The notes beneath the pieces were generated by a model. It did no database searches and was not told where the DNA came from. It saw nothing but the letters and a program-made list of their open reading frames with translations. Positions 1 to 64,000 of a DNA stretch of 64,000 nucleotides are shown one piece after another (the stretch's first letter is position 1; each line of letters opens with the position of its first letter). Source of the stretch: Terriglobia bacterium (GTDB lineage Bacteria > Acidobacteriota > Terriglobia > Bryobacterales > Bryobacteraceae); NCBI GenBank assembly GCA_016650235.1, contig JAENWC010000140.1, positions 1 through 64,000 on the forward strand. Reading direction: 5' to 3'. The position numbers and the translations under genes are program-made.

Positions 1-175
1 CACGCTGCATAGCGCGGACATCGTTTTGCCCACCACCGACGGACATGAGATTCGGCTACGCCGCATCACCGAACCGACAGCCGAGCAGAAGCAACTACTG
101 GATCGGCTCGGCATCAGTCTCCCGCGGCATTTTCAATCCAACCAAAAATGTAGTGCAGACTTTCGGACAGCTTAA
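1..175 (+). pseudogene. C-terminal end of an IS1634/IS4-like transposase (cut by window start)
   Basis: A reading frame open from base 2 to the TAA at 173-175 encodes about 57 residues. The stretch around IRLRRITEP, then QLLDRLGISLP, resembles the usual C-terminus of IS1634-type transposases, which end in a 'LLxxLGLxLP' segment. Only the tail is in the window, so intactness cannot be judged. The IS end probably lies just beyond the stop, near 180-215, where an antitoxin gene on the other strand loses its homology. The family assignment rests on this short tail. Confidence 0.55.
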
Positions 176-181
176 ACTGAT

Positions 182-520
182 TCAAAAGGTCTTAGGCAAT
201 TTTTGACCGTGACCGTGACGAACTTGGGTTAGCAAGTCTTTGGCTGTTCGTCCGCTCGTCTCCATCAGGTAGGCAAGCACCTCGTTAGGAGCAACTGGAG
301 GCAGAAAGTGATGACGATCATCGCAAGCCTGGACCAATACCGCCATGGTTTCGAGTAGTGCGGACTCCTCCGGGGACAAGCGGTCCTCTCCTTTGTCGAT
401 CAGTTGCTCCACGGCGGGAACAATGTGGTCGTACTCTTCCTCGGTCTCGATGGCCTTGACGACAATGCGATTCGCGAGCAGGGCGTATTTTTTTGGGTCG
501 ACGGTCAGAGTAACGCTCAT
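182..520 (-). pseudogene. HigA-type antitoxin, truncated inside its helix-turn-helix
   Basis: This encodes 112 residues starting at MSVTLTVDPKKY. The acidic helical N-terminal half (EEEYDHIVPAVEQLIDKGE, then ALLETMAVLVQACDD) and the lead-in to the DNA-binding domain (VLAYLMETSGRTAKDLL) match the layout of HigA-type antitoxins. After KDLL, where the recognition helix should follow, the protein runs into about 13 unrelated residues and stops next to the transposase tail. It is therefore probably truncated by the IS insertion and unlikely to bind its operator. Its ATG overlaps the stop of the toxin remnant (ATGA), the normal higBA arrangement. Family by motif order; truncation is inferred. Confidence 0.6.
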
Positions 521-700
521 GATTTCCCCGCTCCGTTCACATATTCCTTGTGCGTCATGATGCCGCGGATGAGCAGCACCCTGCGCATAAAGTTCATCTC
601 CGCGATGAGCCAGTACTTGTTGCCTCCGATGTCGAAGACGACGTACGGCGCCACAATCCGCCTTCGCATAGCCGCATGTGGCCCCCTGGCTAGGGCGCAG
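517..700 (-). pseudogene. HigB-type mRNA interferase, C-terminal half only
   Basis: Only the C-terminal half of a HigB-like toxin is recognisable: RRRIVAPYVVFDIGGNKYWL, followed by RRVLLIRGIMTHKEY. In HigB proteins the 'VVFNIxGNKYRL' strand and the 'RxxTHxEY' end form the conserved core. The expected 40-50 N-terminal residues, with the LxxW region, are absent. Upstream the frame runs into the start region of the divergent MBL-fold gene, and no plausible start precedes the homologous part. The stop overlaps the antitoxin ATG. I read it as a dead toxin gene. The upstream boundary is approximate. Confidence 0.55.
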
Positions 701-738
701 GAGAATTTCGCGGGCGTGGTTTCTGTAACGATATACTG

Positions 739-1572
739 ATGACAATGGGAAATTTGGAAGTCCGGTTCTGGGGGGTGCGAGGGTCCGTTCCGACGCCCCA
801 TGAACCGAACATGGAGCACGGAGGCAACACGCCATGCATCGAGGTGAGACTCGGCGGCGGGACGCCTCTTATTTTTGACGCAGGCACCGGGATCCGTTGT
901 CTGGGTCGCAAGTTACTCGATGGCGTGCCGCCTGGCGGTAACCATAAGGCCCATCTTTTTCTTACGCACTTCCACTGGGACCACATACAGGGCCTGCCGT
1001 TTTTCGATCCGCTGTACCGGGCAGACTATTTCATCCATGTGTGGTCGTCGCTGGAGGTCGACCTTTTGCAGTCGACCCTCGAACGGCAGATGAGCCGCCC
1101 ATATTTTCCAATCGATCTGACGGAGCCGCCGCGCCGGCCCGATTACACGGTCGCGCCGGCGGAAGGCGCGGAGGTGGAAGGCATAAGAGTGGAGCCGTTT
1201 CCGCTCCATCATCCGGGAGGCAGCACCGGTTACCGGTTGTCGGCGGGAGGCGCCCGCATCGTCTACGCCACCGATCACGAACCGGGCAATGAAGAATGTG
1301 ACCGGCGGTTGCTGCAAATGGCCGACGGCGCGGATCTGTTGATTATCGATTCGCAGTATTTGCCCGAGGAGTACCCGTCGAGAAGAGGATGGGGCCACGG
1401 CACATGGCTTGCCTCGACGGAAATGGCCAAGAGAGCCGGAGTGAAGCAGTTGGTTCTGTTCCATCATGATCCCGCGCGAGACGACGAGGCTGTCGAGGAT
1501 CTTCTGCGGATGGCGCGTGGGGAGTTCACCAACACGATGGCAGCGCGGGAAGGCTGGAGCGGGCAGCTATGA
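739..1572 (+). CDS. MBL-fold metallo-hydrolase
   Basis: The 277-residue protein has the metallo-beta-lactamase fold signature HFHWDH at residues 77-82. Further candidate metal ligands are His157/158, Asp179, His220 and His242/243. The N-terminus WGVRGSVPTP, followed by GGNTPCIEV and FDAGTGIR, is typical of a soluble subfamily of binuclear metal hydrolases related to phosphodiesterases and RNase Z-like enzymes. No signal peptide is visible, so it should be cytoplasmic. The substrate cannot be named. Two ATGs (739 and 745) are possible starts. It lies between decayed genes and probably forms its own transcription unit. Confidence 0.85.
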   Translation: MTMGNLEVRFWGVRGSVPTPHEPNMEHGGNTPCIEVRLGGGTPLIFDAGTGIRCLGRKLLDGVPPGGNHKAHLFLTHFHWDHIQGLPFFDPLYRADYFIHVWSSLEVDLLQSTLERQMSRPYFPIDLTEPPRRPDYTVAPAEGAEVEGIRVEPFPLHHPGGSTGYRLSAGGARIVYATDHEPGNEECDRRLLQMADGADLLIIDSQYLPEEYPSRRGWGHGTWLASTEMAKRAGVKQLVLFHHDPARDDEAVEDLLRMARGEFTNTMAAREGWSGQL

Positions 1573-2004
1573 TCGCACTGCCAGCTACAATAATTTCGGC
1601 CGCCGATCCGATCAAGAAATCGCATGGCAGTAAGCCGGAAATCAGTAAGTCTCTCAGTGCCGGTTTTGAGAGCGGGGAACCGCTCAACGACGATGTTCTC
1701 AATGAGCTGATGCGCGGGCGCCCCATGAAGGGAGATGCCATACAGGGCTTTATCCCGGACCATCCCGGACAATCCCGGACGGATATCCCAATAACCGAAG
1801 CAGGCCGGCTATCTGAGCGGACTAATGCAGGACCGCGGATTGCCGGCTCAGGTTGTGGTGCTGCGGCAGGCGCCGGATGCGGCGGTGCGAGAGCGGATGA
1901 CCAGGCGCGCCCGCGCCGATGATACGCCCCGGATGATGGATTCGCGGCGCAAACCGAGGCGCAGGTTATGGCTGCGCTACAGCCGGCCCTGGACCAGCGT
2001 GTGA
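1569..2004 (+). pseudogene. Degenerate adenylate/nucleoside-monophosphate kinase remnant
   Basis: Two frames together resemble the middle and end of an adenylate-kinase-type protein. In the first (from 1569) the run GEPLNDDVLNELM then GDAIQGFIPD matches the 'lid-approach ... GFILDGFPRT' region. In the second (phase +1, from about 1800) AGYLSGLMQDRGLPAQVVVL, then APDAAVRERM and RARADDTPRMM, match the C-terminal part with the 'RxDDxP' motif. The P-loop half is missing. The frames separate at three tandem 10-base units (ATCCCGGAC plus one variable base) at 1751-1780, which expand the GFIPD codons. The 3' end overlaps the MFS gene. Assignment is by motif order only. Confidence 0.5.
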
Positions 2005-3195
2005 AGTAAGCGCCAGGCGCCGCATGCGCGTCCAGCAGAAGACGGCCACCAGATTGAGCGCGGCGGTCATCAGAAAATAGGAGTCGGCGCTACCTGTCAG
2101 GTTCTGGAGAAACGGGAAGGCGTTGGCGCTGAGAAACGAACTAAAGTTTCCCATCATATTCATGGCTCCAGTAAGTGCGCCAGAATGGATGCCGCCCATA
2201 TCCAGACAGTAAGACCAACTAGGACTTATAGTCATCTCCACACCGTAAGAGGCGAGCACAAACGAGGCCACCGCGGAAATGGGAGTATCGGCGAAGCAGA
2301 GGGCGATCATGCCCGCGGTGGACAGCGTAAAACCAAAAATCGCGGGGGATGCTCGCGACCACGACTTGAAACGGGAAGTGTAAAGTTTGTCGACGATAGT
2401 CCCGGCAGCCCACTGCGCGGTGGCTCCGAACAGCAACGGGAGCGTCGCGTAGTAGGCGGCGGCGGAGGTCGAGAGATTGTATTCGGCTTTGAGATAAGGC
2501 AGCATCCAGGACAGGGTAAGAAAAGTAGTGAAGTTAGCCGCGAAGTACTGCAGCATGGTGTAGAGCATGAACGGGGCGCGTATCGCCTTGCCGAGATCCA
2601 GCGGCGGCGCGGCAGCCTTGTCCGCGCGCGGCAGGGGCTGCCCAGGATGATCGCGGAACATTAGGAACCAGGCGATGCCCCATAGCAGGCCGGGTACGGC
2701 GAGCAGGTAAAATGCGGTCCGCCAGCTCCAGCGTTCCAGCAACCAGGCCATCAGCGGAAACGCGGCCGCCGCGCCGAGGCGGGAACCGGCAAAGATGATG
2801 CCATTAGCCCTTCCATGTTCTCCGCTCGGGAGCCAGTTGTAGAAGGCACGCGCGGCTCCGGGGAAAGCGCCGGCTTCAGCGACACCGAACAGGAACCGGA
2901 CCACAAGCAAAACGGTAAGCGTGGTAACCAGGCCTGTCATGCCGGTAAGCGCACTCCAAAGAACCACGACAGCGGTGAGCAAAAGCCGGGGGCCGAATCG
3001 ATCCGCGAGCCAGCCGGAAGGGATCTGGGCCAGCGCATAGCCGAGGGCGAATGAACTGAAGACTGCGCCCATGGACTGATTGGTGAGTCCAAGGTCGCCC
3101 GACATCGCGTCTTTTGCGGAAGCGATGGCGGCGCGGTCAATGTAAGTGATGAGGGAAAGGACGAAGAGTCCGGCCACCACCAGGTAGCGGTTCAC
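1966..3195 (-). CDS. MFS transporter, anion:cation symporter-like
   Basis: The 409-residue protein has about twelve hydrophobic segments. It shows the major-facilitator loop signature GWLADRFGPR between TM2 and TM3 and the RFLFGVAEAGAFPGA segment seen in the ACS group, which carries hexuronates, galactonate, tartrate, phthalates and similar organic anions. The start is GTG, overlapping the upstream amidohydrolase stop (GTGA), so translation is probably coupled. It is the last gene of a three-gene operon with a beta-decarboxylating dehydrogenase and an amidohydrolase, which supports uptake of an organic acid that these enzymes degrade. The substrate is inferred from context. Its 3' end overlaps the kinase remnant. 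Confidence 0.85.
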   Translation of the reverse strand: MNRYLVVAGLFVLSLITYIDRAAIASAKDAMSGDLGLTNQSMGAVFSSFALGYALAQIPSGWLADRFGPRLLLTAVVVLWSALTGMTGLVTTLTVLLVVRFLFGVAEAGAFPGAARAFYNWLPSGEHGRANGIIFAGSRLGAAAAFPLMAWLLERWSWRTAFYLLAVPGLLWGIAWFLMFRDHPGQPLPRADKAAAPPLDLGKAIRAPFMLYTMLQYFAANFTTFLTLSWMLPYLKAEYNLSTSAAAYYATLPLLFGATAQWAAGTIVDKLYTSRFKSWSRASPAIFGFTLSTAGMIALCFADTPISAVASFVLASYGVEMTISPSWSYCLDMGGIHSGALTGAMNMMGNFSSFLSANAFPFLQNLTGSADSYFLMTAALNLVAVFCWTRMRRLALTSHAGPGPAVAQP

Positions 3196-3947
3196 GCTGT
3201 AAAACCATCAAAGACGCGGCGCGGAGTGTTCCACAGAATCTCGCGACGGTCAGCGTCATCGATTTCCAGCGTGAAAATCTTGTTGAGTTCCGTTTCCAGG
3301 CTCTCGGGCACGTCTGAGCCCGCCATGAGGCGTGAGGCCGGCACATGGGACAGCACTTCGCGAATATGGTGCGGCATCAGACTGGAAAGCTCCAGGTAGA
3401 TATTGGGGCAGACACAGGCAGCGACGATGGCTTCCAGCGCATAAAGCCCACCGCCAGAGTGGCCCAGGACGATGGTGAGGTCGGGGAAGCGGCGCGCGGG
3501 CATGATGTAAAGCGAAGGAAGCGCGAAAGGAGCGCCGGCGCCGGTATGCACAATCACCGGCATCTTGTGCCGCACAGCGGCTTTCCAAAGAAAATCGCTG
3601 CGGGCCGATAGCGGATTCAGCGCCTGGTATTGGGGCTGGAGCTTGATGGCGCGAAAGCCGAGATCTTCTGAACAGCGCCGTATTTCGTCGAGGTACTCCT
3701 GTTCAGGGACGAAAGGGTTCAAGCAGGCCGCGCCGGCAAAGCGATCCGGGAATGCGCGCATGGCAGCGGCGATGGCGTCGTGCGTTTGGCGGTAGTCCTC
3801 GACCACCGGAAATGGAATGAGCATGGAACGGTCCACGCCGTAGCGATCCATGGACGCAAGCATCTGCTCAAGAGAGAACTGGCGGCCGCTGTGGCGGGCC
3901 GCGCCCAGATGGGTGTGCGTATCGTAGATGTGGAGGCCTTGTCTCAT
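3192..3947 (-). CDS. TIM-barrel amidohydrolase (Amidohydro_2 type)
   Basis: 251 residues from MRQGLHIYDTHTHLGAA. The THTH motif near the N-terminus supplies the metal-binding HxH, VIVHTGAG and VLGHSGGG supply later histidines, and GSDVPES the catalytic aspartate. This order is typical of amidohydrolase family 2, which contains lactonases and decarboxylases such as 2-pyrone-4,6-dicarboxylate hydrolase and ACMSD. A longer reading frame exists upstream, but the ATG at 3947 overlaps the stop of the preceding dehydrogenase (ATGA) and starts exactly at the domain boundary, so I chose it. Probably a cytoplasmic hydrolase in the same pathway as its operon partners; substrate unknown. Confidence 0.8.
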   Translation of the reverse strand: MRQGLHIYDTHTHLGAARHSGRQFSLEQMLASMDRYGVDRSMLIPFPVVEDYRQTHDAIAAAMRAFPDRFAGAACLNPFVPEQEYLDEIRRCSEDLGFRAIKLQPQYQALNPLSARSDFLWKAAVRHKMPVIVHTGAGAPFALPSLYIMPARRFPDLTIVLGHSGGGLYALEAIVAACVCPNIYLELSSLMPHHIREVLSHVPASRLMAGSDVPESLETELNKIFTLEIDDADRREILWNTPRRVFDGFTA

Positions 3948-4996
3948 CTCATTAGATCCGCCGCGATCCATTCGCCGGTCTGCTGCGTGGTCATCGATCC
4001 TCCAAGGTCCGGAGTAGCGCGGTCCGGATCCTCGCAAAAGCGTTCGACGGCTGAGTAAACCATCGCTGCACCGCGGCGCGCTTCCTCTGACGGCAGCCAT
4101 TCCAGCATCATCGCGACGGAGAGAATAGTGGCGATGGGATTGGCGATCCCTTTGCCGGCGATGTCGGGCGCGGAGCCATGCGAGGGTTGAAATACGGCGT
4201 TGTGATCGCCAATGTCACCGGAGGGCGCCATTCCCATGCCGCCGACGATGCCGGCGGCCAGATCGGAAAGGATGTCGCCGAACATGTTCTCCGTGACCAG
4301 CACATCGAAGCGCTGCGGGTGCTGGACCAGATACAAGGCCGCGGCGTCGACATACACATGGTCCGCGCACACGCCGGGAAATTCCGCGGCGATCTCATTG
4401 AAAATCTCGCGAAAGAAGGCCATGGAGGGCAGGACATTAGCCTTATCGACTAATGTGACGTGCTTGCGGCGGCGCTGTGCGTGGCGGAAAGCGGCGCGAA
4501 ACAGGCGCTCCGAGGCGCGGCGCGAAACGCGAAGAGAGTCGATGACCTCGGTGGCGCCGGTTGGCCGCGTATTCTTGCGGGACGCAAACAGGCCCTCCGT
4601 GTTCTCGCGATAGAGAACAAGGTCGATACCCTCGCTTACCTTCAAAGGCGAGTGCGCCGGATGGTATAGGCGTATGGGGCGGACACCGGCGTAGAGTTCC
4701 ATCTCTTCGCGCAGGTCCAATTGGGGGGCCATTTCGGTGCCGCCCGGCCAGCGCACGTTGGGCAGACCCATCGCCCCCAGCAGAATGGCATCGGACTGCC
4801 GGCAAGCCTGCATGGTGGAAGCAGGCAACGGATCGCCGTTCTTGAGGTACTCGCCTGCCCCGCATGGATGCTCGGCGAGTTGGAAGGTGAGGTTTGTGAG
4901 CTTGGATTCCACGGCCCGCAGAACGCGTACGCCTTCGGCCACAACATCGGCGCCAATGCCGTCGCCAGGGAGGACTACTATATGAAAACATTTCAT
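3944..4996 (-). CDS. Isocitrate/isopropylmalate/tartrate dehydrogenase family enzyme
   Basis: The 350-residue beta-decarboxylating dehydrogenase begins VVLPGDGIGADV, the family's N-terminal signature. It has LYRENTEGL (substrate-binding loop), LVDKANVL (catalytic Lys) and the NMFGDILSDLAAGIVGGMG region with metal-binding aspartates, then HGSAPDIAGKGIANP for the nucleotide. Length fits 3-isopropylmalate and tartrate dehydrogenases. It leads an operon with an amidohydrolase and an organic-anion carrier and has no leu genes nearby, so a catabolic role (tartrate-like or substituted malate) is more likely than leucine synthesis. The exact substrate is not determined. First gene of the operon, 30 bases from a divergent gene. 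Confidence 0.85.
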   Translation of the reverse strand: MKCFHIVVLPGDGIGADVVAEGVRVLRAVESKLTNLTFQLAEHPCGAGEYLKNGDPLPASTMQACRQSDAILLGAMGLPNVRWPGGTEMAPQLDLREEMELYAGVRPIRLYHPAHSPLKVSEGIDLVLYRENTEGLFASRKNTRPTGATEVIDSLRVSRRASERLFRAAFRHAQRRRKHVTLVDKANVLPSMAFFREIFNEIAAEFPGVCADHVYVDAAALYLVQHPQRFDVLVTENMFGDILSDLAAGIVGGMGMAPSGDIGDHNAVFQPSHGSAPDIAGKGIANPIATILSVAMMLEWLPSEEARRGAAMVYSAVERFCEDPDRATPDLGGSMTTQQTGEWIAADLMR

Positions 4997-5006
4997 CTGG
5001 AAGTGA

Positions 5007-5019
5007 GTTTGATATTATA
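5007..5019 (-). promoter_or_regulatory. -10 element for the dehydrogenase operon
   Basis: On the minus strand a perfect TATAAT lies at 5019-5014, placing transcription start near 5007, only about 11 bases before the ATG at 4996. The -35 position overlaps the first codons of the divergent LamG gene and matches poorly (TTAGTT). Sequence-only call. Confidence 0.4.
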
Positions 5020-5026
5020 TCTTGTC

Positions 5027-5869
5027 ATGGCGAAGAAACTAATATGGGTCTTGTTGGCAGCGGTAAGTTTGTGCGCCGCGGCTGACGAAGCGGCGCTCCG
5101 GAAAGCTCTTCTGTTCTACGCATCGTTTGATGCGGGACTGGACGCGGATGTGGCCCAAGGCGACCGCAAGCTTTACACCGCCACATCGTATAAAGATCGC
5201 GGCGATGCCAAACCGGGCCTTCATCATCCCGACGCCGGGATCACCGCGGGAAAAGGAAAGTTTGGCGCGGCGCTCGAGTTTCGCAAGAAGAACACCAAGG
5301 CAGTTTATTTTCCGGCGGCCGGCAACATGAATTTTGTGAACGGCCGATGGCAAGGTACGATCTCGTTCTGGCTGAGTCTCGATCCTGAAGTGGACCTGGA
5401 GCCTGGCTTCTGCGATCCGATCCAAGTAACCGCGGAAGCATACAATGATGCCGCCATCTGGGTGGACTTCACCAAAGACGAGAAGCCCCGGCATTTCCGG
5501 TTGGGTGTTTTCGGAAATTTGAAGAATTGGAATCCGCAAAACCTGGCTTCGGATAAGAACCCGGCGTTCCTGAACCGTCTGGTTGTGGTGAAACAAACAC
5601 CGTTCGGACGCGGCAAGTGGACTCACGTTGCGATTGCACACACGGGGTTGGGATCTGGCGCGGGCGGGCAGGCGACGCTGTATTTGAATGGAATTAAGCA
5701 GGGGACGACCGGGATGATTCCGGAGGCGTTCAGTTGGGATATGACCCGGGCAGCGATCCGGTTGGGAGTGAACTACGTCGGGCTGTTTGACGAACTGGCG
5801 GTTTTTTCCAGGCCCCTGACAGGCGATGAGGTTCAGCTTCTTTATCAGATGAAGAAGGGGCTCCGCTGA
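5027..5869 (+). CDS. Exported LamG/concanavalin A-like domain protein
   Basis: 280 residues. The N-terminus MAKKLIWVLLAAVSLCAAADE is a signal peptide cut after about residue 19. The rest fits one LamG-like jelly roll: LFYASFDAGLDAD opens it, GTISFWLSLDP lies in the middle, and LFDELAVFSRPLTGDEVQLL closes it, the usual C-terminal strand of LamG_3 domains in environmental bacteria. I chose the ATG at 5027 because it starts the signal peptide; the frame is open further upstream. Such domains bind glycans or protein partners outside the cell; no catalytic residues are evident. It is separated by 12 bases from the next gene and probably cotranscribed with the CRTAC1/cytochrome set. Confidence 0.75.
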   Translation: MAKKLIWVLLAAVSLCAAADEAALRKALLFYASFDAGLDADVAQGDRKLYTATSYKDRGDAKPGLHHPDAGITAGKGKFGAALEFRKKNTKAVYFPAAGNMNFVNGRWQGTISFWLSLDPEVDLEPGFCDPIQVTAEAYNDAAIWVDFTKDEKPRHFRLGVFGNLKNWNPQNLASDKNPAFLNRLVVVKQTPFGRGKWTHVAIAHTGLGSGAGGQATLYLNGIKQGTTGMIPEAFSWDMTRAAIRLGVNYVGLFDELAVFSRPLTGDEVQLLYQMKKGLR

Positions 5870-5881
5870 TAGACTAGCGGA

Positions 5882-8800
5882 ATGGATTGGAAGCGATGCG
5901 TCTGGGCATTGGCCGCTACTTGGGCTCTGGGAGCGCAAGCGCAGCCGCGCGCGGATATAGCGGACCGATTGGCGCGTCACCGGAACCTCGGTAAAGCGTT
6001 TTTTGAGAACCCTACCACGCAGGCGCAGTCCGTCAACGAATTCAAACAAGCGCTGGATCTGGCGCCGCAATCGGCGCGGGAACGGCTGAACTACGGACTT
6101 GCCCTATTGGCCGCCGGGCGCACGCCGGAAGGCATTGCCGAGATCGAGAAAGTACAAAAGCAGGATCCGAAGATCCCGCATACCTGGTTTAATCTTGGCA
6201 TCCAATACAAGAAAGCGGGAGACTACCCAAAGGCCCGGCAGCAACTTGAGACGATGCTGCGGCTTGCGCCCAATGAGCCGGTGTCACATTACAATCTCGG
6301 GGCGCTGCTGAAGCTGGAGGGAGACAATCAGAAGGCTGCTGAGCAATTTGAAATCGCCTCCAAACTGGATCCGAATCTCGCGGCGCCGCACTTTCAACTC
6401 TTTAATCTTCACCGGCAACTGGGACGGAAAGAGGACTCCGCGCGGCGGTTGCAACTGTTTCAACAGATCAAGAAGCAGCAGGAAGGCGCTGCCTCCGCCG
6501 AGGACATGGAATGGAGCTACTACTCGGAGATTCTCGATAGCGTCGAGCCGGCGATACAACACGGACCCGCGTTGAGGCCGGTTAAATTTCTCGGAAAGCG
6601 ATTAGCGCCTCCCGCTGGTTCGGCCGTCCACGCCGGCGTGGCGATCGGCGATTTTGATGCGAATGGAACGCCGGACCTCGCGGCCTGGAGCGGTGGGCGT
6701 TTGCGGCTATTCCGCAATGGCAGCATCGCATGGGCAGATCCGGCGGTTGCGGCGCTGCCGGGAGTAGTCTTTGCCGCACCGGGCGACTTCAACAACGATG
6801 GGTTTCCCGATCTGTTGGTACTCACCAGCAAGGGCGTAACGCTGCTGCAAAACCAAAAGGGCCGCTTTGCCCGCCACCCGATCACCGCACCGGTTGGAAT
6901 CTACCAGATGGCGGTTTGGCTCGACTACGATCACGACTATGATCTGGATCTGATCCTGCTGGGCGAATCATCCGCGTTGTTGCGAAATCAAGGCACCGCC
7001 GGCTTTGCCGGCCGCAGCCAGGATTTTCCTTTTGTGAAGGCAACGGCGACGGGAGCAGCCTCATTCCGCCTGATCCCGGATACCAAGGGCATGGACCTTG
7101 CGGTGGCCTACCAGGGCCGCGCCGGCGTGCTGTATCACGATCAGCTTGGCGGCAAGTTTGAGGCGCAGCCGCTACCAGGACTGCCGCCGGGTGCAACATC
7201 GATTGTGCCCGCCGACGCCGATCACAATTCCACGGTCGATCTTTTCTATGAATCAGGCGGTAAGACGGAACTCCTGCTCAACACATCCACCGGCATCACT
7301 GCAGGCCAGTTGCGTCCCGCTGGACTGGGCGCGGCAGCCGGAGCCTTCGCCATCGACGCCTCGCTGCGGGGCGTGCTTGACCTTGCCGCCGGCGGAACCA
7401 TACACGCCAACGCCGGTGGAGGCCGCTACGGATCACCACAAACCGCCGCGGGTCTGGCTGCTGCCGTCACCTGGGCCAGCGCGGATTTCAATGCCGACGG
7501 ATTGCCCGAGCTTGCCTCTGTCTACGCGGATGGAGCAGTGCAGCTTTACACCAACCAGACGGCGACCAAGAATGCCTGGATACGGGTTGCGCTTAATGGC
7601 GTCAAGAACCCGAAGCTCGCGTTGGGTTCGGAAGTGGAAGTGAAGGCGGGGCGCAGCTATCAGAAGAAGATCTACCAGGGTTTCCCGCTGTTATTTGGAC
7701 TCGGCAGTTATCGCGAAGCCGACGCGGTACGCATCACGTGGCCCAATGGTCTGATTCAGCATGAGGCCCGCCAACCGGCCTACCGCCAGCACACTTACAA
7801 AGAAGCGCAAAGGTTGTCCGGGTCTTGTCCGCAGGTCTGGACCTGGAATGGGACTGAGTTCGAGTACATTTCCGATGTGCTCGGCGTGGGACCACTCGGA
7901 GCGGCTTCCGGTGATGGGAGTTATTTCCCGGTGGACCATCTGGAGCACATACAAATCTCCGGGTCGCAGCTACGGCCCCGCAACGGCGCATTCGAGATTC
8001 GTTTGACAGAGGAGTTGAGCGAGGTGGCCTACATTGACCAGATTCGCTTGATTGCCGTGGATCACCCTGCGATGGTGGCCGTTCATACGAATGAGAAGTT
8101 CCAAGCGCCGCCTTATCCCGACCTCCAAATCTATTCCTCCACCCGCCCTCTGTTCCCGGTTGCGGCGCGGGACAGTGATGGCGCGGAGGTGCGCGCGCAG
8201 TTGCTCGCGCAGGACGGCATCTACGCGGACCGGTTTCGACGCACTGAAGCCGGCATCGCCGAGCCGCATACGCTTGAGTTGGACTTCGGGGCGGAGTTAG
8301 CAACCTCGCATCGAACCTTGCTGATTCTCCATGGTTGGGTGGACTGGGCTGACGGAAGCAGCTTCCTCGGCTACGCGCAGCAAGACAAGCGCGGGCTGCT
8401 CCCGCCTTCGCTTGCGGTGCAAAACGTGAAAGGCGAATGGCGCACCATCTTCGAGGACATGGGCATGCCGGCCGGCAAGCCAAAGACGATCGCGGTGGAT
8501 CTGGCAGGCAAACTTTTACCCGGCGACCGGCGCTTGCGGATATCCTCAAACATGGCTCTCTATTGGGACCAGATCTATCTCGCCATGGATGCCCACGCCC
8601 GGCCGCGAACCACAACGCTGTCTCCAAATCATGCCGCGCTCGATTTCCGGGGCTTTTCCCGGGTCCTCGTCGACCCGGAACGCAAACAGCCGGAAATGTT
8701 CTATTACCCCGGGCCCCTCGCGGTTTCGATGTGGAATCCTACGCCGGGGTTCTATACAAAGTATGGCGACGTGCTGCCGCTGATGAAGGCCTCCGATGAC

Positions 8801-9103
8801 CAGATGGTGATCATGGGCTCCGGGGACGAGTTGACGCTGCGGTTCCCCGCTGAAGCGCTTCCCGCGCTCCCGGTTGGGATGCAACGCAGCTACATCCTCG
8901 CCGTGGATGGCTGGGCTAAGGACCGCGACGCCAACACCGCATTCTCGCAGAGCGTCGAGCCTCTTCCTTTCCACGGTATGTCCAGCTATCCCTATCCTTC
9001 CGGCGAGGTCTTCCCGGATTCAGAGTCCCATCGCAACTGGCGCACGCAGTACAACACGCGCCCGGCCCTTCGTTTGATTCGTCCGCTCCAGGGGAATGAA
9101 TGA
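5882..9103 (+). CDS. Exported TPR + FG-GAP/VCBS + UnbV-like protein
   Basis: 1073 residues. A signal peptide (MDWKRCVWALAATWALGAQA) precedes about four TPR units (roughly 40-200). A beta-propeller follows with FG-GAP calcium loops: DFDANGTPDL, DFNNDGFPDL, DYDHDYDLDL, DADHNSTVDL and DFNADGLPEL. Around residues 560-640 an ASPIC/UnbV-like module (WIRVALNGVKNPKLALGSEV, then VRITWPNG) appears. The last 430 residues are a beta-rich region I cannot assign. The protein is probably periplasmic or surface-exposed and binds partners rather than catalysing. Its stop overlaps the start of the cytochrome gene (ATGA), so the two products are likely made in fixed ratio. Domains are clear; the process is unknown. 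Confidence 0.8.
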   Translation: MDWKRCVWALAATWALGAQAQPRADIADRLARHRNLGKAFFENPTTQAQSVNEFKQALDLAPQSARERLNYGLALLAAGRTPEGIAEIEKVQKQDPKIPHTWFNLGIQYKKAGDYPKARQQLETMLRLAPNEPVSHYNLGALLKLEGDNQKAAEQFEIASKLDPNLAAPHFQLFNLHRQLGRKEDSARRLQLFQQIKKQQEGAASAEDMEWSYYSEILDSVEPAIQHGPALRPVKFLGKRLAPPAGSAVHAGVAIGDFDANGTPDLAAWSGGRLRLFRNGSIAWADPAVAALPGVVFAAPGDFNNDGFPDLLVLTSKGVTLLQNQKGRFARHPITAPVGIYQMAVWLDYDHDYDLDLILLGESSALLRNQGTAGFAGRSQDFPFVKATATGAASFRLIPDTKGMDLAVAYQGRAGVLYHDQLGGKFEAQPLPGLPPGATSIVPADADHNSTVDLFYESGGKTELLLNTSTGITAGQLRPAGLGAAAGAFAIDASLRGVLDLAAGGTIHANAGGGRYGSPQTAAGLAAAVTWASADFNADGLPELASVYADGAVQLYTNQTATKNAWIRVALNGVKNPKLALGSEVEVKAGRSYQKKIYQGFPLLFGLGSYREADAVRITWPNGLIQHEARQPAYRQHTYKEAQRLSGSCPQVWTWNGTEFEYISDVLGVGPLGAASGDGSYFPVDHLEHIQISGSQLRPRNGAFEIRLTEELSEVAYIDQIRLIAVDHPAMVAVHTNEKFQAPPYPDLQIYSSTRPLFPVAARDSDGAEVRAQLLAQDGIYADRFRRTEAGIAEPHTLELDFGAELATSHRTLLILHGWVDWADGSSFLGYAQQDKRGLLPPSLAVQNVKGEWRTIFEDMGMPAGKPKTIAVDLAGKLLPGDRRLRISSNMALYWDQIYLAMDAHARPRTTTLSPNHAALDFRGFSRVLVDPERKQPEMFYYPGPLAVSMWNPTPGFYTKYGDVLPLMKASDDQMVIMGSGDELTLRFPAEALPALPVGMQRSYILAVDGWAKDRDANTAFSQSVEPLPFHGMSSYPYPSGEVFPDSESHRNWRTQYNTRPALRLIRPLQGNE

Positions 9104-11814
9104 TGCGCTGGGCCGCTGTCCTGTTTCTGCTGCTGCTCGCCAATACCGCCTACATTGCGGGGCTGGCCAGCGCCAGTATTTTCTACATGGCCAATGTGCT
9201 TCTGCATGTTGCGCTGGGGGTGGCCCTGCTGCCCGCATTGTTCTGGCTGGCACGCCGTTCTCCGGCGGCAACCCTGCTCATGGCGCTTTCGGCGAGCCTC
9301 GGGCTTTGGTTGGTGTGGGCAGGCGCGCTACAACAAAATCGACGCGTATTGTTGCTGCACATTGCGCTGGCGCTGTTGGCTCTCATTCCGCTTGCCCGGC
9401 TTCCGCACGCCGCCTGGCGCAAGGCCCTGTCCGGCGTCGCGGTCTGTGGCGCGATCTTCGCGATCGCCGCGCAGCTCTATACCTATGGCGATCCCTACTC
9501 CGCGATTCGGAATCCCGGCAAAGTGCCCGCATCCATGCAGGAAGAAGGGGCAGGGCCTTCTTCTCCCTTCTGGCCTTCCTCGGCCAACACGAATGTGAAC
9601 GGCATCATTCCTTCGGGCTTCTTCATGGACTCAAAGTTGTGCGGTGAATGCCACAAGGACATCTACGCGCAGTGGCAAAGCTCAATGCATCACTTTGCAT
9701 CGTTCAACAACCAGTTCTACCGGCGGTCCGTCGAGCAGATGCAGGAGTTGAGCGGCACCAAAGGCAGCAAATGGTGCGCCGGATGCCACGATCACGCCGT
9801 TTTTTTCAACGGCCGCTTTGACCGCCCGATCAAGGAACAGATGGACACGCCGGAGGCGCATACCGGTCTGGGGTGCATGTCCTGTCATTCCATCGTGCAT
9901 GTAGCAGGCTCGATGGGCAACGGAGGCATAACGATGGAGTATCCGAGGCTCCATGATCTGGCCTCGAGCCGGAATCCGATGATACGGTCGCTCGACCGGT
10001 TCCTCACCTTCCTCGATCCGGAACCGCATCGCCGCAGTTTCCTGAAGCCGTTCATGCGCGATTCGGCGGAGTTCTGTTCGGCATGCCACAAAGTGCACCT
10101 CGATCAGCCGGTGAACAATTACCGCTGGCTGCGGGGCTTTAACGACTACGACAATTGGCAGGCAAGCGGAGTCTCCGGACAGGGCGCCCGATCATTCTAC
10201 TACCCGAAGAAGCCTATGACATGCTCCGGGTGCCACATGCCGCTGATCGCATCGAGCGACCCGGGACACGTGAACGGGACGGTCCACTCCCATCGCTTTG
10301 CGGCAGCCAACACCGCGGTTGCCACAGCCAACCAGGACGGGAAACAACTGAAAGAGACCATCGACTTTCTACAGTCCGGTTTCATAACAGTGGATATTTT
10401 CGCGGCTTCTCCGGTCGAGGAGATGCCGGGACAATTAACAATGCGGCGGCGCACAGGCGATGGACCGCGGTTGATGTCCACTTTCGCTGCCGGGGAGGAG
10501 AGTGAGCAGTCCGGCGAAGTCTTCCTGCGCGCGGTAGGCCGGATTTCGGCGCCGCTGGACCGCGCGGGGACACACTTCCAGCCGGGCTCGAGTGTGCGCA
10601 TGGACGTTGTGGTGCGCACGCGCGCCATCGGTCATTTTTTCCCCGGCGGGACAGTGGATGCCTTTGACGTTTGGCTTGAGGTAACAGCGCGCGATGCGCG
10701 AGGCCGCACAGTGTTGGCATCGGGAACTGTAGCGGACAACGGCCGCGGTTCAGTGGATCCGGGAGCCCACTTCTACCGCTCCTTCCTGCTCGATGCCGCG
10801 GGCAACCCGATCAACAAACGCAATGCGTGGCAGGCGCGCAGCGTTCTATACGTTCGCCTCATTCCGCCCGGAGCCGCCGACGTGGCCCACTACCAGTTGC
10901 AAATCCCCACGGACGCGGCCGGCCCGATACAGGTGGAGGCCAAGCTCAACTACCGCAAGTTTTCCCACTACTACACGCAGTATGCCTACGCGGGGAAGCC
11001 GGGGCCGGGCGAGGCTAATCTCCATCACGACAGCCGTTCCTATTCTTTTGCCTCCACAAACATCCCAGGAAATGTTTCGGGAAAGATCAAAGACCGGATT
11101 CCGGAAATTCCCATCATCACCATTGCCTCCGCGCAAACCACCCTCGCGCTCGGTGCGGCCTCATCCCCGCCCCAATACAATCCAGTGGTCCAATCGGCCG
11201 ATAGGGAGCGCTGGAACGACTATGGGATCGGCCTGTTATTGCAGGGTGATCTGAAGGGCGCCCAATATGCTTTTGAGCGAGTGACAGAGGCACAGCCCGG
11301 CTACGCCGACGGATGGATCAATTTGGCGCGAGCGCTGATTCAAGAGGGTCAAACCGAGGCGGCACGCCCTCATCTTGAGAAGGCCCTTGGCCTGGACGCG
11401 TCACTATCGCGCACGCACTTCTTCCTCGCGATGGTCGAGAAGGCCGCGGGCAACTACGAGGAGGCCCTGGCACACTTGCGCCGCGTCGCCAATCAGTACC
11501 CGCGGGACCGTGTGGCGCTCAATCAAATGGGACGCGTGCTGTTTCTCAAACGCGACTACCGCTCAGCCGTGGAAGCACTGCGACGCGTTCTCGCCGTGGA
11601 TCCGGAAGACGTGCAGGCGCACTATAATCTGATGCTCTGCTACCGGGGTCTCGGGCTGGCGGAGAAAGTTGCACAGCACGAAACGCTATTCCGCCGTTTC
11701 AAGGCGGACGAGGCATCCCAGACCATCACCGCGCGTCCACGCCAACTTTCCCCGGAGGATAATAACGAAAGGCAGACGATTCACGACCACGTGAACGCGG
11801 CGCCGCTCCCATAA
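9100..11814 (+). CDS. Membrane-anchored pentahaem c-type cytochrome with C-terminal TPRs
   Basis: 904 residues. About five hydrophobic segments occupy residues 1-130, then an exported domain carries five CxxCH haem sites at 181-185 (CGECH), 226-230 (CAGCH), 259-263 (CMSCH), 326-330 (CSACH) and 375-379 (CSGCH). This resembles the cytochrome c554/perihaem-type proteins annotated in Planctomycetes and Acidobacteria. Residues about 400-680 are beta-rich and unassigned; 700-870 form at least four TPRs (for example YADGWINLARALIQEGQTE). It should transfer electrons outside the inner membrane, docked by TPRs to the neighbouring propeller proteins. It overlaps the preceding gene by four bases and abuts the next one directly. 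Redox partner and substrate are unknown. Confidence 0.85.
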   Translation: MMRWAAVLFLLLLANTAYIAGLASASIFYMANVLLHVALGVALLPALFWLARRSPAATLLMALSASLGLWLVWAGALQQNRRVLLLHIALALLALIPLARLPHAAWRKALSGVAVCGAIFAIAAQLYTYGDPYSAIRNPGKVPASMQEEGAGPSSPFWPSSANTNVNGIIPSGFFMDSKLCGECHKDIYAQWQSSMHHFASFNNQFYRRSVEQMQELSGTKGSKWCAGCHDHAVFFNGRFDRPIKEQMDTPEAHTGLGCMSCHSIVHVAGSMGNGGITMEYPRLHDLASSRNPMIRSLDRFLTFLDPEPHRRSFLKPFMRDSAEFCSACHKVHLDQPVNNYRWLRGFNDYDNWQASGVSGQGARSFYYPKKPMTCSGCHMPLIASSDPGHVNGTVHSHRFAAANTAVATANQDGKQLKETIDFLQSGFITVDIFAASPVEEMPGQLTMRRRTGDGPRLMSTFAAGEESEQSGEVFLRAVGRISAPLDRAGTHFQPGSSVRMDVVVRTRAIGHFFPGGTVDAFDVWLEVTARDARGRTVLASGTVADNGRGSVDPGAHFYRSFLLDAAGNPINKRNAWQARSVLYVRLIPPGAADVAHYQLQIPTDAAGPIQVEAKLNYRKFSHYYTQYAYAGKPGPGEANLHHDSRSYSFASTNIPGNVSGKIKDRIPEIPIITIASAQTTLALGAASSPPQYNPVVQSADRERWNDYGIGLLLQGDLKGAQYAFERVTEAQPGYADGWINLARALIQEGQTEAARPHLEKALGLDASLSRTHFFLAMVEKAAGNYEEALAHLRRVANQYPRDRVALNQMGRVLFLKRDYRSAVEALRRVLAVDPEDVQAHYNLMLCYRGLGLAEKVAQHETLFRRFKADEASQTITARPRQLSPEDNNERQTIHDHVNAAPLP

Positions 11815-13446
11815 ATGAAACTCGCACTCAGCCTCCTTGCTTGTTACTGTGCCGTTCAGGCTCAGGTCGCCTTCACTGATATCACTGCCCAGGCCGGCAT
11901 CCGGTTTACGCACAATGCCGGCAAAGCCGGAAAAAAGTATCTGCCGGAAACCATGGGCGCGGGCTGCGCTTTCATCGATGCCGATGGCGACGGCTGGCTC
12001 GATATTCTCTTGATCAACAGCCGCGATTGGACTCCCCGCGGACGGAAGTCGCTTCCGGCGCTGTATCGAAACAACGGCAAAGGGGCTTTTGTGGATGTAA
12101 CCATATCGAGCGGTCTCGATATCGAAAGATACGGGCTGGGCGTGGCGGTGGGGGACTATGACAACGATGGACGCGACGATCTCTACATCACCTATTTGGA
12201 AGGCGATCGTCTGTTTCACAATGAAGGGAACTTCAAGTTCCGGGACGTGACGGACGCGGCGGAAATCCGCAACTCCGGGTTCGGAACGTCAGCCGCATGG
12301 CTCGACTATGACCGCGACGGCAAGATCGATCTCTTTGTGGCCAACTATGTACAGTGGACGCAGAAGAACGATCTCTGGTGTTCCCTGGATGGATCCACCA
12401 AGTCCTATTGCACTCCGGAATCCTACAAAGGCATTCCCGCGCGCCTATACCGGAATTTGGGAGGAGGCCGCTTCGCCGATGTGAGCCAAAAGGCGGGGGT
12501 CGAAATTGCAAACTCCAAAGCTTTGGGAATCGCCGTGCTCGACTACGACAACGACGGCTGGCCGGATCTGTTCGTCGCCAACGACACGCAGCCGAACCAG
12601 CTTTTCCATAACCTGCGGAACGGCGCATTCAAAGAGGAAGGCATGATGGCCGGGGTGGCGTTTGGGGAAGACGGCATGGCTCGAGGAGCCATGGGCGTGG
12701 ACGCCGCCGATTATGACCGGTCCGGGCGGCAGCACTTGGCGGTTGGAAATTTTTCCAATCAGATGCTGGGGCTTTACCACAACGAAGGCAATGGCCTGTT
12801 TGTGGATGAAGCGCCGCGATCGGCAATTGGTAAAGCCAGTCTGCTGACACTGGCCTTCGGCGTGCTTTTCTTCGATTATGATTTGGACGGCCATCTGGAC
12901 CTGTTCGCCGCCAATGGGCATATTGAGGAAGAGATCGGGCGCGTGCAGCCGAAGGTCGCCTTTCGCCAGGCGCCGCATCTGTTCCGGAATCTTGGACGCG
13001 GCCGGTTTGAAGAAGTTACCTCGAAGGCCGGCCACCAGCTTGCCCGGCCCATCGTTGCGCGCGGCGCCGTTTACGGCGACTATGATCGCGACGGGGATCC
13101 GGACCTGCTCATCTCCACCAACAACGGGCCAGCCTACCTCTTGCGCAACGATGGCGGTAATCGAAACCATTGGCTGCGCGTTCGCTTGCACGGCGTAAAG
13201 TCTAACCGCAACGGTCTGGGAGCCACGGTGCAAGTGGAAAGCGCAAATGGAAAGCAGCGGCAGATGATGCGCAGCGGCTCCAGCTACTGCTCATCCTCTG
13301 AGCTGGTTCTCACATTTGGGTTGGGCGCTGGCACGGCCGTAAACGCGGTCGAGGTCTCCTGGCCCAGCGGGACCAAACAAAGCTTTACCAAACTCGCCGC
13401 CAACCAGACTGTTATCATCGACGAAACGAAAGGAATTCTACCCTGA
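11815..13446 (+). CDS. CRTAC1-family protein (FG-GAP propeller + ASPIC/UnbV)
   Basis: 543 residues with a short signal peptide (MKLALSLLACYCAVQAQ). The opening VAFTDITAQAGIRFTHNAG is characteristic of bacterial CRTAC1 proteins. At least six calcium-type FG-GAP loops follow: DADGDGWLDI, DYDNDGRDDLY, DYDRDGKIDLF, DYDNDGWPDLF, DYDLDGHLDLF and DYDRDGDPDLL. The C-terminal ASPIC/UnbV domain runs from NHWLRVRLHGVKSNRNGLGA to VEVSWPSGTKQSF. The start codon follows the cytochrome stop without a gap. Known family members are extracellular and adhesive or protein-binding; no enzymatic role is established. Together with 5882-11814 it forms the exported redox/propeller cluster. Confidence 0.88.
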   Translation: MKLALSLLACYCAVQAQVAFTDITAQAGIRFTHNAGKAGKKYLPETMGAGCAFIDADGDGWLDILLINSRDWTPRGRKSLPALYRNNGKGAFVDVTISSGLDIERYGLGVAVGDYDNDGRDDLYITYLEGDRLFHNEGNFKFRDVTDAAEIRNSGFGTSAAWLDYDRDGKIDLFVANYVQWTQKNDLWCSLDGSTKSYCTPESYKGIPARLYRNLGGGRFADVSQKAGVEIANSKALGIAVLDYDNDGWPDLFVANDTQPNQLFHNLRNGAFKEEGMMAGVAFGEDGMARGAMGVDAADYDRSGRQHLAVGNFSNQMLGLYHNEGNGLFVDEAPRSAIGKASLLTLAFGVLFFDYDLDGHLDLFAANGHIEEEIGRVQPKVAFRQAPHLFRNLGRGRFEEVTSKAGHQLARPIVARGAVYGDYDRDGDPDLLISTNNGPAYLLRNDGGNRNHWLRVRLHGVKSNRNGLGATVQVESANGKQRQMMRSGSSYCSSSELVLTFGLGAGTAVNAVEVSWPSGTKQSFTKLAANQTVIIDETKGILP

Positions 13447-13448
13447 TT

Positions 13449-14309
13449 ATGAATCCAAAACTCCGCATCGCGGCCATTACCGACGAGTATTCTCCCGACC
13501 TGGCCACCGCGCTTGCACCGATGGCCCAGACCGGTATGCAAGGCGCAGAACTACGCACTGTGTGGGGCAAGAATATCATGGACCTCACCGGCGATGAGTT
13601 GAAGCGGGCGCACCAGATGATTCAGGACAAGGGCATGGAGGTGATCTCGATTGCATCGCCCATTCTCAAGTGCGTGCTTCCCAACGGAGGCGATGTGGAC
13701 CCACGTTTTCAGCACGACATCTTCGCCTCTAAGCACACGTTTGAAGATCAGCCGCGGCTGGCCGCGCACGCCTTTGATGTGGCCGAGGGCATGGGTGCGC
13801 GTATCATCCGCGTGTTCTCCTATTGGCGCACGGTAGAACCGGGGAAGTGTTTCTCAGCCATCGTGGAAGCGTTGCAGAATCTGGCCGAGCAGGCTGCGGC
13901 GCGCAATCTGATCATCGGCCTGGAGAACGAGCACGCCTGCAACATCGCCACAGGCGCTGAATCGGCGAAGATGCTGGCAGCGGTGCAGCATCCGAATCTG
14001 AAGCTGGTGTGGGACCCGGCCAACGCGTTATGCGCCGGCGAGAATCCCTTCCCGGAAGGCTATTCCAAAGTGCCCGCCGATCGCATTGTGCATGTACATA
14101 CCAAGGACTGCCACATGGAAGGCCACAAGCCCGTGTGGGGACCGCTGGGCACGCGTTCCGTGGATTGGAAGGGCCAGATCGCAGCACTCAGGAAAGACGG
14201 CTATAACGGCTGGCTGAGCCTCGAAACGCACTGGCCAGGACCGTCGAACGACAAACTCCTCGCAAGCACCATTTGTGGATGGAACCTGCGCGGCTTGGCG
14301 AGTTCCTAA
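13449..14309 (+). CDS. Sugar phosphate isomerase/epimerase-like TIM barrel protein
   Basis: 286 residues of the xylose-isomerase-like TIM-barrel (AP endonuclease 2) superfamily. Metal ligands are visible in order: GLENEH, VWDPANAL, HVHTKDCH and SLETHW, as in 2-keto-myo-inositol dehydratases and hydroxypyruvate isomerases. No signal peptide, so cytoplasmic. It starts two bases after the CRTAC1 stop and may be on the same transcript, although the role (sugar or inositol catabolism) does not obviously connect. The precise substrate cannot be assigned in this broad family. Confidence 0.82.
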   Translation: MNPKLRIAAITDEYSPDLATALAPMAQTGMQGAELRTVWGKNIMDLTGDELKRAHQMIQDKGMEVISIASPILKCVLPNGGDVDPRFQHDIFASKHTFEDQPRLAAHAFDVAEGMGARIIRVFSYWRTVEPGKCFSAIVEALQNLAEQAAARNLIIGLENEHACNIATGAESAKMLAAVQHPNLKLVWDPANALCAGENPFPEGYSKVPADRIVHVHTKDCHMEGHKPVWGPLGTRSVDWKGQIAALRKDGYNGWLSLETHWPGPSNDKLLASTICGWNLRGLASS

Positions 14310-14605
14310 TTTGCCACGTTTAGCCCTCGGGCAATCTCCGTGCTCACGATAGCCGTTTCGCCCAGACGCTTTAAGGCTGTAAGCTCCGGATCGCGTGCAT
14401 AGGACTCGAAGGAGGCCTCATCACCAAAACTGACGATGTGGACCTCGCCAAACGTGTGCTGCGGCCCGTCCTCCGTCCACTTGATGACGCGCTCGATTCT
14501 GCCTCCGTACCTGGACATAATGGCAGCAGCTTTCCGTTCGAAGCGTTGGAATTCAGGAGCCGCGTTGCGGCGGACTGTTAGCCCGTCTTCGTCAGTGCGC
14601 CCCAA
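14306..14605 (-). CDS. DUF1330-like small dimeric alpha-beta barrel protein, 5' end doubtful
   Basis: 99 residues. The core PEFQRFERKAAAIMSRYGGR, then FGEVHIVSFGDEASFESYAR, matches DUF1330-type ferredoxin-fold proteins, whose function is unknown. Family members normally start with a hydrophobic strand directly before the segment equivalent to TVRRNAAPEF. Here that strand is replaced by GRTDEDGL, and the sequence just upstream (from 14595) looks like an unrelated structured element, so the N-terminus may have been lost. It is convergent with the preceding gene, with a 4-base overlap. Possibly a truncated, non-functional gene. Confidence 0.5.
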   Translation of the reverse strand: MGRTDEDGLTVRRNAAPEFQRFERKAAAIMSRYGGRIERVIKWTEDGPQHTFGEVHIVSFGDEASFESYARDPELTALKRLGETAIVSTEIARGLNVAN

Positions 14606-14790
14606 GGGCGTAGATCACCAGTGGGGGAAGGACCCACTCAAGTAGTTGTTGGTAGGACTTGATAGCTTGCGAGCGTCCGAGCCGGAAAACCGGTTAGGGC
14701 GGTGCCTCGCGATAAAGCCCACGAATGGTGGGTGAGCAACCTTGCAGGCCGTAACGCTGCCGCGCGGCGATCCAGGTCAACAAAAGGACT
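14595..14790 (+). ncRNA. Group II intron-like 5' structured fragment
   Basis: The stretch starts GTGCGCCCC, like the GUGYG 5' end of bacterial group II introns. It folds on paper into successive hairpins: GCGCCCcaaGGGCG; GTGGG...CCCAC (14623-14642); CAAGTAG...ACTTG; GAGCCGG...CCGG; GCCCACgaatGGTGGGT. The AGCAACCTTGCAGG segment also resembles intron domain I. No domain V, 3' end or reverse transcriptase follows, so it would be a 5' fragment. It sits where the DUF1330 gene loses its homology. The call is from memory of consensus features and is uncertain. Confidence 0.38.
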
Positions 14791-14796
14791 CTTGCC

Positions 14797-16629
14797 ATGC
14801 CGTGTACGCTATCATTTGTACCTATGTGGATTCTATTGGGCCTGCTGTTGACCTCCTCTCTGCTTTGGTGCCAGACGACGGCTATCACCGGGGTCACCAT
14901 TGTGGATGGCACCGGGCGCCAAGCGTATTCCGGCAGTGTGGTGATGGAGGGCGACCGCATCACGGCAGTGGGCGGCAAGGTGGAGCTGCCGGCGGGAGCC
15001 CGCCACATTGATGGAAGGGGCCACACGATCACGCCCGGCTTCTTTGACCTCCACACGCATCTGCCCTACTCAGGCGTGAACGGACTGTCGGGCGACTGGC
15101 CCAAGACGCTGATGGCGTATCTACACAGCGGCGTGACTTCGGTAGTGGATTTTGGGACTTATCCGGAAACGTTTGAGCCGATGCGAAGACTGATTCGCGA
15201 CGGCGTCATTGTTGGACCGCGGCTGCATCTGGCGGCGCGCATGACCACTCCGCTGGGACATGGGGCAGAGGGAGGGCGCGGGGACTTCTTCTCTTTGGAG
15301 GTGCAGACGCCGGAGGAGGCGCGCGTGGCGGCGCGGCATCTGCTTGCCTATCAACCGGACGCCATCAAGGTGTTTACGGATGGCTGGCGCTACGGCGGCG
15401 GGCCGGACATGAGCAGCATGACACTAGAGACCTTGCGCGCCATTGTGGAGGAGGCTCACGCCAAGGGAGTGGAGGTTCTCACGCATACGGTGACGCTGGA
15501 GAAGGCGAAGATTGCCGCGCGCGCCGGAGTGGATGTGATCGCGCACGGCATAGGGGATGCCGTGGCGGACGAGGAATTGATCGCGCTGATGCGCAGCCAC
15601 GGCACCACCTACGCACCGACTCTGGCGGTGTATGAGAACAAGCCGCGCGGGCCGGTAGTCCCTTCTCTTAGGACGCTGCTGGAGCCGGCGGCGCTCGAGA
15701 TCCTGCGGGCGGCCCGGCGCAACAATGCCGAGCCGCAGCCGCATCGCATCGCGCGGTGGAAGCGCCTGTGTGCCAACACGGCCGCGCTCAAAGCGGCGGG
15801 GGTAGCGTTTGGAACCGGCACCGATGCGGGGGTGACGGGCACCTATCACGGCTGGTCCACGTTGCGCGAGATGGAGCTGCTGGTGGCGTGCGGTTTGACG
15901 CCGTTGGAAGCTCTCACGGCAGCCACGGGCAATAGCGCGAAGGCGCTCCATGTGGATCAGGAGCGCGGGACCATTGTTGAGGGCAAGCTGGCCGATCTGG
16001 TGCTGATTGAGGGTAGCCCGCATACGAACATCAAGGACGTTTGGAAAGTGAAGCGGGTATTTCTGGGGGGAAAGGAACTGGATCGTGCAGCGATGGCCGG
16101 CCAGATCGCTACCGCGGAGATCACACCGCTGCCGGCACGAACGGTCCCGGCGCTGGTGGATGACATGGAGGGTGCGCGGACAAGGCTGGACACGCTGCGC
16201 GTGAACGCGACCGACTCGGGCACGGACATCAGCAAAATGAGCATGGGCGTGCGGCAGCGTCCGGAAGGAGGCCGCGCGCTGAGTATGCAGGCGACCATGA
16301 GTATCAAGCCGCGTCCATTTGCGCAGGTAGTGTTCCCGTTGAGCCCGGGGGGCGTGGAACCCGTGGACGTATCGGCCTACAAGGGCGTGCGGTTTGAGGC
16401 GCGCGGGGATGGCGTCTACAAGTTGCTGGTGCATACGCGCGCGGCGCGCGACCATCGCTATCCGGCCGCATTGTTCGAAGCGCCGGCGGGATGGAAGCAG
16501 ATCGAGATTCCGTTCACCAGTCTTGAGGGAACGTGGACGGGGCGGGACGCACTGCTGCTGGTCTTCGAGATGGCGCGTAAGGGTGGTGAGTTCGGATGGC
16601 TGGAGCTTGATAACATCGAGTTTTACTAA
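14797..16629 (+). CDS. Exported amidohydrolase with C-terminal CIA30-like domain
   Basis: 610 residues. A hydrophobic leader (MWILLGLLLTSSLLWCQ from the in-frame ATG at 14824; the earlier ATG at 14797 is also possible) suggests export. Residues about 27-440 are an imidazolonepropionase-like amidohydrolase: GFFDLHTHLP at 82-90 gives the HxH, DAIKVFTDGW the bridging Lys, EVLTHTV and VIAHGIG later histidines, and GTGTDAG the catalytic Asp. From about 455 to the end, VDDMEGARTRL to GWLELDNIEFY resembles the CIA30 jelly-roll, possibly a carbohydrate-binding module. The fusion suggests an exported cyclic-amide or peptide hydrolase tethered to a ligand. It is followed 12 bases later by another exported protein. 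Confidence 0.8.
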   Translation: MPCTLSFVPMWILLGLLLTSSLLWCQTTAITGVTIVDGTGRQAYSGSVVMEGDRITAVGGKVELPAGARHIDGRGHTITPGFFDLHTHLPYSGVNGLSGDWPKTLMAYLHSGVTSVVDFGTYPETFEPMRRLIRDGVIVGPRLHLAARMTTPLGHGAEGGRGDFFSLEVQTPEEARVAARHLLAYQPDAIKVFTDGWRYGGGPDMSSMTLETLRAIVEEAHAKGVEVLTHTVTLEKAKIAARAGVDVIAHGIGDAVADEELIALMRSHGTTYAPTLAVYENKPRGPVVPSLRTLLEPAALEILRAARRNNAEPQPHRIARWKRLCANTAALKAAGVAFGTGTDAGVTGTYHGWSTLREMELLVACGLTPLEALTAATGNSAKALHVDQERGTIVEGKLADLVLIEGSPHTNIKDVWKVKRVFLGGKELDRAAMAGQIATAEITPLPARTVPALVDDMEGARTRLDTLRVNATDSGTDISKMSMGVRQRPEGGRALSMQATMSIKPRPFAQVVFPLSPGGVEPVDVSAYKGVRFEARGDGVYKLLVHTRAARDHRYPAALFEAPAGWKQIEIPFTSLEGTWTGRDALLLVFEMARKGGEFGWLELDNIEFY

Positions 16630-16641
16630 GAGAGGATTCCA

Positions 16642-17778
16642 ATGATGAAGAGGATACTGATACCGATGGTGCTGGCGGCCGCGGCAGCGGGGCAAAAGCC
16701 AGTCGAGTTCGAGCAGCGCCCGGCGCTGGCGCTGGACAGCGGCAAGATGGAAGTGATCGTGATGACGCAAGGCGGGGCGTTCACCTCGATGTTGCTCAAG
16801 GACGATGGGGAAAAGATGAACCCGTTGTGGAATCCGATTCGAGCGGCGCGCGAGACCGGCGGGCCGCAGCGGTTTGGGTCGAGTCTTGGACACTTCGTGT
16901 GCGTGGACGGGTTTGGGCCGACCTCGAAGCAAGAGGCAGCGGCGGGCTTGCAGGGTCACGGCGAGGCGCACCGGCAGAAGTGGGAGATCGTGTCCTCGGG
17001 CAAGCAGGGCAACAAGCTGGTGGTGCAGTTCCGGACCACATTGCCGCTGGTGCAGGAGGTATTCACGCGCAAGCTGGAACTGGTGGACGGCGAGCAGGTG
17101 CTGTATGTGGACAGCGAAGTGGAGAGTCTTCTCGCGTTTGACCGTCCTATCAATTGGGCCGAGCATGGGACAATCGGTTCTCCTTTCCTTGTACCTGAGC
17201 AGACAGTGGTGGACGCCTCGGTGGGCCGGTGCCAGACACGTCCCAACAATGCGCAACCTCCGCATCGGCTGGCATCGGAGAAGGAGTTCACCTATCCGAT
17301 GGCGCCGCTTGCGAGCGGGGAGCCGGTGAGCATACGGGCGGTACCGGCGGCGCCGAACTCGATGGACCACACCGGCTGCGTGATGGATCCAGCGCGCGAG
17401 CATGTCTTTGTGACGGCGCTGCGGCTGGACAAGAAGCTGTTGTTCGGGTACCTGTTCAAGCGGGAAGAGTATCCATGGCTACAGGAGTGGATGAACTATA
17501 CGAAAGCGGGCGACCTGGCGCGCGGACTCGAGTTCGGCACGCAGCCGTTCGATGTATCGCGCCGGCAAACGGTGGAGATGGGCAATTTGTTCGGCGTTCC
17601 GGCGTTCCGCTGGCTTCCGGCGAAGTCGAAGATCGGGACGCGGTTCCTGATGTTCTACACGCAGGTTCCGGACGGGTTCACGAAGGTGGATGATGTGCGG
17701 CTGAGCAACGGCACACTGATCATCGAGGACAAAAAGGCCGGCAAGCAGGTTAAGCTTGCGGCGAGTTTGCCGTTGTAG
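16642..17778 (+). CDS. Exported protein, galactose-mutarotase-like beta-sandwich
   Basis: 378 residues with a signal peptide (MMKRILIPMVLAAAAAGQ) and an RBS-like AGAGGA upstream. The body is beta-rich. Segments such as MEVIVMTQGGAFTSMLLKDD, MNPLWNPI and GHFVCVDGFG resemble proteins of the aldose-epimerase superfold annotated as hypothetical in Acidobacteria. Catalytic His/Glu residues cannot be assigned with confidence, so epimerase activity is not claimed. It probably shares a transcript with the amidohydrolase 12 bases upstream. Its 3' end overlaps the convergent isomerase-like gene by 29 bases. Confidence 0.6.
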   Translation: MMKRILIPMVLAAAAAGQKPVEFEQRPALALDSGKMEVIVMTQGGAFTSMLLKDDGEKMNPLWNPIRAARETGGPQRFGSSLGHFVCVDGFGPTSKQEAAAGLQGHGEAHRQKWEIVSSGKQGNKLVVQFRTTLPLVQEVFTRKLELVDGEQVLYVDSEVESLLAFDRPINWAEHGTIGSPFLVPEQTVVDASVGRCQTRPNNAQPPHRLASEKEFTYPMAPLASGEPVSIRAVPAAPNSMDHTGCVMDPAREHVFVTALRLDKKLLFGYLFKREEYPWLQEWMNYTKAGDLARGLEFGTQPFDVSRRQTVEMGNLFGVPAFRWLPAKSKIGTRFLMFYTQVPDGFTKVDDVRLSNGTLIIEDKKAGKQVKLAASLPL

Positions 17779-18664
17779 CGGAAAGCCCTCGGAGGACGGA
17801 CTCGATGTACTCTCTGGCGCGGCGGGCCAAGCGGTCTACGCTTGCGGGGTCTTTGGGACGGGGCACAAGGGGCTCGAAGATATTTTCAAACGCGAGCGGC
17901 ATGGTGAGCCCGGTGCGCATCACTGTGGAGAGAAGCTTGTAGTGATCGATCTCGCCGAAGCCGGGGCCGCAATCCTCGTCTTTGGGTATGTTGCGATGAT
18001 CCTTGATGGCGAAGGCGCGGATGTCGCGCCAGCACTGCGCGATGTCGGGGAGGGGGTCGGCGCTCTCGTAGTCCAGCACATTTCCGGCGTCGTAGCACAT
18101 CCGGACTCCTTCGCCGGCGACTTCGCGCAGGATACGGCTGATGTGTTGCCCGGTGGCGGTATTACCGCCATGCTGTTTGACGACCAGCGTCACACCGGCT
18201 TTGCGGGCGAGAGGACCGGTCTGTTGGAGGCAGCGGATCACGTTCGCGTGGCCGCCTCCTTCCGTCTTGCCGAAGACGATGATGAAGGGGATGCCGGCGG
18301 CGGCGGCTTGTTCGATTCTGCGCGTGTAAGCATCGACGGCTTCGGGAGCTTCGAGGTTCACCATGGAGAACATAATCACCGGCGCGAGGCCGTGATCGCG
18401 GCAAAGTGAGTTCAACTCGCGCGCGCGTTGCGGAGGGGCTGAGACATCGAGGAGCGGAGCGCGATTGCCGGCGGGGTCAACGTGCGTGGTGCCCCAGGCG
18501 ATGTAGCGGTAGTCGGCGGCACGGATACCCTCCAGAGCGCGCAGGAATGGAAACGGGGCGTAGGGCAAGCTCATGCAGGCGAGTTGAAACTGAGTGGGTG
18601 CGGGAACGGATTGCGCCGCCGCGAGCATCGGAATGGAAAGAATCTCTCGCCGGGTGATACTCAT
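17750..18664 (-). CDS. Secreted sugar isomerase/epimerase-like TIM barrel protein
   Basis: 304 residues. MSITRREILSIPMLAAAQS is a Tat-like signal (RRE followed by a short hydrophobic core), a pattern common for this family in Acidobacteria. The mature part is a xylose-isomerase-like TIM barrel: VIMFSMVNLEAPE and VVKQHGGN in the middle, MCYDAGNVLDY, AFAIKDHR and LAFENIFEP at the metal/substrate positions. The ATG overlaps the stop of the upstream metallohydrolase gene (ATGA), so they form an operon. Substrate unknown. Confidence 0.75.
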   Translation of the reverse strand: MSITRREILSIPMLAAAQSVPAPTQFQLACMSLPYAPFPFLRALEGIRAADYRYIAWGTTHVDPAGNRAPLLDVSAPPQRARELNSLCRDHGLAPVIMFSMVNLEAPEAVDAYTRRIEQAAAAGIPFIIVFGKTEGGGHANVIRCLQQTGPLARKAGVTLVVKQHGGNTATGQHISRILREVAGEGVRMCYDAGNVLDYESADPLPDIAQCWRDIRAFAIKDHRNIPKDEDCGPGFGEIDHYKLLSTVMRTGLTMPLAFENIFEPLVPRPKDPASVDRLARRAREYIESVLRGLSATTANSPQA

Positions 18665-20718
18665 TCTTGTGCCTTCCTTTGATAGATGTCGCGGGCGCGA
18701 GTGAACAGTTCCACTACTTCACGCTTGCGCTCGGGGGTTGAGAAGCGGCCGCGCTGGCCGACGCGCTGGATCAATCCGTCGATCCATTGAACAAAGAACT
18801 TTGCATCGCCGGGCGAGGCGATGGGCTGCTTGCCGAGGTACACATAGACGGGACTGGTATGGGCAAAGGCGGCGGTATCGTTGAGGACGAGGCGGTGGGC
18901 CGGGCCAGTAGCGCGAACGGCTATCCAGGAGCTACGGTCAAGCGTGATGGTGCTGGTAATGCCGGGAAAGGGCTTGCCGTTGACGATCAATTCGATCTTG
19001 TCGATGGGGACCTTGGAGTCCACCTTGAGGACTACTGGAATACGCTGTGGTCCGGACGGGAGATGAATCTCATCGCCGGGCTCACGGTCCTGCACGCGGA
19101 GGGAAATCATAGGCCCATTGGTGGCGAAGGTGCGGCCCTGGCGGAAGGCGCGGACCCAGTCAATAGGGTTCATGCGGCCAGCAAGATGGGCGTAGACGCG
19201 GCCGCCGCCGGGCGTGTAGTGATCGGCGACGTTGGTAAATGAGTCCGTGCCGGCGGAAATGCCGAGGCGGAATCCGCAATTGAGGAGTTTGTACCAGAGA
19301 TCGAGAGCGACTTCTTCGGGGTTGTTACTGAGGACATCCATGGCATCGACCTCGCCGAGCGCGAGGTCAACGGGAAGTTCGCGCGCGCTGGCTCCATCGA
19401 GTGTGGGGGCGTAGCCGGGATGGGCATAGGTGACGGCTCCACCCTGGGCACGAGCGGCTTTGGCCTGGGTGAAGTTGGGCGGGTAATCGTCGGATTGCGG
19501 AGTTCCGGCAAAGCCTGTGTAGAGAGGTTCCACCAATCGTTTGAGATTGAACAGGCACATATGCCCGTAGAGGCCGGCGTTGCGCATCTCCTCATTCCAA
19601 TAAAGAACATAATCACGAGTGGAGAGGGGATGGGGTTTACCGCTAAACAGCGCGGTATCGTGGAGGAATGCGCCGAACGAGTTGGCGACCATCATGTTGG
19701 CGTAGTGAAGATCTTCGGCGTGGGCGTACAGTTGCACGTCCTGGGCAGTTACAACCTGATGATGATCGGCTGTGTAATTGGCGTGTATATGTGCGTCCGA
19801 GGAGTACCAGTTTGTAGCGGCCATGTTAGTCCATCGCTTGAGCCCGAGAGTAACATCGGTTGGGGCTTGCGGATGGAGGCGGACCTGTTTTGTTACGAGC
19901 TCATATTCGAGGCCGCGGGTAGCTTCGATGGTGGTTTCGCCGGCGGGGAGATCCATTTCAAAGCTGCCGCGGGCGTGGAAGTAGGGCTCGGCCGGGAGGG
20001 CGGCGAAGCGAGAGATTGCGCCCCGCGGGGCATAGGCAAGGCCGTCGGCCGCGGTGAGATAAAGGCGCGCGGCGGCGGGCTTGCCGTTCTCATCCACAAT
20101 CTTGACGCGCAAGCGGGCGAGAGGGCGGACATCGAAGGCGGCCTCGACGCCGTCGAAAGTGCGCTTGACCATTGCTCCCGATCCTGTGCCGGGCTGCGTC
20201 TCGAAGACCTTGTAGGCTACTCCCTTGCCTGCGCGCACCGAGAGAAGATTGAAGATTCGATTTTGCGCGATGACATAGGGAGGATTGCCTGGCCGCAAAA
20301 GGTCCGGCGCGTCGAGCTTGTCAAACTCACGAACCTTGAACACAAAACGGTCGCGCAGGGCCTGCATTCGGGCGGCGTTGGAGCGGCGGCGCATGAGGAG
20401 GCGGGCCATGTCACCGAATCCGATCTCGCCTTCGACATCGATCTGGTCGAGGCCGTTGTGATTGACCCAGAAGGTGAGATCCTCGTGGCCCGCGCGGGAC
20501 AAGGAAACGGCCCCCTGGCCGGCCACGACGGGAAACCGGAGCGCGGCGATCAGAAGCAGGGTGATGGCGACTGTGAGGTAAAAAGGTCTTTTGAGTAAAA
20601 CGCGCAAAACGGAGCCTGCTCCGTTCGGCCTGAGTCGAAGTTTCCCATCTGTTTGGAGCCGCGCTCCGACGGAAGGTGTGGTGGCCGGCGGTTGCTCCGG
20701 TGCAGGCAAGTAGCTCAT
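18661..20718 (-). CDS. CehA/McbA-type metallohydrolase, membrane-anchored
   Basis: 685 residues. One transmembrane segment (RPFYLTVAITLLLIAALRF) lies near residues 44-62. A beta-rich region follows, then a PHP-like domain with the metal motif SSDAHIHANYT, VTYAHPGYAPTL, and later GISAGTDSFTN and RTFATNGPMISL. This is the CehA/McbA group (carbaryl and amide hydrolases). The segment before the membrane helix contains sequence of an interspersed repeat (20594-20667) read in frame, giving AGSVLRVLLKR. The ATG overlaps the stop of the methyltransferase upstream. A second, shorter relative is encoded at 46810-48357. Probably faces the periplasm; substrate unknown. Confidence 0.75.
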   Translation of the reverse strand: MSYLPAPEQPPATTPSVGARLQTDGKLRLRPNGAGSVLRVLLKRPFYLTVAITLLLIAALRFPVVAGQGAVSLSRAGHEDLTFWVNHNGLDQIDVEGEIGFGDMARLLMRRRSNAARMQALRDRFVFKVREFDKLDAPDLLRPGNPPYVIAQNRIFNLLSVRAGKGVAYKVFETQPGTGSGAMVKRTFDGVEAAFDVRPLARLRVKIVDENGKPAAARLYLTAADGLAYAPRGAISRFAALPAEPYFHARGSFEMDLPAGETTIEATRGLEYELVTKQVRLHPQAPTDVTLGLKRWTNMAATNWYSSDAHIHANYTADHHQVVTAQDVQLYAHAEDLHYANMMVANSFGAFLHDTALFSGKPHPLSTRDYVLYWNEEMRNAGLYGHMCLFNLKRLVEPLYTGFAGTPQSDDYPPNFTQAKAARAQGGAVTYAHPGYAPTLDGASARELPVDLALGEVDAMDVLSNNPEEVALDLWYKLLNCGFRLGISAGTDSFTNVADHYTPGGGRVYAHLAGRMNPIDWVRAFRQGRTFATNGPMISLRVQDREPGDEIHLPSGPQRIPVVLKVDSKVPIDKIELIVNGKPFPGITSTITLDRSSWIAVRATGPAHRLVLNDTAAFAHTSPVYVYLGKQPIASPGDAKFFVQWIDGLIQRVGQRGRFSTPERKREVVELFTRARDIYQRKAQE
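20594..20667 (-). repeat. Interspersed palindromic repeat, copy A (inside a CDS)
   Basis: The minus strand carries the core GCTCCGTTTTGCGCGT, shared with copies at 31488 and 33845. It is flanked by two palindromes: GGAGC-GCG-GCTCC at 20667-20655 and CGGAGC-AG-GCTCCG at 20623-20610. It is translated within the metallohydrolase gene. A REP/BIME-like or palindromic coding element is possible. Confidence 0.7.
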
Positions 20719-21251
20719 GCGGAGGCCTCGATGAGTGCGCGGTATTTGCGCAACAGTTCATAAATGACGACGCCGCCGGCAGTTGCGACGTTGAGCGAAT
20801 GTTTATGGCCGAGCATGGGAATGCGGACGAAGGTATCGGCCATTTCGAGCAAATGAGGTTGAATGCCATCGACCTCGTGCCCAAACAGCAGGCAGACGGG
20901 AAACCGGGGCCGCCAGTCGAACAGATCGACGGAACGCGGGCTGGTCTCGATAGCGGCAATCTCCCAATATTGCTGCGCGAACCGTTTGAGGATGGCGGAC
21001 GGATCCCAGGTATGTTCCCAGGGAAGGCGGTCTTCGGCGCCGAGGGCCGTTTTGGTGATCTCCTTTTTAGGAGGTTTGGCCGTGATCCCGGACAGCACGA
21101 TTTTCTCGATGGCGGCGGCATCGCCGGTGCGAAAGAATGATCCGACGTTGTACATGCTCCGGACATTGTCTAACACGACGGCCACCGGCAGGGTTTTGAT
21201 GTGCTCATAGGAGGCCGCCGCGTGTGTAGCGAGGAAAGGAGTTCGTTCCAT
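20715..21251 (-). CDS. SpoU/TrmH-family RNA methyltransferase
   Basis: 178 residues with the three SPOUT signatures in order: VVLDNVRSMYNVGSFFRTGD (motif 1), LLFGHEVDGI (motif 2) and IPMLGHKHSLNVATAGGVVI (motif 3). These bind S-adenosylmethionine through the trefoil knot; Arg in motif 1 and Asn in motif 3 are the usual catalytic-site residues. It lacks the extra N-terminal substrate-binding domain of RlmB and is closer to small TrmH/TrmL-like 2'-O-methyltransferases acting on tRNA or rRNA. The target nucleotide is not determined. It overlaps the metallohydrolase gene by 4 bases. Confidence 0.85.
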   Translation of the reverse strand: MERTPFLATHAAASYEHIKTLPVAVVLDNVRSMYNVGSFFRTGDAAAIEKIVLSGITAKPPKKEITKTALGAEDRLPWEHTWDPSAILKRFAQQYWEIAAIETSPRSVDLFDWRPRFPVCLLFGHEVDGIQPHLLEMADTFVRIPMLGHKHSLNVATAGGVVIYELLRKYRALIEASA

Positions 21252-21401
21252 GATCCGTTAAATGGAGGTTATCACCGGTTGGGGGGTGGTTGTCTGGTTC
21301 GGTGGCGGACGTATCCGGAAAGTGGACCGGCCAGGCGCCAGCTCCCCGCGAAACGCGCAAAGTAAGACGCTCCCTATGGTCGCGGCTTTGGTAAATTCCC
21401 T

Positions 21402-23969
21402 TCACTTGGCGTCGCGCCAGTTGGGGCCTGAACCTGTGTCGGCTACGAGGGGAACTTCCAGGGGATGGACCGATTCCATGTGAGAGCGGACCATTTCACG
21501 GAGAGGCTCGACCTCTTCGGGCGGGGCTTCCAGGACCAGTTCATCATGGACCTGGAGGAGCATGCGGGACTGCCAGCCGGTTTGCAGCTCTTTGTGGATT
21601 TGGATCATGGCGAGCTTGATGAGGTCGGCGGCGGAGCCCTGGAGCGGAGTGTTTACGGCGGTACGTTCGGCAAAGCCGCGGGCATTGTTGTTGCGGCTGG
21701 CAATGTCGGGGATGGGGCGGCGGCGTCCGAACAGAGTGCGGGTGAAGCCGGATGCGCGGACCTCCTCGATGGTCTTATCGATAAAGGCTTTCACTCCGGC
21801 ATAGCGGGCAAAGTAGCTCTTGATGTAGCGGTCGGCTTCCTGGCGGGGGATGCCGAGTTGGGCGGCGAGGCCGAAGGAACTGAGTCCATAGATGATGCCG
21901 AAATTGACGGCTTTGGCGTTGCGGCGCATTTCGGGGGAGACCAGGAGGGGCATGACGCCGAAGACTTCGGAGGCGGTGCGGGTGTGAATGTCTTCGCCTT
22001 GACGGAAGGCGTCGAGCAGGACCGGGTCGAGGGAGAGGTGTGCCAGGAGGCGGAGTTCGATTTGGGAGTAGTCGGCGATAACGAGCGTCCAGCCGGGCTG
22101 GGGGACGAAGGCGGCGCGGATCTGGCGGCCGAGTTCGGTGCGGATGGGAATGTTCTGGAGATTGGGATTGGAAGAAGAGAGGCGGCCGGTGGCGGCTCCG
22201 GCGGGATTGAATGTGGTGTGCAGGCGGCCGGTGGCGGGACGAATGAGGGCGGGGAGGGCATCGACATAGGTGCCCTTGAGCTTGGAAAGCTGCCGGAATT
22301 CGAGGACGAGGCGCGCGATGGGGTAAGCTTCGGCGAGCGATTCGAGGACGTCAGCGGCGGTGGAGACGGCTTTTTTGCCGCGCGAGGGCGGGGAGGGGAG
22401 TCCAAGATCCTCAAACAAAACCTTGCCTAATTGTTGTGGTGAGTTGATGTTGAAGGGCTGTCCGGCGAGGGCGCAAATTTCGGCGGTAAGGCGCTGGATC
22501 TCGAGTTCCATGCTTTGGGACATGGAATGGAGGGCGGCGGGGTCGATGCGGATGCCGGTCTGCTCCATCCGGGTGAGGACGGGGATGAGGGGCAGGTCGA
22601 TGGATTGGTAGACGGACTGGAGACCCTGCGCGGCGACCTCGGCGGAGAGGCGTGTGGAGAGGGCGAGAGTATTGGCGGCTGCCTCTTCGATGCTTGGGCC
22701 GGGCTTGCGTTCGAGGTAACGGCTTGCGACGGCCTCGGGGGTGCAAGAGGTGGGGTCTGCGGTTAGGAGGAAGGCGTAGAGCAAGACGTCGTGTTGGAAG
22801 CCTTGGGGGTTGATGCCATGCCGGGCGAGCTGGAGGTTCAGCGTTTTGAGGTCGTGTGCGGCTTTGGGGCGAGTGGGGTCTTCGAGCAGCGGGCGAAGGT
22901 CCGGGAAGAGTTCGGGGCCGAGGCCGCAGGCTTCGTTTGGGTTGGCGGAGAGGGCCATTCGTTGGGTGGTGAGAAGACCCTCGCCTTCGGCGGAGAGGGC
23001 CACGGCGACAGGTGAGGCTTTGTGAAGCGCTGTGAGCCAGGCGGCGAGTCCGGATTGGGATTCGATGGATTGGATTTGAAGGGTTTGGGCTGGGGCGGTG
23101 GGGGTGAGGTCGCGGATGAGGCTAAAGAACTCCATTTCCGCATAGAGCTTGTGGAGGGCTTCGGGGTCGGGCTGTTGGGCAGTGATATCGGAGAGCTCGC
23201 AGGGGATGGGAACTTGGGTGGCGATGGTGGCGAGGCGCTTGCTGAGTTCGATTTGAGGGCGGTTGTTTTCGAGGCTTTCGCGGTAGCTTTTTCGCTGAAC
23301 TTCGGAGGCGCGCTCCATGGCGGCTTCGACGGAGCCGAATTGCACGATGAGGTCGCGCGCGCCCTTGTCGCCGATGCCGGGGGCGCCGGGGATGTTGTCG
23401 ACGGCGTCGCCTTTGAGGGCAAGCAGGTCGGGGACCTGATGCGGTGCCACGCCGAGGAACTCTTCCACTTTGGGCGGATCGTACCACTCGTCGTTTTTGG
23501 CGGGGTTGAGCATGCGAACGCGGTCATTGACGAGTTGGAGCATGTCTTTGTCGGAGGAGACGATGACGACTTCCGTGCCGGCGGCGGAAGCGCGCTGGGA
23601 GAGCGTTCCGATGACGTCATCGGCCTCATAGCCGGGGAATTCGAGAATGGGAATGCGGAGGGCCTGGAGGAGTTGGCGGACGTAGGGGATTTGCTGAAGG
23701 AGTTCGGGAGGAGTTTCGGTGCGATTGGCTTTGTAGGCGGTGAACTCCTGTTCGCGGAGCGTGGGACCTTCGGATTCAAAAACGGCGGCGAGGTATTCGG
23801 GCTTGTAGGCAGAGAGGACACGGCGGAGCATGTTGTTAAAGATGAAGACGGCTTCGGTGGGGATGCCGGACTGGGTGCGCATGGGGGGCGCGCCGGAGCG
23901 TGCTCGGGCGTGGTAGGCGCGAAAGAGGAAACCGAAGGTATCGAACAGGAAGAGGCGGGGGCTGGACAT
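21402..23969 (-). CDS. polA: DNA polymerase I
   Basis: 855 residues. The N-terminal 5'-3' exonuclease shows FLFDTFGFLFRAYHA, FPGYEADDVIG, VSSDKDML and GDAVDNIPGAPGIGDKGA. The C-terminal family A polymerase has DYSQIELRLLAHL (motif A), RRNAKAVNFGIIYG (motif B) and QVHDELVLE (motif C). In between, the 3'-5' exonuclease domain is present in outline, but its DxE motif is not recognisable in the segment ASPVAVALSAEGEGLLT, and the second motif reads AHDLKTLN. Proofreading is therefore probably lost, as in Thermus enzymes. Role: Okazaki fragment processing and repair. It lies downstream of a Gfo/Idh gene, separated by a perfect inverted repeat. Confidence 0.95.
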   Translation of the reverse strand: MSSPRLFLFDTFGFLFRAYHARARSGAPPMRTQSGIPTEAVFIFNNMLRRVLSAYKPEYLAAVFESEGPTLREQEFTAYKANRTETPPELLQQIPYVRQLLQALRIPILEFPGYEADDVIGTLSQRASAAGTEVVIVSSDKDMLQLVNDRVRMLNPAKNDEWYDPPKVEEFLGVAPHQVPDLLALKGDAVDNIPGAPGIGDKGARDLIVQFGSVEAAMERASEVQRKSYRESLENNRPQIELSKRLATIATQVPIPCELSDITAQQPDPEALHKLYAEMEFFSLIRDLTPTAPAQTLQIQSIESQSGLAAWLTALHKASPVAVALSAEGEGLLTTQRMALSANPNEACGLGPELFPDLRPLLEDPTRPKAAHDLKTLNLQLARHGINPQGFQHDVLLYAFLLTADPTSCTPEAVASRYLERKPGPSIEEAAANTLALSTRLSAEVAAQGLQSVYQSIDLPLIPVLTRMEQTGIRIDPAALHSMSQSMELEIQRLTAEICALAGQPFNINSPQQLGKVLFEDLGLPSPPSRGKKAVSTAADVLESLAEAYPIARLVLEFRQLSKLKGTYVDALPALIRPATGRLHTTFNPAGAATGRLSSSNPNLQNIPIRTELGRQIRAAFVPQPGWTLVIADYSQIELRLLAHLSLDPVLLDAFRQGEDIHTRTASEVFGVMPLLVSPEMRRNAKAVNFGIIYGLSSFGLAAQLGIPRQEADRYIKSYFARYAGVKAFIDKTIEEVRASGFTRTLFGRRRPIPDIASRNNNARGFAERTAVNTPLQGSAADLIKLAMIQIHKELQTGWQSRMLLQVHDELVLEAPPEEVEPLREMVRSHMESVHPLEVPLVADTGSGPNWRDAK

Positions 23970-23990
23970 GCAGTTTCTATGTTAATGGAT

Positions 23991-24046
23991 GTAGGATAGG
24001 CCTCCTGGATCGGGTGAGCGGCGGAAGGACAGGAGGCCTATCCTAC
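23991..24046. repeat. Perfect 17-bp inverted repeat
   Basis: The left arm at 23991-24007 (GTAGGATAGGCCTCCTG) and the right arm at 24030-24046 are exact reverse complements, with a 22-base loop. The right arm includes the TAG stop of the oxidoreductase gene. The polA start is 22 bases beyond the left arm. No T-tract follows on either strand, so it is not a canonical intrinsic terminator. Confidence 0.85.
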
Positions 24047-25305
24047 TTGGGCGTTCCCCAGTGCGGGCGGTATTGCCGGCGGGTCATCGCCTGGGCTTCC
24101 GGGTCAGAGAGGATGGATTCGGTTTTTCCGTCGTAGTTGAGGTTGCGGCCGGTGCGCGCGCAGATGTTGCCGAGGTGACAGAGCGCCGTGGAAAGGTGGC
24201 CCTCCTCTATCTCGCAATTCGGCTTCTTGCGGGAGATCACACACTCGATGAAATTCTGGATGTGGCGCTCGGGCTCATTCTCCTCGACATGCTCGACGAG
24301 GGCGCCTTTGCGGTCAAAGACTTTGTAGCCCCAAGGCCCGGTCCAGTCGCCAATGTGCATTACGCCGCCGGAGCCGTAGACGGCCACGCCGTTGTCGATG
24401 CCTTCCAGAGGATACGGGGTCCAGATGCGCATCTCCCACTGGATGGCCTTGCCGCCGAAATCGAAGGTGAGGTTCATGGTGTCCGGCGTCTGCTGGTCGT
24501 CGTCGAAGAAAAGCTTGGCACCCATGCCGCTCACCCGGCGCGGCGCGGACTCGCCCAGCGCCCAGCGCGCGATGTCGATCTGGTGTGCGCCGTCGTTGCC
24601 CATATCGCCGGTGCCGAAATTCCAGTGCCAATGCCAGTCGTAATGGAAGCGGTTTTCGTTAAACGGGATCATCGGGGCGGGCCCGACCCAGGTGTCGTAA
24701 TCGAGGCCGGGCGGAGGTGGCGAGTCTGGCTTGCGGCCAATGTTCCGGCGCAGTTGCGTGTTCCAGGCCTTGGCCATGAGGACGCGGCCGAGCCGGCCCG
24801 AGCGGGCGATTTCGATGGCCTTGATAGTGGTTGCGCGGCTGCGGGACTGGAGTCCGGCCTGCACGATGCGCTGATTGCGCCGCGCCGCTTCCACCAACAG
24901 ACGGCCCTCGCGCAGATTGTGCGATACCGGTTTCTCGACGTACACGTCCTTGCCGGCGTCGCAGGCGAGGATGGCGGCGGGGGCGTGCCAGTGATCCGGC
25001 GTGGCGATGATGACCGCGTCCACGTCGCGGTCCGCCAGGAGCCGGCGCATGTCGGCGCTGGCCTTGACGCCCGCCGCGCCGGACTGAAACGCGAGTTGCT
25101 GGGCCTTTTCGAGCCGCGCCGGGTCAACGTCGCAGACATGGGTGAGGACGGCCTTGGGCGTTTGCGCCGTCACGCGTAGCAACGCCGTTCCGCGCCCGCC
25201 GACTCCGATGATGCCGACCCGGACCTGGTCCTGGGCAGCGAAGACGGGGCGGATTGCAGCCGCGCCGGCCGCCGCGAGAAAATACCTGCGGTTGTTCGGA
25301 TTCAT
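24043..25305 (-). CDS. Gfo/Idh/MocA-family oxidoreductase with Tat-type signal
   Basis: About 420 residues from MNPNNRRYFLAAAGAAA; the RRYFLAAAGAAAIRPVFA leader looks like a twin-arginine signal, common in this family in Acidobacteria and Planctomycetes. The Rossmann fold opens VRVGIIGVGGRGTALL. The EKPVSHNL motif carries the catalytic-region lysine (EKP). GNDGAHQIDIARWALG supplies the typical D/H catalytic pair region. I preferred the ATG at 25305 over 25326 because it begins the signal. NAD(P)-dependent sugar or inositol oxidoreductase activity is the family norm; the substrate is unknown and the cofactor outside the cytoplasm is unresolved. Confidence 0.85.
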   Translation of the reverse strand: MNPNNRRYFLAAAGAAAIRPVFAAQDQVRVGIIGVGGRGTALLRVTAQTPKAVLTHVCDVDPARLEKAQQLAFQSGAAGVKASADMRRLLADRDVDAVIIATPDHWHAPAAILACDAGKDVYVEKPVSHNLREGRLLVEAARRNQRIVQAGLQSRSRATTIKAIEIARSGRLGRVLMAKAWNTQLRRNIGRKPDSPPPPGLDYDTWVGPAPMIPFNENRFHYDWHWHWNFGTGDMGNDGAHQIDIARWALGESAPRRVSGMGAKLFFDDDQQTPDTMNLTFDFGGKAIQWEMRIWTPYPLEGIDNGVAVYGSGGVMHIGDWTGPWGYKVFDRKGALVEHVEENEPERHIQNFIECVISRKKPNCEIEEGHLSTALCHLGNICARTGRNLNYDGKTESILSDPEAQAMTRRQYRPHWGTPK

Positions 25306-25353
25306 ATTTGAAAGCCATTCTAGCAAGCCATGGCCGCGGATGGACGCGGATCG

Positions 25354-26895
25354 CTACTTGATGCCGAACAGGCCGGGGCGGGCCAGTTTGTACTGGAAGC
25401 GGGCGGGGTTGACGGCGGTGGCTCCGGGGGAATCGACGTAGACGATTTGGGCGGCTACCGGTTCGTAGGCGGCGCGCGGGGCGATGGTGCCTTTGGCGAC
25501 GAGGATTTTCATGCGGTGGGGATAGATGCCGCAACTGATGAGTTGGTTGAGGCTGTTGGGGCTGGAGCGCTCGGTGGTGAGCAGGAGGATATTGGGGAGG
25601 TCGCGGGTGGAACCTTCGGCCTCAATCACCACTGCCAGGCCGAGCTCGTGGTAGCGTGCTCCGCCGTGGCGGACTTCGGTTTCGATGTAGTTGCCGTCAT
25701 GCATGGATTTGACGCGGCCGCGGATGCGGACCGGTTTGCCGTGCATGTTGTCGGTCTTGCCGCCGACGGCCATGTCGAATGTCCCGCCGATGCCGGCTTT
25801 GACGGCGGCCTTGACGGCGGCGGGATCGGCGATGACGAAGACCCATCCGGTGGCTTTCTGTTTGATCAGTTCGTCGAGGATGAAGGTGCTGTCGCCGGCG
25901 GAGCCGCCGCCGATGTTATCGCCGGTGTCCATCAGAGCGATGGGGAACTTGGGTGCGGCCATGGCGGACTTAACGGCTTGGGCCGGCGATGGGATGTTGA
26001 GCTTCAACTGGTCGCGAACGTTCCAGATCATGTCCGCGATGCGTTTGGCCTCACGATCGGCCAGTGCCTGATCGTTGTTGGTGGCGACGACGACGGCGGG
26101 ACCGGTCCAGGGAACATCGCCGTACTGATAGCCGCCGTTGGCGCTGGCGGCGAGCACTTTGGGATTCTTTTCGAGTTCGATGGTTGCCTGGGCGATGGGG
26201 AGGAACGGATTCTGGTAGGTATTGTGAAAAATGATGTTGTAGATCATGGGCGGCTTGACCACGGCCTTGGTGACCTTGACCTTGCCGCTAAGAATGCCGT
26301 TCATGATGCGGGCCGCCTGTATGCCGCGCTCCTTGGTGTCGAGGTGTGGCACCTGCTTGTAGGTGATGAGCACAGTGGCGAGTTTAACTGTCTCCGGCGA
26401 GATGTTGGCGTGGTAGTCGTGAACGACGATGATGGGCAACTGATCGCCGAACGCCTTGCGCATGCGGCGCATGGTTTCCTCGTCGCCATGGGGATGGCCT
26501 TCGACGACCATGGCTCCGTGAAGGGCGAGCAGGATGCCGTCGATCTTGCCCAGGCTTTTGAACTTGGCGATCAGGCGCGCCGTGATGGTGTTGTAGGTGT
26601 CGGCGGTGAGCGGGCCCTTGGGAGTGGCGTCGGCATGGAGGGCCGGGAGAAGCTCGAAGCCTTGCTCTTTTCCGCCGGCGATGAAGCCGGCCACATCGCT
26701 GCTGGAGCGGCCCCAGAGGTCCAGCGGGTCCTCGGTCATTTTGCCGGCTTCCTGGATGGTGTAGTCGGCGAGGGTTGTTTTTGCCGGATTGAAGGAGTTG
26801 GATTCGTGCTTGAATCCGCCAATGGCGACGCGGAACTTGGCGTGGAGGGCGGAGGCGGAAAGCAGGAGAAAGAGAAGAAGGAGACGCTGTACCAT
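25354..26895 (-). CDS. Exported M81-family (MlrC-like) metallopeptidase
   Basis: 513 residues, signal peptide MVQRLLLLFLLLSASALHA. The mature start FRVAIGGFKHESNSFNP is the typical MlrC N-terminus. ILLALHGAMVVEGHPHGDEE and VVHDYHANISPE carry metal-site Asp/His residues. The C-terminal MlrC domain contains LMDTGDNIGGGSAGDSTFIL. The family includes the microcystin-degrading peptidase MlrC; most members have unknown substrates. No overlapping neighbours on its strand. A TATAGT sequence 7 bases upstream of the ATG would imply a very short or absent leader. Confidence 0.85.
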   Translation of the reverse strand: MVQRLLLLFLLLSASALHAKFRVAIGGFKHESNSFNPAKTTLADYTIQEAGKMTEDPLDLWGRSSSDVAGFIAGGKEQGFELLPALHADATPKGPLTADTYNTITARLIAKFKSLGKIDGILLALHGAMVVEGHPHGDEETMRRMRKAFGDQLPIIVVHDYHANISPETVKLATVLITYKQVPHLDTKERGIQAARIMNGILSGKVKVTKAVVKPPMIYNIIFHNTYQNPFLPIAQATIELEKNPKVLAASANGGYQYGDVPWTGPAVVVATNNDQALADREAKRIADMIWNVRDQLKLNIPSPAQAVKSAMAAPKFPIALMDTGDNIGGGSAGDSTFILDELIKQKATGWVFVIADPAAVKAAVKAGIGGTFDMAVGGKTDNMHGKPVRIRGRVKSMHDGNYIETEVRHGGARYHELGLAVVIEAEGSTRDLPNILLLTTERSSPNSLNQLISCGIYPHRMKILVAKGTIAPRAAYEPVAAQIVYVDSPGATAVNPARFQYKLARPGLFGIK

Positions 26896-27021
26896 GGACT
26901 GACTATACTACAGAATCGCCACAGGTCTGGGTGCAAAGTGTGGTTAATGGGACACAGTAGTACTCCCTCAGTTTCGATATTTGTCAAGCAGTTAGCTATC
27001 GGTATTCGAATTGCAACATAA

Positions 27022-27951
27022 GTGGTTTACTGGATCCGGGTGGTTTGGGGAGAGGGCAGTCTGAGATACGAAACGACGATACAGCGGGCGGTTGAGACGA
27101 CGGGCGTGGGACTGCACAGCGGGGTCCCGGTATCGATACGGATCAAGCCAGCGCCGCCATCGACAGGGATCGTGTTTCTGCGGAGCGATCTGGAGCATTT
27201 CCCGATTCCGGCCAGCTACCGGCACGTGGCGAAGGTGAGTTATGCGACGAGCCTGATGCGGCAAGGCGTGTTGATTTCTACGACAGAGCATTTGCTGAGT
27301 GTGTTCTACAGCATGGGGATCGATAACGTGCTGGTGGAGATCAACAATCTGGAGGTGCCGATTCTGGACGGGAGCGGGGAACCGTTTGTGGAGTTGATAC
27401 GAGGGGCGGGGATCAGGACGTATAGGAGACGGCGGCGCTATTTAAGGGTACGGCGGCCGGTGAGTGTGGAGGGGAACGGGAAGCGGATCACGATACTGCC
27501 GGCGGACCGGTTTCTGTTGACCTGCGATATTTACTTTGACCATCCGCTGGTGGGCAAGCAGTCGCTGGAGATGGAAGTGACGCCGGAGAATTATGCACGG
27601 GAGATTGCGCCGGCGCGGACGTTCGGTTTTGAGCATGAGCTGGACCAGATGCGGGACATGGGGCTGATCCGCGGAGCTACGCTGGAGAGCGCTGTTTGTT
27701 TTGACCGCAGCAGGGTGTTGAATCCGGGCGGGCTGCGATTTCCGGACGAGTGCTGCCGGCACAAGGCGTTGGACCTGATCGGGGACTTGGCGCTGATCGG
27801 GCGGCCGCTGCTGGGACACGTGATCGCGGAGCGGGCCGGGCATGCGATGCACGTGGCGCTGGTATCGAAGATCATGTCGGACCCGTCATTGTACGAGGTG
27901 CTGAGCTTCGATCAACTGGCCACGCGCGTGACGCATGCGTTGGTGAGCTGA
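27022..27951 (+). CDS. lpxC: UDP-3-O-acyl-N-acetylglucosamine deacetylase
   Basis: 309 residues as given (GTG start). It catalyses the committed step of lipid A synthesis in the cytoplasm. Visible motifs: TTGVGLHSG near the N-terminus, the zinc ligand in TTEHLLS (His90), EVPILDGSG, FVELI, and RHKALDLIGDLALIG (His247, Asp251), then GHAMHVALV (His274, general acid). The true start is uncertain: the conserved domain begins at RYETTIQR, and a CTG at 27061 has a strong GGAGAGGG just upstream, so translation could start there. It begins a forward cluster of envelope genes. Confidence 0.93.
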   Translation: MVYWIRVVWGEGSLRYETTIQRAVETTGVGLHSGVPVSIRIKPAPPSTGIVFLRSDLEHFPIPASYRHVAKVSYATSLMRQGVLISTTEHLLSVFYSMGIDNVLVEINNLEVPILDGSGEPFVELIRGAGIRTYRRRRRYLRVRRPVSVEGNGKRITILPADRFLLTCDIYFDHPLVGKQSLEMEVTPENYAREIAPARTFGFEHELDQMRDMGLIRGATLESAVCFDRSRVLNPGGLRFPDECCRHKALDLIGDLALIGRPLLGHVIAERAGHAMHVALVSKIMSDPSLYEVLSFDQLATRVTHALVS

Positions 27952-27962
27952 TCGGACCGAGC

Positions 27963-28514
27963 TTGCGCCTCCTGATTTGGATCCCCAGTCTTGTTTCGTT
28001 GTCGCGTCTTGCGATGACGCCCGTGGTGGCGCTTGCAATTCTGGATCACCGGTATGGGGCAGCGCTGGTGTGGTTCATTGCAGCGGCATTCACCGACATC
28101 ATCGACGGGTATCTGGCGCGGCGGTTCGGGTGGATGACGCAAGCCGGGGCATGGCTGGATCCGCTGGCCGACAAGGCGATGCTGGTGACCATCTATGCGT
28201 TTCTCTGGATGGCGGGGGCGATCCCGGCGTGGCTGGCGGGGCTGATTTTTGGACGGGACATTCTGATCCTTGTGATGGTGGGGGCAGCACTCGCGTTGAC
28301 CAAGCTGCGGGAATTTCCACCATCGCAATGGGGCAAGTTCTGCACGTTTTCACAGATTGTGACGGCGGTGACAGTGATGGTGCACGGGGGCGGGCTGCTG
28401 GAGGGGCTGGAGGTGGTGTTGCAGGTGATGTTTGTGGTTGCGGGGGGAATGACGGGCATCAGCGGGGCGCATTATTTTTATGGCGGAGTGAGGCGGTGGA
28501 TGGGGAAAGATTGA
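27963..28514 (+). CDS. pgsA: CDP-alcohol phosphatidyltransferase, PgsA-like
   Basis: About 183 residues from a TTG at 27963, chosen because it yields MRLLIWIPSLVSLSRLAMTP, the usual PgsA N-terminus. The upstream reading frame overlaps lpxC. The complete family motif DG-x2-AR-x8-G-x3-D-x3-D is visible as DGYLARRF...GAWLDPLAD. At least four membrane segments follow. It probably makes phosphatidylglycerophosphate from CDP-diacylglycerol and glycerol-3-phosphate, but related enzymes for other alcohols cannot be excluded. It starts 12 bases after lpxC and is probably cotranscribed. Confidence 0.8.
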   Translation: MRLLIWIPSLVSLSRLAMTPVVALAILDHRYGAALVWFIAAAFTDIIDGYLARRFGWMTQAGAWLDPLADKAMLVTIYAFLWMAGAIPAWLAGLIFGRDILILVMVGAALALTKLREFPPSQWGKFCTFSQIVTAVTVMVHGGGLLEGLEVVLQVMFVVAGGMTGISGAHYFYGGVRRWMGKD

Positions 28515-28558
28515 CTCCGGGGGCGGGCGAATGTAGTCTTAAGAAAGGTGGGAGCCAG

Positions 28559-29125
28559 ATGACCCGGTACAGTCCATCCCGGAACTACTTGACGGCAGGC
28601 TTGGTGGCCTTGGCGCTGAGCGGGATATCGGGTTGGATGACGGTACGGTGGCCGGTGTCGATTGTGCCGGCGATCCTGTTCTGCATCACCGCACTTTTGC
28701 TGCTGTTCCTGGCCAGCCGGCCGGGCATTGAGATCCACGCGCGTCATCTGCGGGTGGGCAATCGCGTGATCGCGTGGGGCGAGATACATGCGGTGGACCT
28801 GACGGGATGGACCTCGCCTTTGATCGTAAATATAACGCTGGCGGATAAGTCCCGATTGTTGCTGGTCTATCCGGCGGATCTGGATTCGGCGGTGAACCTG
28901 TTGCGGCATTTGCGGAAGATGGTGCATAACGCATTGATCGATGGGATTCCCTATGCGGAGTATTGGAGTGAGGAAACGGCGGAAGGGAACAGTTCGTCAG
29001 CGCAGCCGGCACTGCCGCGGTATCCGCTGTTAGGCGAGGAAGATGAGGCCGAAGTGGAGCGGCTGTACCAGCGCTTGAAATCGGTGGGTCATCTGGATCC
29101 GAAGAACGGCCCGGAAGAGAGTTAA
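28559..29125 (+). CDS. Small membrane protein with PH-like domain
   Basis: 188 residues from an ATG preceded by AAAGGTGGGAG. Two transmembrane segments (LTAGLVALALSGISGWMTV and VPAILFCITALLLLFLA) are followed by IEIHARHLRVGNRVIAWGEI and LADKSRLLLVYPADL, a pattern like bacterial PH domains. The C-terminal 60 residues are acidic and probably disordered. Function unknown; the position between phospholipid and lipid-export genes suggests an envelope role. Confidence 0.65.
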   Translation: MTRYSPSRNYLTAGLVALALSGISGWMTVRWPVSIVPAILFCITALLLLFLASRPGIEIHARHLRVGNRVIAWGEIHAVDLTGWTSPLIVNITLADKSRLLLVYPADLDSAVNLLRHLRKMVHNALIDGIPYAEYWSEETAEGNSSSAQPALPRYPLLGEEDEAEVERLYQRLKSVGHLDPKNGPEES

Positions 29126-29128
29126 TCC

Positions 29129-29722
29129 TTGCGCCCAGGCCTGCGCAATGGTGCGGCGGTGGTCATGCTTGCGGCGGCCTTATTGAGCGCAACGCATGCG
29201 TGGTGGCTGGCCGGATTGGGGAGCTACCTGGTGCAGGCGGAAGCGCCGGAAAAGGCCGAAATCATAGTGGTGCTGGCTGGGGATTCGCATGGTCACAGGG
29301 TGCTGAAAGGCGGGGAACTGGTGCGTGGCGGGTTTGCGCGGCGCGCGCTGGTGAGCGGGCCCGGTCCTCATTACGGGCACAGCGAGGACGAGTTAGCGAT
29401 CCCGTTTGCGGTACGGCATGGTTACCCGGAGAGCTACTTCGAAGGTTTCCCTATTCGGGCTCATTCCACGCTTGAGGAATCGGGGCTAGTGGTTGCGGAA
29501 CTGCGGCGGCGGGGCATACATAAGGCGATGGTGGTGACCAGTGACTATCACACGCGGCGGGCGGGGAGAATGTTCCGGTCGGCGGCTCCTGATTTAGAGA
29601 TTGTGATCGTGGGAGCGCGGGATGAATGGTTCCGGGCGAATGACTGGTGGAAGAGGCGCGAGGCGCAGAAGACGTTTCTATTGGAGTGGGCTAAAACTGT
29701 GGCGTCGTATCTTGGGATTTAG
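29129..29722 (+). CDS. YdcF-like DUF218 protein
   Basis: 197 residues from TTG. One N-terminal membrane segment (GAAVVMLAAALLSATHAWWLA), then the DUF218 fold: IIVVLAGDSHGHR, RALVSGPGP, AHSTLEESGLVV and VVTSDYHTRRAGRMF. The order of the Asp/His/Arg residues matches the family linked to envelope polysaccharide or lipid-carrier metabolism (E. coli ElyC, SanA). It starts 3 bases after the preceding stop and is followed 3 bases later by the ABC exporter, so it belongs to the envelope operon. Confidence 0.8.
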   Translation: MRPGLRNGAAVVMLAAALLSATHAWWLAGLGSYLVQAEAPEKAEIIVVLAGDSHGHRVLKGGELVRGGFARRALVSGPGPHYGHSEDELAIPFAVRHGYPESYFEGFPIRAHSTLEESGLVVAELRRRGIHKAMVVTSDYHTRRAGRMFRSAAPDLEIVIVGARDEWFRANDWWKRREAQKTFLLEWAKTVASYLGI

Positions 29723-29725
29723 ACG

Positions 29726-31468
29726 ATGAAGGAATCGTTTCGCACGCTGGCGCCGCTACTTTGGGTTCACCGGAGAGGTCTGGGGCTTGGGATGGGATCG
29801 CTGGTGCTGAAGGATCTGCTGGGAGCGGCGCTTCCACTGGTGATCAAGGCTGGGGTGGACGGGCTGAGGGAGGGGTTCAGGTTTCAGAGCCTGTTGTGGT
29901 TCGGGGTAGCGCTGCTGGGCTTGTCGGCGGCCAAGGGGTTCTTTCAATATTGGATGCGGGTGCAGTTGATCGGCATCTCACGCGACATTGAATACGACTT
30001 GCGCAACCGTCTGTTTGGGCATCTGATGCGGATGGATCACGGGTTTTATTCGCGGTACCGGACGGGGGACATCATGGCGCGGGCCACGAACGATCTGAAC
30101 GCGGTGCGAATGATGTTGGGTCCGGGGATCATGTATTGGACCGAGACGTCGTTGACGTTTGTGCTTGCGGTGGCTGTGATGTTGTACACGGACTGGCAAT
30201 TGACGTTGGTGGCATTGGCTCCGGCGCCGCTGGTGAGCGTGGCGGTGATCGTATTTGGGCGGAAGATCCATGCAAGGTTTGAGAAGATCCAGGCATTGTT
30301 TTCCGACATCAGCAGCCGGGTGCAGGAGAATCTATCCGGAGTGCGCGTGATCCGCGCGTACGTGCAGGAAGAGGCGGAGATGGAGCAGTTCGCGCGGCTG
30401 AACCAGGACTACATCGGGCAGAATCTGAAGCTGGGCGTAACTTCTGGGTTATTCATGCCAATGCTGGAGGCGCTGATCGGGATGGCGTTTCTGATTGTGC
30501 TGTGGGCGGGCGGAAAACGTCTATTGGATGGGGAAATCACGCTCGGCAGTTTCATGATGTTCAACGTGTACATGGGGATGTTGACCTGGCCGATGATTGC
30601 GATGGGGTGGGTAGTGAATCTGATGCAGCGCGGCAAGGCGTCGGTGGAGCGGCTGAATGAGATCTTCCAGCAGCAGCCGGACATTGCCTCGCGTGAGAGG
30701 GCGCGGCGGCTGGGCGGGACGGTGCGCGGGGAGATCGAATTTCGAAATGTCCGGGTCCGTTATGGCGCGGGAGTAGCGTTAAACGGGGTGAGTCTGAAGC
30801 TGGAGGCGGGGCAGACGGTGGCGATTGTGGGGCACACCGGGAGCGGCAAGAGCACGCTGGTACAACTGATTCCGCGGCTGATTGATCCGAGCGAAGGCAC
30901 GGTGCTTCTGGATGGAGTGGATCTGCGGGAACTGGACCCGGCCGAGCTGCGCCATCAGATCGGATTTGTGCCGCAGGAGACATTTCTGTTCAGCGCGACA
31001 TTGCGGGAAAACATCGCGTTCGGGGTAGAGACGGCGACGACGGAGGAGATTGAGCGCGCGGCCGGGATTGCGGGACTGGCGCCGGACATCGAGGGTTTCC
31101 CGGACGGGTTGAACACGCGAGTGGGCGAGCGCGGGATCACGCTGTCGGGCGGACAGAAGCAGCGAACCGCCATAGCGCGGGCGATTGTGCGCAATCCAAG
31201 GATTTTGATTCTGGATGACGCTTTGTCGAGCGTGGACACGCTGACGGAGGAACGGATTCTGAACCACCTATCGGGGATGATGCGCGGGCGGACCACCATT
31301 TTGATTTCGCACCGGGTGTCGACGGTACGGAACGCGGACCGGATATATGTGATTGAGAATGGGCAGGTGGCGGAATCGGGGACGCATGAGGAGTTGCTCA
31401 GGGCAGGGGGTTACTACGCGGATCTGCATCAGAAGCAGTTGCTGGAGGAGGAATTGGAAGCGATTTGA
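29726..31468 (+). CDS. ABC exporter, fused permease-ATPase (MsbA/MdlB type)
   Basis: 580 residues. The N-terminal half has six transmembrane segments (about 20-320). The nucleotide-binding half contains GHTGSGKST (Walker A), VPQETFLFS (Q-loop), TLSGGQKQR (signature), ILILDDALSSVD (Walker B) and ISHRVST (H-loop), all intact. It works as a homodimer or with a partner not encoded nearby. The context with lpxC, a phospholipid synthase and a DUF218 protein makes a lipid or lipopolysaccharide-precursor flippase plausible, but family members also export drugs and peptides. Confidence 0.88.
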   Translation: MKESFRTLAPLLWVHRRGLGLGMGSLVLKDLLGAALPLVIKAGVDGLREGFRFQSLLWFGVALLGLSAAKGFFQYWMRVQLIGISRDIEYDLRNRLFGHLMRMDHGFYSRYRTGDIMARATNDLNAVRMMLGPGIMYWTETSLTFVLAVAVMLYTDWQLTLVALAPAPLVSVAVIVFGRKIHARFEKIQALFSDISSRVQENLSGVRVIRAYVQEEAEMEQFARLNQDYIGQNLKLGVTSGLFMPMLEALIGMAFLIVLWAGGKRLLDGEITLGSFMMFNVYMGMLTWPMIAMGWVVNLMQRGKASVERLNEIFQQQPDIASRERARRLGGTVRGEIEFRNVRVRYGAGVALNGVSLKLEAGQTVAIVGHTGSGKSTLVQLIPRLIDPSEGTVLLDGVDLRELDPAELRHQIGFVPQETFLFSATLRENIAFGVETATTEEIERAAGIAGLAPDIEGFPDGLNTRVGERGITLSGGQKQRTAIARAIVRNPRILILDDALSSVDTLTEERILNHLSGMMRGRTTILISHRVSTVRNADRIYVIENGQVAESGTHEELLRAGGYYADLHQKQLLEEELEAI

Positions 31469-31487
31469 GCCCGCAAAGGGCCGCGAA

Positions 31488-31520
31488 GCAGGCTCCGTTT
31501 TGCGCGTGTTCCTTAAAGGA
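31488..31520 (+). repeat. Interspersed repeat, copy B (upstream of guaB)
   Basis: It shares GCAGGCTCCGTTTTGCGCG with copy A and differs from copy C by few bases in the following GTTCCTTAAAGGA. It lies in the 87-base gap between the ABC exporter and guaB, so it is not translated. Confidence 0.7.
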
Positions 31521-31537
31521 AGATGCGGCTGTGCTAA

Positions 31538-33013
<1,476 letters not shown>

Positions 33014-33018
33014 GCGGG

Positions 33019-34470
33019 TCATGCGCCTTGGCCCGTGACTTGTGTCTTCAGTTTGCCTTTCCACAAGCGTATGTCGAGCTCGGTTCCGGTCCGGATGGAA
33101 GCGGCTTCGGTGACGATGTGGCCATGGCTGTCCTGGACGATAGCGTAGCCGCGTTCAAGAATTCGCAAGGGGCTCAGTTGGGTGAGGGATGCGGAGAGGG
33201 CGTCGAGGCGGCGCATGGCCGGAGATAAGGCGGCTTGCATGGATTGTTCGAGCGATGCTTGGAGCTGTTGCAGGCGGCGGTGAGCGGCTAACACTCTGAC
33301 CCGGAGATCGCGCTCACGGAGCCTGGAGTCGAGGGCCTGTCAAATTTTACGGCGCTCGATCAGGCGGGCTCGCAGGATCTCGCGTCCGGCGGACTCGAGT
33401 TCATCCACGCGCTGGCCAGCCCGCCCGAGGCGCCGGGTGAGGATAGCGTTGGCGCGTTGCACGCCTTGTTGTTCAAGCCGCGCGGAGGCGCGCGCGAGGC
33501 AGAGGCGCAGGGCACGCTCCTGGCGGAGAGCAGCGGAATCGATTTGGTCGAGGATATCGGTTTTGGGGCGGACCACGAGTTCGGCCGCGGCCGAAGGGGT
33601 GGGCGCGCGGAGGTCGGCGGTAAAGTCGGCGATGGTGAAATCGGTTTCGTGTCCGACGGCGGAGATGATGGGGATGGGGCAGGCGGCGATGGCTCGGGCG
33701 ACGGCTTCCTCATTGAAGGTCCAGAGGTCTTCGAGCGAACCGCCGCCGCGTCCGAGGATGAGCACATCGGCCCAGCCGGAAGCGCAAAGGGCGCCGTCCG
33801 CGCCCCCAAACTGTTCAGAAACACGCGAGTTGCCGATGCGGGCGGCAGCTCCGTTTTGCGCGTGTTCTTTAAGAGAGGAGAAGTATTCGATCGCCTCGAC
33901 CACGGCCTCGACAGAACCTGCGCCTTGCACCGTGGCGGGGTAAAGCCGGATGTGAAGACCGGAGTGGCGGCGTTCGATCACGTTGAGTATGTCGCGGATC
34001 ACGGCGCCGGTAGAGGAAGTGATAATGCCGATGCGCCGCGGGTAGGCGGGCAGGGGTTTCTTACGCTCGGGGGAAAAGAGGCCTTCAGCTTCGAGCTTGG
34101 TTTTAAGTTGCTCGAAGGCGAGCTGGAGTTGGCCGAAGCCCCGCGGTTCAAGCGTCTCCACGATGAACTGATATTCTCCGCGCGGCTCATAGACATCGAT
34201 GCGGCCGCGCGCCAGCACAGCGATGCCGTCGGCTGGTTTAAAGCGGATGAGGCGGAGCGAGTTTTTGTAACAGACGCTACGGAGCTGAGCGGCTTCGTCT
34301 TTGAGGGTAAAGTAGGCATGGCCGCTGGCGGGCGTTTTCGAGCCGGAGATCTCTCCAGCTACCCATATGTTGTTGAAGGAGTTAGCGAGTGTACCCCGAA
34401 TCTCGGCTGTGAGCTGGCTGACGGTGTAGATGCGTCTGACGGGCTCCCAATCTAACTTAATCTGTTCCAT
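33019..34470 (-). pseudogene. xseA: Exonuclease VII large subunit, interrupted by an in-frame TGA
   Basis: Codons 1-376 (34470-33343) encode the OB-fold N-terminus (YTVSQLTAEIRGTL, IWVAGEISG) and the catalytic part (GIITSSTGAVIRDI, VLILGRGGGSLEDLW, VGHETDFTIADF). A TGA at 33342-33340 follows LIERRKI. The same frame then continues QALDSRLRERDLRVRVLAAH to the family C-terminus LSPLRILERGYAIVQD. A single-base change such as CGA to TGA explains it; sequencing error or readthrough are alternatives. Residues about 199-232 are an insert absent from ordinary XseA and overlap repeat copy C. No xseB is seen nearby. The truncated form would lack the C-terminal coiled-coil/tail. Confidence 0.8.
33845..33877 (+). 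repeat. Interspersed repeat, copy C (inside xseA)
   Basis: The core GCTCCGTTTTGCGCGTGTTC occurs here on the plus strand, so xseA, on the minus strand, reads it as LKEHAQNGA. It forms the start of a roughly 33-residue insert between the YFS and ADVLILGRGGGS segments of XseA. Confidence 0.7.
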
Positions 34471-34483
34471 AATATTTTTCGAT

Positions 34484-34510
34484 TTGACGACTCCGCACCG
34501 ATCCTATAAC
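34484..34510 (+). promoter_or_regulatory. Possible glnA promoter
   Basis: TTGACG at 34484-34489 and TATAAC at 34505-34510 are separated by 15 bases, shorter than the usual 17. A further TATACT follows at 34513. AT-rich for this genome, and located between the divergent xseA and glnA. Sequence-only prediction. Confidence 0.35.
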
Positions 34511-34635
34511 CTTATACTTTATTGCTTCCCAGGCGCCAGGCCAAGGCGTCGCCTGCTGGCAATTAATCGCTCGGCTTCAAACACCGCGCCGGTAGAATCC
34601 TGTGCCCCGGCAAGAGGGCCAAACATGGAGGATAG

Positions 34636-36045
34636 ATGACCCCGAAAGAAGTACTGGCATTTGCCAAGAAGAATGAGGCTCGCCAACTGGACCTGCGGTT
34701 CACGGACCTGCCGGGCCTATGGCAGCACATTTCCTACCCGATCTCGCAGTTGTCCGAGGACAGCTTTGAAGACGGCTTTGGGATTGACGGATCGAGCATA
34801 CGTGGCTGGGCCGCGATTAATGAGAGCGACATGCTGCTCATTCCCGACGGCTCTACTGCGATGATGGATCCATTCACCGAGGTGCCGACGCTGGTGATGG
34901 TCTGCGAGGTGATCGATCCGATCACGCGGCAGCATTACGAACGCGATCCGCGCTGGATTGCGAAGAAGGCGGAAGCGTATCTGAAGTCGACCAATCTGAG
35001 CGATACGGCCTACTTTGGGGCTGAGGCGGAGTTCTTCATTTTCGACAACGTGAGTTTCGATCAGAACCAGCATTCGGGGTTCTACTTCATCGACGCCGAA
35101 GAGGGACGTTGGAACTCGGGCCGGCGCGAGAACAATCTCGGCTACCGTCCGCGATACAAGGAAGGCTACTTCCCGGTTCCTCCGACGGATCACTATCAGG
35201 ATCTGCGCGCGGAGATGGTGGAAGTGATGATCAAGTGCGGGCTCAACATCGAATGCCATCACCATGAAGTGGCCACCGCGGGCCAGTGCGAAATCGATCA
35301 GCGCTTCGACACGATGATCAAGTCGGCCGACAACATGATGTTGTACAAATACATCGTGCGCAATGTGGCCAACGAGTACGGAAAAACGGCTACGTTCATG
35401 CCGAAGCCGCTGTTCCAGGACAACGGATCCGGCATGCACACGCACCAATCCTTGTGGAAGGGCGACAAGCCGCTGTTTGCGGGCGACGGCTATGCCGGTC
35501 TGAGCCAGATGGCGCTGCACTACATCGGCGGATTGCTGAGGCATGCGCGCGCGCTGTCGGCCATCATCGCACCGACCACCAACTCTTACAAGCGCCTGGT
35601 GCCGGGCTACGAAGCGCCGGTGAATCTGGCCTATTCGCGGCGCAACCGGTCGGCGGCTGTGCGCATTCCGATGTACTCGGCCAGCCCGAAGGCAAAGCGG
35701 GTGGAGTTCCGGCCGCCGGATCCGGCCGCCAACCCTTACCTGGCTTTCGCGGCCATGCTGATGGCTGGTCTGGACGGGGTGTTGAACAAGATCGATCCGG
35801 GCGAATCCCTGGACAAGGATATCTACGATCTGTCGCCGGAAGAGATCAAGGCCGTTCCGTCGATGCCGGCATCGCTGGAGGAAGCGCTGAACTGCCTGGA
35901 AGCCGATCACGGGTTCCTGCTGAAGGGCGACGTGTTCACCGAGGAGTTGCTCGAGACGTTCATCTCCTACAAGCGCAAAGCGGAAGCGGATGCAATTCGC
36001 TTGCGGCCGCACCCCTACGAGTTCGCGCTGTACTACGACATTTAG
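34636..36045 (+). CDS. glnA: Type I glutamine synthetase
   Basis: 469 residues, the length of GSI-beta. It ligates ammonia to glutamate with ATP in the cytoplasm as a dodecamer. Signatures: [11 protein letters not shown], the active-site ligands in [35 protein letters not shown] and the ATP region [18 protein letters not shown] tyrosine in [10 protein letters not shown] occupies the adenylylation position, so control by an adenylyltransferase is likely. The ATG at 34636 is preceded by a good GGAGG. A strong intrinsic terminator follows the gene, so it is monocistronic. Confidence 0.97.
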
Positions 36046-36074
36046 TCCGCGGCTTGCGCGTGGGATCATCAAAG

Positions 36075-36107
36075 GGGCAGCTGTTCTTGGCTGCCCTTTT
36101 CGCTTTT
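36075..36107 (+). terminator. Intrinsic terminator of glnA
   Basis: A 7-bp stem GGGCAGC / GCTGCCC with an 8-base loop (36075-36096) is followed by TTTTCGCTTTT. It begins 30 bases after the glnA stop. Confidence 0.85.
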
Positions 36108-36111
36108 AAGC

Positions 36112-36213
36112 ACCCCCGATCAGCCTTACGTCATCACTGTACCAGGCAACGAAGGAAAAGAACTCGCGCCAGGTACTCTGAACGTCATACTCAAGAAGGC
36201 AGGCTTGAAATGA
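36112..36213 (+). pseudogene. HicA toxin remnant, N-terminal half missing
   Basis: An open frame right after the glnA terminator reads PDQPYVITVPGNEGKELAPG, then TLNVILKKAGLK and stop. This is the C-terminal half of HicA mRNA interferases, whose usual sequence is GSHHHFxHP...VTVPxH..KEL..GTL..ILKQAGL. The catalytic GSHH histidine segment is absent and no start codon is available. The stop overlaps the HicB ATG (ATGA). The deletion breakpoint lies between the terminator and 36115. Confidence 0.7.
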
Positions 36214-36437
36214 GTCCAAAGCGTTACCCGCTGGTCATTGAAAGGACCGGCACAGGATACTCCGCATATTCCCCGGATGTGCCGGGATGCGCGGCGGCTG
36301 GCGACAATGTGGAAGAAACCCGGCGAAACTTCCAGGAGGCGCTGTTGGCCCACTTTGAGGCGATGCGCGAGGTGGGTGAACCAATTCCGGAACCGCGATC
36401 TTCGGTGGATTACGTGGAAGTCGTAGCTTTAGTCTAG
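36210..36437 (+). CDS. hicB: HicB-family antitoxin
   Basis: 75 residues. The partial RNase H-like fold is evident: YPLVIERTGTGYSAYSPDVP, GCAAAGDNVEETRRNFQEAL and HFEAMREVGEPIPEP, the normal HicB order. It is the short form without a C-terminal DNA-binding domain. It starts with ATGA overlap on the remnant of HicA, its cognate toxin, so it now lacks a functional partner here. It might still act on HicA encoded elsewhere. Not seen in an operon with other genes. Confidence 0.82.
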   Translation: MSPKRYPLVIERTGTGYSAYSPDVPGCAAAGDNVEETRRNFQEALLAHFEAMREVGEPIPEPRSSVDYVEVVALV

Positions 36438-36474
36438 TGTAGTAGGCTCCGGGCACGCTGCCCTGTCCGTTTCT

Positions 36475-36972
36475 ATGCCCGCCTCCATTTACCAGATCAA
36501 CGTCTCGCAGGGTGGGTTACCGAAGTTTCCCATCGAGGAGGCAGTTGTTACGCCGCATGGGTTGCAAGGGGACAGTTGCGCGCACCCGAATATACATGGC
36601 GGCCCGATGCAGGCGGTTTTGCTGATCGCCAAGGAAGCGATTGATGATCTGGCGGCGCGTGGGTATCCGATTACGGCGGGTTCGTTGGGTGAGAATCTGA
36701 CCACGGTGGGGCTGGATCGAAAGACGCTGCGTGTGGGCCAGAGGTATCGGCTGGGGCAAGAGGTGATCATCGAGCTGACCAAGCCGCGCGGGCCGTGTGG
36801 GGCCTTGGATGTGTACGGCACCTCGCTGCGGCAAGAGGTGTATGATTCGCGGGTGAAGGCGGGCGATGCGTCGTCGGTGAGGTGGGGCCTGAGTGGGTTC
36901 TATGCGAGGGTGGTGCAGGGCGGGCTGTTGCTGCCCGGAGCTCCGGTTGTGTTGGTGGACCAGATGGTTTGA
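36475..36972 (+). CDS. MOSC-domain protein
   Basis: 165 residues. The MOSC beta-barrel is recognisable from LQGDSCAHPNIHGG, GSLGENLTT and the cysteine motif LTKPRGPCGALD (Cys108), the residue that holds the molybdenum cofactor or sulfur in this family. YiiM-like members detoxify N-hydroxylated bases, and others handle cofactor sulfur; the substrate here is not known. No signal peptide. Independent of its neighbours, which are TA remnants. Confidence 0.82.
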   Translation: MPASIYQINVSQGGLPKFPIEEAVVTPHGLQGDSCAHPNIHGGPMQAVLLIAKEAIDDLAARGYPITAGSLGENLTTVGLDRKTLRVGQRYRLGQEVIIELTKPRGPCGALDVYGTSLRQEVYDSRVKAGDASSVRWGLSGFYARVVQGGLLLPGAPVVLVDQMV

Positions 36973-36994
36973 GCGTTGAGTGGTGAAATAGGGG

Positions 36995-37213
36995 CTGGAC
37001 TTTGCGAATCCGAACCAGATGGGCGGCGTTCCCTGTATCCGGGGCTTGCGCATTCCGGTTGCGACGGTGCTCCGGATGCTCGCTGGCGGCATGACCGGGC
37101 AAGATATCCTCGCCGACTACACCGGCCTCCAAGTGCTTGACATTCGCGAGTGTCTCCGCTTCGCAGCAGCCTCCGCGATGGAGCGTGAACTCGTGGCGGC
37201 CAGGACTGCGTAA
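36995..37213 (+). CDS. DUF433 antitoxin-like protein, start unclear
   Basis: From the ATG at 37019 the product has 64 residues: GVPCIRGLRIPVATVLRMLA and DILADYTGLQVLDIRECLRF are the DUF433 winged-helix pattern. Homology begins earlier, at LDFANPNQMGG (from 36995, CTG), as family members have about 8 residues before the MGGxPCIRG motif. In that frame GTG-AAA-TAG precedes it (36983-36991), as if the original start had been separated by a nonsense change. DUF433 usually pairs with a DUF5615 PIN-like toxin, and a remnant of this follows. Confidence 0.6.
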   Translation: MDFANPNQMGGVPCIRGLRIPVATVLRMLAGGMTGQDILADYTGLQVLDIRECLRFAAASAMERELVAARTA

Positions 37214-37407
37214 GATTTCCGATCGACAACGCACTCTCGCCGGAAGTGGCGCGCCTCCTGGCAGAGGCGGGGCGCGACGCCGTTCACATTCGCGGCTATG
37301 GTCTTCATGCCGCGGAGGACCCCATAATTCTGGAGCGGGCTGGGATCGAAGAGCGAGTAGTTGTTTCAGCGGATTCGGACTTATGCATGCTTCTAGCCGT
37401 GGCTTAA
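37210..37407 (+). pseudogene. DUF5615 PIN-like toxin, truncated
   Basis: A frame without a normal start (first codon GTA at 37210, overlapping the DUF433 stop) reads FPIDNALSPEVARLLAEAG, then AVHIRGYGLHAAEDPIILER and RVVVSADSDL. This is the standard DUF5615 N-terminal two thirds: FLIDNxLS, then VSADxDF with the acidic PIN-like residues. It ends at TAA 37405 after LCMLLAVA, about 40 residues short. Loss of both start and C-terminus indicates a pseudogene. The bases 37408-37590 to the next gene hold nothing I can assign. Confidence 0.68.
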
Positions 37408-37590
37408 TACAGGCTGAGTGGTTGCATTCCGTCGTGGCCGAATTCGCCTCCGGAGCTTGCCATGCGCCGGGCCACGGGAGTAGGTTTGCTTTACGTTTTC
37501 GCGTGGCCACGCCTTGCCCGCGTTGGAGAGCAGATGGCCCGGATGAAATGGTCTGAGCGTTTTTCTGATATTCTCGCTTGCAGGCCAGCC

Positions 37591-38919
37591 ATGAGATTCT
37601 TCTGCCTGTTTGCTTTGCTGGCGCCTGTTGATGGCGCTGCTCCCACCTATTCGCGTGATGTTGCGCCCATTCTGTTCCGCCATTGCGGCGGATGCCACCG
37701 CCCCGGCGATGTGGCCCCGATGTCTGTACTGGAATACAAGTCGGCGCGGCCGTGGGCCAAGTCGATTCGCGAAGCGGTGGTGAGCCGGCGCATGCCGCCC
37801 TGGTTTGCGGATCCCTCTTACGGACATTTCTCCAACGACGCGCGGCTCTCCGAGGCCGAGATCAAGACGATCCGGGAATGGGTGGATGCAGGGGCGGCCG
37901 AAGGGGACCGGGCGCAATTGCCGCCGGTGCCGAAGTTTGTGAAAGGCTGGCATCTGGGCGACCCGGATCTGGTGATCGACATCGGGCAGGACTTTCAGGT
38001 GAAGCCGGGGGCGGACGACTATCAGCACTTCATCGTTCCGGCGCGACTGGCGCAAGGGCGCTGGATACGGGCGGTCGAGTTCCGTCCGGGCAACCGTGCC
38101 GTGGTGCACCACGGACACGTGAATCTGGTGCGGGGGCGCGAGGAGGCGGGCGCAACGACCATCGAGTCCATGACGCCGCTGGCAAAGTACCTGGAAAGGG
38201 AGGGTTCGTTGACCAGGGTGCGCGCGGATGCTCCTGTGCTGGATGATGCCTGTGTGGCGAACGCGCCGGACCTGCCCTACCTCCGCGGGTACCAGGAGGG
38301 CGCATTTGCTTCTTTTCTGCCGGGCCGCCCGCCGGATGTATTCGCGGAAGGGTCGGCGAAATGGATTCCGGCGGGTGCGCAATTGGAGTTCGTCATACAC
38401 TACGCCAGGATTTCGGGTGCCCCGCAGACGGACCGGACTTCCATCGGGTTGTATCTCGCCAAAGATCCGGAAAAGATTTTGCACCGGATGGACCTGCGGA
38501 ACTTCTTCTTCCGCATTCCGCCGGGGGCGGCAGCGCATACGGTGCGGCGCTGCTACGAGTTCGAAAAGGACAAGCTGCTGCTTTCCATCACGCCGCACAT
38601 GCACTTCCGGGGCAAGGATGTGCGGTATGAACTGATTCGGCCCTCGGGGGCGCGGGAGACGCTGTTATCGGTGCCCGGCTACCATTTTGACTGGCAGTTG
38701 GTCTATCGCTTTGCGCAGCCCGTACGGATTGAGAAGGGGAGCCGATTGGAAGTGACGGCGCATTATGACAACAGTCCGAACAACAAAGCCAATCCCGATT
38801 CATCCGCGGCGATACGGTGGGGGGACAAGAGCGAAGAGGAGATGATGACGAGTTGGATTGAGTACTTTGAGGCTGAGCCGGGGAGGAAACCGACGGCGGC
38901 GGGACCTTCGTCGAATTAA
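37591..38919 (+). CDS. Exported monohaem c-type / copper monooxygenase-like protein
   Basis: 442 residues from MRFFCLFALLAPVDGA, a signal peptide; the longer frame from 37462 lacks one, so the later ATG is preferred. A haem site CGGCH lies at residues 32-36 with a small cytochrome domain (SRDVAPILFRHCGGCHRPGD, MPPW as axial Met region). The C-terminal part has HHGHVNL and ITPHMHFRGKDVRY, resembling the copper sites of PHM-type ascorbate-dependent monooxygenases, as in many acidobacterial proteins. It should act outside the cytoplasm. Oxidative substrate unknown. It stands alone between TA debris and a TonB receptor. Confidence 0.72.
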   Translation: MRFFCLFALLAPVDGAAPTYSRDVAPILFRHCGGCHRPGDVAPMSVLEYKSARPWAKSIREAVVSRRMPPWFADPSYGHFSNDARLSEAEIKTIREWVDAGAAEGDRAQLPPVPKFVKGWHLGDPDLVIDIGQDFQVKPGADDYQHFIVPARLAQGRWIRAVEFRPGNRAVVHHGHVNLVRGREEAGATTIESMTPLAKYLEREGSLTRVRADAPVLDDACVANAPDLPYLRGYQEGAFASFLPGRPPDVFAEGSAKWIPAGAQLEFVIHYARISGAPQTDRTSIGLYLAKDPEKILHRMDLRNFFFRIPPGAAAHTVRRCYEFEKDKLLLSITPHMHFRGKDVRYELIRPSGARETLLSVPGYHFDWQLVYRFAQPVRIEKGSRLEVTAHYDNSPNNKANPDSSAAIRWGDKSEEEMMTSWIEYFEAEPGRKPTAAGPSSN

Positions 38920-39011
38920 GTCCCACTTCGGGCTGAATTGATATATACTCTCAAGCAAGTTTAGGAATCAGGGGATTCTGTTCCTGTCAGGGGATAAAGG
39001 AAGGTTAGATC

Positions 39012-42000
39012 ATGAAAAGCATTCGCATTTCCGCACAGATTCGGTTTACGTGCACACTGCTTCTTGTCAGCGCCGCGGCATGGGGGCAAGGGCTAACGGG
39101 TCAGATTTCAGGCACAATCGCCGATCCGTCCGGGACGATGATCGCCGGCGCGCAGGTCACGCTGGTGAACACCAATAACGCCCAAACGCGGGCGGCGGCC
39201 AGTGACGGCACGGGTGCGTTTCTCTTCACGCAGTTGCTGCCCGGGAACTACACGATCTCCGTCGTGCAAGCGGGTTTTAAGAAGTACGAGCAGCGCGACA
39301 TTCAACTGACGGCCACCGAGCGCGTGGTGGTGCGCGAAATCCGGCTTGAGTTGGGCGAGGTGTCGCAGACGATCTCGGTGGAAGCCGAGGCGGCCCGCTT
39401 ACAGACGCAGAGCGCCGAGCGGAGCGGTCTCATTTCCACGCAGCAATACGAGCGGCTCTCGTTGAAAGGCCGCGATTATCTGGGGCTCGTGAAGCTGCTG
39501 CCTGGCGTGATTGACACGGCGAACCGCAACGCTCCCGGGTGGAACAACCTGGGCGGCATCAGCATTAACGGGAACAGGTCGGGGACGATCAACTTGACGC
39601 TGGACGGGGTGTCGAGCCTGGACACCGGATCGATGGGCGGCCCGTATCTGGCTCCCAGCGTGGATGCGGTGGGCGAATTGAAAGTACTGCTGACCAACTA
39701 CCAGGCCGAGTACGGGCGGTCCTCCGGCGGCACAATCAACGCGGTGATCAAGAGCGGGACGCGCGACTTCCATGGCGTGGGCTACTACTTCAAGCGCAAC
39801 GAGGCGTTCAACGCAAACGAATTCTTCCGCAACCGCGATGGTCTGGTGCGTCCGCAGTACCGGTTTGACTATCCGGGCTACAACGTCGGCGGACCGCTGT
39901 ACATTCCCGGCAAGTTCAACAAGGACCGCAACAAACTGTTCTTTTTCTGGTCGCAGGAGTTTCTGCCACGCAAGTACCCTACGCAGGTGGGCCGGTTGAC
40001 CTACCCGACGCAGTTAGAACGGGCAGGCGATTTTTCGCAGACGCTGGACCAGAACGGGCGGCTGATCGCTGTCAACGATCCGAACAACAATCGAACACCA
40101 TTCCCGGGCAACATCGTTCCTGCTTCGCGGATCAACCCGTCGGGACAGAAGCTGCTGAGCATCTTCCCGCTGCCGAACGCCGTGGATCCGACGCGGTCAT
40201 TCAACAACGTCTTTCAGAGCCAGGTGGACCAGCCGAGGGACGAGGACCTGCTGCGCATCGACTGGAATATCGGGCCGAAGACGATCTTTTACGCCCGCGC
40301 GATTCGCGACTATGAAGCGTATAAAGGTGACTACAACTTCGTGCTGGCCTCGGGCATCTGGCCGCAGTTTGGCATCGCCTACACGATTCAGAGCGCGGGC
40401 CTGGTGAGCACGCTGATTCACACTTTCAAGCCGAACCTAGTGAATGAATTCACTTTTGGAGTGAACCGCGCGCTGCAACTGGTGTCGCCGCTCAATCAGG
40501 CGGCCATCGACAAGAACGACCGGAACAAGCTGGGACTTGGGCTACCGCAGTTTTTCCCGCAGTCGAATCCGCTGAGTCTGGTTCCCAACGCGACGTTTGG
40601 TGGCGTGGTCGGCGCACCGCAATTGAACATCGAACAGCGATTCCCCTTTTTTGGCACGAATAACATCTGGAACTGGTCGGACAACCTGAGCTGGATACAC
40701 GGCTCACACAACCTGAAGTTCGGTTTCTATTTCGAGCGCACATCGCGTAACGCGGCGCGCGCCACGGCGTTCAACGGCACATTCGATTTCGGCCGCAACG
40801 TGAACAACCCGCTGGACTCCAACTATGCCTACTCGAACGCGCTTATGGGCAACTTCAATAGCTACAGCGAATCCAACGGCCACCCGCACGGCCACGCCCG
40901 GTACAAGAACTTCGAGTGGTTCGCGCAGGACAACTTCAAGGTGACGCGGCGATTCACGCTGGACTATGGGGTGCGGTTCTATTGGGTGGAGCCGACCTTC
41001 AGCGCCGGCGACACGCTGAGCGTGTTCGACCCTTCCGTCTACGATGCGACGAAGGCGCCGCAACTGGTGCAGCCGTACCGGGAGACGCCGGCATCGGCGC
41101 GCGTGGGACGCAATCCGGCAACAGGCCAGCTTCTGCCTGAGCCTCTCATTGGCACACTGGCGACCGGAAGCGGCACGTTCTATCAGGGCATGAAGCAGTA
41201 CAACGAGCGTGTGCTCAATACGCCAGCGATTAAGCTGGCGCCGCGCGTTGGCTTCGCTTACGACATCTTCGGTAACGGCAAGCTGGCGATTCGAGGCGGG
41301 GTGGGCGTCTTCTTCGACCGCTTCAACGACGATCAAGTGATCATTTTTGTGGAGCAGCCGCCAAACGTGCTCACCAACCAGGTGGTGTTCTCCTCGATTG
41401 CCGACCTGCTGCGGTCACCGTTGAACCAAAGCCCTGCCAATGTGAACTCGATTCAGCGCGACTACGACCCGCCGACGGTTTATAACTGGAGCTTCGGGGT
41501 ACAGCGTGACATGGGCGCCGGCATCGTTCTTGACGTCGCCTACGTGGGCAATGTGGGCCGCCACCTGCTGCAGCGCCGCAGCCTGAACGCGACCAATTAC
41601 GGGACGAACTTCCTGGCATCGTCCATCGACGCGACAACGAATCGCCCGTTTCCGGTGAATTTCCTGCGGCCTATTCGCGGACACGGTGACATCCAATATG
41701 CTGAGTTCTCGTCGAACTCAAACTACCATTCGATGCAGACGCAGTTGAACAAGCGTTTCGGGCGCGGGCTTGCGTTCGGGGTTTCCTGGACCTGGTCGAA
41801 GGCCATGAACTTCGTGAATGGCAACAACGATGCCGTTAATCCGTTCCTCGATTTCCGTGTCCGGAATTACGGCCGCGCGAACATCGACAGGACGCACAAC
41901 TTCGTGCTGAACTACAGCTACGAATTTCCCAAGGCGAGCACCGGCTGGAACAACGCCTTCTCACGCTGGGTGCTGGACAACTGGCAGCTTTCGGGCATCA

Positions 42001-42473
42001 CTTCATTCCTCTCGGGCGCACCGTCGGGCATCGGCTACAGCCTGGTGAGCGGTGCGGACCTGACAGGCGCATCGGGCGCCGGCGTGGATTCGCGCGTGAA
42101 CCTGACGGGTGATCCTGTTCTTCCCAAGGGCGAACGGACCGTCCTGAAACACTTCAACACGAGCGTGGTGCGTCCGCCCACGGGCGCTGGCGAACTCGGC
42201 ATCGGCACAGCGGCCAAGGACCTGATTCGCCTGCCTGGCGTGAACTTGTGGGACATCTCGTTGGTTAAGGACATTCCGCTTGGATCCAATGAAGCGCGGC
42301 GGCTGCAGTTCCGCATCGAGACGTACAACACGTTCAACCACGCAAACTTCAGCGCTGTTGATACGACAGGCCGCTTCGACGCCGCGGGCAATCAAGTGAA
42401 CGCGCGCTTTGGCCAGTACACGGCGACGCTTGATGCACGCCGTCTGGTGTTGGGCGTGAAAGTGTACTTCTAG
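39012..42473 (+). CDS. Oar-like TonB-dependent receptor with carboxypeptidase-regulatory N-terminus
   Basis: 1153 residues. Signal peptide (to about residue 25), then a CarboxypepD_reg domain (TGQISGTIADPSGTMIAGAQ, FTQLLPGNYTISVV). The plug shows GRDYLGLVKLLPGV and GGISINGNRSGTINLTLDG, and VNAVIKSG-like TINAVIKSGTRDFHG opens the barrel. The protein ends GVKVYF, with the terminal aromatic required for outer-membrane assembly. These receptors in Solibacter-like bacteria probably import or bind oligosaccharides or peptides; the ligand is unknown. GGAAGG precedes the ATG. A 7-bp hairpin (CGGCTCC-TTAC-GGAGCCG, 42508-42525) lies after the stop. Confidence 0.9.
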   Translation: MKSIRISAQIRFTCTLLLVSAAAWGQGLTGQISGTIADPSGTMIAGAQVTLVNTNNAQTRAAASDGTGAFLFTQLLPGNYTISVVQAGFKKYEQRDIQLTATERVVVREIRLELGEVSQTISVEAEAARLQTQSAERSGLISTQQYERLSLKGRDYLGLVKLLPGVIDTANRNAPGWNNLGGISINGNRSGTINLTLDGVSSLDTGSMGGPYLAPSVDAVGELKVLLTNYQAEYGRSSGGTINAVIKSGTRDFHGVGYYFKRNEAFNANEFFRNRDGLVRPQYRFDYPGYNVGGPLYIPGKFNKDRNKLFFFWSQEFLPRKYPTQVGRLTYPTQLERAGDFSQTLDQNGRLIAVNDPNNNRTPFPGNIVPASRINPSGQKLLSIFPLPNAVDPTRSFNNVFQSQVDQPRDEDLLRIDWNIGPKTIFYARAIRDYEAYKGDYNFVLASGIWPQFGIAYTIQSAGLVSTLIHTFKPNLVNEFTFGVNRALQLVSPLNQAAIDKNDRNKLGLGLPQFFPQSNPLSLVPNATFGGVVGAPQLNIEQRFPFFGTNNIWNWSDNLSWIHGSHNLKFGFYFERTSRNAARATAFNGTFDFGRNVNNPLDSNYAYSNALMGNFNSYSESNGHPHGHARYKNFEWFAQDNFKVTRRFTLDYGVRFYWVEPTFSAGDTLSVFDPSVYDATKAPQLVQPYRETPASARVGRNPATGQLLPEPLIGTLATGSGTFYQGMKQYNERVLNTPAIKLAPRVGFAYDIFGNGKLAIRGGVGVFFDRFNDDQVIIFVEQPPNVLTNQVVFSSIADLLRSPLNQSPANVNSIQRDYDPPTVYNWSFGVQRDMGAGIVLDVAYVGNVGRHLLQRRSLNATNYGTNFLASSIDATTNRPFPVNFLRPIRGHGDIQYAEFSSNSNYHSMQTQLNKRFGRGLAFGVSWTWSKAMNFVNGNNDAVNPFLDFRVRNYGRANIDRTHNFVLNYSYEFPKASTGWNNAFSRWVLDNWQLSGITSFLSGAPSGIGYSLVSGADLTGASGAGVDSRVNLTGDPVLPKGERTVLKHFNTSVVRPPTGAGELGIGTAAKDLIRLPGVNLWDISLVKDIPLGSNEARRLQFRIETYNTFNHANFSAVDTTGRFDAAGNQVNARFGQYTATLDARRLVLGVKVYF

Positions 42474-42507
42474 GTACACGTTCAGAATACCGCTTGCAGC
42501 CGCCACG

Positions 42508-42525
42508 CGGCTCCTTACGGAGCCG
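42508..42525. repeat. Short perfect hairpin downstream of the first TonB receptor
   Basis: CGGCTCC-TTAC-GGAGCCG, 7-bp stem with 4-base loop, 34 bases after the receptor stop. No T-tract follows, so terminator function is doubtful. Its arms resemble the GGAGC/GCTCC palindromes of repeat copy A. Confidence 0.5.
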
Positions 42526-42537
42526 AGTGGCCGAGGG

Positions 42538-42741
42538 TTGGAAGTGCACGAGCAGCGAGGCGTCACCGTCTCGACGCTGGAACGGGTGGATTTGCGCGAC
42601 ATCCGGCTGGCCGTCGGGGAAGTGACCACCACGGTGGAAGTGCAGGCCCTCAACGTGAATGTTCAAACTACCAGCTCGGACCGCGGAGTCTCGCTCGCCC
42701 GCCAGTAGATTGAGGACACCCCCGACGCGCGGCCGCAATCC
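42538..42741 (+). pseudogene. Fragment of a third TonB receptor (N-terminal/plug junction)
   Basis: The frame LEVHEQRGVTVSTLERVDLR, then DIRLAVGEVTTTVEVQAL and VQTTSSDRGVSLARQ, reproduces the stretch between the carboxypeptidase-regulatory domain and the TonB plug of Oar-like receptors. In the intact neighbour the same region reads YEQRDIQLTATERVVVREIR. A TAG interrupts after LARQ, and the frame continues IEDTPDARPQS before the similarity fades. No start or barrel exists. The bases 42742-42885 to the next gene hold no recognisable feature. Confidence 0.7.
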
Positions 42742-42885
42742 GCTGGGTTGGTCCGGTGGGGCGCAAGGCGCGCCTTGACAGGAAGAAATGAGCCCTTGAC
42801 AGTGGGGCTGAATAGGACTTACCATCGATCAACCCGGAGTGCGGACAGCGTTTCCGCATTGCGGAATTGATGGGAGGTTGTTGCT

Positions 42886-45800
42886 ATGCTTCGCTACTTA
42901 CTCGTCGCGGCTTTGACCGCTGTTCTAACCTTTGCGCAGTCCACGGGTACCGCCACCGTGGTCGGCACCGTAACCGACTCGACAGGAGCCGTGGTGGCTA
43001 ATGTCAAAGTAGTCGCGCGGAATACCGGCACCGAGTTCCTTTATGAAGGGCTGACCAACAATGTCGGCGCCTACTATATTCCTGGCCTAACTTCGGGCAA
43101 TTATGAGCTTTCCGTGGAGGCGAGCGGGTTCAAGAAGTACATTCAGAGCGGGCTGGTGCTGCGCATCAACGAGCAGCCGCGCATCGATGTGCAATTGCAG
43201 GTGGGCAACGTAACGGAATCGATACAAGTCTCAGGTGCTGCGCCGCTGCTGGAAACCGAGTCGGCGGGCAACGGCCAGATTCTGGAGGCCACGTTGGTGC
43301 AGAAGATCCCGGTGATGCAAAAGTTCGTGCACCGCGTGCTGCTGTACATGCCGGGTATGACGAACATCAACGGGCAGCATGCCGTGGGCCAGCGGCAGCG
43401 CGCCATCGGGTATTCGATGGATGGTGTGAACGGCAAGGAGCCCGCGGTGGGCCAGGTGGGCGATTATCAGCGCACGATGGTTACGAGCCTGGATTCGATC
43501 CAGGAGTTCAAGATGTGGACCACAGGTACGCCGGCGGAGTTCGGGCATTCCGGCGGCGGGCTATTGAGCGTGGTGTTCAAGAGCGGCGCCAATGATTTTC
43601 ACGGTTCAGTGGAGGATCGCTACACCAACGGCAAGCTGATCCACCGCTCCTATCTGGAGCAACTGCCGCGGACCGGCAACTTCATTTATCAGGAATGGGG
43701 CGCCAACGCGTCCGGGCGCATCAAGCGGGACAAGACGTTTTGGTTTGCGGGCTTCCAGCAGCATTATGAAAAGCTGAACGAAACTTTCATCGGCACTGTT
43801 CCCAGTCCCGAAATGTTGGCGGGCAATTTTTCTTTTAATGGTGCGGGCTTCCCGATTTACAACCCGCTCACCACGCGGCAGGAGGCCGGAGTATGGGTGC
43901 GCGACCCGTTTCCCGGCAACCAGATTCCGCAGTCCTTGTTTGATACCGCGGCCCGCAAGCTGATTGATTTGAAACCGTGGAGGGCGCAGACCGATCCTGG
44001 CATCATCACCCCCAGCGGTCCGGCCAACAATCTCACCATCTCCGCCTTCGGCGGCTATATCTTCTCACGCTACGACGGAAAGGTCGATCACCAGTTCAGC
44101 AACAATCACAAGATCTTCGGACGTTACTCGCTGATAAGACATCGGAGCGAGGAACGGCCGGTGCGGGAACTTACGGAGGTTGTCTACGGCAATGTTTATA
44201 TCAAGCCGATCGATCACAGCAACGTGGTCATTTCCGATTCCTACACCATTAGCCCCACCACGATCAACGAAATACGGCTCGGCTACAACTTGCGGAAATT
44301 CTCCGCTAGCCCCGAGTCATACGGCCAGGGATGGGCAGCGAAACTTGGCATCCCCAACGTCAGCGATCTCACCTTCCCCGAGTTCCGCAACTCAGGCGGC
44401 GGACGCTATAGTAATCTCGGCCCCGACGGCCTATCGCGCCAGGCCTCTGAGGATTTTACCTTCCAGGAAAACCTCACCAAGGTGCATGACCGGCATACCT
44501 TCAAAGTCGGATATGAGTTGATTCGTACCCGTTACAATTCCCTTCCCAACGCCCAGCCTTCCGGTGAGTACCGGATGGGCGGCACCGAGTTTCCTTTCCG
44601 TCCGAACACCGGCAATGCTTTCGCGTCGCTGTTGATGGGTACGGTGGTCCAGGGCATCTTCTCTCAGAACGCGGCCACTTGGCTGCCGCGCTGGTGGCAG
44701 CACTCGCTCTACTTCCAGGACTCCTGGCGTCCGGCGCGGAACGTGACCGTGGAACTGGGTCTGCGCTGGTCCTACGAGTCGCCTTTCAGCACCAAATATG
44801 GACAGCAGTCCCAGTTCGATCCCACGGTGCGCGATCCGCTCTCTGGCCGCCAGGGCGCAATCGTCCATGGCAAAGGCAACCTTGCCAAGCGTGACCTCAA
44901 TAACTTCCAGCCCCGCCTCGGATTGGCCTGGACCATCACGCCCAAGACCGTCTTTCGCGGCAGCTTCGGTATGTTCGCCATTGACCTGATGACCAATGGG
45001 ACCAACCAGAACTTCGAGGAATATCTGGCTACGGCCAACGTCCAGGCACCGCCCGGCGATCCGCGCCACTCCTTCCGCTTGTCGCAAGGTCCGCCGAGCA
45101 TCTCCTATCCCGGAGCCGCCGACGGCAGCGTGCCGTTCCAGGGCACCAACTACGGCGGCCGCGCCGCCGGCTGGTTTGACCCCAACATGCGCCTCCCCTA
45201 CGTCTACAGTTTTTCCGGCGGTATCCAGCACCAGCTATCGCGCAGTTGGCTGGTGGAGGCCTTGTATCAGGGTTCCTCCGGGGTCGGCCTGCTCAACAAC
45301 TGGGATATGAACGTCGTGCCGCTTAACATTTCGAACGATACAAATGTTCTGAATCAGGTTTTTCAGGCTGTGCAGAATTACAAACCTTACACCCAGTTTG
45401 GCGCCATCCAGCACTACTCCAACTATGGCCACAACACGCATCACAGTGGCATGCTGCGGTTTGAGCGCCGCTATGCGCAGGGGCTGACGTTGAATTCGTT
45501 CTATCAGTTCGGTCGGACCATCAGTAACGCGGATGACGACGGGGGCGCCGGTGGGATCACGTTCTACAACCGCTCACTCGAAAAGGCGCGCGCCAACTAC
45601 GACATTCAGCACCGCTTCGTCGGCGTGATGACTTACGAGCTGCCATTCGGCAAGGGCCGCAAGTGGATGAACGGCGGCGGGGTGAGTAACTGGGTCCTGG
45701 GCAACTGGGACTTCGCCTTAACACAGACCTACCAATCCGGCCCGCCGACAACCGTCTCCTTTGCGGGCAGCCCGAACCGGTACCTGCCCGGCGCGGCGCG

Positions 45801-46209
45801 GCCCAATCAGATTCTCCCCAACGATCAGGCGCAGATCAAGGACTGGGACATCGGAACCAACCGGTTCCCGCTCAGCGCGCAAAACCGCTATTACAGCTTC
45901 GATGGCTTCGCCTACCCGGCCGCGTTTACGACAGGAACGCTGGGCCGCAACACGTTCGAGTCTCCCGGCATGCGCTGGACGCAGCTCTCGATTTCGAAGG
46001 AGTTCAAGTTTACGGAACGGTTCATCTTCTCGATTCGTTGGGATGTGAACAATCCGACCAAGGAGCCGCAGTTCGCGGACCCCAACGGAGCCTTCAACCT
46101 GGCGAATCGCGCCAATTTCGGAACCTTCGGCGGCGTTGGGCGCGGGAGCTTCTCCGACATCGGAACCGCACGGATGCATCACATCATCGTCGGCCGTTTC
46201 CAGTGGTAG
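42886..46209 (+). CDS. Oar-like TonB-dependent receptor with carboxypeptidase-regulatory N-terminus
   Basis: 1107 residues. Signal peptide MLRYLLVAALTAVLTFAQ, then a CarboxypepD_reg domain (ATVVGTVTDSTGAVVANVKV, GLTSGNYELSVEASGFKKY). VTESIQVSGAAPLLETESAG leads into a plug with SMDGVNGKEP. The barrel starts near LLSVVFKSGANDFHGSVED and the protein ends VGRFQW with an aromatic terminus. It is a diverged paralogue of the receptor at 39012. The ligand is unknown; no substrate-processing enzyme is adjacent. A good GGGAGG precedes the ATG. Confidence 0.9.
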   Translation: MLRYLLVAALTAVLTFAQSTGTATVVGTVTDSTGAVVANVKVVARNTGTEFLYEGLTNNVGAYYIPGLTSGNYELSVEASGFKKYIQSGLVLRINEQPRIDVQLQVGNVTESIQVSGAAPLLETESAGNGQILEATLVQKIPVMQKFVHRVLLYMPGMTNINGQHAVGQRQRAIGYSMDGVNGKEPAVGQVGDYQRTMVTSLDSIQEFKMWTTGTPAEFGHSGGGLLSVVFKSGANDFHGSVEDRYTNGKLIHRSYLEQLPRTGNFIYQEWGANASGRIKRDKTFWFAGFQQHYEKLNETFIGTVPSPEMLAGNFSFNGAGFPIYNPLTTRQEAGVWVRDPFPGNQIPQSLFDTAARKLIDLKPWRAQTDPGIITPSGPANNLTISAFGGYIFSRYDGKVDHQFSNNHKIFGRYSLIRHRSEERPVRELTEVVYGNVYIKPIDHSNVVISDSYTISPTTINEIRLGYNLRKFSASPESYGQGWAAKLGIPNVSDLTFPEFRNSGGGRYSNLGPDGLSRQASEDFTFQENLTKVHDRHTFKVGYELIRTRYNSLPNAQPSGEYRMGGTEFPFRPNTGNAFASLLMGTVVQGIFSQNAATWLPRWWQHSLYFQDSWRPARNVTVELGLRWSYESPFSTKYGQQSQFDPTVRDPLSGRQGAIVHGKGNLAKRDLNNFQPRLGLAWTITPKTVFRGSFGMFAIDLMTNGTNQNFEEYLATANVQAPPGDPRHSFRLSQGPPSISYPGAADGSVPFQGTNYGGRAAGWFDPNMRLPYVYSFSGGIQHQLSRSWLVEALYQGSSGVGLLNNWDMNVVPLNISNDTNVLNQVFQAVQNYKPYTQFGAIQHYSNYGHNTHHSGMLRFERRYAQGLTLNSFYQFGRTISNADDDGGAGGITFYNRSLEKARANYDIQHRFVGVMTYELPFGKGRKWMNGGGVSNWVLGNWDFALTQTYQSGPPTTVSFAGSPNRYLPGAARPNQILPNDQAQIKDWDIGTNRFPLSAQNRYYSFDGFAYPAAFTTGTLGRNTFESPGMRWTQLSISKEFKFTERFIFSIRWDVNNPTKEPQFADPNGAFNLANRANFGTFGGVGRGSFSDIGTARMHHIIVGRFQW

Positions 46210-46354
46210 TGTGAGGCCATTGGGCTTTGGCCGGTCCCCGAAGCATTGAAGCATTGCGATTGCATGTTACTCGAATGCGGAAGCCTCTGTCCGCAGAGCG
46301 CGGATTTCTCAAGCCCGGGGGATGTTCCAATCCAATCAGCCGCATCGAAGCCTG

Positions 46355-46411
46355 ACCGGGGAACTCTCTAAGGAAAGACGCCGCGAAGCCAGGCGCGAAC
46401 GGTCCGCATGA
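46355..46411 (+). pseudogene. VapB-like antitoxin, C-terminal tail
   Basis: A frame ending at TGA 46409-46411 reads TGELSKERRREARRERSA, a basic tail like the C-terminus of AbrB/MazE-type VapB antitoxins. Its stop overlaps the toxin ATG (ATGA). Nothing recognisable lies upstream, so only the end survives. Short, hence tentative. Confidence 0.4.
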
Positions 46412-46803
46412 GCGGTGGGCCGTCCTGTGTGCTCGATGCTTCAGCGATGCTCGCCTTTCTCCAAAACGAGCCCGGGGCGGCTTTGGTGGAACAAGCGCTG
46501 CGGGCCGGGGCAGCGACGTGTGCGGTGAACTGGGCCGAAGGTGACCAATCAGATGATCGATGAAATCTTATTTCCTTGATGCTCGGCGATGAGAGAGTAT
46601 TCCTCCATCCGGAACCGGATAGTGATGGCATTGACTATGCGTTTCGGAACCTTACCGCAAAGGCGCAGCGCTCATCGAGGGACCGGCCGGATGCGTATCT
46701 GGCGGCGTTTGCCTGAACGGCCGGGTTGAGTCTGGTTACGTTTGACCGCGCGCTCTACAAGATTGCCGGGCCGGACGCCTACTTTCTCCCAGCGGGAGAC
46801 TGA
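46408..46803 (+). pseudogene. VapC-like PIN-domain toxin with two in-frame TGA codons
   Basis: From ATG 46408: CVLDASAMLAFLQNEPGAAL and ATCAVNWAEG match the PIN N-terminus with its first acidic residue. A TGA at 46561 interrupts. The same frame resumes and gives RPDAYLAAFA, a second TGA at 46714, and TAGLSLVTFDRALYK, the PIN C-terminal motif with catalytic Asp. The middle is shorter than in complete toxins. Two nonsense codons and the lost middle show a dead gene. The region 46210-46354 before it holds only a weak CTCTG/CAGAG hairpin. Confidence 0.75.
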
Positions 46804-46809
46804 GGGAGG

Positions 46810-48357
46810 TCAGGGCCTTCGCAGTTCGGCCAGCGCCCGTTCTCCGGCATCGAAGAACTCGCGCTGGTGTTCCGGCCTGGCAAATACCAACCCTAGCTGG
46901 CGATACCGGCTCAGTTCCGCTTCCCAGGCCGCGGCGATGGCGCGCCTGACATCCTTTTGAATGGCGCGCTGGCCCACATACACGGGACTGGTATGAGCCT
47001 GGATTTCCGGCTCACCTTCTTCGCGCCGGGCCTGCACGCGTGCCGCGTACCAGGCATTCTCTCCTTCCATGGTGGGCACGGCGGCTTCGAGCTTGGTTGT
47101 ACCCGATCCGTTCACACGCGCCACCATCATCCCGTTGCGAATGATCTCGAGTTCGAGCAGCGGACGCCAGAAGGCCGCCTTCGCCTTGACGCGTCCAGCC
47201 TCGATTTCAATCTCCACCACCGGGCCATTGGACACCATCACGCGGCCTTCGCGCACGCCGGCGGCCCAGGCTGCAAAGGGATCCTCGCCCGCCTTGGCCT
47301 TGACCATCGCCCGCTCTGGTCCAAACAGCGGCACCCAACGCGGATACGGCTTCAACCTTTGCACGTAGACCGGAAAGTCGCTGCCCGCCATCGGGGCCAG
47401 CTTGAACCCGGCGTTCAACAGCTCATACCACGGCTCGACGGTCAGCACTCCGAACTGAAACAGCTCGATGAATTGCAGTTTACCCAGCGCGAGGTCCATG
47501 TAGAGGGTGGTGTTGCGCGGGCGCTCGCGGAAGTGGGCGTAGCCGGTCAATGCGCCGGCGCTGCGGGCCAGGTCGAACAGCAGCGAGTGGAACGGATAGT
47601 CCTCGGGAGTGTTGGCCAGTTCGGCGCCCGTGCTCATGGGACGCACGAGCTTGTCCGCGCCGAGCATGAGGATGTGGCCGAAGCGCTGGTTGCGCGTCTC
47701 CTGCCCGCTGCGAATGGTGTAGCCGCGTTGCTGGAATTGGCCCGCGCGTCCGAAAGCGTATTGGGATGCGGCATCGGACTTGCGCTGTAGGGCGAGGAAG
47801 TGCGCGATGTTCAAATCCTCGGCCTCAAGCCACGCCGAGTACACAGAGTTCTCGCGCGGGGTTCGCGTGAGATGGATATGATCGTCGGCTGAAATCCAAT
47901 CGCCGGGGTTCGCGCCATCCCAGGATTGCAGAGTGAGACTCACCGGCAGGGTTTGATCCGCCTTGACCTCGAACTCTTGTTTGGCCGGAGTGTAGAAGAA
48001 CCCGCGGTAGGCCTCCATGCGATACTTGCCCGGCGGCAGATGGAACGTGGCTGCTCCTTTGAGGAGGAAGTAGTGATACTCGTCGTTGCAGATCACCTCA
48101 AGCACATCGGGACTCGAACCGTCCATCCACAGCCGGTCGCGATAGAACAGGTCGCTCTTGATGGGGAGCGTGGCCTGGACGGGTTGGAGGCGGAAAGGCT
48201 GATTGTCCTTGAACAGGTAAATGCGGGCCGGCATGCGCGGGCCATTGGGGAGTTGGGTGCTGACGTCGATTCGCGCCGATGAGGCGGGCGGGGCCTGGCT
48301 GCGCAGGGCCCCGTATGCCAGGAGCATTCCGAAGAGGGTGACTAATTTAATTCGCAT
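46810..48357 (-). CDS. Exported CehA/McbA-type metallohydrolase
   Basis: 515 residues with a signal peptide (MRIKLVTLFGMLLAYGALRSQ). A beta-rich N-terminal half is followed by the PHP-like segment GDWISADDHIHLTRTP with the DxHxH metal motif, GALTGYAHFRE, MAGSDFPVYVQ and RVMVSNGPVVEIEIEAG. This order parallels the larger, membrane-anchored protein at 18661-20718, so the two are paralogues. It lies downstream of rpoC on the same strand; a hairpin covers its ribosome binding site. Substrate unknown; family members hydrolyse amides and carbamates. Confidence 0.75.
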   Translation of the reverse strand: MRIKLVTLFGMLLAYGALRSQAPPASSARIDVSTQLPNGPRMPARIYLFKDNQPFRLQPVQATLPIKSDLFYRDRLWMDGSSPDVLEVICNDEYHYFLLKGAATFHLPPGKYRMEAYRGFFYTPAKQEFEVKADQTLPVSLTLQSWDGANPGDWISADDHIHLTRTPRENSVYSAWLEAEDLNIAHFLALQRKSDAASQYAFGRAGQFQQRGYTIRSGQETRNQRFGHILMLGADKLVRPMSTGAELANTPEDYPFHSLLFDLARSAGALTGYAHFRERPRNTTLYMDLALGKLQFIELFQFGVLTVEPWYELLNAGFKLAPMAGSDFPVYVQRLKPYPRWVPLFGPERAMVKAKAGEDPFAAWAAGVREGRVMVSNGPVVEIEIEAGRVKAKAAFWRPLLELEIIRNGMMVARVNGSGTTKLEAAVPTMEGENAWYAARVQARREEGEPEIQAHTSPVYVGQRAIQKDVRRAIAAAWEAELSRYRQLGLVFARPEHQREFFDAGERALAELRRP

Positions 48358-48358
48358 T

Positions 48359-48380
48359 GCACTCCATCATAGTGGAGTGC
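48359..48380 (-). promoter_or_regulatory. Hairpin over the ribosome binding site of the metallohydrolase gene
   Basis: GCACTCCA / TGGAGTGC forms a perfect 8-bp stem with a 6-base loop between the rpoC stop and the ATG at 48357. On the transcript the GGAG Shine-Dalgarno lies inside the 3' arm, one base from the start codon. It may end rpoC transcription or reduce translation. Confidence 0.6.
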
Positions 48381-48385
48381 AGGGG

Positions 48386-52618
<4,233 letters not shown>

Positions 52619-52649
52619 AATGCCTCCCTGGCTTTGACAAAGGGTTTGA

Positions 52650-55600
52650 CTAATCCGCGGCCAGCGCGGTATCCAACTGTTCGGTCGGGCTCTTCATGAG
52701 CTCGACGTCCAGACACAACGATTGGAGTTCGCGAATGAGAACGTTGAACGATTCGGGAACTCCGGGCTCCGCCGCTGCCTCGCCTTTGACAATGGCTTCG
52801 TAGATTTTGGCGCGCCCGTAGACGTCGTCCGATTTTGCGGTGAGCAGTTCCTGCAGCACATAGGCCGCGCCGTAGGCCTCCAGCGCCCAGACTTCCATTT
52901 CGCCGAAGCGCTGTCCGCCGAACTGGGCCTTGCCGCCGAGCGGCTGCTGGGTGATGAGTGAATAGGGGCCGATGGAGCGGGCGTGGATCTTGTCGTCCAC
53001 CAGGTGCGAGAGCTTGAGCATGTAGATGTAGCCGACGGTAACCGGCTGCTCAAACAACATGCCGCTCATGCCGTCATGCAACATGATTTTGCCCGATGTG
53101 GGCAGGCCGGCTTCGGTGAGCTGGCGCTTGATATCGGCCTCGGTGGCGCCGTCGAAAACCGGCGTGGCGAAGTTGAGGCCAAGAGCCTTGGCGGCCCAGC
53201 CAAGGTGGGTTTCGAGAATCTGGCCGACGTTCATACGGGAAGGCACGCCGAGCGGATTGAGGACGATCTCGACGGGGGTGCCATCGGGCAGATACGGCAT
53301 GTCCTCATCCGGAACGATGCGCGCAATGACACCCTTGTTGCCATGGCGGCCGGCCATCTTGTCGCCGACCGAAAGCTTGCGCTTCATGGCAATGTAGACC
53401 TTGACCATCTTGATGACGCCGGGGGGCAGTTCGTCGCCCTTCTTGAGCTTGGCGATTTTTTCCTCGGTGATTTTTTCGAGGACGGCGATTTGCCGGGAGG
53501 TCATTTCCTCGATCTCGTCCACTTGCTCGTGGAGGCGCGGGTCCTTGCCCTTCAGGCGCATACGCTTGAGGTCCCGGGCGCGGAGTTTCTCCACCACATC
53601 GCGCGTGATGTCTGCGCCTTTACTAAGCAGTTTCTTGTTGGTTTTTTCGTCGTGCAGGTCCGCCTGCAGAACCTCGCCTTCCATCAGAACCATGAGACGT
53701 TTGGACCGCTCATCGCTGAGGATGCGTTTTTCGTCGTCCATGTTGCGGTGCAGCCGTACGATCTGTTGCTCCAGAATAGCGCGGGACCGTTCGTCTAATT
53801 CGGCGCCCTTGCGTGAAAAGACTTTGCAATCCACGACAATGCCTTCGATGCCGGGAGGGCAGTAGAGGGAGGCGTCTTTTACGTCACCCGCCTTCTCCCC
53901 GAAAATGGCCCGGAGGAGTTTTTCCTCCGGCGTAAGCTGCGTTTCGCCTTTGGGCGTGACCTTGCCCACCAGGATGTCGCCTGGCTTTACCGAAGCGCCC
54001 ACGCGGATGATGCCGCTTTCGTCCAGATTGCGCAGGAAGGTTTCGGCGATGTTGGGGATATCGCGAGTGATCTCTTCCGGACCGAGCTTGGTATCGCGTC
54101 CTTCGATTTCGAACTCTTCGATATGGATGGAGGTGTAGTAGTCATCCTTGACCAGCTTTTCGCTGACGACGATGGCGTCCTCGAAGTTGTAGCCGCGCCA
54201 GGGCATGAAGGCGACCAGAACGTTGCGGCCGAGGGCAAGTTCGCCGTTATCGGTGCACGGTCCGTCCGCCAGAACGTGACCCTTGTGCACGCGCTCGCCC
54301 TTTTGGACGATGGGCTTTTGCGTGATACAGGTATTCTGGTTGGACCGCTTGAACTTGGTCATCGTATAAATGTCCGCGCCCACCTCGCGCGACATTTGAC
54401 CCTCGTGGGCATTGCCTTCCACGCGCACGATGATGCGTTCGGAATCCACCGAGTCCACCACTCCGCCGCGTTTGCAGATGACCACGGCGCCGGAATCGCG
54501 CGCCGTAACCCGTTCCATGCCGGTCCCGACAAAGGGAGCCTCGGCGCGCAGCAGAGGCACGGCCTGCCGTTGCATGTTGGAACCCATCAGGGCGCGGTTG
54601 GCGTCGTCGTTTTCCAGGAACGGAATGAGGGAGGCCGCCACCGAAACCAGTTGTTTGGGACTGACGTCCATGAACTCGATCTCTTCGCGCTCCTTGAGCA
54701 CGAAGTTGCCGGCCTGCCTGGCATTGATCAGATCTTTTACGATGTGGCCCGACTTGTCCAGTTCCACATTGGCCTGGGCGATGATGTAACGGTCCTCTTC
54801 CCACGCCGACAGGTACTCGCAATGAGGCTCGAATTCAGCGGCCTGTTTCTTGGCGCTGAGATCGCGATTGGCTTTTTCGGCGGCGGTTAAGGTAATTACG
54901 TCACCCACTTTATAGCTGGTGTCGCCGGGGTTGAGAATCTTGACTTCCTCAATCACGCCGGCCTTGACGATGCGCCGGTAGGGGCTCTCGATGAACCCAT
55001 AGTCGTTAATGCGGGCAAAGCAGCTCAACGAGGAGATGAGGCCGATGTTGGGGCCCTCCGGCGTCTCAATAGGGCAGATGCGTCCGTAATGAGTGGGGTG
55101 AACGTCGCGGACTTCGAATCCGGCGCGCTCGCGCGACAGCCCGCCTGGTCCCAGCGCGGACAGACGCCGCTTGTGCGTAATCTCGGACAGCGGATTGGTC
55201 TGATCCATGAACTGCGAAAGCTGGCTGGAGCCGAAAAATTCGCGGATCGCGGCCATCACGGGTTTGGCGTTGACCAGGTCATGCGGCATCGCCGTGGACA
55301 TTTCCTGGTACACCGACATCTTCTCCTTGATGGCGCGCTCCATGCGCACCAGGCCGATGCGGAACTGATTTTCCAGCAGCTCGCCCACGGCGCGAACGCG
55401 GCGGTTGCCCAGGTGATCGATGTCATCCACGCGATAGGCGGAGTCGGGCTGGCCGGCGTAGCGGCGGAGCTTGAGCAGGTAGGTGATGGTTTGAATGAAA
55501 TCGCTTTGATCGAGGGTGCGGCGGTCCAGTGGATTGACCGAGCCTTTTTTCCCGGTCTGCCTTTCCACCCAGCCGGACGGGGCATAGTCGGCCGCATCGT

Positions 55601-57017
55601 GCAATTTGATATTGAACTTCATGCGGCCCACGCGCGAAAAGTCGTACTTGCGCGGATCAAAGAACATGCCGTTGAACAACTGCGTGGCTGTGTCGACGGT
55701 GGGCGGATCGCCCGGACGGAGCTTGCGGTAGATCTCGAGCAGCGCGTCGTTCTGGGTTTTGACGGTGTCCTTGCGGAGCGTGCTGGAGATGACGTTGCCG
55801 ACGTCATCGCGATCCGGGAAGAAGATGTCAAAGGAGGCGATACCGGCTTCCACAATTTTTCCGATCGTATCCTGCTTGAGTTCCTGATTGGCCTCGACGA
55901 GGATTTCGCCGGTGGACATATCGACGACGTCGGTGGCGATGAATGCGCCTTCCAGATCGTTGGAGGCCACCTCCACGTGATCCACCTTGGCCTTCAGCAG
56001 ATCTTTATAGACGTTGTTGGTGATCTTCTTGCCCTGGGTAACGATGGTTTCGCCGCCCTTGCTGATGGCATGGGAGAGCTTGAGGCCGATGAGACTGTCG
56101 CTCAACTTCCAATGCAGCTTTGCGCCCTTCACGCCGATCTGGCTCACCTTATAAAAAGCGTGAATGATATCGGAATCGGTCTTGAGGCCGAGGGCGCGCA
56201 GGAACACAGTCCCGTAGAATTTGCGTTTCCTGTCAATCCGGACGTGGAGCAGGTTCTTGGTGTCGTATTCAAACTCGACCCAACTGCCGCGGTAGGGAAT
56301 GATTTTGCCAAGGAAGTAGCCCTGGGCCGCGACGCGTTCAAAGAAAGCGCCGGGACTGCGGTGCAACTGGCTGACGATGACGCGTTCGGTGCCATTGATG
56401 ATGAAGGTGCCGTTCTCGGTCATCAACGGAACCTCGCCGAAAAAGACCTCCTGCTCCTTGATATCGCGAATCGACTTGTTGCCCGTTTCTGCGTCTTTGT
56501 CGTAAACAGTCAGCCTGATGGTGACCTTCAGCGGAGCCGCGTAGGTCATGCCGCGCTCTTCGCACTCCGACACGTCGTACTTCAACTGCAGGCCCACGGG
56601 GTCGCCGCAGCGGTTGCAAAAGGTGACTATGTTGCGGTTAAAAGTGCCGCACTTGGAGCAGAGCACTTCGCCGGCGTAAAAGGCATCGGTTTGAATGGAT
56701 GCACCGCACGCCTTGCAGGTGGAACGGAGATGATGGAGCCCCTTGAGCGATCCGCACTTGCAATCCCAGTTGCCGATGGAGTAGTCGACAAAGTCGAGTT
56801 GGGAGAGGCCGCGGAAATCGTTGATGGGGAAAACCGAATTGAATACGCTTTGCAGACCGAGGTCTTCCCGCTCATTGGGAAGAAGGTCCATTTGGAGAAA
56901 TCGCTGATAGGACTTCTTCTGAACCTCGATCAGGTTCGGAATTGGGATCGAGGTCTTAATTTTCGAAAAATCAATTCGTTGGCGGATGGGACCGATCGAT
57001 GGGTTCTGCATTTCCAC
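52650..57017 (-). CDS. rpoB: RNA polymerase beta subunit with N-terminal Cys-rich insert
   Basis: 1455 residues, about 110 longer than the E. coli protein. The rifampicin region ([21 protein letters not shown]), [13 protein letters not shown] and the C-terminal [11 protein letters not shown] and [18 protein letters not shown] are canonical. Residues 86-137 contain eight cysteines as CxC and three CxxC pairs (CKC, CKAC, CSKC, CNRC) where ordinary RpoB passes directly from the FVDY strand to [20 protein letters not shown]. The insert resembles one or two zinc ribbons. Transcribed after rplL with a 437-base leader/gap holding a large hairpin. The essential role is certain; the insert's role is unknown. 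Confidence 0.98.
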
Positions 57018-57392
57018 TCCTAAAAATGGCCGAGCGGCTCGTCTAAGAGCCGGAACAATTGAAGGGCGCCCAGCAGGGCTCGCCCTAAACCAGCAAGCCC
57101 AACTTCAACAGGGCGTATCCGAACAAGAGCCTAAACCATTGCTCATGCAACGGTGGCCCAGGCAACGGCACGGCCGGGCAGGGGAGACACACGTATAGCG
57201 AGACAGAGACCGTGTAAGACCGGCCCTTGGCGGGGCGCCAGACACAATAGTCCTATTACAGCTACAGGCACACTGCGGCCTGCTGCAACAAGACGAGGAA
57301 GAAAAGAGGTTCACGTGCGCAAGTTTCCGAGTACGTCTCCGGCCGAAAGCAATATAAGTGTAACAAACGCCAAGGGCGGCGTCAAATAGCCA

Positions 57393-57420
57393 CCCCCAGC
57401 CGCGGGTAAGCGGCCGGGGG
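57393..57420 (-). promoter_or_regulatory. GC-rich hairpin between rplL and rpoB
   Basis: CCCCC-A-GCCGC pairs with GCGGC-C-GGGGG around a 6-base loop, 34 bases after the rplL stop. There is no U-tract, so a partial terminator (attenuator) adjusting L12 to RNA polymerase is plausible. The remaining 57018-57392 gap shows no gene and no convincing promoter. Confidence 0.5.
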
Positions 57421-57454
57421 AGCTGGAAGGTTCGCACTGCGCCCGGTGGCCGTG

Positions 57455-57829
57455 CTACTTAATCTCGACAGTGGCGCCGGCTTCAGTGAACTTCTTCTTG
57501 ATGGACTCGGCTTCGTCCTTATTGACGCCTTCCTTGATCGGCTTCGGCGCGCCGTCCACCAAATCCTTGGCTTCTTTGAGGCCGAGGCTGGTGACTTCGC
57601 GAACCGTTTTGATGACGTTGATCTTGTTGCTGCCAACAACGGTGAGAATGACATTGAACTCGGTCTTCTCCTCAGCCGCCGGAGCAGCAGCGCCTGCCGG
57701 AGCAGCCACGGCAACCGAAGCGGCAGCCGCGGAAACGCCAAGCTTCTCCTCCAGCAACTTCACAAGCTGGGAAGCCTCAAGCAGGGTCAAGCCCTGAATC
57801 TGATCTGCAATTACGTTGATATCCGCCAT
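57455..57829 (-). CDS. rplL: Ribosomal protein L7/L12
   Basis: 124 residues, standard length. The N-terminal dimerisation helix ([20 protein letters not shown]) is followed by an Ala-rich hinge (about 32-52) and the C-terminal factor-binding domain [30 protein letters not shown] and [12 protein letters not shown]. It forms the stalk with L10 and recruits translation factors. The gene lies 75 bases after rplJ. Confidence 0.97.
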
Positions 57830-57904
57830 AACCTTCTATTCACTCCTAAAATTCATTAGCTCGATCTTTGCCCGGCGCGAGCCGGACCCGCTCGCCGCTA
57901 CCGG

Positions 57905-58432
57905 CTACGCGGAAAACTTGTTCTCTTTCACGCCCTGGTCCACGACGACGGCCAGATTGCGGCCGACGCCATTGATGGCCATTACCAACCGCTGCGCCGG
58001 GGCATTGATTACGTACAGCAACTGCGCCAGGACGCCTTCGCGCGATGGCATTTTGGCGAGCGCCTCGATGGAGGCGACATCGAAAACCGTTCCCTCCACC
58101 AACCCGGCCTTGAACTTAAAAGCGGGATTGGTTTTAGCGAAGGCAGTGAGTGCTTTGGCTAAGGCGACCGGATCGGTATCGGTGTAGGCCACCGAGTTCA
58201 TGCCAACCAGCTTGCTGGTGAGCGGCTCGGCTGGCGTGCCGGCGCCGGCTTTTTCAGCGAGCGTATTCTTGATGACACGATAGCCGCCGCCGGCGGCGCG
58301 AATCGCCTTGCGCAGTTCAAAGTCCTGCTGCACGGTGAGCCTCTCATAGCTGGCCAGAATCATGTGAGGCATCGAGGCAAGGATCTTCTCGAGAATCCCG
58401 ATGTCTTTTTTCTTTTCCGATTTCTTTTTCAT
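57905..58432 (-). CDS. rplJ: Ribosomal protein L10
   Basis: 175 residues. A Lys-rich start (MKKKSEKKKDIGILEKI) precedes the L10 core: ASYERLTVQQDFELRKAIRA, YRVIKNTLAEKAG, AYTDTDPVALAKALTAFAK and FKAGLVEGTVFD. The C-terminal helix that binds L12 dimers follows. It anchors the stalk to 23S rRNA and, in other bacteria, represses its own mRNA. Operon order rplA-rplJ-rplL-rpoB-rpoC is conserved. Confidence 0.96.
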   Translation of the reverse strand: MKKKSEKKKDIGILEKILASMPHMILASYERLTVQQDFELRKAIRAAGGGYRVIKNTLAEKAGAGTPAEPLTSKLVGMNSVAYTDTDPVALAKALTAFAKTNPAFKFKAGLVEGTVFDVASIEALAKMPSREGVLAQLLYVINAPAQRLVMAINGVGRNLAVVVDQGVKENKFSA

Positions 58433-58470
58433 GATGACTCCACTCTATTGCGGGTCCCTCGCAGGGCGGA

Positions 58471-59178
58471 CTAGACCACCCTCTGGTTGTAGGAGGTCAC
58501 ATCGAGGCCAATGCCCGGGCCCATGGTGGAGCAGACCGTGGCGCTCCTTACATATTTGCCTTTGGCGGCCGGGGGCTTGGCTTTGACGACGGCCTGTATC
58601 AGCGCGCTTGCGTTCTCCAGCAGCTTGTCCGGGGCAAAGCTCACCTTTCCCACCGGAGCGTGAATGACGCCGGTCTTGTCGACACGGAACTCCACCTTGC
58701 CAGCCTTGATTTCCTGAATCGCCTTGACCACATCCGCGGTCACAGTTCCGGTTTTCGGATTGGGCATGAGTCCACGCGGCCCGAGCACCTTTCCGAGTTT
58801 GCCCACCGAACGCATCATGTCCGGGGTGGAGATCACAGCATCGAAGTCGGTCCAGTTTTCAGTCTGGATCTTCTGCACCATGTCCTCGCCACCGACGAAG
58901 TCGGCACCGGCATCCTTGGCTTCCTGATACTTGTCAGCGCCGGCGATGACCAGCACACGAATCTTTTTACCGAGCCCATTGGGCAGCACGACGGTGCCGC
59001 GCACCATCTGGTCGGCATGTTTCGGGTCAACGCCAAGGCGCATGTGCACCTCAACGGTCTCGTCAAACTTGGCAAACTTGATTTTCTGGGCAAGCGGTAC
59101 AGCTTCTTCCAGCGGGTAGGGCCGTGCTTCGATCAGACGCGCGGCGGCGGAATAATTCTTTCCAGGTTTACGTGCCAT
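58471..59178 (-). CDS. rplA: Ribosomal protein L1
   Basis: 235 residues from [16 protein letters not shown]; a longer frame to 59334 exists, but this ATG begins the family N-terminus. Motifs: [44 protein letters not shown] and [19 protein letters not shown]. It binds 23S rRNA at the E site and represses its own operon elsewhere. In most bacteria rplK (L11) lies directly upstream; here the upstream kilobase contains pseudogenes instead. A separate promoter is proposed at 59290-59317. Confidence 0.96.
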
Positions 59179-59287
59179 ATAGTGACTGGTCCAAACGGCG
59201 GACACTCGCGGGCGTTTCCACCCGGCGTCCACCTCCCAAGGTGATTCCTTACAAAACTTGCAGAGTCCGGCCCAGAGGACGGAAGTT

Positions 59288-59491
59288 TTATTGTAGCAGA
59301 TCTTGAGCGGGGCGCAATGCTCCGGACCGCCCAATGGTTACGAAACGATCCTCTTCCGTTGAATGTTACGGATCGCTGATGGTCACAGAGAGGGTTTCTC
59401 GAAATACCGAGGCGGCCTCTTCGAAGGTGATGCCGTGCTTCCGCAGGTTCGAGCGGGCCTTCTCCGGATGCCAGCGAAGAACGGTTTCCAT
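59288..59491 (-). pseudogene. BrnT toxin remnant with an in-frame TAA
   Basis: From ATG 59491: LRWHPEKARSNLRKHGITFE, then EAASVFRETLSVTISDP, the standard BrnT N-terminal half with the WDPxKAxxNxxKHG motif (the Asp is replaced by His here). A TAA at 59368-59366 interrupts exactly where the family continues. The same frame then reads [15 protein letters not shown], the next conserved BrnT segment, before unrelated residues. The C-terminal strand is missing and no BrnA follows. A nonsense-mutated, truncated toxin. Confidence 0.75.
59290..59317 (-). promoter_or_regulatory. Candidate sigma70 promoter for rplA-rplJ-rplL
   Basis: On the minus strand TTGCGC (59317-59312) and TACAAT (59295-59290) are separated by 16 bases. 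Transcription would start near 59283, giving a leader of about 105 bases before rplA. It lies inside the end of a BrnT remnant. Confidence 0.55.
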
Positions 59492-59519
59492 GTCTCTTGC
59501 ACTGCCCCTTCCATCTGCG

Positions 59520-59561
59520 GGCTAACGGCTTGGGCATCAACCGCCGCCGCGCTTTTTAGGC
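59520..59561 (-). other. Possible decayed attC site
   Basis: In the minus orientation GCCTAA (59561-59556) and CGTTAGCC (end near 59520) bracket 42 bases after the DUF4258 remnant. The right box differs by one base from the GTTRRRY consensus, and the left one lacks the final C. Weak alone; considered because a better site occurs at 59826-59891. Confidence 0.25.
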
Positions 59562-59759
59562 TAAATATAGGCCCCCAAATCCGCTTTCAACGCCCCGTCG
59601 ACCGATCCCCGTCTGGCCAATCGCTATTCTGGAGCCGTCTCACCCCGGACGATCTTCTCCCGGGTTCGTCAAGACCTCCTCAACTTCTTCCTCGTCCACG
59701 TCTTGGTTCCTGATGTGCGGTTGACCCGTTGCGGGATCGAGGTAGAAACGAAGATCCAC
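59556..59759 (-). pseudogene. DUF4258-like toxin-type gene with in-frame TGA
   Basis: From a GTG at 59759: LRFYLDPATGQPHIRNQDVD, EEEVEEVLTNPGEDRPG, then TGA (59642-59640), and in the same frame DGSRIAIGQTGIGR. Intact members read '...EDRPGREGSRVAIGQTxAGRYLRVIY'. The similarity spans the nonsense codon, and the C-terminal strands are absent. Members occur in TA pairs and in integron cassettes. The gene follows the attC-like site in the same orientation, 67 bases away. The assignment is from pattern memory. Confidence 0.6.
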
Positions 59760-59825
59760 CGGGACCAGTCGAACTACCGGCTGTGCCCTGCAAGCCGCCG
59801 CGGTGGTACGTTAAATCGACGGGCG

Positions 59826-59891
59826 GCCTAACGGCCGGGGCGCTCAGGCGCGGCCCGTTTTTGGCAGTCGCCTCCAGCGGCTTCGTTAGGC
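59826..59891 (-). other. attC-like recombination site (integron cassette site)
   Basis: In the minus orientation the 66-base stretch begins GCCTAAC (RYYYAAC consensus) and ends GTTAGGC (GTTRRRY consensus). The boxes extend into an 8-base match (GCCTAACG / CGTTAGGC). After two unpaired AA bases in the left arm the pairing resumes with GCCG/CGGC, and further GC-rich partial pairing follows. The extrahelical bases and the size fit attC architecture. It lies 31 bases after the stop of the small ORF at 59922-60191, as a cassette attC should. No integrase gene is in the window. Confidence 0.55.
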
Positions 59892-59921
59892 TGCTCACGT
59901 CTTCTGAACGTTAACGTTTGC

Positions 59922-60191
59922 TCAGTTCCAATTGGCAGGTTGCGCTTGGAAATCAGGCAAGTTGGACTGAATCACATTCTGCATTTCCGTTTTCAGCGTC
60001 TCAACGTTCTGTCGAAGCTGGTCGACGTCGATTGAAGTCAAATCGAACGTGAACCGGGAATGAGTCAGCTCGAATTTGTTTGGTGAACTCAGCTTGAGCA
60101 TCACGTCGTAACGGCCAGCCTTCCACCAGAATGATTTCTTTCGAGCGTCGAGAAGATCGTGCAATTCTTTGCTCGCGAGAGCCTTAGCCAC
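59922..60191 (-). CDS. Hypothetical cassette-like protein
   Basis: 89 residues from GTG: WWKAGRYDVMLKLSSPNKFE, LTHSRFTFDLTSIDVDQLRQ and a C-terminal helical QNVETLKTEMQNVIQS. No family recognised; no signal peptide or membrane segment. Coding-like sequence continues upstream in frame (AHFTFLKRSGEADYVAKALA) without a conventional start, so the original protein may have been about 20-40 residues longer. The base composition is visibly less GC-rich than its neighbours, suggesting transfer. An attC-like site follows its stop, as in an integron gene cassette. Confidence 0.5.
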   Translation of the reverse strand: MAKALASKELHDLLDARKKSFWWKAGRYDVMLKLSSPNKFELTHSRFTFDLTSIDVDQLRQNVETLKTEMQNVIQSNLPDFQAQPANWN

Positions 60192-60467
60192 GTAGTCTGC
60201 CTCACCGCTACGTTTCAGGAAAGTGAAGTGTGCTACCAGAGTCGAAATCGCTGGCCGAACTGCCCGCTGGTAACGCGGCTCTTGGAATCGAACGAGTGAG
60301 TTCGATCATCGAATCTGGGTGATGGAGAACTTCCTACCCAAAGGCGATGCGGCTAAGTAATTGAAGGAAACCCCCGCCTCCCATGGTGTGCTGCACCGCT
60401 TGGTTGATTAACCGGCTGCGCTGGCACGGCCTGGCGATTCTGTCGCCTCATGAGTACACAAATTAAA
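60192..60467. other. Intergenic stretch without assigned gene
   Basis: Between the cassette-like ORF and the M48 terminator. Short frames on the plus strand (for example one reading ESKSLAELPAGNAALGIERV) resemble no family I know. No RNA gene or attC boxes seen. Confidence 0.4.
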
Positions 60468-60502
60468 GCCCGATGCCGCTTCCTCGGCATCGGGCCTTTC
60501 TC
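60468..60502 (-). terminator. Intrinsic terminator of the M48 protease gene
   Basis: An 11-bp perfect stem GCCCGATGCCG / CGGCATCGGGC with a 6-base loop (60468-60495). On the minus strand it is followed by TTTAATT, and on the plus strand by CTTTCTCT, so it may act in both directions. Confidence 0.8.
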
Positions 60503-60550
60503 TAGCGTTCGGCGCGGTTTGCGGTCCGCGCCCTTTGCACACGGGAGAAA

Positions 60551-61555
60551 TCAGTTGCGGCGTTTCAGCGTAGGCCGCTCTTCTTCGTCTTCGGCCTTGG
60601 GCTTTTCTTCACCTTCGGAATCGATGCGGCCCGAGCCTGCCTTGCGCAGCCGCGGCTTGTTCTCGTCCTTATCGTCCACCTTGCGGCGGTTCAACAGGGA
60701 TGTCAAGCGCAGCTTGACGTCGTTGAACTCGGACGTGGTCACCACGTATTCCGGCTTGGACTCCAGGATCTCTTGAATGTTCTTCTGCGAATTCTTGATG
60801 CGGTCATCGGTGAGCGGGTGCGAAGAGAAAACCTTCGCCATCGTGCCCGGCTTGCGCTTCTCATCCGATTGCAGTTTTTCAAAGAAGTCTACGAATGCGG
60901 TTGGATCGTAGCCGGCCTTGTAGAGATACTGCAGCCCCAGCAGGTCCGCTTCGGATTCAAAGCCGCGAGAGAAGGAGAGGAATCCCAGCGGCACCAGAAC
61001 ACTGGCCGCCTGCCGAATCCCGTAACCGGCCCAGCCGCCCATGAAGATCAATGGGATCGTGGCCAGGTTCGCAATCTGTCCGCGCGAGGCCTGCCGCGTC
61101 CCGTGCCGCGCCGCGATGTGCGCAATCTCGTGCGCCATCACACCGGCCAGTTCCGCTTCCGTTTCCGCGCGCAACACCAGCCCCGTGTGTACAAAGAAGA
61201 ACCCGCCCGGAAGCGCGAAGGCATTCACCTCTTCGCTGTCGATCACCTTGATGGTGACCGGAACCTTTACATCCGAATTCCGCACCAGGTTCTGACCCAC
61301 ACGGTTGACGTACTCGGCAATCACCGGATCATCCACGATCTTGGCCTGCCGCTCGATATCCTGCGCCAGAGCTTTCCCCATCCCGATCTCTTTCTCGAGC
61401 GAGTAAAGGTTGATCCCCTTGCCGACATCGCGATTGCCGATCTCGTCCGGATCTTTCTTCTTGTCCTTGGCAAACGCGCCAACCGGGAGCAAGAGCACAG
61501 CGACCATCGCGACCGAGGTCATCTGCTTTAAGGTGCTCATCACCGTACCATTCAT
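60551..61555 (-). CDS. M48-family metalloprotease (BepA/LoiP-like), exported
   Basis: 334 residues from the ATG at 61555, preceded by AAGGGAGA; the frame extends further but lacks a signal there. Signal peptide MTSVAMVAVLLLPVGAFA. The zinc site HEIAH at residues 142-146 and GFESEADLLG with the third ligand are intact. The loop SRGQIANLATIPLIFMGGWAGYG is a hydrophobic stretch typical of the family. A charged C-terminal tail (about 60 residues, KDENKPRLRKAGSG) is probably disordered. Likely periplasmic protein quality control. A terminator follows. Confidence 0.88.
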   Translation of the reverse strand: MNGTVMSTLKQMTSVAMVAVLLLPVGAFAKDKKKDPDEIGNRDVGKGINLYSLEKEIGMGKALAQDIERQAKIVDDPVIAEYVNRVGQNLVRNSDVKVPVTIKVIDSEEVNAFALPGGFFFVHTGLVLRAETEAELAGVMAHEIAHIAARHGTRQASRGQIANLATIPLIFMGGWAGYGIRQAASVLVPLGFLSFSRGFESEADLLGLQYLYKAGYDPTAFVDFFEKLQSDEKRKPGTMAKVFSSHPLTDDRIKNSQKNIQEILESKPEYVVTTSEFNDVKLRLTSLLNRRKVDDKDENKPRLRKAGSGRIDSEGEEKPKAEDEEERPTLKRRN

Positions 61556-61652
61556 TCGGCGTCTCCCTTCGTGGAACCGTCCTGGTCTTATTATACGGCC
61601 AGATCGATAAAAGACCAGATCTTCCTTCTTCCTACGACGTACAATTAACGAG

Positions 61653-62780
61653 ATGGGTTTCGAGAATCTTTCTCTCTGGAAGAGCCACCGCGACCAGTTC
61701 CCGGTCACGCAAAACCTTATTTATCTTAATCATGCAGCGGTCGCCCCGCTCGCAAAACCAGCCGCGGACGCCATGGCCCACCTCGCTGACGATGCCTGCC
61801 GCTTCGGCTCCCTGCACTACGACACATGGCTCGATGCCTACGAGGGCCTCCGCGTTGCAGCCGCGCGCCTCATCAACGCCCATCGCGACGAGATCGCCAT
61901 CGTCAAGAACACCTCCGAAGGCATTGCCACCGTTGCCTTGGGGCTGGACTGGAAGCCAGGCCACGCCGTGGTCGCCTTCCGCGAGGAGTTCCCCGCTAAC
62001 TACTACCCATGGTTAAGGCTGGCGGATAAGGGAGTGGATGTCCGGTGGCTCTCCATCCACGACGGGCTGGACGTGATAGACCGCGCCGCTCAAGGCGCGC
62101 GGCTCCTCGCTATCAGCCACGTCAACTACCTCACTGGACATCGCGTCGACCTCCAAGCCATCGGCGAGATCTGCCACCGCCGTGATTGCCTCTACTTTGT
62201 TGATGCCATTCAGGGGCTTGGAGCCTATCCCATCGACGTCCGCGCAGCCCGCATACACGCTCTCGCCGCCGACGGGCACAAGTGGCTCCTCGGTCCCGAA
62301 GGTTGCGGTATCCTCTACGTGCATAAGGAGTTGCAAAACGAACTGGTCCCGGTCGAGTTCGGCTGGACCAACGTCGCCGCCTACGCCGACTACGCCTCCC
62401 GCGACATGACCCTGCGCCCCGACGCCGGCCGCTACGAGTGCGGTACCCTCAATACCATCGGTATCTTCGGCCTGCGCGCCTCCATCCACTATCTCAACCA
62501 GACCGGCATTCACAACATCACTCCAGCCGTCGATGCCCTGGCCACTCAAATCGCCGCATCCGTCACAGCCAAGGGATATGTGCTCTCCACGCCGCGCACC
62601 CCGGCCAACGGCTCCGGCATCGTCAGCTTCCGCAAGGCCGGGCTGGACAGCCGCCTCATCGTCAAGACACTCCGCGGCGCCGGGATCATCACCGCCCCGC
62701 GCCAGGGCTGGGTCCGAACTTCTCCCCATTTTTATATCTCACCCGAAGAGGTCGCCCGGATGATTGACTTGATACCATAG
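61653..62780 (+). CDS. Class V aminotransferase-fold PLP enzyme
   Basis: 375 residues. PLP-binding signatures: NTSEGIATVALGL (phosphate loop), FVDAIQGLGAYPID (Asp184 against the pyridine N) and ADGHKWLLGPEG (Lys210 Schiff base). The N-terminus LNHAAVAPL is typical of cysteine-desulfurase/kynureninase-like and isopenicillin-N-epimerase-like members. No persulfide-cysteine loop is evident, so cysteine desulfurase function is unlikely; substrate unknown. It precedes a TIM-barrel epimerase gene by 27 bases, so they may form an operon. Confidence 0.85.
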   Translation: MGFENLSLWKSHRDQFPVTQNLIYLNHAAVAPLAKPAADAMAHLADDACRFGSLHYDTWLDAYEGLRVAAARLINAHRDEIAIVKNTSEGIATVALGLDWKPGHAVVAFREEFPANYYPWLRLADKGVDVRWLSIHDGLDVIDRAAQGARLLAISHVNYLTGHRVDLQAIGEICHRRDCLYFVDAIQGLGAYPIDVRAARIHALAADGHKWLLGPEGCGILYVHKELQNELVPVEFGWTNVAAYADYASRDMTLRPDAGRYECGTLNTIGIFGLRASIHYLNQTGIHNITPAVDALATQIAASVTAKGYVLSTPRTPANGSGIVSFRKAGLDSRLIVKTLRGAGIITAPRQGWVRTSPHFYISPEEVARMIDLIP

Positions 62781-62807
62781 GATTTCGCTTACTTAAAGGA
62801 GAAAGCT

Positions 62808-63573
62808 ATGTTACTAGGCGCTGTCACATACAACATTCTCAAAGACTGGGATGTCGAGACCCTCATCGCCAAACTCGAAGAGGCCGGCTTCGAAGCCGTC
62901 GAACTGCGCACCGGGCACAAGCACGGCGTCGAGCCGTCCATCACCGCTCCGGAACGCGAACGCATCCGCCATCGCTTCGAGCGCAGCAAAGTACGTCTGC
63001 TCAGCTACGGCACCGTCGCCGAGTTTCAATCGCCCGACGCGGCCGTGCGCCGCCAGCACATCGAGACCGCCAAGACCTTCATTGACCTCGCCCACGATAC
63101 CGGAGCCTGGGGCATCAAGGTCCGTCCCAACGGTCTTCCCAAGGAGGTCCCGCCGGAAACCACCTTCGCCAACATCGGCGCCGCGCTGCGTGAACTCGGC
63201 CAATACGGCGAGGGCAAGGGCGTCCAGATCTGGATGGAGGTGCACGGACGCGACACACAGAACCCGCCCGCATCGGCCGCCATCATGCGCGCCGCCAATC
63301 ACTCAAACGTCGGCCTCTGTTGGAATTCGAATCCTACAGACCTGGTCAACGGCAGCATCAAACCCAGCTTTGAGTTGCTCAAGCGATGGATCCGTAACGT
63401 GCACATCAATGAGCTCGCCGGCCCCTACCCATACCGCGAGCTGTTCACGCTCTTGCGGCAGGCCAAATATGAGCGCTATCTTTTGTGCGAGGCCCAGGAG
63501 AGCAAGGAGCCCGAACGTTTTTCTGCGCTGGTACAAAGCTTTGTTTACGGAGTTGAACCGCCCATGCGCCTAA
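62808..63573 (+). pseudogene. Sugar isomerase/epimerase-like TIM barrel gene with a +1 frameshift near its end
   Basis: From ATG 62808 (GGAGAAAG upstream) the frame encodes LGAVTYNILKDWDVETLIAK, VQIWMEVHGRD, VGLCWNSNPTD and RNVHINELAGP, the order of xylose-isomerase-like TIM barrels. At a T5 run (63518-63522) the expected ending PERFLRWYKALFTELNRPCA continues only in the +1 frame, ending at TAA 63571. One T too many explains it. As the sequence stands, the first frame runs without a stop into the downstream M14 gene. The C-terminus is the only affected part; sequencing error is possible. Confidence 0.75.
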
Positions 63574-64000
63574 GGCGCCCCAATACTTGGGAGAAATGCG
63601 GGCTGGCGCGGTTCGCGCTCATCGCCGCGACTTTCGCCGCCACAGCCTGGTCCGCCGTCCCCACCCCCGAGTCGCACTTCGGCCAGCGCATGGGCGAGGA
63701 CCGCAAGCTCATTCCATGGGAAAAAGTGGTCACCTACTTCCAGGCCCTCGAAAAGTCCAGTGACCGCATTCGCGTGCGTGAGCTCGGCAAGTCCACCATG
63801 GGCCGTCCTTTCATCGCCGCTTGGATCTCCAGCCCCGCCACGCTCAAGCAGCTCGATCATTACCAGCACATCCAGAAAAAGCTGGCCGACCCGCGCCAGA
63901 ACACCGAGGCCGAAGCATCCAAGCTCATTGCGGATGGCAAGACCGTCGTGATGATCACCTGCTCCATTCACTCCACTGAAGTCGCCTCTACACACACCGC
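63564..64000 (+). CDS. M14-family zinc carboxypeptidase, N-terminal part (cut by window end)
   Basis: The ATG at 63564 overlaps the intended end of the epimerase gene. A signal peptide (LARFALIAATFAATAWSA) precedes VPTPESHFGQRMGEDRKLIP and KVVTYFQALEKSSDRIRVRE, LGKSTMGRPFIAAWIS, an N-terminus common in acidobacterial M14 peptidases. SIHSTEVAST carries the HxxE zinc ligands of the family. The rest lies beyond the window. Probably periplasmic or extracellular peptide trimming. Confidence 0.8.
   Translation, partial: MRLRRPNTWEKCGLARFALIAATFAATAWSAVPTPESHFGQRMGEDRKLIPWEKVVTYFQALEKSSDRIRVRELGKSTMGRPFIAAWISSPATLKQLDHYQHIQKKLADPRQNTEAEASKLIADGKTVVMITCSIHSTEVASTHT

Follow-up and report, generated by a model that had tools for sequence, protein, structure and literature searches.

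Does the palindromic repeat at the 5' end of a metallohydrolase gene belong to a mobile element that enters genes without breaking their reading frame, and is it translated there? The sequence-only reading had placed a repeat core with two palindromes inside this gene (copy A), had named two further copies (B and C, the latter in xseA) and had likened them to Rickettsia palindromic elements (RPEs). The relevant features of the window, i.e. the whole 64-kb stretch of DNA that was analysed, are the following.

18661 to 20718, minus strand: ORF of a CehA/McbA-family metallohydrolase with an N-terminal membrane helix (NF038032, E = 1e-55), copy A at its 5' end
20588 to 20670, minus strand: copy A, recognisable part of a palindromic element of about 93 bp, GGAGC-type subfamily, 5' end eroded
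20600 to 20615, minus strand: 16-bp core GCTCCGTTTTGCGCGT of copy A
20610 to 20623, unstranded: palindrome CGGAGCAGGCTCCG in copy A, a local hairpin in folding
20655 to 20667, unstranded: palindrome GGAGCGCGGCTCC in copy A
20715 to 21251, minus strand: SpoU-family rRNA methylase, its stop codon overlapping the candidate ATG of the metallohydrolase (20718)
31472 to 31518, plus strand: copy B, a short form of about 48 bp, intergenic between an ABC-type ORF (29726-31468) and an ORF at 31556-33013
33340 to 34470, minus strand: xseA (exonuclease VII large subunit), lengthened in frame by the 31 residues of copy C
33783 to 33875, plus strand: copy C, a young full-length 93-bp unit in xseA, antisense to the gene and with a family-typical body

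Core and palindromes lie in ORF 18661-20718(-) as described and spell AGSVLRVLLKR, which precedes the hydrophobic helix; copies B and C are both real. In the 64-kb window alone the core gave a weak signal with 3 matches at ≤3 mismatches vs 1.4 expected. Genome-wide, in a draft of 6.08 Mb (86% complete), there were 258 matches at ≤2 mismatches vs 6 of the reversed control, and 155 vs 1 at ≤1 mismatch. Thus the idea that the core recurs only by chance is refuted. Copy A was 78-88% identical over 60-83 bp to 12 other loci. Its profile match reached weakly to 20681, about 12 bp on the left were eroded, and on its own it folded no better than shuffled sequences (z 0.44). By these alignments copy A classifies as a genuine, degenerate and 5'-eroded member of the GGAGC-type subfamily.

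An iterated profile search of the core-bearing contigs (about 1.09 Mb including the window) yielded 144 matches; about 105 covered the full length. The unit starts with CGCAAAGGGC and ends with GCTCCGTTTTGCGCGTGTTCCTYARAAG; in the two youngest subfamilies it measures 93 bp (31 codons), and 78- and 90-bp units as well as short 42/48-bp forms also occur. Units form head-to-tail arrays with periods of mostly 93 bp, and 33 of the 45 measured periods were multiples of three. The terminal inverted repeats CGCAAA/TTTGCG, the small size, the high copy number and the absence of a gene inside are those of a miniature inverted-repeat element (MITE). Rfam had no match in region 20500-34500 at E up to 1, nor did a plasmid search return a match to the element.

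Most representatives formed a single hairpin with its base at the termini, despite differing stem sequences. RNAalifold on the full MAFFT alignment found a 4-bp stem only, because the stems of the subfamilies vary in sequence and length; explicit pair counts therefore replaced it. Among 28 diverged copies and 25 named pairs, 81.7% of the cells were paired, vs 75.6% after shuffling and at most 54% after sliding; related sequences may beat shuffles without any structure, and the slid controls preserve relatedness. Changes on both sides were seen in all three helices, the loop-to-tail helix included. Compensatory loop/tail pairs were GGAACACG with CGTGTTCC, GGAACTCGC with GCGAGTTCC and AACAGCC with GGCTGTT, and compensatory stems were GCTCGCCGCG/CGCGGCGAGC vs GCCGTCCGCG/(T)GCGGACGGC. 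On average, loop and tail were complementary over a longest run of 6.5 nt, vs 3.9 nt for shuffled loops. At the level of predicted pairs, these counts show that stems and loop-tail pairing covary and that the 3' tail is complementary to the apical loop.

Copy C provided the clearest case of an insertion into a gene. XseA had a match in 38 other genomes, and in every one it aligned in two blocks with residues ~199-230 missing. Thus this segment is not ancestral. The orthologous codons yield Y-F-S-S-S-G-W as the empty site, over which this xseA has gained exactly 93 bp net. On the E. coli XseA structure 8txr the point of insertion lies between residues 193 and 198, immediately ahead of the strand that runs into GRGGGS.

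Other in-gene copies were sought by a codon-usage scan for spanning ORFs with Pfam and by a search of concatenated segments against the same-genus genome G001. Seven further genes had in-frame copies missing from G001: the Lhr helicase, a FadJ-like protein, an EamA protein, a PSD1-type protein, Mfd, a histidine kinase and alanine racemase. The G001 forms of Lhr, FadJ-like and EamA were exactly 31 residues shorter, with contiguous DNA; about 34 residues were missing from the PSD1/PSCyt2 protein, about 32 from Mfd, about 29-30 from the histidine kinase and about 17 from alanine racemase (short form). Alanine racemase is usually essential; here (L092 1825-3147, contig C9) the short-form copy adds its ~17 in-frame residues near the LKIDSGLGRLG motif. 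A HicB-like antitoxin (L154 5797-6177, contig C520) has a full element of 31 codons where its N-terminal domain joins the C-terminal tail; it and one hypothetical protein are consistent with in-frame copies and stand outside the count of eight genes. Related metagenome-assembled genomes (MAGs) held two in-frame candidates, one a patatin-domain membrane protein. ORFs at L163, L129 and L131 were left out of the count for probable antisense position or N-terminal or C-terminal ambiguity. By this comparison of predicted proteins, at least eight different genes, some of them well conserved, hold the element without disruption of the frame.

One might regard these segments as ancestral, poorly conserved loops of the host proteins that are merely alike. 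The low complexity of some inserts is all that speaks for it. Against it, one and the same DNA is read in different frames and from both strands in unrelated proteins, the inserts are near-identical to intergenic copies, and the orthologues are short by exactly the unit length. For XseA, Lhr, FadJ-like and EamA ancestral loops are refuted, and overall we give this explanation virtually no credence. Insertion of a mobile unit is the reading we retain.

Four of the six frames of the unit are free of stops. Ten in-gene copies used frames -0 (5), -2 (2), +2 (2) and +1 (1), and none of the ten lay in the two stop-containing frames of the main subfamilies, a result with a chance of about 0.02. This suggests, without proving it, that genic copies are the survivors of a selection by frame. 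With a unit length that is a multiple of three and four open frames, copies landing in these frames would become in-frame peptide inserts and survive, and others would be purged. That the open frames evolved as such is unsupported; they were no commoner than in shuffled sequence. Because only about 10 of 144 copies (~7% of those sampled, in a census of ~1.09 Mb of contigs picked for carrying copies) are genic, most genic insertions are probably purged or avoided.

The situation of copy A differs from that of xseA. Orthologues of the metallohydrolase start just upstream of the helix (G010 MNLLRGRGPVAV..., G024 MGRTPVAIT..., G001 probably MRFAPALAAL...), which places copy A at and upstream of what appears to be the ancestral start codon. 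Its translation is unproven, since orthologues have nothing to compare at this N-terminal position and the protein might begin farther downstream. Copy A may thus be an untranslated copy in the upstream region or 5' leader, with the protein starting inside or just after the element (e.g. at TTG ~20606) and the 45-residue N-terminal extension being an artefact of ORF calling. The beginning of the three orthologues right before the membrane helix agrees with this, as does the finding that N-terminal repetitive extragenic palindromes (REPs) often prove extragenic through start misannotation (PMC3733652). On the other hand, ATG 20718 overlaps the stop codon of the upstream methylase and is preceded by GAGG, a usual operon start, and the frame is open throughout the element. 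We consider a start at ATG 20718 with read-through of the element and a start within it about equally probable. The RPE-like reading stands for the family, with 31 extra codons in XseA and seven more genes in frame; its claim of in-frame translation is unproven for copy A.

To delimit the family, the 20-mer of the 3' end, GCTCCGTTTTGCGCGTGTTC, was searched as an exact match in 84,980 species genomes. Outside this genome it occurred only in eight Acidobacteriota MAGs (Bryobacterales where the order is named): SJ149, SZAS-6, RBC020, MAG-245, RYN_19, NC_groundwater_1572, GL140_2 and JOPF104. Each carried 4-57 copies at ≤2 mismatches, with a control of zero. A near-identical 19-mer was absent from 395 other sampled Acidobacteriota. 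The core at ≤1 mismatch was found 0-6 times in each of 60 relatives and not at all in the same-genus G001. Across the carriers the ends are conserved and the stems are lineage-specific. Judged by these carriers, this genome itself would fall within Bryobacterales. We are confident, short of certainty, that these copies make up a family of miniature palindromic elements that is mobile, lineage-specific and present in some of the Acidobacteriota. SJ149 also has a sister subfamily (L199 2882-2974, L217 2954-3046) with termini CTCGCACA/TGTGCGAG and tail GCGAGTTCC, whose units share arrays with those of the main type, in head-to-tail order. In IMG/VR a single viral contig (L177 5849-5866) had the exact core as an isolated 20-mer with no surrounding element, which is probably due to chance.

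The flanks of the copies bear on the mode of insertion. Left flanks showed a TYARAAG-like motif that resembles the element's own right end. No consistent target duplication was seen beyond AG/AAG; left and right flanks matched slightly more than shuffled pairs (p~0.001), which is compatible with a short or occasional duplication, and some single copies were flanked by 6-9 bp repeats. The data establish recent amplification, a precise gain of 93 bp, insertion next to a motif, and structure. The element would be moved in trans by a transposase that is likely to act on a folded single strand, in the manner of IS200/IS605 systems. Tandem arrays could then grow by insertion after an existing right end, as the right end would itself serve as a target site. 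Copy A came to lie at the 5' end of the metallohydrolase gene. Y1 transposases (PF01797) were found at 31 loci in nine genomes (this one and the eight relatives), none flanked by the element; the two Y1 classes tested as mobilisers were rejected. A gene-carrying composite with the element's ends was not present among the loci examined, which cover part of the genome; a single 3.4-kb candidate begins at a short degenerate copy and was not counted. Contig C160 of this genome (L175) contains an apparently intact RAYT-like (class 2) Y1 transposase with a 248-aa frame, with translated repeats of the HALVRAA(P/S)RL type on both sides, which are a different repeat family.

Two specific movers were also weighed. 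A conventional MITE, moved by a DDE transposase that duplicates its target and not by an HUH enzyme acting on single-stranded DNA, would fit the terminal inverted repeats CGCAAA/TTTGCG, the slight flank correlation and the 6-9 bp repeats at some copies. Yet most young copies are without a target duplication, the target on the left is similar to the right end, the head-to-tail arrays are exact and no composite parent was found, so that we regard a DDE enzyme as rather unlikely, if still a serious candidate. Far less probable is mobilisation by a class 3 TnpA_Y1 of the family described in Solibacter, with CnGA-foot structures. Read as its reverse complement, the element does have a main stem whose foot is CGGA, and class 3 genes are present in SZAS-6, NC_groundwater_1572 and JOPF104. 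But no such gene was found in this genome or SJ149, the two richest in copies. In SZAS-6 the repeat that comes after a class 3 gene is another one (CCGACTCGCTTACGCTCGCGGCTC), and four class 3 genes had no element-like core in the ~1.3 kb around them. Beside a class 3 TnpA_Y1 gene of SZAS-6 (L255 1819-1895), the repeat GACCGACTCGCTTACGCTCGCGGCTCAGAAACGG forms a tandem pair after the gene and fits the described CnGA-foot structures; the class 3 gene in L249 has a comparable structure at its flank. It is also conceivable, if doubtful, that the family is an entirely new class of mobile element, in which a length divisible by three and a pseudoknot-like loop-tail fold are maintained for spread in coding and non-coding DNA alike, and an undescribed enzyme reads the folded strand.

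How does the element relate to known systems? When set beside the generally known features of IS200/IS605-type (ISDra2-like) non-autonomous derivatives, it looks similar in that copies have a short target motif on their 5' side, which makes up the right end as well, lack a clear target duplication and contain a subterminal hairpin. It differs in that no TnpA with the element's ends was found and in its loose target motif of ~7 nt. RPEs, which are reviewed in PMC10969869 and PMC2229807 and also reported in Wolbachia, are likewise hairpin-forming repeats of about 100-150 bp in many copies. As in RPEs, in-frame inserts occur in unrelated protein genes (eight here) and are absent from orthologues, and N-terminal cases are ambiguous in both. 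In contrast to the alphaproteobacterial RPEs, the host is an acidobacterium, the unit is exactly 93 bp with loop-tail pairing and TYARAAG-flanked head-to-tail arrays, and ~7% of the sampled copies are genic, vs nearly half of RPE copies (PMC10969869). Nor does the element carry the CGTC end tag of RPEs (PMC3733652); its conserved ends are CGCAAAGGGC and GTTCCTYARAAG. The name Rickettsia palindromic element thus holds as an analogy only: in its action the element works like an RPE.

GTAG/CGTC REPs and RAYT/REPIN systems are also palindromic and sometimes intragenic in frame, and the intragenic REPs too favour replication and repair genes (PMC3733652), here xseA, mfd and lhr. Unlike these, the element has no GTAG or CGTC tag and a unit of 93 bp rather than 20-40 bp; it forms head-to-tail arrays instead of head-to-head dimers, and no RAYT is flanked by it. 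The repeats of the Solibacter usitatus class 3 TnpA_Y1, whose structures have a CnGA foot (PMC6006769), share the phylum, the high copy number, the structure and, on one strand, the CGGA foot. Their difference lies in the other repeat beside the class 3 gene and in the enzyme not being found in the element-richest genomes. The open-access literature, to which this survey was confined, has no mention of such an element in Acidobacteria.

Rickettsia is the best-known host of palindromic selfish DNA inserted in frame into conserved genes, and its reduced genome offered a ready excuse. The present soil-type acidobacterium is GC-rich, has a genome of 6 Mb and shows the phenomenon in at least eight genes; it has young copies, and relatives of the same genus that lack the element allow direct comparison. 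It thus becomes possible to test whether the inserts play a part in protein evolution or are simply tolerated. The boundary of TYARAAG and a 93-bp hairpin with tail-loop pairing is a discrete target for finding the mobilising enzyme. If the element did represent a new class, a free-living lineage would offer another case, independent of the first, of selfish DNA as a source of new protein segments.

Follow-up and report, generated by a model that had tools for sequence, protein, structure and literature searches.

In a live integron array, the bottom strand of each attC site folds, is bound by the integron integrase and is recombined, so that single-gene cassettes are inserted and excised. The locus described here lies within the window (the whole 64,000-nucleotide stretch of DNA that we analysed, from a contig of a Terriglobia bacterium of the family Bryobacteraceae), and it raises the question of whether a 66-base palindromic element and the small open reading frames (ORFs) around it are what is left of such an array. 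Integrons have been detected in Acidobacteriota (PMC8618304), a covariance model for Acidobacteria attC sites already exists (PMC8352920), and clusters of attC sites lacking an integron integrase (CALIN) have been proposed to be degraded integrons (PMC9024848). An earlier note on this DNA had read positions 59179-60191 as a decayed cluster of attC sites without an integrase. That reading is supported by the results below, in which three genes are broken, a second attC site is truncated and no integrase is found on the contig, and we consider it very probable that 59312-60293 is a decaying CALIN-type fragment of an integron gene-cassette array; the extent first given has to be replaced, as the remains span instead about 59312 to 60293. 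Read along the minus strand, the order is a broken gene (gene 1), a complete attC, a second broken gene (gene 2), a truncated attC and a broken brnT gene, and the remnant begins and ends inside genes. The features, by position in the window, are as follows.

58474-59239, minus strand: host flank, rplA with a 57-base leader, the leader 84% identical to that of sister genome G001
59312-59491, minus strand: gene 3 remnant, a brnT toxin gene (PF04365), with an in-frame stop after codon 41
59520-59561, minus strand: truncated attC, with the end of L'', the loop, L' and the R' box present, and R'' and most of L'' gone
59640-59759, minus strand: gene 2 remnant, 39 aa, DUF4258-like only by an earlier label
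59826-59891, minus strand: complete attC, from R'' GCCTAAC to R' GTTAGGC, of minus polarity, matched by the covariance model
59889-60293, minus strand: gene 1 remnant, covering residues 126-260 in a family of 260-aa proteins, with the start absent and two in-frame stops near the end
60551-61549, minus strand: host flank, a metallopeptidase gene, M48-type by eye, with an 88% identical protein in G001

A complete attC site

The 66-base element was found where the earlier note had placed it, with the boxes GCCTAAC and GTTAGGC on the minus strand; these satisfy RYYYAAC/GTTRRRY, and all seven of seven pairs form between them. A strict scan, which required the box patterns, their pairing and an inner stem, gave it as the sole site in the 64-kb window, recorded once per orientation, and gave no attC-like site in the reversed window. 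A looser scan of the window gave one more row, at 2737-2842, that has the look of chance. At other loci the reversed controls were not always free of such rows: the strict scan gave two each in L019, L024 and L027, and the looser one three in L027.

Thirteen attC sites, found in seven related genomes, went into a covariance model; they were taken from the attC-like sites that the looser scan gave in the relatives' integrase-linked stretches, with the own genome left out and the structure written by hand. The covariation score of the model was 0.330 (mean after shuffling, 0.089), and 85.9% of its cells were paired, compared with 26-40% when the partners were slid, a comparison in which the structure is favoured because it comes from the same sequences. 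Searched over 137 kb, the model matched the element at 49.0 bits (E 3.4e-10) and the opposite strand at 14.3 bits, so that the polarity of the site is minus. The inner stem is imperfect, with unpaired bases on one arm and some arm pairs broken. The bottom strand, here the window's plus strand, folds into a hairpin of -20.8 kcal/mol (z -3.05), which none of 200 shuffles equalled, and seven other attC sites of the own and related genomes fold at -19.1 to -30.6. The earlier note had named a missing covariance-model hit as a refutation and had proposed folding the bottom strand; on both points the outcome was in favour of the element. A search of the locus against Rfam gave no match. Judged by its sequence, the 66-base element is a genuine attC site.

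A truncated second site

Further along the minus strand, 59520-59561 can be aligned to attC sites over their right two-thirds, namely the end of the left arm, the loop and the R' box. Its best local score against 55 attC sites of relatives (drawn from 104 rows) was 30.5, a value reached by none of 2683 stretches of the window with comparable G+C, nor by any of 2000 shuffles. Scored as a whole attC with the covariance model it gave 12.5 bits, and it folds no better than its shuffles, with no hairpin. The earlier note had described a weaker attC-like pair at this place: the attC origin holds, while the pair turns out to be a single attC that is truncated and has no true R'' box, a complete attC being ruled out by the absent left box and by the low score as a whole site. 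This is a second attC of the same family that has lost R'' and most of L''.

Three broken genes and their homologues

The small ORF before the complete attC is positioned as had been described (open over 59922-60191, with its stop at 59922, 30 bases before the site), and its region is indeed low in G+C (50.7% for 59892-60293, compared with 60.3% for the window), but it represents only the C-terminal half of what was a longer gene. The full remnant was matched by tblastn with homologues from genome G172 and from Pelomonas as queries, and is cut by a stop about a dozen residues early. Three of the 199 genomes of a phylum sample, the own genome included, matched this family at E <= 0.001, the strong match being G172 (57% identity) and the third genome, G225, being marginal. 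The G172 homologue is full length and has an attC match directly after it, on a contig with eight attC matches that share a strand and of which the weakest has E 0.015. Among the named genomes scanned, homologues occurred only in two Pelomonas, where neither locus has a convincing attC (nearest match 12.1 bits), and gene 1 is thereby ruled out as a cassette-only gene. Four palindromes near the homologue in one Pelomonas locus (L135 6358-6392, 6609-6643, 7420-7454 and 7482-7516) have weak attC-model scores; three of them score on both strands, and all four have the look of some unrelated, dispersed repeat.

Gene 2 had been called a DUF4258-like toxin remnant. Pfam gives no match for it at E <= 1 and so does not confirm the DUF4258 label, but a cassette-borne homologue does exist: an ORF of G082, the only outside match among the relatives' loci searched and likewise without a Pfam match, is 61% identical over 28 residues and is flanked by attC matches of 22.4 and 28.3 bits. 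The BrnT assignment of the third remnant was confirmed (PF04365, E 7.3e-10), with profile positions 1-35 of 77 followed by the stop, the full domain being absent. In tblastn with nine brnT-like ORFs from relatives and the own genome, similarity continues past this stop codon and ends at about 59312. Same-strand attC matches lie on both sides of six of the nine distinct brnT-like hits in the loci examined (two in L117, one each in L118, L114, L069 and L111), a figure that shows position and not frequency, since eight of the nine loci were chosen for attC or integrase matches. The remaining loci have an attC just upstream (L016), an attC downstream (L107) or a partial attC (L125).

Flanks and synteny

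On the peptidase side, DNA similarity to G001 starts at 60553, and a terminator-like hairpin lies near the peptidase gene at 60465-60498; on the other side, the likeness to G001 ends with the 57-base rplA leader, past which G001 carries different DNA. The peptidase gene and rplA are on separate contigs in G001, so that their join in the window is a synteny break, and the comparison with G001 yielded no empty site for the locus. Together with the outer ends inside genes, the break favours rearrangement or deletion over a clean insertion, without proving it. rplA was matched in 56 of 61 genomes searched, and the rplA loci of 29 relatives gave no attC at E <= 1.

The DNA upstream of rplA varies among family members. 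At the window locus rplK is not adjacent to rplA; among the relatives' loci (L029-L058) it is present in the DNA upstream of rplA in 12 of 29 and absent in 17, one of which covers only 130 bases upstream. Separation of rplK from rplA is common among relatives, and a split ribosomal operon was accordingly discarded as a special setting. Elsewhere in the window, a strong Rfam match to the group II intron family RF02003 (14619-14759, plus strand, 89.9 bits) lies between two ORFs, with no intron-encoded protein recognised among the ORFs of at least 150 aa listed for 12000-16000.

Integrases and attC sites in the genome and its relatives

The own genome gave 11 integron integrase matches at E <= 10, none on the window contig and none at the cut-off; the assembly, of 562 contigs, has a completeness of 86.42%, and the absence therefore refers to this contig and to an incomplete assembly. 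The intI gene that a complete integron has beside its array is absent at the window locus. The best match in the genome (113.4 bits, contig C126) leaves out part of the profile, and the part left out is likewise missing from many weak matches in relatives, which are probably Xer-type. The genome also has 72 matches to TIGR03437, a domain typical of Solibacter, against none in 14 controls, which supports its assignment to Acidobacteriota.

At least 14 attC sites, one of them partial, were detected on 10 contigs of the own genome at E <= 0.003, and at E <= 1 the model gave 17 rows corresponding to 16 sites, one row being an opposite strand; these counts are lower bounds, 150 of 9104 first-look candidates having been scored. 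Contig C333 carries four of the sites. The locus is, on these numbers, one piece of a scattered cassette population, and the genome has more attC sites than the earlier note could show from the window. One more stretch of the genome resembles the window attC at 82% over 49 bases; the attC model matches it weakly, and an ORF follows. Contig C328 (L105 7620-8290) has an apparently whole single cassette, with GTTAGGC, a 174-aa ORF and then a 63-bit attC; no attC precedes it, and two small ORFs that are toxin-antitoxin-like by eye come after. An attempt to find its empty site gave long similarity on one side only. On C397 (L026 6119-6190), a weak attC match of 19.7 bits stands before a 172-aa ORF for which Pfam gave no match.

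An integrase above the TIGR02249 cut-off was present in three of 101 genomes (the own genome and 100 relatives), namely G095 (same class), G061 (same order) and G048 (same family). Weak matches occurred in all 101 genomes and in 14 of 14 controls, so that the cut-off alone is informative. Sixteen stretches of relatives were taken around strong or partial integrase matches, and the looser scan found attC-like sites in nine of them. With stricter filters, attC matches at E <= 0.01 were present in at least 21 of 81 genomes, including at least 13 of 49 of the family, both figures being lower bounds. Two of those 21 attC-bearing genomes, G048 and G061, have an integrase above the cut-off, and some others have partial matches (e.g. 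G004, G033, G087 and G089). The site adjoining the integrase in G061 has most of the arms of the window attC in common. The search of relatives that the earlier note had recommended, for the same attC family and a distant intI, thus placed this attC family on integrase-bearing contigs.

Discussion

We observed the identity and polarity of a complete attC, the truncation of a second one, the breakage of the genes and their attC-linked homologues; the polarity, the covarying model, the bottom-strand fold, the second attC, the homologues and the synteny break together lead to the reading of a CALIN-type array fragment. An older cassette array would have existed, of which rearrangement and deletion most likely left the fragment seen here, and this fragment is now decaying, cassette recombination having stopped, one attC having lost an arm and the genes having been broken. 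What counts against this reading is that one attC only is complete, that no integrase is near, that gene 1 is not tied to cassettes, that the rplA loci of 29 relatives gave no attC, that most of the brnT loci were chosen for attC or integrase matches, and that a rearrangement is invoked without an empty site.

Other routes to a CALIN can be considered, and off-target insertion, intI loss and rearrangement are all given as possible origins in PMC8618304, where off-target capture is also proposed for CALIN formation. Applied to this locus, a distant integrase would have inserted cassettes at a secondary attG-type site near rplA, where they later decayed. The apparent single whole cassette of C328, with no attC before it, is in line with such capture, but the locus has at least three cassettes in a row and both of its ends fall inside genes and not at an R' boundary, and we regard this origin as unlikely. 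A broader proposal, which we hold to be decidedly unlikely, is that cassettes in this bacterial family persist mainly as scattered integrase-free pieces, with the complete attC here usable in trans; it builds on the attC sites in at least 13 of 49 family genomes set beside an integrase above the cut-off in 1 of 61, and the pieces would stem from off-target insertion or from integrases that are gained and lost again. Also under the preferred reading of a decaying array fragment, the complete attC could still serve in trans for recombination.

It is extremely improbable that the element is an ordinary dispersed palindromic repeat merely resembling attC. It is a good palindrome, and the genome does contain the stretch of 82% similarity, but that stretch is also matched, weakly, by the attC model and is followed by an ORF; moreover, the site has a polarity (49.0 versus 14.3 bits), cassette-type neighbours, and family members on integrase-bearing contigs. 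The earlier note had also named a conserved ordinary repeat unlinked to cassettes as a way in which its reading could fail, and here homologues of all three genes adjoin attC matches in relatives. An assembly chimera, with foreign cassette DNA misjoined between two host stretches, is thinkable in a draft of 562 contigs whose flanks lie on different contigs in G001, but it is highly improbable: both flanks match G001, further attC sites occur in the own genome, and the assembly holds no near-identical second copy of the attC that could have misled the assembler.

Comparison with known systems

CALIN-type elements have already been described, and this locus is a new example of a well-known kind that leaves the existing understanding of integrons unchanged. 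Toxin-antitoxin cassettes rank among the commonest (PMC8618304), BrnT/BrnA are listed among integron-borne systems (PMC7370490), and in Xanthomonas CALINs lie distant from the integrase, in a report that also cites work on attG (PMC12444791). The integron arrays of G095, G061 and G048 share the attC family of the window locus, with brnT-type cassettes in G061, but they have an integrase above the family cut-off. The contig of G172 with eight attC matches is alike in its gene 1 homologue (57% identical) followed by an attC, and differs in that the gene is full-length and the array long. As in a CALIN, attC sites and cassette-type genes stand in one orientation without an integrase; unlike a CALIN, the locus has one complete and one truncated attC, and every gene is broken. 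CALIN are by default reported from two attC sites upwards, and single ones may be true (PMC9024848). A remnant below this default may escape the two-site threshold of the usual software, yet it offers a clear example of array death, with one attC intact, one halved and all genes broken.
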